Shown in pieces: positions 1 to 38,826 of a DNA stretch of 38,826 nt (the first letter of the stretch is position 1; each line of letters starts with the position of its first letter). The translations under genes were made by a program, and so were the position numbers. The stretch comes from Rubrobacter sp. (lineage in GTDB: Bacteria; Actinomycetota; Rubrobacteria; Rubrobacterales; Rubrobacteraceae). Under the pieces are notes generated by a model, which was not told the DNA's origin, ran no database searches, and saw only the letters and a list, made by a program, of their open reading frames with translations. The stretch covers positions 1 through 38,826 of the forward strand of contig JACCWD010000069.1 of the NCBI GenBank assembly GCA_013697825.1. Direction: 5' to 3'.

Positions 1-170
1 TCGGCGAATTGAGCCGCATGTTCTCAAGAAAGATCCACGCGGTGACGGCGAGGGGCTTCGAGCTAAAGATAGTCTGCTTCCTTCTGGCTTTTTCCATCCA
101 ATGCCTGTAGGGGGCAACTCAGGTTACTTATACGGAGATTGGTGCTGGTGGAGCCGGGCAGCAGTTAGTT

Positions 171-527
171 TTGCATATAGTTTCCATAGCTTCCGATCCA
201 GCGATAGCTGGAGCCTCTGCCGCCATAGTAAACCAGCTTATTGAGTGGGGTAGAAATCGACGCAAGCACAACCGGCAAGCTATGGAGAACGCCGGTGGGC
301 AGGAGGCTTCTCCTGAACTTACTTTGGATCATCTCACGATGCGGGTGAAAGAAACAGTGTGCGATAAATTCGGAGCAAATATGGATAATCTAAGCGTAGA
401 TGAGGCTACGAAAACTACTTACGGAGCCATTGTATTGCTTAGCGATGAGCCTCGAAAATGTCACTACAACGTTGAGGTTTCAGACACCGGAAACCTTGTC
501 CATATCGAAGAAAGCCGTTCCGAGTAG
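171..527 (+). CDS. hypothetical protein, lower-GC than surroundings, possibly 5'-truncated
   Basis: 118-aa ORF from TTG; the frame continues upstream to a TAG near 109 with no clear ATG/GTG start. Confidence 0.45.
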   Translation: MHIVSIASDPAIAGASAAIVNQLIEWGRNRRKHNRQAMENAGGQEASPELTLDHLTMRVKETVCDKFGANMDNLSVDEATKTTYGAIVLLSDEPRKCHYNVEVSDTGNLVHIEESRSE

Positions 528-545
528 ATTCAACCTTACTAACTT

Positions 546-641
546 ATGCGTTTCTTCATCGAGTCCATCCAAGAGCTTCGGGAAGAATTGACCGAGTTCA
601 AAAAGGAGAACCCCGACCTCCCGTGGAACGGCGGAAACTGA
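546..641 (+). CDS. possible 31-aa small protein MRFFIESIQELREELTEFKKENPDLPWNGGN
   Basis: Short ATG ORF just after the 118-aa ORF; helical, charged composition; below the ORF-track length cutoff. Confidence 0.25.
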   Translation: MRFFIESIQELREELTEFKKENPDLPWNGGN

Positions 642-650
642 AGAACTTCC

Positions 651-1469
651 CTATCTCCTCCGCCCCACAAACTCCTCCATCGAATCATTCACCCCGAAGA
701 AGTCCATAATGCGGTCGAAGACGGGAACCGGGAGGATGGCCCGAAGCACGGGCGTGAGATGGATGGCCGGAGGAAGCCGAACTTCGGGCGTGTCGCGTTG
801 TATGGCGCGAATGGTCTTCTCGACGACGTACCTTTCTTTCAATAACGGAAGCATGAGTCGCGGTCGGGTCTTCACGCCCTCGAACATCCCGGTGTCTATA
901 TAGTATGGCTCCACGATGGTCGTCTTTATCCCGGTGTGGCCGGATTTTCTAAGCTCCGCCCGGAGCGATTCCCCGAAGCCGATGGCGGCGTGCTTGCTCG
1001 CCGAATAGTCCGTCTGGCGACTCACCCCCACAAGCCCCGCCGCCGACGCGATAGTGACGATGTGTCCGCTGTTTCTCACGAGCATGGCCGGAAGAAAGGA
1101 CTTCACCGTCCAGAAAAGTCCGAGGACGTTCACGTTCATAGTCGCCTCGATCTTTTCGTCCGGTATTTCCATGAGCGGCTTGCCGGAGATGACCCCGGCG
1201 TTGTTTATGAGGACGTCCACATCCCCGACCTCGGAGCGAACCCGATCGGCGGTTTCGTACACGGCGTTCCGATCCGAGACGTCGCACACGTAGCCGCGCG
1301 CCTCGCCGCCCATCGCCCGTATCTCCTCGACGGCCTTCCGTATATCCGTCGCGTCGAGGTCGTATATGACGACGCGCCCCCCGAGCCTCGCGAGTTCGAC
1401 GGCCATCGAGCGCCCGAGTCCGCCATCCCCGCCCGTCACGATGACGACCTTCCCGGCGATGTCGGTCAT
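651..1469 (-). CDS. SDR family oxidoreductase (short-chain dehydrogenase)
   Basis: MTDIAGKVVIVTGGDGGLGRSMAVELARLGG; NNAGV; YSASKHA motif; start overlaps the upstream ALDH stop (TAATG). Confidence 0.93.
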   Translation of the reverse strand: MTDIAGKVVIVTGGDGGLGRSMAVELARLGGRVVIYDLDATDIRKAVEEIRAMGGEARGYVCDVSDRNAVYETADRVRSEVGDVDVLINNAGVISGKPLMEIPDEKIEATMNVNVLGLFWTVKSFLPAMLVRNSGHIVTIASAAGLVGVSRQTDYSASKHAAIGFGESLRAELRKSGHTGIKTTIVEPYYIDTGMFEGVKTRPRLMLPLLKERYVVEKTIRAIQRDTPEVRLPPAIHLTPVLRAILPVPVFDRIMDFFGVNDSMEEFVGRRR

Positions 1470-3031
1470 TATCTCCCCCTCGGCAAACGGCGCATTATTT
1501 TCAAAGCGGCGGTCGCGAACTTCGCGTATCTCTCCGCGTCGCCGACCGGAACCTCGACGCGCTGTGTCGAAACGTTTTGCGCCTCGGTGTATTTGAGGAT
1601 GCCCTCCGAGCCGTGCCGCCTCCCGACGCCGGAGTCTTTGAAGCCGCCCATCGGAGAATCGGTCGCCGACCATGCCGAGGCATACGCATCGTTCACCCCG
1701 ACCATCCCCGCTTCGAGGCGGGAGGCGATGAGCCGACCCCGCCCCGCATCCCGCGTCCACACGCTGAAATTGAGGCCGAAGTCGCTATCATTGGCGAGCT
1801 TTATGGCATCGTCTTCGCTCTCGAACCGGAATAAAGCCGCGACCGGGCCGAAGGTCTCTTCCCGGAAGAGAGCCATCCCCTCCGAAGTATTTTCGAGGAT
1901 CGTCGGCTCGAAGAAATACGGCCCGATGTCCGGGCGACGCTTCCCTCCGGCGAGAACCTTCGCGCCCTTCGAGACGGCGTCTTCGATGTGTTCTTCGACG
2001 CGCCGAAGCTGCGCCTCCGATGCGAGCGAACCCATGTCGGCGGCGAAGTCGAGGTTCGCGTCGAGCCTCATCTCGCCGATGCGCTCGACGAGGCGAGCGG
2101 CGAACTCGTCATATATGGATGAATGGACGTATATTCGCTCCGCCGCGACGCAAAGTTGCCCGCTCCCGGAAAACGCGGCCCTCTCCGCCCCGATGACGGC
2201 GCGGCCCACGTCCGCGTCCGCGCACACGATCATCGCGTTCTTCCCGCCGAGTTCAAGCGAGAATCCCGTGAGGCGTTCGGCGGCTTTGCGGGCGACGATC
2301 CTCCCCGTCTTCGTGCTTCCGGTGAAGGTCACGAAGTCCGATGCTTCGATAATGGCCGTCCCGAGTTCCGATCCACTCCCGACGACGATTTGCACGAGAT
2401 CCGCCGGAACCCCCGCCTCCCGCATGATCTTCGCCGCCCACAAAGCGGTGAACGGCGTTCGTTCATCCGGCTTCACGAGCGCGGCGTTCCCGGCGATGAG
2501 GGCGGGAACCGCGTCCGTCGCGGCGAGGTCGAGCGGATAATTCCACGGCGCGATGAAGCCGCACACCCCCTTCGGATGCCGATGCTCGACAGTCGAGGTG
2601 ATGATCGGGAACGCGCTCCTCCGACGCTTCGTTCTCAAAAACTCCTTCGCCGTCCTCGCGTAATAACGGGACACAATGGCGGTATCGAGAACCTCTTCGA
2701 GCGCGTGCCGTCGAGCCTTCCCGGTTTCGAGTTGTATGAGGTCGAGGGCTTCGTTTTGGCGGTCGAGGACGAGATCGTGGAAGCGGAGGAGTATTTTCGA
2801 CCGCTCGCGTATGGAAACTTCACGCCACTTTCTTTGCGCCTCCCGCGCCCGGCGCGCCGCCCGCCGGACATCCTCCGCCGTGTTCCGCCGAACCTCGCCG
2901 AGCGCTTCGCCCGTGAAGGGGGCTTCGATGGTGAAGGTTTCTCCGCCTCCCTCGGATGGCGCGGCGTGGCCCGCGAGTTCCCGGAGGAGGGTTTCGCGGG
3001 CTTCGGGTGGTCTCGGCGGGTGCATTTTCAT
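1469..3031 (-). CDS. NAD(P)-dependent aldehyde dehydrogenase (succinate-semialdehyde dehydrogenase-like)
   Basis: FIAPWNYPLDLAATDAVPALIAGNAALVKPDERTPFT, FTGSTKTGRIV, FSLELGGKNAMIV, GSGQLCVAAERIYV; ATGA overlap with the CPBP gene. Confidence 0.93.
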   Translation of the reverse strand: MKMHPPRPPEARETLLRELAGHAAPSEGGGETFTIEAPFTGEALGEVRRNTAEDVRRAARRAREAQRKWREVSIRERSKILLRFHDLVLDRQNEALDLIQLETGKARRHALEEVLDTAIVSRYYARTAKEFLRTKRRRSAFPIITSTVEHRHPKGVCGFIAPWNYPLDLAATDAVPALIAGNAALVKPDERTPFTALWAAKIMREAGVPADLVQIVVGSGSELGTAIIEASDFVTFTGSTKTGRIVARKAAERLTGFSLELGGKNAMIVCADADVGRAVIGAERAAFSGSGQLCVAAERIYVHSSIYDEFAARLVERIGEMRLDANLDFAADMGSLASEAQLRRVEEHIEDAVSKGAKVLAGGKRRPDIGPYFFEPTILENTSEGMALFREETFGPVAALFRFESEDDAIKLANDSDFGLNFSVWTRDAGRGRLIASRLEAGMVGVNDAYASAWSATDSPMGGFKDSGVGRRHGSEGILKYTEAQNVSTQRVEVPVGDAERYAKFATAALKIMRRLPRGR

Positions 3032-3810
3032 CCTCCATCGGCCCGGACTCGGGCGGTTCTCAATAAAAACAGTCCATATATTATGAAGCCGATGGTTCCG
3101 GCGTAGAGAAGGAATTGGTATGTCGAGGAGCCGAGGTTCGCGAACGCGATGGCGAGCGCGACGAGGAAGTGGACGCCGATAACGGGCCATATGGAGGCGC
3201 ACCGCCACCGGATAGCGGCGTATGCGAAGCTCCCGCAAAGCGTGAGGGCGGTGATGAAGCGGGCTTCGGGGACGGGGCCGCCCGTCGCGTTTATGCCGTA
3301 CACGACGATGCCGGAAAGGACGGCTGTGAGGGCGGCGGCGAGGATCGGGCCTCGGTGGACGAGCGCGCGCCACATGAGGCCGCGAAACACTATCTCCTCG
3401 GCGAATACCGCGAGGGCCGTCGTGACGAGGAGCGCGACGATTTGACCGAACCCGTCGGGAACTCGAACCCCGTCGGAGAGCGCGATCGCGGCGATGACGA
3501 GCGGCGGGAGCGCGAGGGGGAGGTTTTTACACCGCGCCGTGAATCCCGCCTCCCGCCACCATCCGAGCCACGTGAGAAGGGCCGCCGCGAAGACGATCGC
3601 GAGTATGTCGAACACGCCCTCGGCGCTCTGGAACGTCGAGAGCATACGCTCGAATTGCGTCGGAGGCTCGAACGCCGAAGGGTCGAGTTGCGTCAAATCC
3701 CCGACGACGACCACCGGATACATCGCACGCCCGATGTACGTGAATATAAAGAGGACTCCGACGACGGCGAGCGAGAAGACGACCGGGTACTTCGACGCGA
3801 GGCGTTTCAA
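3028..3810 (-). CDS. CPBP family intramembrane metalloprotease (CAAX protease-like)
   Basis: Multiple TM segments; EEIVFRGLMWRAL motif; HFLVALAIAFANL; TTG start overlapping the TetR stop (TTGA). Confidence 0.8.
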   Translation of the reverse strand: MKRLASKYPVVFSLAVVGVLFIFTYIGRAMYPVVVVGDLTQLDPSAFEPPTQFERMLSTFQSAEGVFDILAIVFAAALLTWLGWWREAGFTARCKNLPLALPPLVIAAIALSDGVRVPDGFGQIVALLVTTALAVFAEEIVFRGLMWRALVHRGPILAAALTAVLSGIVVYGINATGGPVPEARFITALTLCGSFAYAAIRWRCASIWPVIGVHFLVALAIAFANLGSSTYQFLLYAGTIGFIIYGLFLLRTARVRADGG

Positions 3811-4436
3811 TGAAGTTTCTCTTTCAGTCCCGCGAGTATGAGGTCGAGGCCGAACTCGAACTCGGCGTCGTGGTTCACGTCTTCGAGGCTCGAGGCGAGA
3901 TCGGAGATTTCGGGGAAGTCCTCGACCGGAAGGTCTTTCGCCGCTCCGTCCCCCGGTTCGAGGGCGAAGCCGCGTATTTCGGCCATCGCGTACCCGAACG
4001 TATAGTTCGTGAGCACCCGGAAGGCGTGGAAAGCGGTCTCCGCATCGAAGCCCGCGCCCCGCATCGTCCGAAGGAACGCCTCGAAGAGCCAAAGCCCGTC
4101 GGGACTATGCGGCGGGCGGCTGACGAGGAGGGGGAAGATGTTCGGATGTTCCCGCGCGAGATGGCGGAATCGGCGGTACCCGACTCGTATCCGCTCCTCC
4201 CAATCCTCCTCGCCGACCGGAATTTCGAGTTCGCCGAGGATGATCTCGACCATGCCGTCGAGGAGCGCGTCTTTATTCGGGACGTGGTTATAAAGCGACA
4301 TCGCCTCCACGCCGAGTTCCGCCCCGAGCCTCCGCATCGTGAGCGAGGGAAGCCCCTCCCGATCCACGACCCCGACCGCCGCCGCGAGAATGACCGCCCT
4401 CGACAACTTCCCCCTCTTTGTCGTTCCCGCCTCCAT
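3807..4436 (-). CDS. TetR/AcrR family transcriptional regulator
   Basis: N-terminal HTH LSRAVILAAAVGVVDREGLPSLTMRRLGAELGVEAMSLYNHVPNKDALLDGMVE, TetR C-terminal-like helical domain. Confidence 0.93.
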   Translation of the reverse strand: MEAGTTKRGKLSRAVILAAAVGVVDREGLPSLTMRRLGAELGVEAMSLYNHVPNKDALLDGMVEIILGELEIPVGEEDWEERIRVGYRRFRHLAREHPNIFPLLVSRPPHSPDGLWLFEAFLRTMRGAGFDAETAFHAFRVLTNYTFGYAMAEIRGFALEPGDGAAKDLPVEDFPEISDLASSLEDVNHDAEFEFGLDLILAGLKEKLH

Positions 4437-4481
4437 CCACAAACCTCCGAAATACCCGCCGAAATTCCTTGACAAGCGTAC

Positions 4482-4509
4482 ATTATAAACGATACACTTA
4501 CGTTGTAAA
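4482..4509 (-). promoter_or_regulatory. putative sigma70-type promoter of the TetR operon: TTTACA-N16-TATAAT
   Basis: Minus-strand TATAAT (4487-4482) and TTTACA (4509-4504), 16-nt spacer; the -35 lies inside the 26-bp palindrome. Confidence 0.65.
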
Positions 4510-4522
4510 TTTACAACGTAAG
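4497..4522. promoter_or_regulatory. perfect 26-bp palindromic operator CTTACGTTGTAAATTTACAACGTAAG, probable TetR binding site
   Basis: Both 13-nt arms perfectly complementary, located in the divergent intergenic region of tetR and the 4564 gene. Confidence 0.85.
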
Positions 4523-4563
4523 GTAAAAAGTGTTGTATGGGGATGGGTGAACGGAGGCGAGGG

Positions 4564-5598
4564 ATGAAGGTTTCGAGGAAAAACCTCGATCGGGCGGTGT
4601 CGCGGGGCGTCATCTCCGGTGGACAGGCGGACGAGCTTTGGCGGGAATTCGAGGAGCGAGGGGTGGAGCGGGCGCGTTTCGACCTTCCGCACGTCGCGTA
4701 TTATTTCGGGGCCATCATCGTCATCGCGGCGATGACGTGGCTCATGACCCTCGGCTTCGAGCGTTTCGGCGGGGCGGGCATAACGGCCATCGCCGTCGCA
4801 TACGCCGTCGTTTTCGCCGTTCTCGGAGGATGGATGTGGGGGCGCGAAGGTTTGCGCGTTCCGGGCGGGCTTCTCGTCACGGCGGCGGTGTGCATGACCC
4901 CGCTCGCGGTTTATGGAATCCACGAAGCCCTCGGCGTGTGGCCGAGCGAAGGCCCCGGAATGTACCGGGATTTCTATGTATGGATCTCCGGCGGATGGTT
5001 CGCGATGGAGGTCGCGACGGCCATCGCCGGGATCGTCGCGCTATATTTCGTCCGCTTCCCGTTCCTCGCCGCGCCGATCGCATTCACTTTGTGGTTCATG
5101 AGCATGGACGTGTCTCCGCTCATCTTCGGCGAGAATTTTTACGAGTCGAGCGGCCCGCAATGGGTCTCGATGGCATTCGGTGCGGCGATGCTCATGGTCT
5201 CGTTCGTCGTGGATCGCCGGACGGAGGAGGACTATGCGTTTTGGGGATACCTCTTCGGCACGTTCGCGTTTTGGGGCGGGTTGACTTTGTTCGAGGGCGG
5301 GATCGAGTTCGAGTGGGCGATATACGGTGCGATAAACCTCGGTCTCATGCTCCTCTCCGTCCTCCTCGACCGGAGGGTGTTCATCGTGTTCGGGGCGGTC
5401 GGGGTCTTCATTTATCTCGGGCATCTCGCGTGGGATCTCTTCGAGGACTCGCTCCTTTTCCCGTTCGTGCTTTCGGGCGTCGGACTCGCCGTCATCGCTC
5501 TCGGCGTTGTGTATGCCCGGAATAGTGAGAGGATCGAAGGCGCGGTCATGGGTCTCGTGCCGGAGAGTGTGAGGAATTTTCTGCCTCGAGAAAGATGA
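4564..5598 (+). CDS. multi-pass membrane protein (DUF2157-like)
   Basis: Cytosolic N-terminus then about 8-10 TM segments; SD ggaggcgaggg just before ATG 4564. Confidence 0.7.
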   Translation: MKVSRKNLDRAVSRGVISGGQADELWREFEERGVERARFDLPHVAYYFGAIIVIAAMTWLMTLGFERFGGAGITAIAVAYAVVFAVLGGWMWGREGLRVPGGLLVTAAVCMTPLAVYGIHEALGVWPSEGPGMYRDFYVWISGGWFAMEVATAIAGIVALYFVRFPFLAAPIAFTLWFMSMDVSPLIFGENFYESSGPQWVSMAFGAAMLMVSFVVDRRTEEDYAFWGYLFGTFAFWGGLTLFEGGIEFEWAIYGAINLGLMLLSVLLDRRVFIVFGAVGVFIYLGHLAWDLFEDSLLFPFVLSGVGLAVIALGVVYARNSERIEGAVMGLVPESVRNFLPRER

Positions 5599-5726
5599 AG
5601 CCCCTTCGTCAGTTCGCCGCGACTCGCCGAAACCTTCTCCTCGGTTCGAAGCATCACGGCGCAAAAGACGGAAATGCGCTCCGTGACGCGGAGACCGAGA
5701 GCCCCCGGCTTCCGATTCGAGCCGAA

Positions 5727-6008
5727 CTATTCGTAAAGTCCGGCCCGTTGTTTTTGCTCCTCTATGGCGGATTTTATTTGCCTCGCCTCCGGGAGGGCCA
5801 TGTTCCGGAGTTCGTGTCTTTGGCCTTTGTTCGTGGCGATGGTAAGCGTGCAGTTCACGATGCCGCGAGTGGTCGCCGATTCGATGTCCCGGAGGTGTAT
5901 GTCCTCGATGGTTTCGCCTTGCCAGCCCGAACGGATCTCGACCCGGTCGGGATATACGCTCACGACGTGGTTTCTGTGAGCGGTCGCCTGTGATATGGGT
6001 GCCCCCAA
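5727..6008 (-). CDS. small PH-like domain protein
   Basis: HVVSVYPDRVEIRSGWQGETIEDIHLRDIESATTRGIVNCTLTIAT pattern of bacterial PH-like domains. Confidence 0.6.
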   Translation of the reverse strand: MGAPISQATAHRNHVVSVYPDRVEIRSGWQGETIEDIHLRDIESATTRGIVNCTLTIATNKGQRHELRNMALPEARQIKSAIEEQKQRAGLYE

Positions 6009-6030
6009 TTTCTCCTCCTTGCTCCGAAAA

Positions 6031-6062
6031 GCGCCGGACGGTGGAATGATACCGTCCGGCGC
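6031..6062 (-). terminator. intrinsic terminator downstream of amtB
   Basis: Perfect 12-bp stem GCGCCGGACGGT/ACCGTCCGGCGC, loop of 8 nt, then TTTT on the minus strand. Confidence 0.75.
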
Positions 6063-6085
6063 GAATATTTATCGTCGTTCGTTTA

Positions 6086-7492
6086 TTATGCCGTGTTTTC
6101 CGGCTCCCTTTCACGGTGGCCGGAGGTTCCGTATCCGTTCCCGTTGCCGTTCGGCTGGTCGGTGGCGACGAGCCCCTCGGAGTATCCGTATACGCCGTGC
6201 TCGCTGATGTCGAGGCCGTTAAGCTCGTGCTCCGGCTTGACCCGGATGCCGATGGTGGCTTTGAGGATGCCGAAGACGAGGAGCGAGGCGAAGAACACGA
6301 AGCCGCCGACCGCCACGATGCTCACGGCTTGAACGCCGAGCTGCGCGAAGCCGCCGCCGTAGAAGAGGCCGGGGAGTCCGCCGTTCGCCTCGGCGAGTGC
6401 CGGGGTCGTGAAGAGGCCCGCCGAGAGCGTCCCCCACACCCCGCCCATGCCGTGCGCCGCGATCGCCCCGACCGGGTCGTCGATGCCGATGCGGTCCATG
6501 AGGATCGCCGTCGCGTACATCACGATGCCCGCGATGAAGCCGATCACGACCGAAGCCCATGGTGCGACGAAGGCGCACGTCGCGGTGATGGCGACGAGTC
6601 CGGCGATGGCTCCGTTTCCGGCCATGCCCACGTCCACGTTGCGCTTGTAAAGATACGTGATGACCATCGCACCGATGATTCCCGCCGCCGCCGCGAGGTT
6701 CGTCGTGAGGGCGATATCGGCGATGTCGGTGGTGGCGGCGAGCGTCGAGCCGGGGTTGAAACCCTGCCACCCGAGCCAAAGTATGAGGACTCCGAGAACC
6801 GCGAGGGGCATGTTGTGGCCGGGCATGAGTTGCGGACGACCGTCGTCGTCGAAGCGTCCGAGGCGCGGGCCGACGATGATCGTACCGGCCAAAGCCGCCA
6901 TCGCCGCCGAGAGGTGGACGACCGTCGATCCGGCGAAATCCTGCTTGCCGAGCGCGCCGATCCACCCCTCGTCGCTCCACACCCAATGCGCCCCCATCGG
7001 GTATATGATCCCGACGAAGACAATGGCGAAGATGAGATAAACGGAGAACTTCGTCCTCTCGAGCATCGTCCCCCACACGATGGCGAGGGCGACCATCGCG
7101 AACGCCGCCTGGAAGATGAAGAGCATCGAGAGCGGTATTGTCCCCGCGTCGATGTTTCCGCTCAAAAACCACCCTTCGAGGCCGAAGAACGGGGTTCCGG
7201 CGCCGAACGCGATGCCGAAGCCGATGGCCCAGAAAACGAGCGCCCCGATCGCCATGTTCGCGAGTATCTTCGCGACGACGTTCCCAACGTTCTTCATACG
7301 CGAGAACCCGACCTCGAGCATCGCGAACCCCGCCTGCATAAACAGAACGAGCACGAACGCGACCATCACCCACATCGTGTCGAGAACCGCGACCGTCTCG
7401 GCGGGCGACATCCCTTCCTGGGCGAACGCCACGGCGGGCAAAGCCATCACCATAACCGCCGACATGAATGACAACAAAACGAACCTTCGCAC
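6086..7492 (-). CDS. amtB: ammonium transporter
   Basis: Signal peptide; FVLVLFMQAGFAMLEVGFSRMKN; DFAGSTVVHLSAAMAALAGTIIVGPRLGRF; ILWLGWQGFNPGS; HGMGGVWGTLSAGLF; GTG start after AAGGAGG. Confidence 0.96.
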   Translation of the reverse strand: MRRFVLLSFMSAVMVMALPAVAFAQEGMSPAETVAVLDTMWVMVAFVLVLFMQAGFAMLEVGFSRMKNVGNVVAKILANMAIGALVFWAIGFGIAFGAGTPFFGLEGWFLSGNIDAGTIPLSMLFIFQAAFAMVALAIVWGTMLERTKFSVYLIFAIVFVGIIYPMGAHWVWSDEGWIGALGKQDFAGSTVVHLSAAMAALAGTIIVGPRLGRFDDDGRPQLMPGHNMPLAVLGVLILWLGWQGFNPGSTLAATTDIADIALTTNLAAAAGIIGAMVITYLYKRNVDVGMAGNGAIAGLVAITATCAFVAPWASVVIGFIAGIVMYATAILMDRIGIDDPVGAIAAHGMGGVWGTLSAGLFTTPALAEANGGLPGLFYGGGFAQLGVQAVSIVAVGGFVFFASLLVFGILKATIGIRVKPEHELNGLDISEHGVYGYSEGLVATDQPNGNGNGYGTSGHREREPENTA

Positions 7493-7617
7493 GGGAACCT
7501 CCTTCGAGAAAATAGACTATCTCCAATACGCATACAGTCTATGCCCGCCGCCGAGTATGGTCTTTGGCCGAGGGTATAAACATGCGGTTCCCGAAGGGGC
7601 GGGTGTTTGTACATCGA

Positions 7618-7720
7618 GTTCTCGGTTCCCGGTTTTTAGTTATTAGTTTTTAGCTGAGAACCGAGAACTGAAAACTGGGAACCGGGAGCGACCGAAGGCG
7701 AAGCCGAAGGGAGCGACCTA
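7618..7720 (-). repeat. heptad inverted-repeat element E1 (GTTYYYR family) with GGTCGCTCC flank
   Basis: Left GTTCTCG GTTCCCG GTTTTTA GTTATTA GTTTTTA GCT; right GAGAACC GAGAACT GAAAACT GGGAACC GGG; on the minus strand begins at the PucR TAG stop. Confidence 0.75.
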
Positions 7721-9388
7721 TCTATCGCGCAGGCTCGACGGTTTGGCGGGGGCGCGGCCGAGAAGCTGCATCGCCTTTATGCCGAGCGTGATGCGTTCCC
7801 GGTCCTCGCTCCGCTCGACGTTGAGGCCGGTGAGTTCGGAGATGCGGTCGAGGCGGTACCGGATGGTGTGGCGGTGCGCGAAGAGTTCGCCTGCGGTCTT
7901 CACGGTGGAGGCGTCGTTTCGGAGGTATGTGATCATGGTCTCGACGAGTTCGGTGCCGTACCGCTCGTCATAGGCGACGGCGGGTTCGAGCGTCTCCGTA
8001 TAAAAAGTTTCGAGTTCCGCCGGGTCGTCTTGAAGGACTTTGAAAAGGAGTTTGTACGTCCCCGTCTCCTCGAACGTCGAGATGGACGACGGCCCCTTTA
8101 TCCGGTGGCCGATCTCCAAAGACACCTCCGCCTCGGAGTACGCCTCGGTGAGGAGTTTCGGGTCGTCTTTGTAACGCCCGATGCCGACGGACACCGTGAG
8201 GTCGGGGAGGAGTCCCTTCACGTAACGCTGCGTCTGCGAGGCGAGGAGGTTCGCCTTCTCCGGGAGTTCGTCCTTCGCTTCGCTTTCCGACGCTCCGATG
8301 AAGAGGATGACGTTGTCGGAGCGCGGCCCGGTGAGGAAGTTCGTGAAAAGCTGCCTTGCCTGCAAACGAACCGCATCCGCGAGCCGCCTCTTCAATTCTT
8401 GAATCGCGGGTTCTTTGAGTTTGCGCCTTTCGAGATACTTCGCGAAGTCGTCTATGTCCACGATGAGGGTGAGCGCGCCCTCGCCGAGGTTCGCGCCGAG
8501 GTACCGCGCTCTTTGAAGGAGGAGATCCACCGACCCGTAATGGCCGGAGATGAGGTCGTCTACGAAGTCCCCCCGAACGCCGAGTTCGGTTTCGAGGCGT
8601 ATGCGCTCTTTGCCGAGTTCGGTTTCGAGGGTGCGCCGCGCCCAGTAAAGGTGGACGACGTCCTCCGGCGTGAGCGGGTTTTCTCCGACTTCGATCCACA
8701 AATACCCCGACGGCGCCCCTTCCCCGACGGGCATCCAATGAAGCGCCCTCCCCGCCACCCGCCACCTTTCGACCGGAATCGAGAGGAACCCGTCCGGGAG
8801 CCTCGCGTACCGATCCCGCCTCTCGCGCCTCGTCTCCTCCACGCTCGACGACCGCGAAGCCCGGAGTCCGACCTCCTCCAAAGACTTCGCGAAATCCCCG
8901 CCGTCCGCGTCGCCCGAAACGAGGCGTCCGACCGGATCCTCGAGGACGATCGCCCTTCCGAGCATCGCGGAGATGCGGGCCGTGAGGGCTTCGACGGAGT
9001 CTTCGCCGTCGAGGAGCCTCCGGCTCGCGGCGTGCGAAAGGAGGAGAAGTTCGTTTCCGCCGGAGAAGATCGCGAATATCTCCCGCAGCGGAACCTCCGG
9101 CGACACCCGGAACACAGCCACACCGAGGTTCTCCGCGAGTTTCACCGCGCCCGCATCGAGTTCCCCCGCCGAACGCCACACGACCACCGGGGAACCGCCC
9201 TCCTTCACCGCTTTGAGAAACGCATCGTCGAGCTTCGCCCGAGAGGTGACGGCGGCCTCGCCAGCTTCGAGCCATCCATCCACGTCCTCCTCGATGGCGA
9301 TGCCGGACACGTCGCCCACCCGAACGGGTACGAGAAGCTCCGCGCCGAGTTCCTCCGTCAAAAGCCTCGAAAAGTCACCGAAGTCCAC
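7718..9388 (-). CDS. PucR/CdaR-family transcriptional regulator
   Basis: C-terminal HTH TMITYLRNDASTVKTAGELFAHRHTIRYRLDRISELTGLNVERSEDRERITLGIKAMQLL. Confidence 0.9.
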   Translation of the reverse strand: MDFGDFSRLLTEELGAELLVPVRVGDVSGIAIEEDVDGWLEAGEAAVTSRAKLDDAFLKAVKEGGSPVVVWRSAGELDAGAVKLAENLGVAVFRVSPEVPLREIFAIFSGGNELLLLSHAASRRLLDGEDSVEALTARISAMLGRAIVLEDPVGRLVSGDADGGDFAKSLEEVGLRASRSSSVEETRRERRDRYARLPDGFLSIPVERWRVAGRALHWMPVGEGAPSGYLWIEVGENPLTPEDVVHLYWARRTLETELGKERIRLETELGVRGDFVDDLISGHYGSVDLLLQRARYLGANLGEGALTLIVDIDDFAKYLERRKLKEPAIQELKRRLADAVRLQARQLFTNFLTGPRSDNVILFIGASESEAKDELPEKANLLASQTQRYVKGLLPDLTVSVGIGRYKDDPKLLTEAYSEAEVSLEIGHRIKGPSSISTFEETGTYKLLFKVLQDDPAELETFYTETLEPAVAYDERYGTELVETMITYLRNDASTVKTAGELFAHRHTIRYRLDRISELTGLNVERSEDRERITLGIKAMQLLGRAPAKPSSLRDR

Positions 9389-9487
9389 ACACGCTCCGTT
9401 CGCAACACGATGTAACCGACACGATATATTTTGCGACCGCTCGCCACGGATAGCAAATGGGCGCTTTGCTGGCTCGCTATGCTCGCC

Positions 9488-9546
9488 GTTCTTGGTTTTT
9501 AGTTCTCGGTTCTTGGCTAAGAACTAAAAACCAAGAACTGAGAACC
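9488..9546. repeat. heptad inverted-repeat element E2 (GTTYYYR family)
   Basis: GTTCTTG GTTTTTA GTTCTCG GTTCTTG GCT AAGAACT AAAAACC AAGAACT GAGAACC; 19-bp perfect IR GTTCTTGGTTTTTAGTTCT. Confidence 0.78.
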
Positions 9547-9675
9547 TGAGCCGACGAAGAAGGCGACTCGATATTGTCCCGCCTCGCGGTAAAATCTTCG
9601 GGTTGTAATTTCGACCGTTGGCCTCCCGGACGGAGGCCGTATACTTGCCGGAGCCGTTACCGAGGGGAGAGCGTC

Positions 9676-12525
9676 ATCTCCGATAGCCAGATAATCGTCC
9701 GAGGGGCGAGAGAACACAATCTGAAGGACATCTCCGTCGCCATGCCCCGCGACGAACTCGTCGTCGTGACCGGGCTTTCGGGGAGCGGGAAAAGCTCCCT
9801 CGCCTTCGACACGATTTACGCCGAAGGACAAAGACGGTACGTCGAGAGTCTTTCGGCGTATGCCCGCCAGTTCCTCGGGCAAATGGACAAGCCCGATGTG
9901 GATCACATAGACGGACTCTCGCCCGCCGTCTCCATCGACCAGAAAACGACCTCGAACAACCCCCGCTCGACAGTCGCGACGGTCACGGAGACGTATGATT
10001 ATCTCCGGCTTCTTTATGCGCGGGCGGGGCGGCCTCATTGCCACGTGTGCGGGTTTCCGGTCGCTTCTTCGACGCCGCAGCAAATGGTCGAGAAAGTTTT
10101 GACTTTGCCGGAGAAGACTCGCTTCATGGTGATGGCTCCGGTGGTTCGGGGGCGGAAGGGCGAGTACGGGAAGATGTTCAAGGAACTCGCCGAGGACGGG
10201 TACGCCCGCGTTCGGGTGGACGGGGAGCTTTATGAGCTTCCCGTGGATCTCAATCTCGACAAGAAATACAAGCACGACATCGAGGTCGTCGTGGATCGGC
10301 TCGCGATGCGCGAGGGCATCGAACGCCGCCTCACCGATTCCGTCGAGACCGCGCTCCGGCTCGCCGAGGGGCTCGTCCAGATCGAGACCGTCGAGAAGAA
10401 CGGCGGAGGGGCCGAGTCCATGCTCTTCTCGGAGAACTTCTCGTGCACGAATTGCGGGGCGTCCATCGCCGAGATTCAGCCGAGGACGTTCTCTTTCAAC
10501 AGCCCGCACGGCGCGTGCGATCGATGCGACGGCCTCGGGAGCCGCCTCGAAATAGACCCGGAGATGGTCGTCCCGAACGGCGATTTGTCCATAAACGAGG
10601 GCGCGCTCGCGCCGTGGGCGAACTCGTCGAGCGAGTATCAAAACAGCATTCTGTGGGCATTGACGGACAAATACGGCGTGGACCCCGACATCCCGTGGCG
10701 AGACCTCTCCGACGAGAAAAAGAACCTCGTCCTCCACGGAACGGATGGCGACAAAATTTACATCTCGTACCGGAACCGGTATGGGCGGCGGCGGCAGTAC
10801 ATGACGCGGTTCGATGGGGTCGTCGGGAATTTGCAAAGGCGTTACGCCGAGACGGACTCCGAGTATCGGCGGGAGAAGATCGAAGAGTACATGAGCCACG
10901 TCCCGTGTCCGAAGTGCCACGGCGCGAGGCTCCGCCCCGAAGCCCTCGCCGTGCATGTCGGGGGGAAGAACATCCACGAGTTCACCGAGCTTTCGGTGCG
11001 CGACGCGCAGAACTTCTTCGAGGACGTCGAGTTCACGAACCGCGAATGGCTCATCGGCGAGCGGGTCATAAAGGAGATCCGGGAGAGGCTCGGCTTCCTC
11101 GTGGATGTCGGCCTCGGGTATTTGACGCTCTCGCGGGCCGCCGGGACTTTGTCGGGCGGGGAGGCGCAACGGATACGGCTCGCCTCGCAGGTCGGGAGCG
11201 GGCTTGTCGGGGTTTTGTACGTCCTCGACGAGCCTTCGATCGGGCTTCATCAGCGGGATAACAAACGGCTCCTCGAAACGCTCGTGAAATTGCGCGACCT
11301 CGGGAACACGCTCATCGTCGTCGAGCATGATGAGGAGACGATACGGTCGGCGGATCACGTCATAGACGTGGGGCCGGGGGCGGGCATCCACGGTGGTGAG
11401 ATCGTCGCGGAAGGCTTGGTGAAGGACATCGAGTCCGAGGCTCGCTCGGTGACGGGCGACTTCCTTTCGGGGCGGCGGCGCATCGAGCCTCCGGAGGGGC
11501 GGCGCGAGCCGAAGGGGGCCATAAAGGTTCTCGGGGCTTCGGAGAATAATTTGAAGGATGTGGACGCGGAGTTCCCGCTCGGGGTGTTCACGTGCGTCAC
11601 GGGGGTCTCCGGCTCCGGGAAGAGTACGCTCGTGAACGACATACTTTACAAGGCTCTCGCGAACCGGGTGAGCCGGGGGAAGAATCGTCCGGGGCGGCAT
11701 AAAGGGCTTCGCGGCGTCGAGGATGTGGACAAGGTCATAGAAATCGACCAAAGCCCCATCGGGCGCACGCCGCGCTCGAACCCGGCGACGTACACGAAGA
11801 CCTTCGACCACATTCGGCAGATTTTCTCTCAGACCCCGGACGCGAAGGTGAGGGGTTATAAGCCGGGGCGGTTCTCTTTCAATGTGAAGGGGGGGCGGTG
11901 CGAGAATTGCAAGGGGGACGGGCAAATCCGGATCGAAATGCACTTTCTCCCCGACGTGTACGTGCCGTGCGAGGTTTGCAAAGGGCGGCGATACAACGAG
12001 GCGACGCTCAAAGTCATGTACAAAGGGAAGTCCATCTCCGACGTTTTGGAGATGACCGTCGAGGAGGCGTGTTCTTTCTTCGAGCCGGTCCCGGCGATCG
12101 CGAGGAGGATGAACACCCTCAACGACGTCGGCCTCGGATACGTCCGGCTCGGGCAGCCCGCGACGACGCTCTCGGGCGGCGAGGCGCAAAGGGTGAAGCT
12201 CGCGAGCGAGCTTGGGAAGAGATCCACCGGAAACACCGTGTACATCCTCGACGAGCCGACGACGGGGCTTCATTTCGCCGATGTCGAGAGGCTTCTCGAA
12301 ATACTCCATCGCCTCGTCGCCTCCGGGAACACCGTCATCGTCATCGAGCACAACCTCGATGTCATACGCTCCGCCGACCATGTACTCGACCTCGGCCCCG
12401 AGGGCGGGGACGAGGGAGGGGAGATCGTCGCGACCGGAACGCCGGAGGACATATCCCGCGTCGAGGAGTCGCACACGGGGCGTTTTCTTCGGGAGATGAT
12501 GCCGGAGGTAATGGCGGCGGGTTGA
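9676..12525 (+). CDS. uvrA: excinuclease ABC subunit A
   Basis: [52 protein letters not shown], two ABC signatures [18 protein letters not shown], CxxC zinc motifs; start codon uncertain (ATC after SD, or TTG 9574). Confidence 0.97.
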
Positions 12526-12529
12526 GTAT

Positions 12530-12784
12530 GTGAGGGGTGGGCTTTCGATCCCCGAGGGGCAATTTGGCCGGAAAGTCGGCAAGCACGCCGCCGCCTTCGG
12601 GCTGGATGCCTCGAACCCGGAGCATCGGGAAAGGCTTCGAGAAATGATCGGGGAAATATCCACGTCGCCGGATACGGTCGTCGAAGGAGCCTTTCGGGGG
12701 CAAGGTCGGATTCGGTTCTTTGTCAAAGACGAGAACGTGGTCGTGGCGACCTCCGTAAGGAAAGCGATGCGAGATGAGAGATGA
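12530..12784 (+). CDS. 84-aa protein resembling a polymorphic-toxin C-terminal domain
   Basis: GQFGRKVGKHAAAFGLDASNPEHRERLREMIGEISTSPDTVVEGAFRGQGRIRFFVKDENVVVAT resembles KH..FGLDPSNP.HR toxin tails (from memory); GTG start 4 nt after the uvrA stop. Confidence 0.5.
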   Translation: MRGGLSIPEGQFGRKVGKHAAAFGLDASNPEHRERLREMIGEISTSPDTVVEGAFRGQGRIRFFVKDENVVVATSVRKAMRDER

Positions 12785-13244
12785 AATTTCGAGGATCATC
12801 GGCGAGGCGATCGGACACCGTCTAATGAAGGTGGCAGCCTCGGTACACCTCTTCGAGGGGAAAGTGGACGACGCACCCATTGATTTGTGGCTCTTCTTTG
12901 AAGGAATGCCTCCGCTCCGTGTCTACGGGGAATCGGATGGATGGCGTTTATCGGTTGACCGGAGGTCGCCGGAGCCGTTCGATATGGACGAGTCCGGCGA
13001 AGTCGTCGTGGGCGACGTGTCCGCCAAAACGCCGCTCGAAGCCGTGATCGGCAAAAATCTGGGGGGCGCGTGGCTCGTGAAATCCTCCGGGGATGCTGTC
13101 GGCGTCCGCCTCGATTTTGGACTCCCGGCAAAGCCGCTCATCCTCAACCTCGACGACGAACTCCTTATCCTCGATGAATACTCCGCCGAAGCCGGATCGG
13201 AAGAGTTCACAGAAATTCGCGTACGCTCGGTCGCTGTGAAATAA
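12774..13244 (+). CDS. hypothetical protein, possible cognate immunity protein
   Basis: 156-aa acidic protein overlapping the toxin-like ORF by 11 bp. Confidence 0.5.
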   Translation: MRDEISRIIGEAIGHRLMKVAASVHLFEGKVDDAPIDLWLFFEGMPPLRVYGESDGWRLSVDRRSPEPFDMDESGEVVVGDVSAKTPLEAVIGKNLGGAWLVKSSGDAVGVRLDFGLPAKPLILNLDDELLILDEYSAEAGSEEFTEIRVRSVAVK

Positions 13245-13324
13245 AGTGGGTTCGAATTCCGGAGGGGGTCGTTGAGAGCCAAGTTTGCTTCGCTCGCCTC
13301 CATTTCGACCGGACTATAATGGTC

Positions 13325-13648
13325 ATGTTCGAGAGGAATGAGAGGTCGAGTGTGGCGGATTCGGCGGGTGTGGCGGAGTTGAGAGCTTCTTTGGGTGAGT
13401 ATTTGGCGCGGGTGAAGGCCGGGGGGGAGGTCGTGGTGATGGAAGATGGGCGGCCCATCGCCCGCCTCGTTCCGGTGAAGCTCGAAGAGGACGCGAAGTG
13501 GGAGCGATTGCGGGAGATGGAGCGGAAGGGGGAGGTTCGGATCGGTGCGGGAGGGGTGCCGGACGAGTTCTTCGAGATGAAAGGGGCGGAAGACCCGGAG
13601 GGAAAGGTGCGCGCGGCGTTGATCGAAGAGCGTGAGGAAGGGTGGTGA
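13325..13648 (+). CDS. type II toxin-antitoxin system Phd/YefM-like antitoxin
   Basis: SVADSAGVAELRASLGEYLARVKAGGEVVVMEDGRPIARLVPV; directly upstream of a PIN toxin. Confidence 0.88.
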   Translation: MFERNERSSVADSAGVAELRASLGEYLARVKAGGEVVVMEDGRPIARLVPVKLEEDAKWERLREMERKGEVRIGAGGVPDEFFEMKGAEDPEGKVRAALIEEREEGW

Positions 13649-13652
13649 GGCG

Positions 13653-14087
13653 TTGCGTTTCTGGGACGCTTCGGCGGTCGCGCCCCTCATCATGGAGGAG
13701 CCGACATCCGAGGTCATGAATACTTTGCTTCGAGAAGATCGGGAGATCGCCGTATGGTGGGCGACGTGGGTGGAATGTGTGTCGGCGTTGTCCCGACGTA
13801 TACGTGAAGGAGATATCGGCTCCTCTGAAGGAGATAAAAGCCGCTCGAAGCTGACAACCCTCTCGGGCGGATGGGTCGAAATCCAACCGACCCTCGAACT
13901 CCGCTCCCTCTCCGGACACCTTCTCGCGGCTCATCCCCTCCGAGCCGCCGACGCTTTGCAACTCGCCGCCGCCCTTCGATGGTGCGGCAGCGGGCCGGAA
14001 GGGAGTGAATTCGTGAGCCTCGACCGCCGCCTCCGGAACGCCGCCGAAGAGGAAGGGTTCTCCATCCTCCCAGTTTCCGCAAACTGA
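13653..14087 (+). CDS. VapC-like PIN-domain toxin
   Basis: RFWDASAVAPLIMEEPTSEV N-terminus, WVECVSALSRRIR, HPLRAADALQLAAAL, FVSLDRRLRNAA acidic residues; TTG start 4 nt after the antitoxin stop. Confidence 0.88.
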   Translation: MRFWDASAVAPLIMEEPTSEVMNTLLREDREIAVWWATWVECVSALSRRIREGDIGSSEGDKSRSKLTTLSGGWVEIQPTLELRSLSGHLLAAHPLRAADALQLAAALRWCGSGPEGSEFVSLDRRLRNAAEEEGFSILPVSAN

Positions 14088-14178
14088 AACATAACTCACT
14101 TTCCGTATTTGCGCGTGAACCTTCGGTGGCGCACAATGCCGGGGTATTTTCAGTGGCCCGCGACGAGGGGAGGGAGTC

Positions 14179-15708
14179 ATCGAGGCGCAGGATCAACCAC
14201 GGGATCAATGGGGTACGAAGCTCGGCTTCATCCTCGCGGCGATGGGCTCGGCCATCGGACTCGGGAATATTTGGCGTTATCCATACATCGCGTATGAGAA
14301 CGGAGGGGGAGCTTTCCTCCTCCCGTATTTCATCGCCATCGTGACGGCGGGGATTCCGGTTTTGATCCTCGAATACACGCTCGGGAACCGCTCGCGGCAC
14401 GCGGCTCCGTTCGCGTTTCGGAGCGTGTCGAGGCGGTGGGAGTGGCTCGGGTGGTGGCAAATCGCGGTGTCGTTCGTCATCATCACTTATTACATCGTCA
14501 TTATCGGGTGGGTTCTCAGTTATATATGGTTCTCGTTCGGGACTCGGTGGGGTGACGACACGAACGCCTTTTTCAACGAGTACATCGGGGTGAGCGAAAG
14601 TTTCTGGCAGATCGGCGGTATTCAGTGGAACGTGCTTCTCGCGGTCGCCATCGCGTGGATTCTCACGTACCTCATTTTGCGAAGGGGTGTGAGCCGGGGG
14701 ATCGAGGTGGCGAGCAAGATCCTCATCCCCTCGCTGATCTTGATGATTTTGATCGTCACGATTCGCGGCCTTACTTTGCCGGGGGCGGTGGAGGGGCTGA
14801 ACGTGCTTCTCACGCCGGACTTTTCGCAGCTTACGAACGGGAGTGTGTGGGTGGCGGCTTATGGGCAGGTTTTCTTCTCGATCGGGGTGGGGTTCTCGAT
14901 CATGATCGCGTACTCGAGCTATTTGCCGCGCCGGACCGACCTCACGAACAGCGCGTTCATCGTCGCCCTCTCGAATTGCGGCTTCGAGTTTTTGGCGGCG
15001 CTCGGGGTGTTTTCGGTTCTCGGGTTCCTCGCGGTTCAGCAAGGGGTCGGGGTGACGGAGGTCGTGGATAGTGGGATCGGGCTCGCGTTCGTGACGTTCC
15101 CGCAGATTATCAACCAGCTTCCCGCTTTCAGTTCGTTCTTCGGGCTCATGTTCTTCGGGGCTTTGTTCTTCGCGGGGATCACATCCGCCGTCTCGATCCT
15201 CGAATGCTCGATCGCCGGGGTGCGCGAGAAGTTCAATATGGAGCGCTCCACGGCGGTGAACTGGGTGTGCGGCCTCGCCGCGCTCGTGAGCCTCCTTTAC
15301 GTCACGCAGGGCGGGCTTTTCTACCTCGACGTCGTTGACCGCTTCGCGAATAATTACGGCCTCGTCGCCGCCGCGCTCGTCGAGGTGGTCTTCATCGCCC
15401 TCATCGCCCGGAGGCTCGATGTTTTCCAAGAATACGCGAACGAAAGGTCGTATTTCCGGGCCGGGCGGTGGTGGATCGTCTTCCTCTCCATCGTCACCCC
15501 GATACTCCTCGGGGCGGTGACGATCTTCAATTTGTACACCGAGGTCACGACGCCGTACGCGGACTATCCGTGGAGCGGCCTCCTCGTCTTCGGGTTCGGG
15601 GTCGCGATACTTTGCGTCGTCGTCGGCTTCATCCTTCAAAGCGTGAAGTCCCGAGATCCCGAGAGCCGCGAATCCGCCGTCGAAGAGGAAAGGAGCGAAT
15701 CCCGATGA
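14179..15708 (+). CDS. sodium-dependent transporter, NSS (SNF) family
   Basis: QWGTKLGFILAAMGSAIGLGNIWRYPYIAYENGGGAFLLPYFIAI; TM core; apparent ATC start after GGAGG. Confidence 0.93.
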   Translation: MEAQDQPRDQWGTKLGFILAAMGSAIGLGNIWRYPYIAYENGGGAFLLPYFIAIVTAGIPVLILEYTLGNRSRHAAPFAFRSVSRRWEWLGWWQIAVSFVIITYYIVIIGWVLSYIWFSFGTRWGDDTNAFFNEYIGVSESFWQIGGIQWNVLLAVAIAWILTYLILRRGVSRGIEVASKILIPSLILMILIVTIRGLTLPGAVEGLNVLLTPDFSQLTNGSVWVAAYGQVFFSIGVGFSIMIAYSSYLPRRTDLTNSAFIVALSNCGFEFLAALGVFSVLGFLAVQQGVGVTEVVDSGIGLAFVTFPQIINQLPAFSSFFGLMFFGALFFAGITSAVSILECSIAGVREKFNMERSTAVNWVCGLAALVSLLYVTQGGLFYLDVVDRFANNYGLVAAALVEVVFIALIARRLDVFQEYANERSYFRAGRWWIVFLSIVTPILLGAVTIFNLYTEVTTPYADYPWSGLLVFGFGVAILCVVVGFILQSVKSRDPESRESAVEEERSESR

Positions 15709-15848
15709 ACACCGGGGCGATAATAATGCTCGCGATCGGAGCCACCGGACTGTGGGGCGGCCTCGTCTTCTTCCTCCGAAACTATTTCAAAGCCGAGAAG
15801 GCCGAACGCGAGGCGAACGAGCGGAACGAAGCGAACCGCGAAAAGTAG
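15705..15848 (+). CDS. MetS-like NSS transporter small subunit
   Basis: MNTGAIIMLAIGATGLWGGLVFFLRNYFKAEKAE; ATGA overlap with the NSS gene. Confidence 0.8.
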   Translation: MNTGAIIMLAIGATGLWGGLVFFLRNYFKAEKAEREANERNEANREK

Positions 15849-15863
15849 CGACCGGAACATCGA

Positions 15864-15900
15864 GAAAGCTCCCTGGACGGAACGCCGCCGGGGAGCTTTC
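15864..15900. terminator. hairpin terminator
   Basis: GAAAGCTCCC ... GGGAGCTTTC perfect 10-bp stem between convergent genes. Confidence 0.75.
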
Positions 15901-15921
15901 GTTTACGAGGCCGTCATCGGA

Positions 15922-16380
15922 CTATTTTAGCCCGTTCGCCTCCTCCGTTCCTTCGACGAGGTCTTCGAGGACGGAGCCGGCGACGATGGCCTCCATTCCC
16001 CGAAGCACGATCTGAACGTCCTCCACGTAGTCGGCGTATCCTTCCTCCGCCCGTGAGCGCCGGAAAAGTCCGACGAGAACCTTCGAGAGCGTGTCAATGC
16101 CCCATTCCATGTACTCCTCGCGGTACCGGGCGACGCGGACCACCGCGTCAACGCTGAGAGGATCGAGGTTGCCGCGCTCGAGTGTGGTGAATACGTAGTC
16201 GTACTCGCTCAAAATGTCCTCGACTATTTGGCGGGCGTCGGGCATGTCCTCGGCCTCGAACATGAAGGCGTAAGATCCGGCTATGACTTGCAAAGCCTTG
16301 TCTTGGTGGTCGTAGCCCCGCTTCGAATAGTCTCGTATAACCTCGAACAACTCCGAGAATTTGCTCTTTTCGGCTGTCAT
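15922..16380 (-). CDS. hypothetical protein, helical
   Basis: ATG 16380; MTAEKSKFSELFEVIRDYSKRGYDHQDKALQVIAGSYAFMFEAEDMPDARQIVEDIL. Confidence 0.65.
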   Translation of the reverse strand: MTAEKSKFSELFEVIRDYSKRGYDHQDKALQVIAGSYAFMFEAEDMPDARQIVEDILSEYDYVFTTLERGNLDPLSVDAVVRVARYREEYMEWGIDTLSKVLVGLFRRSRAEEGYADYVEDVQIVLRGMEAIVAGSVLEDLVEGTEEANGLK

Positions 16381-16525
16381 TTCGCCCTCCCTGGCTAAGT
16401 TGTATCGGCATTCTAAACCCGCCGGAGGCCCGCCGCCCCCTCCCCCGATAACAGTCGGATTACAGTTCGATGAAGATTCCCCGGGATTCCTTGCCGCGCC
16501 CCGCCCGGCTGATACCCTATGCCCC

Positions 16526-17404
16526 GTGGGCAAATCACATCCAAACCAGCCTTTCGAACAGCATCACGCCGTTGACGCGAAGACCCCGGTCGTCAGCGTC
16601 AGCCAAATGATCGCCGCCGGACTCGCCTCCGCCGGAGCGGCCGCCGCGACCTCCCGTTTCGGGGTCGCCGGAACCCTCGTGGGGGCGGCCCTCACCACCA
16701 TGATCATCACGGGCGGCTCCGCCGTCCTCAAGTCGTACCTCGAAACGTTGGGCGGGCGGATCAAGAACGCGCCCGAGAAGCTCCGGGCGAGCAAAAATCG
16801 CCAGCAAGCCGGACGCGGAGCCGAACAGCCAACCGCCGCCGACCCCGCCCCGACGCAAGCCGTCGAAACCCGAGGCGAACGCCGCAGCGAACGTCGCGGC
16901 GAGCGGCAAGGCTTCCTCCAGAAGATCCGCTCCGCTTTCGAATGGTTCCGGGGGCTTCCCTCCTCCGCGAAGAGATCCATACTCCTCAAGGCGGCGATTC
17001 CGATGGTTCTCGTGTTCGTGATCGCCATCGTGGCGGTTACCGGAGCGGAGCTTGCCGGCGGACGAACCCTCTCGTGCATGGTGTGGGGCGAGTGCTACGT
17101 TGCCACCGACGGCTCCGGCGGCCCGAGCACCTCCTTCGGCGCCCTCGCCTCCGGCGGGAGCGGCGGACAGCCAGTGCAGCCGGTGGACGAGGCCCAGGAT
17201 CCGAGCGTGCAGCCGGCGGTTCCCGGCGCGGAGCAGCCATCGGAAGGCGACGGCCTGTTCCCTGGCGACTCGCAAGACGAGCAACTCGTCCCCGAGGAGC
17301 CCGCCGAACCCCAACCCGTGGTTCCTGAGGAGCCCGCCCCCGAACAGCCCGTCGAACCTCAGCTAGTCCCCGAGGAGCCCGCCCCGGTCGTTCCGGATCA
17401 ATAG
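16526..17404 (+). CDS. membrane-anchored protein with Pro/Glu-rich extracellular repeats
   Basis: TM LLKAAIPMVLVFVIAIVAVTGAEL; C-terminal PEEPAEPQPVVPEEPAPEQPVEPQLVPEEPAPVVPDQ; GTG start 7 nt after TACCCT. Confidence 0.7.
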   Translation: MGKSHPNQPFEQHHAVDAKTPVVSVSQMIAAGLASAGAAAATSRFGVAGTLVGAALTTMIITGGSAVLKSYLETLGGRIKNAPEKLRASKNRQQAGRGAEQPTAADPAPTQAVETRGERRSERRGERQGFLQKIRSAFEWFRGLPSSAKRSILLKAAIPMVLVFVIAIVAVTGAELAGGRTLSCMVWGECYVATDGSGGPSTSFGALASGGSGGQPVQPVDEAQDPSVQPAVPGAEQPSEGDGLFPGDSQDEQLVPEEPAEPQPVVPEEPAPEQPVEPQLVPEEPAPVVPDQ

Positions 17405-17434
17405 GGTTTTTGCGGGTACAATAACCACGTCTTG

Positions 17435-18946
17435 ATGAGTCCGAATCTCCAAACCCCACCAAAACCTGTCTTGTTTTTGGTTCTCGACGGAATCCGCCCG
17501 GACGTCATGCGCTCCGCCATCCGCGACGGCGACGCCCCCGCCCTCGGAGCCATAGCCGAAAGAGGCGAAGCCCGGTGGGACGCCGTCTCGGTTTTCCCGA
17601 GCATCACCCCGGCGGCGACCGCCGCCATCGCCACCGGAGAACCGCCCTCCGGCACAGGCATCCTCGGCCACGCATGGTACGACGAGAACGAAGACGAGAT
17701 CGTCGTGTACGGCGCGAAGACCGAAACCGTCATCTCCACCGGCCCGATAAAAGTCCTCCACAACAACGTGTGGCGGATGAACCGCGACGACCTCATCGCC
17801 CCGACCATCTTCGAGAGCCTCGACGACCTCGGCGTGGACGCGGCATGCGTCCACTTCCCCGTCCGGCGCGGCCCCCACGAACACCCCGTTCGCATGAAGA
17901 CCGTCGAAGGATATTTGAAGGGAAGCCGATACCTCTCGCCCTCCGTCTCGGGGCCGAAGGAGTATTTCCTCGGCGACCTTTTTTACAGCACGGAGTTCGG
18001 GACGAACGGGAGGAACGGCAACGGCGGTTTCCAGCGCGCCGTCGGCATAAACGACGAGTATGCCGCCGAGGTCGGCGCGAGGCTCGTCGCCGAGAAGACC
18101 ACGCCCTTCAACCTCGTGTATTTCTTCCACGGCGACAAGGTCGCCCACCACAAAGGCATCGCCGCGCAACGCCGCCACGTCACCAAACTCGACGGCTTCG
18201 TGTCGCACATCATGGATGCGGCGGGCGGAGTGGACGAGTTTCTCGCCGAAAACGCCGTCATCGCGGTCTCCGACCACGGCCACACGCCGCTCCTCCCGAG
18301 GCGGAGGTTCGTGAACCTCGCGAGGGTGAAGGGATATAAAGTCTCGCTCGGCTCTCGTGCGAGCTTCGCCGCCGGAGCGGATGTCGTCGCCGTCCCGAAC
18401 GGGCGGGCGGCGCTTCTTTATCTCCGGGACGCCTCGAAATCCGCCGGGGTCGCCGACACCCTCGCCTTGCGGCGCGGCGTGGATCTCGCCTCGTGGCGCG
18501 AGGACGGATGGGTCGTCGTCCGCCGCGTCGGGCGCGAGATGCGTTTCAAGCCCGGCGGCGGCGCGACCGACCGATACGGCGATTCGTGGGAGATCTCCGG
18601 CGACCACCGCGCCCTCGGCATCGAAGTCTCTGACGAAGCAGTTCATTACGGGGATTATCCGGACGCGCTCTCGCGGTTGTGGGGATGCCTCGCGTCGAGC
18701 CGGTCGGGGGATGTCGTACTCTCGGCGTCGCCCGGATACACGTTCGGCGAGGTCTCCGGCGGATACCACGCGGCGAGCGACCACGGCTCGCTCCACCGCG
18801 AGGACTCGGAGGTCTTCTCCATCGCATGCGGCGTCCGCGCCCCCGAGAAAATAACCGAGGTCGCCCCGACCATCCTCGCCCATTTCATCGAGGGCGAAAA
18901 AGGCGACGTCTCACCATCGAGCGTGGCGGAGGGAAATGTCCGCTGA
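17435..18946 (+). CDS. alkaline phosphatase/nucleotide pyrophosphatase superfamily protein
   Basis: PVLFLVLDGIRPDVM, FPSITPAATAAIATGEPPSGTGILGHAWYD, VSDHGHTPL. Confidence 0.85.
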   Translation: MSPNLQTPPKPVLFLVLDGIRPDVMRSAIRDGDAPALGAIAERGEARWDAVSVFPSITPAATAAIATGEPPSGTGILGHAWYDENEDEIVVYGAKTETVISTGPIKVLHNNVWRMNRDDLIAPTIFESLDDLGVDAACVHFPVRRGPHEHPVRMKTVEGYLKGSRYLSPSVSGPKEYFLGDLFYSTEFGTNGRNGNGGFQRAVGINDEYAAEVGARLVAEKTTPFNLVYFFHGDKVAHHKGIAAQRRHVTKLDGFVSHIMDAAGGVDEFLAENAVIAVSDHGHTPLLPRRRFVNLARVKGYKVSLGSRASFAAGADVVAVPNGRAALLYLRDASKSAGVADTLALRRGVDLASWREDGWVVVRRVGREMRFKPGGGATDRYGDSWEISGDHRALGIEVSDEAVHYGDYPDALSRLWGCLASSRSGDVVLSASPGYTFGEVSGGYHAASDHGSLHREDSEVFSIACGVRAPEKITEVAPTILAHFIEGEKGDVSPSSVAEGNVR

Positions 18947-19625
18947 GAGCCGGAACGGCGAAGGAGCCTCCGGGAACCCCGAGGCTTCGGAGGGCATACA
19001 GCCGAAGTATCGGCGGGCGTTCGGGTGCGTTACGTGGATATACATGGCGACCCTCGCTTTCCTCGCCGCCGTCTCGCTCCTCATGATGCCGTTCTGGTTT
19101 TTCGGGGACTTCGGCGTCTTCAGCCTCCTCGAAGGGCCGTCCCTCTTCGCCACCTTCCTCTTCGTCCCGGCCATCGTCTCCGCCGCCATGCTCGGCGCGA
19201 GAACGTACCGCTCCGGGAGGAAAATCGCCACCCGGAACGGGACGTATATCGGGGCGATCATCGGCTGGCTCGGCTTCACGTCCATCGTATGGCTCGAAGT
19301 GAACCAGGCGGGCGCGAACGCCCTCTCATACACGTTCTTCCCATTCGCCGCCGCCTCGTCCGCCCTCATCCTCGCCGCCCTCTTCCGAGGAAAACAAGAA
19401 CCCGGACGAAAGCTCGTCGCCCTCTCGGCGCTCCTCGCCCTTCTCGGCGGTGCCATCATCCTCGCCCTCTCCGGCGACTTCATCGTGGTGGCCGGGGCGG
19501 TCGTCTCGGCCATCTCCGGGGCGGCGGGCGGATGGACGGCGGGCGTTGGATACGCGAGGGCGGGCGGCAAAGAGATGCTTCCGCCCGGAGTCGTCGAACG
19601 TCCGCGACGTAGAAACCCGAGTTGA
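18936..19625 (+). CDS. hypothetical membrane protein
   Basis: ATG start overlapping the previous gene; about 6 TM segments. Confidence 0.65.
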   Translation: MSAESRNGEGASGNPEASEGIQPKYRRAFGCVTWIYMATLAFLAAVSLLMMPFWFFGDFGVFSLLEGPSLFATFLFVPAIVSAAMLGARTYRSGRKIATRNGTYIGAIIGWLGFTSIVWLEVNQAGANALSYTFFPFAAASSALILAALFRGKQEPGRKLVALSALLALLGGAIILALSGDFIVVAGAVVSAISGAAGGWTAGVGYARAGGKEMLPPGVVERPRRRNPS

Positions 19626-19630
19626 GGGGG

Positions 19631-20152
19631 ATGAACTTGAACAACAACCTCGAAAAACTGCCCGTGGGAGAAGAGGCTCCGGAGATAGTGAACATTCTCG
19701 TCGAGATTCCTTCCGGCAGTCGCAACAAATACGAGTACGACCCGGAACTCGGCGTGATGGTCCGGGATCGCGTGTTGCCCGGAAACATTCGCTTCCCGGC
19801 GGACTACGGGTTCATACCCTCCACCGTCGGCCCCGACGGAGACCCGCTCGACGCCGTGCTCGCCGCCTAAGACCCGGCGTTTCCGGGGTGTGTCGTCCGT
19901 GGAAGAGTGCTCGGCGCGCTGGAGATGATCGAGGACGGCGAGACGGAATACAATATCTTCGCCGTCCCTTGCGACGACCCTCGCTTCATGGACGTTCGTT
20001 CTCTCGATGACCTCGTCGAACAAAACATACGTGAGATCGAGCAGTTCTTCACCGCGTTCAAGCGAATGGAGGGAGACGAAGACGCGCGCGTCGAAGGGTG
20101 GCTCGACCGCGAGCGGGCCTGCGTGGTGATCCGCGACTCCATCCGCTCCTAA
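19631..20152 (+). pseudogene. ppa: inorganic pyrophosphatase (family I) interrupted by in-frame TAA at 19868-19870
   Basis: ILVEIPSGSRNKYEYD, PADYGFIPSTVGPDGDPLDAVLAA* then, in the same frame, DPAFPGCVVRGRVLGALEMIEDGETEYNIFAVPCDDPRF...REIEQFFTAFKRMEGD. Confidence 0.88.
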
Positions 20153-20203
20153 AGAGGGGATTATTGGAGGGCGCCGTCCCGGCTCGCGGTATAATTCGCC
20201 TCG

Positions 20204-22048
20204 ATGCCTCGCGACGATTCCCCCAACGGATACCCGGATAGATCCCACCTCCCGACCTCCTCCGGCGTCTATATTTTCAAGGACGCGAACGAGAAGGTCA
20301 TATACGTCGGGAAGGCGAACAATATCCGAAGCCGCGTCGCGAGCTATTTCACGAAGTCCGGCGACGGAAGGCCGAAGATAGCCGAGCTTCGCGAGCGGGT
20401 GGCGCAAATAGACTTCATCTCCACGAGCGGCGAGACGGAGGCTCTCGTACTCGAAGCGAACTTGATAAAGCGGCAAAGGCCGCGTTTCAACGCCTCGCTG
20501 CGCGACGATAAAAGCTATCCGTACATCGTCGTGACGACCGGGGACGAGTATCCTCGGGTCTTTGCTTCTCGCGGCGCGCGCGACTCGCGGCATCGGTATT
20601 TCGGGCCGTTCCCGAGCGCGGGGAGCGTGCATGCGACGCTCGACGTTCTCAATAAAACGTTTCCGTTTCGGAAGTGCCGGGGGCCGGAGCCGGGTCGGAG
20701 GAGTGGGGTTCCGTGCCTCAATTTCCACATCGGACGTTCGGCGGCCCCGTGCATCGGGGCGGTGTCGAAGGAGGAGTACGACGTCATTATCGCGGACGTC
20801 ATCGCCTTTCTCGAAGGGCGGGTCGGGGGACTCATCGAAGAGCGCGAGGAGAAGATGAAGCTCGCCGCCTCGGAGATGGACTTCGAGCGGGCGGCGAAGC
20901 TCCGCGACGAACTCGCCGCCCTCCAAAACGTGCGCGAGCGCCAGCAAGCCACCATCGCCTCGGAGGACTCCTTCGACGCGGTCGGGGCGCACGTCGAGGG
21001 GGAGAGCGCGTGCGTCCAGATTTTCGCCGTCCGGGAAGGGCAAGTCGTGAACCGCGACTCTTTCCTCCTCGATAATTACGGCGAGGAGAGCGCGGAGAGC
21101 GTCGCGTTGTCGTTCGTGCCGCAGTATTACGACACGGCTTCGGTTCCGGGGGAGGTTCTCGTGCAGTCCGAAGACGGGGACGGGGAACTCGCCCCGATCT
21201 CCGCCCACCTTTCCGAGCTTCGGGGGACGAAGGTCTCCGTTCACCGTCCGCGGCGGGGCGACAAGCGTCGTATCCTCGAGATGGCGGTTCGGAATTCGGA
21301 GATGGGCCTCGAATACGAGAGGACGCTCGAAGAGGCGCGGAGAAATCAAGTCGCATCCACGCTCGACGGTCTCATGGAGGAACTCGCGCTCCCGAAGCTC
21401 CCGCTCCGCATCGAATGCTACGACATCTCGAACACGATGGGGACGAACTCCGTCGCCTCGATGGTCGTGTTCCAGGGAGGCCGCCCCGCCAAAAGCGAAT
21501 ACCGCCGCTTCAAAATCAAGACCGTGAGTGGGCCAGACGACTTCGCGAGCATGGCCGAGGTGATCCGCCGCCGACTCGAACGCCTCGCCGAGGGCGACGA
21601 GAAGTTCATGCCCGCGCCCGACCTCATTATCCTCGACGGCGGGAAGGGGCAAATTTCGTCGGTCGTACCCGTCTTCGAGGAGATGAACGTCGGCTCCGTC
21701 CTCCCGGACATCCCGCTCCGCTCGCTCGCGAAGCGCGACGAGGAGGTTTTCGAGCCGGGCCGTCCGGAGCCGGTCATACTCGCCCGAAACTCCCCGGAGC
21801 TTCGCCTCATCCAAAGAGTCCGCGACGAGGCCCACCGCTTCGCGAACACGTACCACCAAAAACTCCGCGGAAACGCGATGACCGCCTCCGTCCTCGACGA
21901 ACTCCCCGGTGTCGGCCCCGCGAGAAAGAAGAAAATTCTCGAACGCTTCGGGACGCCGGACGCCTTCATGAACGCCTCGCTCGAAGAAATAGAGAGCGTG
22001 CTTCCCGGAAGGGTGGCGCGGCAGGTTCACTCACGGATACATCGGTGA
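20204..22048 (+). CDS. uvrC: excinuclease ABC subunit C
   Basis: [58 protein letters not shown]-terminal Hh[18 protein letters not shown]. Confidence 0.97.
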
Positions 22049-22170
22049 GGCGGAGCGACCCGTTAAATCGCGCTTAAATATACGGTTTTTCGTTGCGGTC
22101 TTCGCTTCACGATGTTACGCTCGAACCACGAGATGATTTTTGTTCCGCGAGAACGGACGGATGGACTTCG

Positions 22171-23073
22171 ATGAGCGACGAGGCGTCGCAGACTGTGGAG
22201 CGTTCCCTTTCCGGGGAGCGGAGGATCGTTATCATCACCGGGCTTTCGGGGGCGGGGAAGTCGAATGCTCTGCGGGCTTTCGAGGACGTGGGGTATTTTT
22301 GCATAGACAATCTTCCTCCGCGCATGATCCCCGCCGTCATGGAGACGAGCGGCTCGGGCGGCCCCGAGGACATCGTCGTCGTCATGGATATCCGGGGTCG
22401 GAGGTACTTCGGCGAGGAACTCGAACGGAGCCTCGAAGCCATCGAGGAGGCGGAGGAATGGGAGAAAAGGATACTCTTCATAGACTCCGACGAACCGACG
22501 CTCGTGAGGCGATATAAAGAGAGCCGCCGCCCGCACCCGAACGCGGCGAGTGGCGACGTCCTCGAAGCCATCCGGGCCGAGAGAAGGGATCTCGCGCCGC
22601 TCCGCGAGAGGGCCGACCTCGTCATCGACACCTCGGGATACTCCGCACTCGACGCCCGGCTTCGTTTCAAGAAGCTCGCGGAGTCGTTGTCGAGCCGACT
22701 CACCGTGAGCCTCATCTCCTTCGGTTTCAAGCATGGCTCGCCTTTGGATGTGGACATGCTCCTCGACGCCCGCTTCCTCGAAAATCCCCACTACGACCCC
22801 GAACTCCGCCCCCTCACCGGACACGACGAGCCTGTGAAAAAAGCCGTCCTCGGCCAAAGAGATGCGGAGGAATTCCTCGACAAAACGAGCGACCTCCTCG
22901 CCTTCCTCGTCCCGAGATACGCCGCCGAAGGAAAGACGTACTTCACGCTCGGGGTGGGATGCACGGGCGGGCGCCACCGCTCCGTCGCCATAGTCGAGGA
23001 ACTCGCGAAGCGGATGCGGGAGGGCGGATTGGATCTGGATCTCTTCGTGCGGCATCGGGATCTCGATTCGTAG
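22171..23073 (+). CDS. rapZ: RNase adapter RapZ / YvcJ nucleotide-binding protein
   Basis: IVIITGLSGAGKSNALRAFEDVGYFCIDNLPP; LISFGFKHGSPLDVDMLLDARFLENPHYDPELRPLTG; IGVGCTGGRHRSVAI-like motif. Confidence 0.96.
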   Translation: MSDEASQTVERSLSGERRIVIITGLSGAGKSNALRAFEDVGYFCIDNLPPRMIPAVMETSGSGGPEDIVVVMDIRGRRYFGEELERSLEAIEEAEEWEKRILFIDSDEPTLVRRYKESRRPHPNAASGDVLEAIRAERRDLAPLRERADLVIDTSGYSALDARLRFKKLAESLSSRLTVSLISFGFKHGSPLDVDMLLDARFLENPHYDPELRPLTGHDEPVKKAVLGQRDAEEFLDKTSDLLAFLVPRYAAEGKTYFTLGVGCTGGRHRSVAIVEELAKRMREGGLDLDLFVRHRDLDS

Positions 23074-23249
23074 GCTTCAGGCATGAGGTTTCAGGTGTCA
23101 GGCAAAAGCATTCCGCGAGCGCATGCCGGATACGTGCGCGGGGCGCTCTTGCTTTCGGAGGCGATGTCGCACGGGAGCATGGTACTCTCTACCGAGTTCT
23201 TGCTGAAACCTGAAACCTGATACCTAACAAGCGACCGAAGGGAGCGACA
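23071..23249. repeat. heptad inverted-repeat element E4 (GGTTTCA/GGCATCA family)
   Basis: TAG stop then GGCTTCA GGCATGA GGTTTCA GGTGTCA GGC; right TGAAACC TGAAACC TGATACC, then GCGACCGAAGGGAGCGAC. Confidence 0.72.
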
Positions 23250-23250
23250 A

Positions 23251-24192
23251 ATGGGCATGCTCGTCGAAGGAACGTGGAAAACCGGAGCCTTTCCAAAAGA
23301 CGACGAGGGGCGGTTTGTGCGATCCTCGACGACGTTCCGGGGGCGAATATCGGAGGGCGGCGAACATCCGCCGGAGGCCGGACGATACCATTTGTATATC
23401 TCGTGGGCGTGTCCGTGGGCGCACCGAACCGCGATCCTCCGCAAAACGAAAGGTCTCGAAGACGCCATCTCCCTCTCTTCGGTGGACGCGTTCATGGGCG
23501 CGGACGGATGGACTTTCTCCGGCGACTTCCCCGACCCGCTCTTCGGGACGAGCCATTTACGGGATGTGTATACGAAGGCCGACCCGGAATATACCGGGCG
23601 CGTGACGACGCCCGTTCTGTGGGACAAAGAGACGGACTCCATCGTGAACAACGAGTCGCGGGAGATCATCCGCATGCTCGACCACGAGTTCGGAAACCTT
23701 TCGAACGACACGGATTTCTGCCCGCCCGACCTCGAAGACGAAGTGGAGAGAACCCTCGACGAGATATACGAGCCTATAAACAATGGCGTATACCGCTCGG
23801 GCTTCGCGCAAACGCAAAGCGCGTATGAGGAGGCCGTCGGCGAACTCTTCGACGCCCTCGACCATTGGGAGGACGTTCTCGGCAACCGAAGGTATCTTTG
23901 CGGCGACCGCATCACGGAGGCCGACTGGGCGATGTTCACGACGCTCGTGCGTTTCGACGCGGTGTACCACGGCCATTTCAAATGCAACGTGAGGCGCATC
24001 GTGGACTATCCAAACTTGTGGGGGTATGTGCGCGATCTTTATCAATATCCCGGTGTCGCCGACACCGTTTTACTCGGCGAGATAAAGACGCACTATTATT
24101 CGTCCCACGAGAGCGTGAACCCGACGCGCATCGTCCCTGTCGGCCCGGAGATAGATTTTTCCACGCCCCACAATCGGGAGAAGCTTGGATGA
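23251..24192 (+). CDS. glutathionyl-hydroquinone reductase / Xi-class glutathione S-transferase (YqjG/ECM4)
   Basis: [72 protein letters not shown]-type C-terminus. Confidence 0.92.
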
Positions 24193-24605
24193 GCGAGGAG
24201 TCTCGTCCGCCTTTGCCGCCGTTCGCGGAGGAGACGGCGAGGGAGAAGGTTCAAAAAGCGGAGGATGCGTGGAACACATGCGACCCGGAGAAGGTCTCGC
24301 TCGCGTACACCGAGGACTCCGTGTGGCGAAACCGTGACGAGTTCTTCGAGGGCCGCGAGGAGACACGCGCCTTCCTCACCCGAAAGTGGGAGCGCGATCG
24401 ACTATCGTTTGAAAAAGGAACTTTGGTGCGGTTGCGGGAATCGCATCTCCATGCGCTTCGAATATGAGAGCCGGGATGCGGACAGGAAGTGGTGGAGAAG
24501 CCACGGCAATAACATTGGGAGTTCGACGGGCGCGGCCTCATGCGGCGGCGCGACGCATCCATAAACGACTATGGGATATCGGAGTCGGAGCGGAAGTTTC
24601 GCTGA
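24189..24605 (+). pseudogene. DUF1348/NTF2-like protein with two frameshifts
   Basis: Frame 1 [63 protein letters not shown]; frame 2 [34 protein letters not shown]; frame 1 again [30 protein letters not shown]. Confidence 0.85.
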
Positions 24606-24791
24606 TCGGCGGTCTTCAGGAAAAACATGAAGGCGACGGAGGATGGCTTTTCGGGGGCGGCAAGAGCGGTTTTCGACTCGATCCATGTGAAGGCTTTTGT
24701 GGCGGTCATGGCTCGGGTCTCGCTTTTCGCCGGGCCACGAGCTTTGCTCCGACGAGGATAGCGACGCTCCCCTCGCGGGTATACTCGGTCT

Positions 24792-25748
24792 ATGGAGAGA
24801 GGACTTCGAGTCGTGGCTTTCGGTGGCGGGACGGGGCTTCCCGTTTTATTGAGGGGATTGCGCGACACGGTCGCCGATCTCACCGCCGTCGTCACGGTCG
24901 CCGACGACGGGGGTTCGAGCGGGCGCCTTCGCCACGAACTCGGGGTCGCGCCGCCGGGGGACGTGCGGAATTGCCTCGTGGCTTTGGCGGGTCGGAAGCG
25001 GCTCGCGGAGGTCTTCGATTATCGGTTCGAGGCGGGGGAGGAATTGCGCGACCATGCGGTGGGGAACATCATCATCGCCGCGCTCGCGGATATGGCGGGC
25101 GGTTTTTCCGAAGGCGTCGAACAGGCGGCGAGGTTTCTCCGCATAAAGGGGCGTGTGTATCCGGCGGCGACCGAGAGTTTGACGCTCGTCGTGAGGTACG
25201 CGGACGGCACGACGACGCGCGGCGAGTCGGTCGTCCATAAGGTCGGCAAGCAAGTTTCGGCGGTCGACGTCGAACCGGAGGGGGTTCCGGCGCCCGAGGG
25301 GGTCATCGCGGCGATCGAGCGCGCCGATGTCGTCGCGATGAGTCCGGGGAGTTTGTTCACGAGCACCATCCCGAGCCTTCTCGGGGGCGGGGTCGCGGAG
25401 GCTCTCGACCGCTTCGGCGGCCCGGTCGTGTACGCGGCGAACGTCATGACGCAGGCGGGGGAGACGTCGGGGTTCTCTGCCTCCGATCACGTACGGGCGA
25501 TCTCCGATCACATCGGCCCGGTCGTCACCGACGTCCTCGTCCACTCCGGCGAACTTTCGGAAGGACTCCTCGCCCGATACGAGAAGGAGAACGCCGCCCC
25601 GACGGTCATTGACCGCGAGGCTCTCGCGGGGATGGGCGTCCGACTGTGCGAAGCCGACCTCCTTTCGGACGAGGAGTCGCGCGGGGTTCGCCACGATCCG
25701 ATGAAGCTCTCCGCCGAGGTGCGAAGGCTTGCCCTCGTTCGGCTCTGA
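24792..25748 (+). CDS. yvcK: YvcK family gluconeogenesis-factor-like protein
   Basis: LRVVAFGGGTGLPVLLRGLRD; VTVADDGGSSGRLRHELGVAPPGDVRNCLVAL; SPGSLFTSTIPSLL. Confidence 0.95.
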   Translation: MERGLRVVAFGGGTGLPVLLRGLRDTVADLTAVVTVADDGGSSGRLRHELGVAPPGDVRNCLVALAGRKRLAEVFDYRFEAGEELRDHAVGNIIIAALADMAGGFSEGVEQAARFLRIKGRVYPAATESLTLVVRYADGTTTRGESVVHKVGKQVSAVDVEPEGVPAPEGVIAAIERADVVAMSPGSLFTSTIPSLLGGGVAEALDRFGGPVVYAANVMTQAGETSGFSASDHVRAISDHIGPVVTDVLVHSGELSEGLLARYEKENAAPTVIDREALAGMGVRLCEADLLSDEESRGVRHDPMKLSAEVRRLALVRL

Positions 25749-26592
25749 AATTCGCCGCCAGCTCGCCTCGGGAACCTCATCCGGCCCTCGCCGGGGCGAC
25801 CGGGCCGAACTCGCCGGACTCCTCGACGCCGCCGGGAAGTGGGACGGCTCGGGCGTCTTCCTCGACACTCCGAGCGCGGCGGTCGCCCGCTCCGCCGTCC
25901 GTCTCTGGCGCCACGAGTTCGGCGTTGTCTCGAAGCTCTCCCCGGCGGGAACCGATCGCTTCGGGCGCGCCCGGTACTCCGTCCGAACCGGGGGGATCCG
26001 GGTCTTCCAGGCCGCCGAGGAGATGAGGATCGTCCGCCTTTCGCGAGACGCCGCCGTGCGGACCGCGTACCTCTCCGGCGCTTTTCAAGGATGCGGCTCC
26101 ATCGTCCGTCCCGGCGGGAGGGGCGGCCACCATTTCGAGTTCGTCCACAAAGATGAAGCGTTCATCCGGCGCGTCGCGGAGTTTTCGAGGGCGAAGCTCA
26201 CGGTCGCAAAGCGGCGGAACCGATGGCTCGCGTACACGAAAAGCTCCGACGGCGTGACGACGATCCTAGCGCAACTCGGCCTCCATGACGCCATCCTCGA
26301 GTACGAGGCGAAGGCCATCCTCGGAGAGGCGAAGGCGAACGCCAACCGCGTGACGAACTTCGACTCCGCAAACGCCGGACGAACCGCCAAAGCCGCCTCC
26401 CGCCAGCAAAGAATCCTCGAAACCCTCGACCCCGAAAAGCTCCCCGAAGCCCTCCGTGACATGCTTTCTTTGCGCCTCGACAACCCGGCCGCCTCGCTCG
26501 CGGAGCTTGCGGATCTCGGCGGGATATCCAAAAGCGCGGCGAACCACAGGCTTCGAAGGCTCGTGGAAAGGGGGGCGGAGAAATCAAAGTGA
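25729..26592 (+). CDS. whiA: DNA-binding protein WhiA
   Basis: FLSGAFQGCGSI-type LAGLIDADG-like core; NRVTNFDSANAGRTAKAASRQQRILETL; C-terminal HTH LAELADLGGISKSAANHRLRRL; TTG start overlapping yvcK. Confidence 0.93.
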   Translation: MPSFGSEIRRQLASGTSSGPRRGDRAELAGLLDAAGKWDGSGVFLDTPSAAVARSAVRLWRHEFGVVSKLSPAGTDRFGRARYSVRTGGIRVFQAAEEMRIVRLSRDAAVRTAYLSGAFQGCGSIVRPGGRGGHHFEFVHKDEAFIRRVAEFSRAKLTVAKRRNRWLAYTKSSDGVTTILAQLGLHDAILEYEAKAILGEAKANANRVTNFDSANAGRTAKAASRQQRILETLDPEKLPEALRDMLSLRLDNPAASLAELADLGGISKSAANHRLRRLVERGAEKSK

Positions 26593-26665
26593 GGGAGCGT
26601 GGACAGCGACTCATGCAATCCGATTCGCGGCTTTCCGAGTCCTCCATTCCTCCATTTCCGCCGTC

Positions 26666-26695
26666 CCCGCTTGTTATGCGGGGCGTTTTCTGGGC
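26666..26695 (+). terminator. intrinsic terminator downstream of whiA
   Basis: CCCCGC-TTGTTAT-GCGGGG followed by CGTTTTCT. Confidence 0.65.
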
Positions 26696-26733
26696 AAAAT
26701 AGACGGACGGAGATCGCAAACTAGAGATGGGAG

Positions 26734-27741
26734 ATGGTCGTGACTGTACGGATCGGCGTGAACGGGTTTGGCCGGATCGGGATGCTCGTCGTCAAAGCCG
26801 CAATGCAAAGAAACATGGATATCGAGGTCGTGGGCGTCAATGACCTTATGCCGATGGATAGCCTCGCGCTCCTTTTCAAGCGCGACTCCACACACGGTAT
26901 TTGGCCCGAGGACGTGTCTTTCGAGGACAACGTCCTTCGCGTCGGGGATCGCCAGATAAAGACCTTCGCCGAGCGCGACCCGAGCGCCATTCCATGGGGC
27001 GACATCGGCGCGGACATCGTGGTCGAGTCCACGGGCGTCTTCGCAGACCGCGACGGCGCGGCGAAGCATTTGGCGGGGGGCGCGAAGAAGGTCGTCATCT
27101 CGGCCCCGGCGAAGGGCGTGGACGGGACGTTCGTGTACGGCGTGAACCACGAGGACTATGACGCCTCTTCGCACGAGGTCGTCTCGAACGCGAGCTGCAC
27201 GACGAACTGCATCGTCCCGATGGTTAAGGTTCTCCAGGATAGCTTCGGCCTCGAATCGGGCTTCATGACGACGTGCCATGCGTACACGAACGATCAAAGC
27301 CTCCTCGACGCGGCCCACAAGGATCCCCGCCGCGCCCGAGGAGCCGCGACTTCGATAATCCCGACTTCCACGGGGGCGGCGAGGGCGGTCGGCCTCGTCC
27401 TCCCCGAACTCGAAGGGAAGCTCGACGGCATCTCCCTCCGGGTGCCGATCTCCGACGGCTCCATCACCGACCTCGTCGCCCAAATCTCCGCCGAGCCGAG
27501 CGCGGACGAGGTGAACGCCGCTTTCAAGGAGGCGTCCGGCGGCATGAAGGGTGTCCTCGAATACTCCGACGCGCCGCTCGTGTCGGCGGACATCGTTGGG
27601 AATCCGGCCTCGTGCGTCTTCGACTCCGGGCAGACGATGGTGAACGGTCGTTCGGTGAAGATCCTCGGCTGGTACGACAACGAGTGGGGATACTCGAACC
27701 GGACGTGCGACCTCGTCGAGTACATCGGTGGGCAGCTTTAG
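26734..27741 (+). CDS. gap: type I glyceraldehyde-3-phosphate dehydrogenase
   Basis: IGVNGFGRIGMLVVKA; SNASCTTNCIVPMVKVL; WYDNEWGYSNRTCDLVEY. Confidence 0.97.
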   Translation: MVVTVRIGVNGFGRIGMLVVKAAMQRNMDIEVVGVNDLMPMDSLALLFKRDSTHGIWPEDVSFEDNVLRVGDRQIKTFAERDPSAIPWGDIGADIVVESTGVFADRDGAAKHLAGGAKKVVISAPAKGVDGTFVYGVNHEDYDASSHEVVSNASCTTNCIVPMVKVLQDSFGLESGFMTTCHAYTNDQSLLDAAHKDPRRARGAATSIIPTSTGAARAVGLVLPELEGKLDGISLRVPISDGSITDLVAQISAEPSADEVNAAFKEASGGMKGVLEYSDAPLVSADIVGNPASCVFDSGQTMVNGRSVKILGWYDNEWGYSNRTCDLVEYIGGQL

Positions 27742-27880
27742 CGTTTAGCTTTTGGCCGTTAGCTTATTAGCTTATTAGCTGTCAGCTAAAAACGTTCGTA
27801 GCGCAGCCGGGCCGGAATGGCAAAGCCCGGCTGCGCCATATGGCTGGAAAGCTAAACGCTAAAAGCCAACCGCTGAAAGC
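27739..27880. repeat. heptad inverted-repeat element E6 (AGCTTTT/AGCGTTT family) with a central GC hairpin
   Basis: Begins at the gap TAG stop; AGCGTTT AGCTTTT GGCCGTT AGCTTAT...; right GCTAAAC GCTAAAA GCCAACC GCTGAAA. Confidence 0.72.
27801..27836. terminator. strong stem-loop inside E6
   Basis: GCGCAGCCGGGC ... GCCCGGCTGCGC perfect 12-bp stem. Confidence 0.65.
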
Positions 27881-27901
27881 AAAGAAACCGGAGGTGGCGA
27901 T

Positions 27902-29080
27902 TTGAACAAGAAGAGCGTGAGGGATCTCGACGTGCACGATAAACGTGTCCTCGTCCGCGTGGATTTCAACGTCCCCGTGAAGGACGGTCGCGTGACGGAC
28001 GACACGCGCATAAACCGGGCTTTGCCGACGATACGGTACCTCCTCGAAAGCGGCGCGAAGGTCGCGCTCGTCTCGCACCTCGGTCGCCCGAAGGGGATGC
28101 GGAATTCGGACCTCGAAATGGATCCCGTGGCGAAACGCCTCGAAGACCTCCTCGGTGAACCGGTTCATAAAATAGATGTCGCCGTCGGCGGGGAGGTGGA
28201 TGAAGCCCTCGACAACCTCGAAGAAGGTGTCGTCCTCCTCGAAAACTGCCGCTTTTACGCCGACGAGACGAAGAACGATCCGCTCTTCTCCGACAGCCTC
28301 GCCGCCCCCTTCGACTTCTTCGTGAACGACGCCTTCGGGGCCGCCCACCGCGCCCACGCCACCACCGTCGGCGTCGCGAGCCGCCTCCCGGCGGCGGCGG
28401 GACTTCTCATGGAGAAGGAGATCGACTACCTCGAAAGCGTCCTTTCCGACCCTGTTCGCCCCTTCGTCGCCATCCTCGGCGGCGCGAAGGTCTCGGACAA
28501 GCTCGGCGTCATCGAGAGCCTCCTCGCCACCTCCGACTCCCTCCTCGTCGGGGGCGCGATGTGCTTCACGTTCTTCAAAGCGAAGGGGTATGAGATCGGC
28601 GCGTCCCTCGTCGAGAACGACTATATCGAGGATGCGAACCGCCTCATGGAGGAAGCCGGGGACAAACTTTTCCTCCCCGTGGACGTCGTCGCTGCCGAGG
28701 AAATGGAGGACGATGCCGAGACACGGACGGTGAAGGTGGATGGGATCCCCGCCGGATGGATGGGCCTCGACATCGGCCCGGAGACGGTTTCTCTCTTCGC
28801 GGAGAAAGCCTCCGGCGCGGCGACGATTTTCTGGAACGGCCCGATGGGGGTCTTCGAGATGGACGCCTTCGCGAAGGGAACCGAGGGGGTCGCCCGCGCC
28901 GTCGCCGACAGCGAGGCGACGAGCGTCGTCGGCGGGGGGGACTCCGTCGCCGCGGTGCGGAAGCTCGGCCTCGACTATGAGATGAGCCACATAAGCACGG
29001 GCGGTGGAGCCTCCCTCGAGTACGTCGAAGGGAAAGAGCTCCCCGGAGTCGCCGTGCTCCCCGACAAGGAGGACTCGTAA
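27902..29080 (+). CDS. pgk: phosphoglycerate kinase
   Basis: KRVLVRVDFNVPVKDGRVTDDTRI; LVSHLGRPKG; VVGGGDSVAAVRK; TTG start after ggaggtggcga. Confidence 0.97.
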   Translation: MNKKSVRDLDVHDKRVLVRVDFNVPVKDGRVTDDTRINRALPTIRYLLESGAKVALVSHLGRPKGMRNSDLEMDPVAKRLEDLLGEPVHKIDVAVGGEVDEALDNLEEGVVLLENCRFYADETKNDPLFSDSLAAPFDFFVNDAFGAAHRAHATTVGVASRLPAAAGLLMEKEIDYLESVLSDPVRPFVAILGGAKVSDKLGVIESLLATSDSLLVGGAMCFTFFKAKGYEIGASLVENDYIEDANRLMEEAGDKLFLPVDVVAAEEMEDDAETRTVKVDGIPAGWMGLDIGPETVSLFAEKASGAATIFWNGPMGVFEMDAFAKGTEGVARAVADSEATSVVGGGDSVAAVRKLGLDYEMSHISTGGGASLEYVEGKELPGVAVLPDKEDS

Positions 29081-29850
29081 TGACCGAAGGCGCACGCCGC
29101 CCCATGATGGCCGCGAATTGGAAGATGAACAAAACCATCACCGAGGCCGAGCGGTACATGGCCGCCCTCCTCCCCCGAGCCGCCAACTCCGGGGGCGTGG
29201 ACGTGGCCGTCTTCACGCCGTTCACATGCCTCGGGGTGGCGGCTCGAATGGCCGAGAATTCCGAAGTCCTCGTCGGGGCGCAGAATTTCTATTTCGAGGA
29301 CTCCGGGGCTTTCACCGGGGAAGTCTCCGCGCCGCTCCTCCTCGACATCGGGGTGGATGCCGTTGTCGTTGGCCACTCCGAGAGGCGCGAGGTATTCGGC
29401 GAGACCGACGAAGTGGTCGCCAAAAAAGCGAAACGGGCCGTGGACGCGGGGATGCTTCCCGTTATTTGCGTCGGCGAGACGAAGGAAGAGCGGGATTCCG
29501 GCGGGATGTGGGACAAGGTTTCCGGGCAAATAAAGGCCGTCATGGACGAGCTCGGAGACGCCGATGGAAACTCCGTCGTATTCGCGTATGAGCCGATATG
29601 GGCCATCGGGACGGGGGACACGGCTTCGCCGGAGGACGCGCAGGAAGCCATCGAACAAATTCGCGGCCTTCTCCGCGAGACTCGGGACGACGCCTTCGCG
29701 GATTCCGTTCGCATATTGTATGGAGGCTCGGTGAAGCCGGATAATATTGCGGAGATCATGGCACAGGAAGACGTGGACGGCGGCCTCGTCGGCGGGGCGA
29801 GTTTGGAGGTCGAGTCGTTCGAGAAGCTCATCGAAGCGGCGGACAAGTAA
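29080..29850 (+). CDS. tpiA: triose-phosphate isomerase
   Basis: MAANWKMNKT; VVGHSERRE; FAYEPIWAIGTG; ILYGGSVKPDN. Confidence 0.97.
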   Translation: MTEGARRPMMAANWKMNKTITEAERYMAALLPRAANSGGVDVAVFTPFTCLGVAARMAENSEVLVGAQNFYFEDSGAFTGEVSAPLLLDIGVDAVVVGHSERREVFGETDEVVAKKAKRAVDAGMLPVICVGETKEERDSGGMWDKVSGQIKAVMDELGDADGNSVVFAYEPIWAIGTGDTASPEDAQEAIEQIRGLLRETRDDAFADSVRILYGGSVKPDNIAEIMAQEDVDGGLVGGASLEVESFEKLIEAADK

Positions 29851-29880
29851 AGTTTCGCCCGTGTCCCCGACTTTGGTACA

Positions 29881-30510
29881 CTATTCGCCATGATTTACGT
29901 AATCGCATTTTTCCACGTTTTGTTCTGTGTGGCGCTCGTCGCCATGATCCTCCTCCACTCCGGCAAGGGTGGCGGCCTCTCGTCCTCGATGGGCGGCGGC
30001 ATGGGCGACACCTTCTCCGGGACGACGGTCATGGAGAAGAATCTCACCCGCCTCACCCTCATCGTCCTCGGTCTCTTCGTCCTCACGAACGTTATTTTGA
30101 TTTTTATGGGATAGCCGGAAGGATTCCACGAACCCACAAACGCCCCGTTTTCTCGCCTTCTCCGTCTCAACGCGGTGGCAGTTCGGGCAAAGGGTGATGG
30201 TGTTCTCCTCGGTGTACGGGCCGCCGGGGACTATGCGGTGGAGATCGCATCGCGCCTCGCTCCACCCGCACTTTTCGCATGCGTCCTTGCGGAGTTTGTT
30301 CTTCTTTCGTTGTTCGTATGTGAGCCTTTGATGACGGGGATGGAGACGGTTCCATTCGCATTTGCGCTCTACGTAGTTTGGATCGTAAATGTCCCTGTCG
30401 TGCCGCCAGCAATATTTACTGTAGCGTTGTACGCCCTTCCGATTTTTGCCCGCTTTGCGCCGGAGTTTATCGCATCCCTCAAATGAGCAGATTCCCGCCG
30501 ATGTCGCCAT
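29881..30510 (-). CDS. HNH endonuclease-like protein; ORF reads through antisense of secG
   Basis: CEKCGWSEARCDLHRIVPGGPYTEENTITLCPNCHRVETEKA; ATG 30510; stop lies beyond the secG start. Confidence 0.7.
   Translation of the reverse strand: MATSAGICSFEGCDKLRRKAGKNRKGVQRYSKYCWRHDRDIYDPNYVERKCEWNRLHPRHQRLTYEQRKKNKLRKDACEKCGWSEARCDLHRIVPGGPYTEENTITLCPNCHRVETEKARKRGVCGFVESFRLSHKNQNNVREDEETEDDEGEAGEILLHDRRPGEGVAHAAAHRGREAATLAGVEEDHGDERHTEQNVEKCDYVNHGE
29890..30114 (+). CDS. secG: preprotein translocase subunit SecG
   Basis: IAFFHVLFCVALVAMILLHSGKGGGLSSSMGGGMGDTFSGTTVMEKNLTRLTLIVLGLFVLTNVILIFMG. Confidence 0.93.
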   Translation: MIYVIAFFHVLFCVALVAMILLHSGKGGGLSSSMGGGMGDTFSGTTVMEKNLTRLTLIVLGLFVLTNVILIFMG

Positions 30511-30619
30511 GTAAAAACTATAACAAAGTAAAGAATGGACTACCCGAGGGAGAATCGGGCAATCCCTGGCCACTATTATACAACGGGCCGTATATTTCGT
30601 AGCGGCGATTCGCCGCCCC

Positions 30620-32930
30620 TCAGTCCCAGTAAAACACGCTCAGAATGTCCGAGAAGTCGTACGTCCACACTATGGGTTCTTCATCGCTCAGTTCTTCCCA
30701 CCGCTCGTCGCCTTCGAGGGGGGCGAAGTTTTCCTCGTCGCGGGTGAGGATGACCCAGTGCGAGGCGTCGGTTCCGGCGGCGTAGTCGTCGGAGTATTCG
30801 TATTGTGAGAGGCCCGCGAGGCCGAGTTCTTCGGCGAGGCCCGCTATCACGGGTTCGAGGCCGAGGTGGCGGTTCGTGATGTGGAAGGCGATGACGCCGT
30901 CCTCGCCGAGCTTCTCCATGTACGAGGCCGCCGCCTCACGGGTCATGAGGTGCATCGGGATCGCGTCGGAGGAGAATGCGTCGAGGATGATGAGGTCATA
31001 GTTCCCGTCCGGGGCGTTTTGTATTTCCAGCCTCCCGTCGCCCGTCTCGACCTCCACGTTCGCCCTCGAATTCGAGAGGTATGTGAAGAGGTCGGTGTTC
31101 TCGGCGATGTCCACGACCTCCGGGTCTATCTCGTAGAAAGTGAAGTTTTCGCCTTCATCGCCGTATGCCGCCAATGTCCCCGCCCCGAGGCCGACGACCG
31201 CGACGTCGTCGAAGTTTCGGGCGCCGTCGAAATTCTCGAAAACCTGTCCGATGGGGGAGCCGCGATGGAAGTATGTGAGTGGCTCCATCGTCGTCTCAGG
31301 GTCTGTGTTTTGTGAGCCGTGGCGGGTCGTGCCGTGGATGAGGATGTTCCGGGCGTTCTCGTCGGTGTATACCTCATACACCCCGAAGAAGGTTCGCTCG
31401 TTGTGCAAAGACGCCCCGGTGTTCATAAACGCGAACGCCAACATCACCCCGACCGAGAGCGCGAGGAGCGCCGGGCGCGAGGAGAGGAGGTACGCGGCGG
31501 CGAGGGAGGCGGCGAGGACTGAGGTACGCGGCGGCGAGGGAGGCGGCGAGGAGCGAAATCGTCGCGAGCGTCCACCCCGTCCAAAGCTGCGACGGGAGCA
31601 TGTACGCGACGAGGCCGAAGAGCGCGGCGGCGAGGACGGCCTCCTCCGCCCACCGGAGTTTGCCCGGAAGGTGCGGTCGCCGGATGGCGGGCATCACGAG
31701 GAGGAGAAGCACGACGACGATCGGGTATTCGAGGAGCGAGTCGAAAATCTGCGGCGCGACGAGCGCGTTGAAAATACCGCCGAGTACGCCGCCGACGGAG
31801 ACGAGGAGGAAGAACTCGGTGAGGCGGCTCGGGGGCGGCCTCTCCGAGGCGAGCCGCACGTGCGCGACCATCGCCGCCGCGAAAAGGGTGGCGAGGTGGA
31901 GCGCGAACACCATCCACAACGGCATGTACACGACATCGAAGAAAAGGAGCGCGAGCCCCACCGCCAATGCCGGAAGCGCCCACCTCGCCGCCCGAACCGA
32001 AAGGCTCGAAAGCACGACGCGCCGCGAGAACACGAAGATGAACGAAAGCAAATAAAGCCCGAGCGGAACCACCCACAAAAGCGGAACCGGAGCCACGTCC
32101 GTCGTGAGGTACGTCGTCACCCCGAGCATGAGGCTCGACGGCATGAACGCGAGAAAAACCCACCACAGCCGCGTCCGCCAAAAGAGCGGGACGTACGGCT
32201 CCGAAGCGGAAGGGTTCGAGTCGGAGGACTCCGGCGTATCCGCTTCTTCGGAGTCGAAGCCATACATGCCGCGGCGGCGAAGCACGAGCATGCACCCGGC
32301 GACGAGGAGGGCGAAGACGACGTATCCGCCCGACCACAGCCACGTTTGGGCGGGAATGGAGAGGTTCGGCTCGATGACGAGCGGGTATCCGACGAGCGCG
32401 AGGAGGCTCCCCACGTTGCTCGCCGCGTACAAAAAGTACGGGTCGTGCGCGTCGGGATGTCCGGTCGCCGAGAACCATCTTTGGAGGAGGGGACTCGCCG
32501 TGGCAGCGACGAAGAAAGGGCCGCCGACGGCGACGGCGAGGAGGGCGAGAACCCACAACGCGGGCGGCCCGTTCACGTCCTCGGCCCATGCCGGGAGGGC
32601 GAGAGGGAGGGCGATCACGGGGAGGACGAGGACGACGAGGTGGATCTTCGGCTGGCGTTTCAGCCCGAAGGCGCGGATGGAGAAGTGGGCGTATGCGTAT
32701 CCGGCGAGGAGGGCGGCCTGGAAAAACACCATCGAAGTGTTCCACACGGCGGGAGAGCCGCCGAGGATGGGGAGGATCATCTTCGCCACCATCGGCTGCA
32801 CGAGGAAGACGAGCGACGCCCCGAGGCAAATCGCCGCCCCGAAAACGAAGAGCATCGCCCGGTCGGGGATGCCTTTCCCGTCAGCGAGCGACGCTTTTCC
32901 ACCCTCGGCAATTCTCAAAACACCCTCCAC
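30620..32930 (-). pseudogene. MFS/spermidine synthase-fusion-like protein, frameshifted by a 34-bp tandem duplication
   Basis: N-terminal part LFVQPMVAKMILPILGGSPAVWNTSMVFFQ in one frame, C-terminal part VAVVGLGAGTLAAYG..FTFYEIDPEVVDIA..YDLIILDAFSSDAIPMHLMT in another; junction at the repeat. Confidence 0.87.
31487..31552. repeat. 34-bp tandem duplication (32/34 identical)
   Basis: GAGGTACGCGGCGGCGAGGGAGGCGGCGAGGA at 31487-31518 and 31521-31552, separated by CT. Confidence 0.95.
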
Positions 32931-33042
32931 CGGGAACCCGAAACGGACATGGGAAACATATTACACATACTTCGACCCGCGGGCAAAGAAAGCGCCACGG
33001 CCAAAAGTCGAGAGTTTCCGAAGATACGGGGGAAGCCCGGTG

Positions 33043-33129
33043 TGTCGGAGGGGGGACTCGAACCCCCACGTCCTTTAAAGGGACACTAGGCCCTCAACCT
33101 AGCGCGTCTACCAATTCCGCCACTCCGAC
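33043..33129 (-). tRNA. tRNA-Leu (anticodon GAG)
   Basis: GTCGGAGTGGCGGAATTGGTAGACGCGCTAGGTTGAGGGCCTAG...GTGGGGGTTCGAGTCCCCCCTCCGACA; matched 7-bp acceptor, class II variable arm. Confidence 0.95.
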
Positions 33130-33204
33130 ATGGTTCGCGGCCCGAAGAGTATACGAGAGAAAGCCTCGATGGTCAAAGCGGGTCGCTCCGCCCTCGGCTC
33201 CGCT

Positions 33205-33218
33205 CGCTTCGGGAGTCG
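33205..33218 (+). repeat. copy of dispersed motif CGCTTCGGGAGTCG in a GC-rich intergenic stretch
   Basis: Same 14-mer at 37468-37481 and inverted at 37591-37604. Confidence 0.6.
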
Positions 33219-33326
33219 GAGAGCCTTCGACTTCCTTTCCTCCGACAAATCCTCTTCGCGTCCGGCGGACTCCTTCGCCGGGTTCGACCGGCGGCGTATG
33301 CTTCGCTCCCGGCGGCTTATGTTAAG

Positions 33327-34211
33327 GTGCTTCGGGTGGGATGGAAGCTGATCACAGTCGCCGTAGCCGCCCTCGGGGCGATCATCGCCCTCGCCCGCCG
33401 CAAAGACGAGCGGCGGACTCGGAATCGGAGATGGCCGACGAACCTCGCCCACCGGGGAGCCTCGGCCCGCGCCCCGGAAAACACGATGGAGGCATTCCGG
33501 CTCGGCCTCGAAAGCGGCGCCCTCGGCCTCGAAATGGACGCCCATCTCACCCGCGACGGAGAGGTCGTCGTCATCCACGACGACGACGTGGATCGCACGA
33601 CCGACGGGATGGGCTTCGTGCGGGACATGACCCTCGACGAAATTCGCGCCCTCGACGCCGGACATGATTTCTCGCCGGACGGGGAGAGCTTCCCGTACCG
33701 GGGGAAGGGGCTTCGCGTTCCGACTTTGCGCGAGGTTTACGAAAGTTTCCCGGAGGCGATGATAAACGTCGAACTCAAAGAGGATCAAAGCGGGATACAA
33801 GAAAAGGTTCTCGACCTCATCGAGGAGTTCGACGCGGAGCGAAGGACGCTCGTCGCGTCTTTCGGGTACTCCATCGTCCGTCGGTTTAGGAGGGTGTCGG
33901 GCGGGCGGGTTCCGACGTCGGCGTCGCGGGTGGAGATCTCCGTCTTCTATTTTGCGAGCCGGTTGTTTTTGGAGAAGTTCGTTCCGGTGGGCTACGACGC
34001 TTTGCAAGTTCCCACCCGGCATCGCGGCTTCGAGGTCGTGACGCCGCGATTCATAAAGGCGGCTCATTCGCGGGGGGTTCGGGTGGACGTGTGGACGATC
34101 AACGACGCGGCGGAGATGCGCCGCCTCCTCGACCTCGGAGTGGATGTCGTCATGACCGACGAGCCGGAAGTATTGTCGCGGGTTCTCGCGGAACGTGAAG
34201 CTGATTTGTAG
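33327..34211 (+). CDS. glycerophosphodiester phosphodiesterase family protein
   Basis: NLAHRGASARAPENTMEAFRLGLESGALGLEMDAHLTRDGEVVVIHDDDVDRTTDG; VDVWTINDAAEMRRLLDLGVDVVMTDEP. Confidence 0.94.
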   Translation: MLRVGWKLITVAVAALGAIIALARRKDERRTRNRRWPTNLAHRGASARAPENTMEAFRLGLESGALGLEMDAHLTRDGEVVVIHDDDVDRTTDGMGFVRDMTLDEIRALDAGHDFSPDGESFPYRGKGLRVPTLREVYESFPEAMINVELKEDQSGIQEKVLDLIEEFDAERRTLVASFGYSIVRRFRRVSGGRVPTSASRVEISVFYFASRLFLEKFVPVGYDALQVPTRHRGFEVVTPRFIKAAHSRGVRVDVWTINDAAEMRRLLDLGVDVVMTDEPEVLSRVLAEREADL

Positions 34212-34344
34212 GTTTCAGGCATCAGGTTTCAGGCATCAGGAAAATGCTTTGCGGGACGATTTGCTACTCATGAGCTTCGTTCCGCGCCGGGGACGTTCTC
34301 TGTCCGCCGGGGGTTTGCTGAAACCTGATGCCTGACGCCTCTCA
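34209..34344. repeat. heptad inverted-repeat element E5 (GGTTTCA/GGCATCA family)
   Basis: TAG stop then GGTTTCA GGCATCA GGTTTCA GGCATCA; right TGAAACC TGATGCC TGACGCC; 14-bp perfect IR; spans stop codon to convergent stop codon. Confidence 0.78.
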
Positions 34345-34680
34345 ATAAAACGCTATGGCGATGGCGCATATCGCCCCGAACAATGTATATGCGATGCCGA
34401 GCGGGAGATAATATTTGTGGTTGTAGATCGGGGTGAAGAAGAATTTGGCGGCAGGGAAGAGGCCGACGAACTTCTCTACGAGGCGGGAGTATTCGCGGCG
34501 GAAGTATGTGAGGTGCATTCCCCCGGCCATCGTGACGCAGGCGAAGGGGAGCGCCCACAGTTTGGAGGGGTAAAGGCTGATGGCGATGGGGGTGAGAACG
34601 ATGAGGATCGCCCAGAAAGCCTGGATGGAGATGAAGGAGATCCAGGCCGCTCTCCACCGATGTTCGCGACGACGGCTCAT
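34342..34680 (-). CDS. small hypothetical membrane protein
   Basis: 112 aa with about 4 hydrophobic segments; ATG start. Confidence 0.6.
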   Translation of the reverse strand: MSRRREHRWRAAWISFISIQAFWAILIVLTPIAISLYPSKLWALPFACVTMAGGMHLTYFRREYSRLVEKFVGLFPAAKFFFTPIYNHKYYLPLGIAYTLFGAICAIAIAFY

Positions 34681-34805
34681 GGGGTGGAATTATAGCGACG
34701 GCGGCGTTCCCGGCCACGGCGGCCTTATTTTTGTACACTAGCCGGACGCACGAGAATTTCGAGTTGCAGACGGCCCGCGTGCGGGGTCAAGGAGTCAGGA
34801 GAGAG

Positions 34806-36059
34806 ATGATCAAAGAGTCCATCGTAAAGGATCCGTCGCTCGCGCCCGAGGGCCAGCAAAAGATCGAATGGGCCGCACAACATAGCCCGGTTCTCAACAA
34901 AATCGCCCGCAGCCAACTCGCCGACGGCTCGCTGAAGGGACGCAAAGTCGCCGTGACGGTTCATTTGGAGGCGAAGACGGCGTACCTCGCGGTGCTTCTC
35001 CACGAGGCCGGAGCGGAAGTGACGGTGACGGGGTCGAACCCGCTTTCGACGCAGGATTCGGTTTGCGCCGCCCTCGCCGAGCGGGGCATCCGGGTGTACG
35101 CGACCCACGACCCCTCCGACGAGGACTTCGAGCGGTACATCCACCTCGCTTTGGAGACGGAGCCGGATCTCCTCCTCGACGACGGCGCGGAACTCACCGG
35201 ACGCCTCGCCCAATCCCATCCCGAACTCATAGACAAAGTCGTCGGAGCCACCGAGACGACGACGACGGGAATTCTGAAGCTGAAGGCGATGTCCGGCGAG
35301 GGCGTACTCCCGTTCCCCGTCCTCGGCATAAACGAGGCCCGGATGAAGCACCTCTTCGACAACCGATACGGCACGGGTCATTCCTCCATCGTGAGCTTGC
35401 TTGCGAACACGAACCTCTTCCTCTCCGGACAGCGCGTCGTCGTGATGGGCTTCGGGTGGGTTTCCCGCGGCCTTGCCAAATACGCCGCCGGATTCGGCGC
35501 CCGCGTCATCGTGTGCGAACCCGATCCGGTGAAGCTCCTCGAAGCGCATTCTGAGGGATACGAGGTCATGAACTCCATCGAAGCCGCCGAGGCCGGGGAC
35601 TTCTTCCTGACCGGAACCGGGAACATGAAGGTTCTCCGCCGCGAGCATTTCCAGAAGATGAAGGACGGGGCGGTTCTCGCCAACGCCGGTCATTACGACC
35701 ACGAGTTCGATCTCGCGACATTGAAGGAGATGTCCGTCTCCGAGCGCGAGGCGAGGAAGCACATCACCGAGTACGAGCTTCCGAACGGGCGGAGGATACA
35801 CGTCATCGCGCGTGGTCGGCTTCTCAATTCCGGGGCGGGGGACGGCCATCCCGTCGAGATCATGGACCTCACCTTCGCGCTCCACGCGCTCGGCATACAC
35901 CATCTCGCCTCGAACGCCTCGGACTTCGAGCCGGGCATTCAGGCTTTGCCGGAGGATCTCGATCAGGAAGTCGCCCGCATAAAGCTCCGCACGATGGGCG
36001 TCGAGCCGGAGGAATTGACGGACGAGCAAATGGCGTATCAAACGAGCTGGCGCTCGTAG
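34806..36059 (+). CDS. ahcY: adenosylhomocysteinase (divergent)
   Basis: SNPLSTQDSVCAAL, DDGAEL, TETTTTGILKLKAM, KHLFDNRYGTGHS, VVVMGFGWVSRGLA, NAGHYDHEFD; SD aggagag before ATG 34806. Confidence 0.92.
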   Translation: MIKESIVKDPSLAPEGQQKIEWAAQHSPVLNKIARSQLADGSLKGRKVAVTVHLEAKTAYLAVLLHEAGAEVTVTGSNPLSTQDSVCAALAERGIRVYATHDPSDEDFERYIHLALETEPDLLLDDGAELTGRLAQSHPELIDKVVGATETTTTGILKLKAMSGEGVLPFPVLGINEARMKHLFDNRYGTGHSSIVSLLANTNLFLSGQRVVVMGFGWVSRGLAKYAAGFGARVIVCEPDPVKLLEAHSEGYEVMNSIEAAEAGDFFLTGTGNMKVLRREHFQKMKDGAVLANAGHYDHEFDLATLKEMSVSEREARKHITEYELPNGRRIHVIARGRLLNSGAGDGHPVEIMDLTFALHALGIHHLASNASDFEPGIQALPEDLDQEVARIKLRTMGVEPEELTDEQMAYQTSWRS

Positions 36060-36113
36060 CTTTTAGTTTTTAGCCGTTAGCTTTTGTGGCCCGGACTTTT
36101 TCCCGTCCGGGCC
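36057..36113. repeat. heptad half-element E7 plus hairpin
   Basis: ahcY TAG then CTTTTAG TTTTTAG CCGTTAG CTTTT, then stem GGCCCGGAC/GTCCGGGCC. Confidence 0.6.
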
Positions 36114-36146
36114 GTCCTTGTGAAAGGAGTATGACGAATCGTCTCC

Positions 36147-37028
36147 ATGACTGAGACTTCCGCGGAGATACGCCCGATGAAATCTTCCGATGTCGCTATG
36201 GCTTATGAGTCGGTGGCGATGTCGTTTGCGACGGAGGCGGAGGAGCGCGAGCGTGTCCTCGGACGCTCGGATGAGGAGGTCGAGGAGAGCCACGAGAGGT
36301 ACCGCTCCTTCCTCCGCACCGACCCGGAGGGGGCGTGGGTGGCGAAGGATAAAGGAGCCGTCGTCGGGGTGGCGGTCTCCATCCGGCGCGGTGGTTTGTG
36401 GATTCTCTCGATCTTTGCCGTGGACGAGTCGCAGCGCGGAAAAGGTGTTGGGCGCGAGCTTCTTTCGCGGGCGATGGGGTATGGCGAAGGCTCTTCGGCG
36501 GCCATGATCGCCTCTTCGACCCACCCGGCGGCGATGCGGAGATACGCGCTCGCTGGATTCATCCTCCACCCGACCTTCACCGCCGAAGGCTTCGTCCGGC
36601 GCGAAAGCATCCTCCCGAGCCTCCCCGTCCACGAAGGCGACGAAAGCCACCTCGAAATGGCCGCCGAGGTGGACAAAAAACTTCGGGGTGGAGCGCACGG
36701 CCCCGACATCGATCGCCTCCTCGACACCGGAAACCGCCTCCTCGTCTCCGAGCGCGGCGGTGAGATGGGATACGCCGTCACCAAAGAAGGTTCCACGCAA
36801 ATAGTCGCCGCCACGCACGAGGAGATGGCGCGGGATCTTTTGTGGGCCGCCCTCGCGGACGGGAGGCCCGGTGTCGAGTCCACGGCGAGGTGGATCACCG
36901 CCCGACAAAAGTGGGCCGTGGACATCGCCCTCGAAGCCGGACTGTCGCTGAAACCCGACGGTCCGATATGTATAAAGGGCGAGCCGGGGACATTGTTTCC
37001 GTACCTCCCGAGCGGGTTGTATTTGTGA
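36147..37028 (+). CDS. GNAT family N-acetyltransferase
   Basis: ILSIFAVDESQRGKGVGRELLSRAMGYGE acetyl-CoA-binding motif. Confidence 0.87.
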   Translation: MTETSAEIRPMKSSDVAMAYESVAMSFATEAEERERVLGRSDEEVEESHERYRSFLRTDPEGAWVAKDKGAVVGVAVSIRRGGLWILSIFAVDESQRGKGVGRELLSRAMGYGEGSSAAMIASSTHPAAMRRYALAGFILHPTFTAEGFVRRESILPSLPVHEGDESHLEMAAEVDKKLRGGAHGPDIDRLLDTGNRLLVSERGGEMGYAVTKEGSTQIVAATHEEMARDLLWAALADGRPGVESTARWITARQKWAVDIALEAGLSLKPDGPICIKGEPGTLFPYLPSGLYL

Positions 37029-37132
37029 GGTCGCTTCGCCTTCGGCTCCGCTCCGGTTTCTGGTTTTTAGTTCTCGGTTCTCGGCTAAAAACTAAGAACC
37101 GAGAACCTAGAACTAAAAAGACCGAAGCGACC
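37026..37132 (+). repeat. heptad inverted-repeat element E3 (GTTYYYR family) with outer GGTCGCTTCG inverted repeat
   Basis: TGA stop then GGTCGCTTCG (37029-37038) ... CGAAGCGACC (37123-37132); core GGTTTTT AGTTCTC GGTTCTC GGCT AAAAACT AAGAACC GAGAACC TAGAACT. Confidence 0.78.
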
Positions 37133-37134
37133 CC

Positions 37135-37416
37135 ATGACCCGAAAGATCACCATCCGCTTCACTTCCTTTCGCGAATGCCCGAACTGCGACGGGCGCGGC
37201 GACGATGGAGCCGAGTGGCGACCCGTCGAGTGCCGACGTTGCAAAGGGCGGGGGAAGCTCATAACCGGGGTCGAGGTCGAGGACTCGAAGGACGGAATAC
37301 TCCCCGAAGATCGCTTCGAGTTCACGGCGACGGGGGAGGTTTATCTCCTCGATTTCGATGAGGACGAGGAGATCGAAGTGGTGAAGCCCTCCGACGAGGG
37401 GCGGGAGTCGGGATGA
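37135..37416 (+). CDS. small protein with two CxxC motifs (DnaJ-type zinc-finger-like)
   Basis: CPNCDGRGDDGAEWRPVECRRCKGRGKL. Confidence 0.65.
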   Translation: MTRKITIRFTSFRECPNCDGRGDDGAEWRPVECRRCKGRGKLITGVEVEDSKDGILPEDRFEFTATGEVYLLDFDEDEEIEVVKPSDEGRESG

Positions 37417-37467
37417 AGACCGGGAGCCGGGAGGCGCTCCGCCCCTTCGGCTTCGCCTTCGTCGTTC

Positions 37468-37604
37468 CGCTTCGGGAGTCGAGTGGTTCTCGACTGTCTT
37501 TCTTCGGACACCCTCGCCTTTCCGCCTGAAGAACTCTCGCCGAACTCGGACGTGCCAATGCCGGTATGGGGTGCCGCCTCGTGCATTTCCCGACTCCCGA
37601 AGCG
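37468..37604. repeat. inverted repeat CGCTTCGGGAGTCG ... CGACTCCCGAAGCG
   Basis: Perfect 14-bp arms 37468-37481 and 37591-37604, about 109-nt spacer. Confidence 0.75.
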
Positions 37605-37636
37605 AGCGAAGCGATGCGACCTCTCGACTCCCGGTT

Positions 37637-38086
37637 TTATTCATCCGGCGTCGCGTTCGGGTTGACTCCGGCCATCATGCGGAGTCCCTGCGCGAGGGCG
37701 GAGCACAGCCCGACGCCGATGATGTCCTCCATCGCCCATAGTCCGTACGATGGCCGGACGACGCTCTCGGGGCCGCTTTCCATCATCGCGGGGGACTGCG
37801 CGAGGGCGAACTCGTATGAGACGGGGAAGAGGAGCCACTCGATGGTCGTGGCGGCGATGGTCATCGTTATCGCGGCGAAGACCCCGCGCCATCCGCCTTT
37901 GAAGACGAGGGTGAGGGCGAGGGCGACGAAGACGGCGAGGCGGGTTATGAGGATGAGTTGCGTGCGGGCGTCGTCCCCGTCGGCGGACATTTGAAACGAG
38001 AACACCGCCGAGCCGAAACCGAATATCGTCGCCGCGAATACGCACCCGAGCGTGAGCGCGGCGAGGGATCGAAGGCTTGTGGACAT
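37637..38086 (-). CDS. hypothetical membrane protein
   Basis: 149 aa with about 4 TM segments; ATG start. Confidence 0.65.
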   Translation of the reverse strand: MSTSLRSLAALTLGCVFAATIFGFGSAVFSFQMSADGDDARTQLILITRLAVFVALALTLVFKGGWRGVFAAITMTIAATTIEWLLFPVSYEFALAQSPAMMESGPESVVRPSYGLWAMEDIIGVGLCSALAQGLRMMAGVNPNATPDE

Positions 38087-38617
38087 GTGCGGATTATATA
38101 TTTCGGGAGCCGAGCCATTCGCACGCCCCCCGTACGGCGTTCGCCGTGTCCGGATTCTTTACGAAACGGGATATGGCTGGGAGGCGTGGAAGGCACGGCG
38201 CGGCATCCGCGCCGATCCCGTCGCTTCGTTCGAGTCCGGCGTGGGTTTGCCGGGCGGGAGACGAAGGTCTCGGCGAAGGGGAAGCCGGGAGCCACTTCCG
38301 ACTCCCGGTTTTATGGGCGAGACGTGCCATGCCGAGTCCGACGACCGGGTTCCGCGTTCCCCCGCGCGCTCGCAAAGACGCGCCGATGGTGTTTTCCAAA
38401 ACGGAGTTCGTGACCATCGCCGCACCCTCGTAGGGGCGGGTGGTCGACCCGTCCGCTCTCGAACCCGCTCGCACGGGGCCGCTCGGCGTTGCGGGCGGGG
38501 ATGCCCGCGCTCCCGGCTCGGAGATGCTTGATCCACCGCGTCGTCGAAGTCTCCGTCGACGAGGGCGACTCGACCGGGAAGCATTTCCTGAAACCGGATG
38601 CCCGGCGAACCGAAGGA

Positions 38618-38826
38618 TCATCCCTCACGCAAGTCGCCATACGACGCGCCGCCGGAGGGAGCCTCCCCCGCCAAAGCCTCCGAAACCGCCTTCGCCGAGA
38701 GCCTCCCCTTGAATGGGATGACGCCGCGATTCACCGCCTCGGAAAGCGCCTCCTCCGATGCTCCGAGGTTCCCGGAGGCCGCGACGAGGACGCGGTGGCC
38801 CCGCTCGTTCGCCGCGCCGAGGAGCG
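38618..38826 (-). CDS. partial CDS (5' end outside window), hypothetical
   Basis: Open minus frame LLGAANERGHRVLVAASGNLGASEEALSEAVNRGVIPFKGRLSAKAVSEALAGEAPSGGASYGDLREG*. Confidence 0.5.
   Translation of the reverse strand, partial: LLGAANERGHRVLVAASGNLGASEEALSEAVNRGVIPFKGRLSAKAVSEALAGEAPSGGASYGDLREG

What the first reader, a model, noticed from the sequence alone, without database searches (positions are those of the whole stretch)
34209..34344. Family of intergenic elements made of degenerate tandem 7-mers in inverted-repeat architecture
At 7618-7720, 9488-9546, 23071-23249, 27739-27880, 34209-34344, 36057-36113 and 37026-37132 the DNA reads as 3-5 imperfect heptads, then their reverse complements. 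Heptad sequences differ by family (GTTCTCG/GTTTTTA; GGTTTCA/GGCATCA; AGCTTTT/AGCGTTT), but the 7-bp period and inverted layout are shared. E5 fills exactly the gap between two convergent stop codons. Conserved architecture without conserved sequence suggests a structured terminator/3'-end element or a non-autonomous mobile repeat evolving by heptad exchange. I know of heptanucleotide STRR repeats in cyanobacteria, but not this multi-family inverted form.
Basis: partly seen in the sequence, partly recalled or inferred. Interest (0 to 1): 0.85.

Follow-up and report, generated by a model that had tools for sequence, protein, structure and literature searches.

The report
Paired inverted heptad arrays in Rubrobacter
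An uncultured Rubrobacter genome is dotted with hundreds of intergenic elements built from two inward-facing rows of 3-5 seven-letter motifs, often starting exactly at a gene's stop codon; such heptad pairs are known from a few other bacteria, but here four motif families share one hidden pattern and replace one another at the same site in a sister species.

Summary
Period 7 is the only unusual tandem period in this genome's intergenic DNA: 40 arrays against 0.17 expected; neighbouring periods give 0-3. Six of the seven listed places are inverted heptad pairs. 36057-36113 is a single heptad row plus an ordinary GC hairpin. The organism is a Rubrobacter MAG. Neighbouring arrays pair almost only inward (63 pairs against 1 outward and 2 same-strand), with 3-5 heptads per arm. 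The families share a skeleton, R-G-X-N-N-T-Y, with X = T, G or C. B elements abut upstream stop codons, and their first AG often completes a TAG stop (14 of 22 against 23% of genes). Against a congener, elements at the same sites are conserved with changed heptads, switched in family (B to C), absent, or decayed. The two arms of an element do not match each other better than arms of other elements, there is no G-U bias on the transcribed strand, and no T-run follows. A selected RNA stem or terminator is therefore not supported. Best reading: mobile-like extragenic repeats whose arms are arrays of sites read by an unidentified trans-acting DNA-binding factor. Closest precedents: Geobacter metallireducens, Xanthomonas, Nostoc trnL P6b.

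The parts
34209..34340 (.). E5: B-family pair; left arm 34210-34240 (AGGTTTC/AGGCATC), 78-nt spacer, right arm 34318-34340; first AG is the end of the TAG stop of the GDPD gene
   Evidence: in the congener G001 only a 38-bp junction with one B-like arm
7617..7684 (.). E1: A-family compact hairpin pair (GTTCTCG/GTTTTTA), followed by a GC-rich repeat up to 7720
   Evidence: orthologous element in G001 with GGTTATT/GGTTTGT heptads
9488..9546 (.). E2: A-family compact pair, 4-nt centre GGCT
   Evidence: orthologous element in G001 with other heptads
23071..23226 (.). E3: B-family pair after the stop codon of the RapZ-like gene; arms 23073-23102 and 23203-23225
   Evidence: in G001 the same place has degenerate C-type (AGC..) arms
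27739..27880 (.). E4: C-family pair (AGCTTTT/AGCGTTT) around a GC-rich hairpin, between gap and pgk
   Evidence: C arms absent in G001, which carries an extra dehydrogenase-like gene here
36057..36085 (+). E6: single C-type heptad row starting at the TAG stop codon of the SAHase gene; followed by a terminator-like GC hairpin 36088-36113
   Evidence: C-type rows directly after the SAHase stop also in L115 and L116
37052..37119 (.). E7: A-family compact pair inside outer arms GGTCGCTTCG..CGAAGCGACC (37033-37132)
   Evidence: heptads absent at the orthologous place in G001

Best explanation
These are dispersed extragenic elements whose functional parts are two inward-facing arrays of a 7-bp DNA motif, R-G-X-N-N-T-Y (X = T in family A, G in B, C in C). 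An array of 3-5 motifs is read by a trans-acting, family-specific DNA-binding factor, in the way a transposase or recombinase reads iterated end sites. The factor spreads copies into intergenic DNA, preferring the position just after a stop codon, and copies are later lost or decay. Shown here: copy number, inward pairing, heptad number, skeleton constancy with free N positions, exact 7-bp spacing, stop-codon junction, presence/absence and family change between congeners, and one C pair nested in a B pair. Inferred: the existence and nature of the factor, and that it acts on DNA. No candidate enzyme was found.
For: Copy number differs sharply between congeners: the strict B pattern has 105 hits against 7. 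Orthologous intergenic regions differ by about one element length at L008:9100 (279 against 109 bp, element about 170 bp), and an A element in G001 has a short empty counterpart in the window at 22051. A C-type pair lies inside the B element at L033:9343-9559. Inward pairs number 63 against 1 outward and 2 same-strand, with 3-5 heptads per arm in nearly all. Middle heptads not used for detection keep positions 2-3 at 98-100% in G000 A and B while the N positions vary, and adjacent units are nearly always exactly 7 apart. Arms of one element are no more alike than arms of different elements (p 0.23, 0.49, 0.16), so constancy follows the family motif and not the stem. In 14 tandem B elements, 11 lie within 5 nt of the upstream stop against 1.7 expected; genes abutting B elements use TAG 14/22 against 154/683.
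Against: No target-site duplication (288 offsets tested, best z 2.1). B spacers are mostly unrelated to each other, unlike the interior of an ordinary MITE; only isolated pairs are similar, such as 70% over 99 bp. No RAYT/Y1 transposase in this 82%-complete genome. No autonomous copy: long-range inward pairs enclose only ordinary genes. In the window the empty site for the G001 A element keeps a piece of the outer arm, so deletion is as possible as insertion. Orthologous B elements at L002:7783 and 8844 are older than the species split. Direct evidence for any bound protein is lacking.
Confidence: 0.4

Rival explanations
1. 3'-end RNA hairpins. The paired arms form a stem in the mRNA directly after the stop codon and protect, process or terminate the transcript; any heptad family will do, which is why families replace one another.
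For: Hairpins are strong (mean z -5.9 for A and B). Elements sit right after stop codons. A heptad row follows the SAHase stop in several Rubrobacter lineages. Family change at an orthologous site keeps the architecture.
Against: No covariation of the two arms beyond family consensus; no excess of G-U over A-C mismatches on the transcribed strand (34 against 40); no T-run (0/20 A); B spacers up to about 180 nt with ordinary folding; some elements lie between divergent genes.
Confidence: 0.25
2. Binding sites of a nucleoid or global regulatory protein (as proposed for the paired arrays of Geobacter metallireducens with IHF/HU), kept by selection at chosen loci and not mobile as such.
For: Paired arrays on opposite strands at variable distance are described there with that reading. 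Skeleton constancy with free N positions fits protein contacts.
Against: High turnover between congeners at about 81-88% identity; absence from many sister genomes; strong 3'-edge placement is unusual for a regulator.
Confidence: 0.2
3. Purely mutational origin: slippage by 7 nt and template switching in hairpins create and mirror heptads, with no trans-acting factor or function.
For: Heptanucleotides are reported as the commonest long simple repeat class in most genomes, and a polymerase-slippage cause was proposed (Mrazek 2007, as cited in PMC4679880). Heptad arrays occur in unrelated phyla.
Against: The same few heptads recur at hundreds of unlinked sites in one genome. Mirroring by template switching predicts arms of one element matching best, which is not seen. 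Slippage alone does not explain inward-only pairing or the stop-codon junction.
Confidence: 0.15

Closest known systems
Paired tandem-repeat arrays of Geobacter metallireducens (classes 1-3; class 3 = five tandem MTYCTGA heptads; also 4x GGACCGG) (PMC2700814)
   Same: 3-5 short tandem units per array; classes 1 and 2 paired on opposite strands at variable distance and class 3 drawn the same way; several unit families in one genome; class 3 unit fits R-G-N-N-N-T-Y
   Different: Class 1 and 2 units are about 8-mers; read there as IHF/HU sites; stop-codon junction and family switching not described in the text read here
GGGAATC heptads of Xanthomonas (PMC4692102)
   Same: Mostly four units, intergenic, close to the upstream ORF; 70-75 convergent inverted pairs; consensus GGGANTN, which our D heptad GGGAGTC matches
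   Different: One family; interpreted through G-quadruplexes, which the A, B and C heptads here cannot form as written
Nostoc trnL intron P6b heptads, classes I and II (PMC4476775)
   Same: Inverted heptad stem; two motif classes exchange at one orthologous site while the fold stays
   Different: One locus inside a group I intron RNA, not hundreds of intergenic sites
TAACTGA repeats of Beggiatoaceae and cyanobacteria / cyanobacterial STRR (PMC4679880)
   Same: Short intergenic heptad arrays of 2-6 units; motif fits the skeleton on its reverse strand
   Different: Almost all direct (169 direct sets, one indirect); placed before start codons
REP/REPIN elements
   Same: Extragenic palindromic repeats in high copy, often near gene ends (own knowledge)
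   Different: No heptad arrays; spread by RAYT transposases, absent here

Membership tests
REP/REPIN (RAYT-mobilised) | RAYT (Y1_Tnp) gene in the genome | tested here: not met
   PF01797: no match in G000, rings in 5 of 14 control genomes; the genome is 82% complete
REP/REPIN (RAYT-mobilised) | High-copy extragenic imperfect palindrome | tested here: met
MITE | Target-site duplication | tested here: not met
MITE | Conserved interior shared by copies | tested here: not met
   B spacers mostly unrelated; the separate D family does have a shared 130-bp body
MITE | Related autonomous transposon with the same ends | tested here: inconclusive
   none in 0.78 Mb of sample for A, B, C; whole genome not available
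Intrinsic terminator | Hairpin followed by T-run | tested here: not met
   0 of 20 A, 0 of 23 B on the + strand, 2 of 23 B on the other
Paired inverted short-tandem-repeat arrays (Geobacter/Xanthomonas type) | Arrays of 3-5 short units, intergenic | tested here: met
Paired inverted short-tandem-repeat arrays (Geobacter/Xanthomonas type) | Two arrays on opposite strands at variable distance | tested here: met
   63 inward pairs; spacing 3-18 nt (A), 61-257 nt (B)
Paired inverted short-tandem-repeat arrays (Geobacter/Xanthomonas type) | Common descent or common binding protein | not testable with these tools
   no protein is known for either
Known Rfam RNA | Match above gathering score | tested here: not met
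   only a tRNA in the window

The most novel reading that the evidence does not exclude
A new, widely distributed kind of mobile or semi-mobile bacterial repeat. A trans-acting factor reads arrays of a 7-bp motif with a fixed R-G...T-Y frame and one family-defining base. It installs inward-facing pairs at the 3' edges of genes, often at the stop codon itself, and can convert existing elements to another family. The scattered heptad reports in Geobacter, Xanthomonas, Nostoc and Beggiatoaceae would be members of it.
Probability: 0.15. Interest if true: 0.85.

Novelty: new variant of a known kind. Interest (0 to 1): 0.56.

Why it matters
Heptads are reported as the commonest long simple repeats in most prokaryotic genomes (Mrazek 2007, as cited in PMC4679880), and nobody knows why 7 bp. 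This genome pair gives hundreds of copies, four families with one frame, and orthologous sites where family, presence and decay can be compared. That makes the question testable: slippage, RNA stem or recognised DNA array. The evidence here already argues against a selected RNA stem.

Tried and rejected
(1) Chance periodicity: rejected. (2) Arm-to-arm copying or compensatory stem evolution: no signal. (3) RNA-strand selection through G-U tolerance: no signal. (4) Structured B spacers: same as control intergenic DNA. (5) RAYT and autonomous copies: none found. (6) Target-site duplications: none. (7) E4 as the scar of a lost gene: rejected, since two outgroup loci also lack the extra gene, so G001 probably gained it. 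(8) R-G-N-N-N-T-Y as a signature across phyla: not shown; in 20 genomes of other lineages 93 matches against 67 for the reversed control, and five of seven published heptads fit against 22% of random ones, a small post-hoc set. Gene calls are from my own simple codon model.

Full report
What was checked. The seven places were read directly and tested against tandem and inverted repeat finders. A test of self-match at each lag showed that lag 7, with its multiple 14, is the only excess outside multiples of three: 47 arrays at the threshold in 426 kb of unbiased sample, against 2 in a first-order Markov randomisation. In predicted intergenic DNA alone there are 40 arrays, against a mean of 0.17 and a maximum of 2 in 30 dinucleotide shuffles; coding DNA has 3. 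The motif AGGTTTCAGGCATCAGG with up to one mismatch occurs 100 times in the 3.2-Mb assembly and never in reversed form.

Organism. Close loci are Rubrobacter (Actinomycetota). The congener G001 is Rubrobacter sp. MGR_bin253: its contig C131 has the same length, 41440, as the JACDAJ01 record of L111. It is collinear with the window at about 81-88% nucleotide identity.

Anatomy. Family A (RGTTNTY) is a compact pair with mostly a 4-nt centre in G000. Family B (RGGYWTC) brackets 61-257 nt. Family C (AGCNNTY) is mixed. Arms have 3-5 heptads in nearly all cases. Neighbouring arrays within 260 bp are inward 63 times, outward once and same-strand twice. When only the outer two of three heptads are used for detection, the middle heptad keeps G at position 2 and the family base at position 3 in 98-100% of cases for G000 A and B, while positions 4-5 (B, C) or 5 (A) vary; unit spacing is almost always exactly 7. 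A fourth family, D (GGGAGTC), forms the inverted ends of an ordinary dispersed repeat with a homologous body of about 130 bp, 40 copies in 0.78 Mb. About half of the A ends carry outer arms such as GGTCGCTTCG.

Position. Paired B elements lie at a median of 1 nt from a stop codon on the gene-end side, ten of 28 exactly at -2, and at a median of 59 nt from a start codon. In tandem gene pairs 12 of 14 are nearer the stop (p 0.006); 11 lie within 5 nt against 1.7 expected from uniform placement; genes ending within 10 nt of a B element use TAG in 14 of 22 cases against 154 of 683 overall. The first AG of the array often is the end of the TAG codon, as in E5, E3 and E6.

Comparison with the congener. 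E1, E2 and L004:17216 are present in both with changed heptads (GTTYTTR in G000; GGTTATT, GGTTTGT and similar in G001). L003:6185 is family B in G000 and family C in G001 at the same junction; E3 is B in G000 with degenerate C-type arms in G001. E5 is reduced to a 38-bp junction, and E7's heptads are absent. Further directed searches show size differences matching element absence at L008:9100 and decayed B arms with unalignable spacers at L002:7783 and L002:8844. In deeper Rubrobacter loci a C row follows the SAHase stop in L115 and L116 but not in L112-L114. E4 lies in the gap-pgk intergenic region; G001 has an extra gene there that two other Rubrobacter loci lack. B was found only in Rubrobacteraceae among 399 Actinomycetota genomes sampled, C in 26 of 40 Rubrobacteraceae genomes, A in two of 40.

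Mechanism. If the stem were the selected thing, the two arms of one element should match each other better than arms drawn from other elements. They do not, and mismatches show no G-U preference on the transcribed strand. The elements lack T-runs and B spacers fold like other intergenic DNA. The simplest remaining constraint is on the motif itself, array by array. Together with copy-number change, presence/absence, nesting of a C pair in a B pair and family change, this suggests arrays read by a family-specific trans-acting factor. That the factor also moves the elements is an inference: no enzyme, no autonomous copy and no target duplication were found.

Comparison with known systems. Geobacter metallireducens was reported in 2009 to hold arrays of 3-5 units, classes 1 and 2 paired on opposite strands at variable distance. 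Xanthomonas has GGGAATC arrays with 70-75 inward pairs, close to the upstream ORF. The Nostoc trnL intron exchanges two heptad classes in one stem. So the architecture is a known kind; what appears new is several families in one frame, the stop-codon junction and orthologous family switching. Heptad arrays, some in inward pairs, were also seen in a Thermoanaerobacteraceae MAG and in Roizmanbacteria.

Limits. Both genomes are fragmented MAGs, sampled and not complete. Gene ends come from a home-made codon model. The family-switch sample is small (two sites). The skeleton was noticed after looking at the families.

Noticed in passing
33209-33310 (+), 37472-37600 (+), 38179-38307 (-): Three copies of the D-type dispersed repeat (ends CGGGAGTCGGGA, homologous body of about 130 bp), about 40 copies in 0.78 Mb of this genome; the body's variation looks three-periodic in places, as if derived from coding DNA.
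   Followed up: partly
G001:C131 about 27885-28817: The congener has an extra D-isomer 2-hydroxyacid dehydrogenase-like ORF between gap and pgk, absent from the window and from two other Rubrobacter loci.
   Followed up: partly
L122 1050-1161, L123 1691-1802, L118 14368-14418: Inverted heptad arrays also in Roizmanbacteria and a Thermoanaerobacteraceae MAG; the one in L123 lies just before the SAHase start.
   Followed up: partly
37033-37132 and many A elements: Outer GC-rich inverted motif GGTCGCTTCG / CGAAGCGACC around about half of A-element ends; 39 copies against 6 of the reversed control in the sample.
   Followed up: partly
34342-34680 (-): Conserved small membrane-like protein of 112 aa without a Pfam match, next to the GDPD gene in several Rubrobacter genomes.
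   Followed up: no
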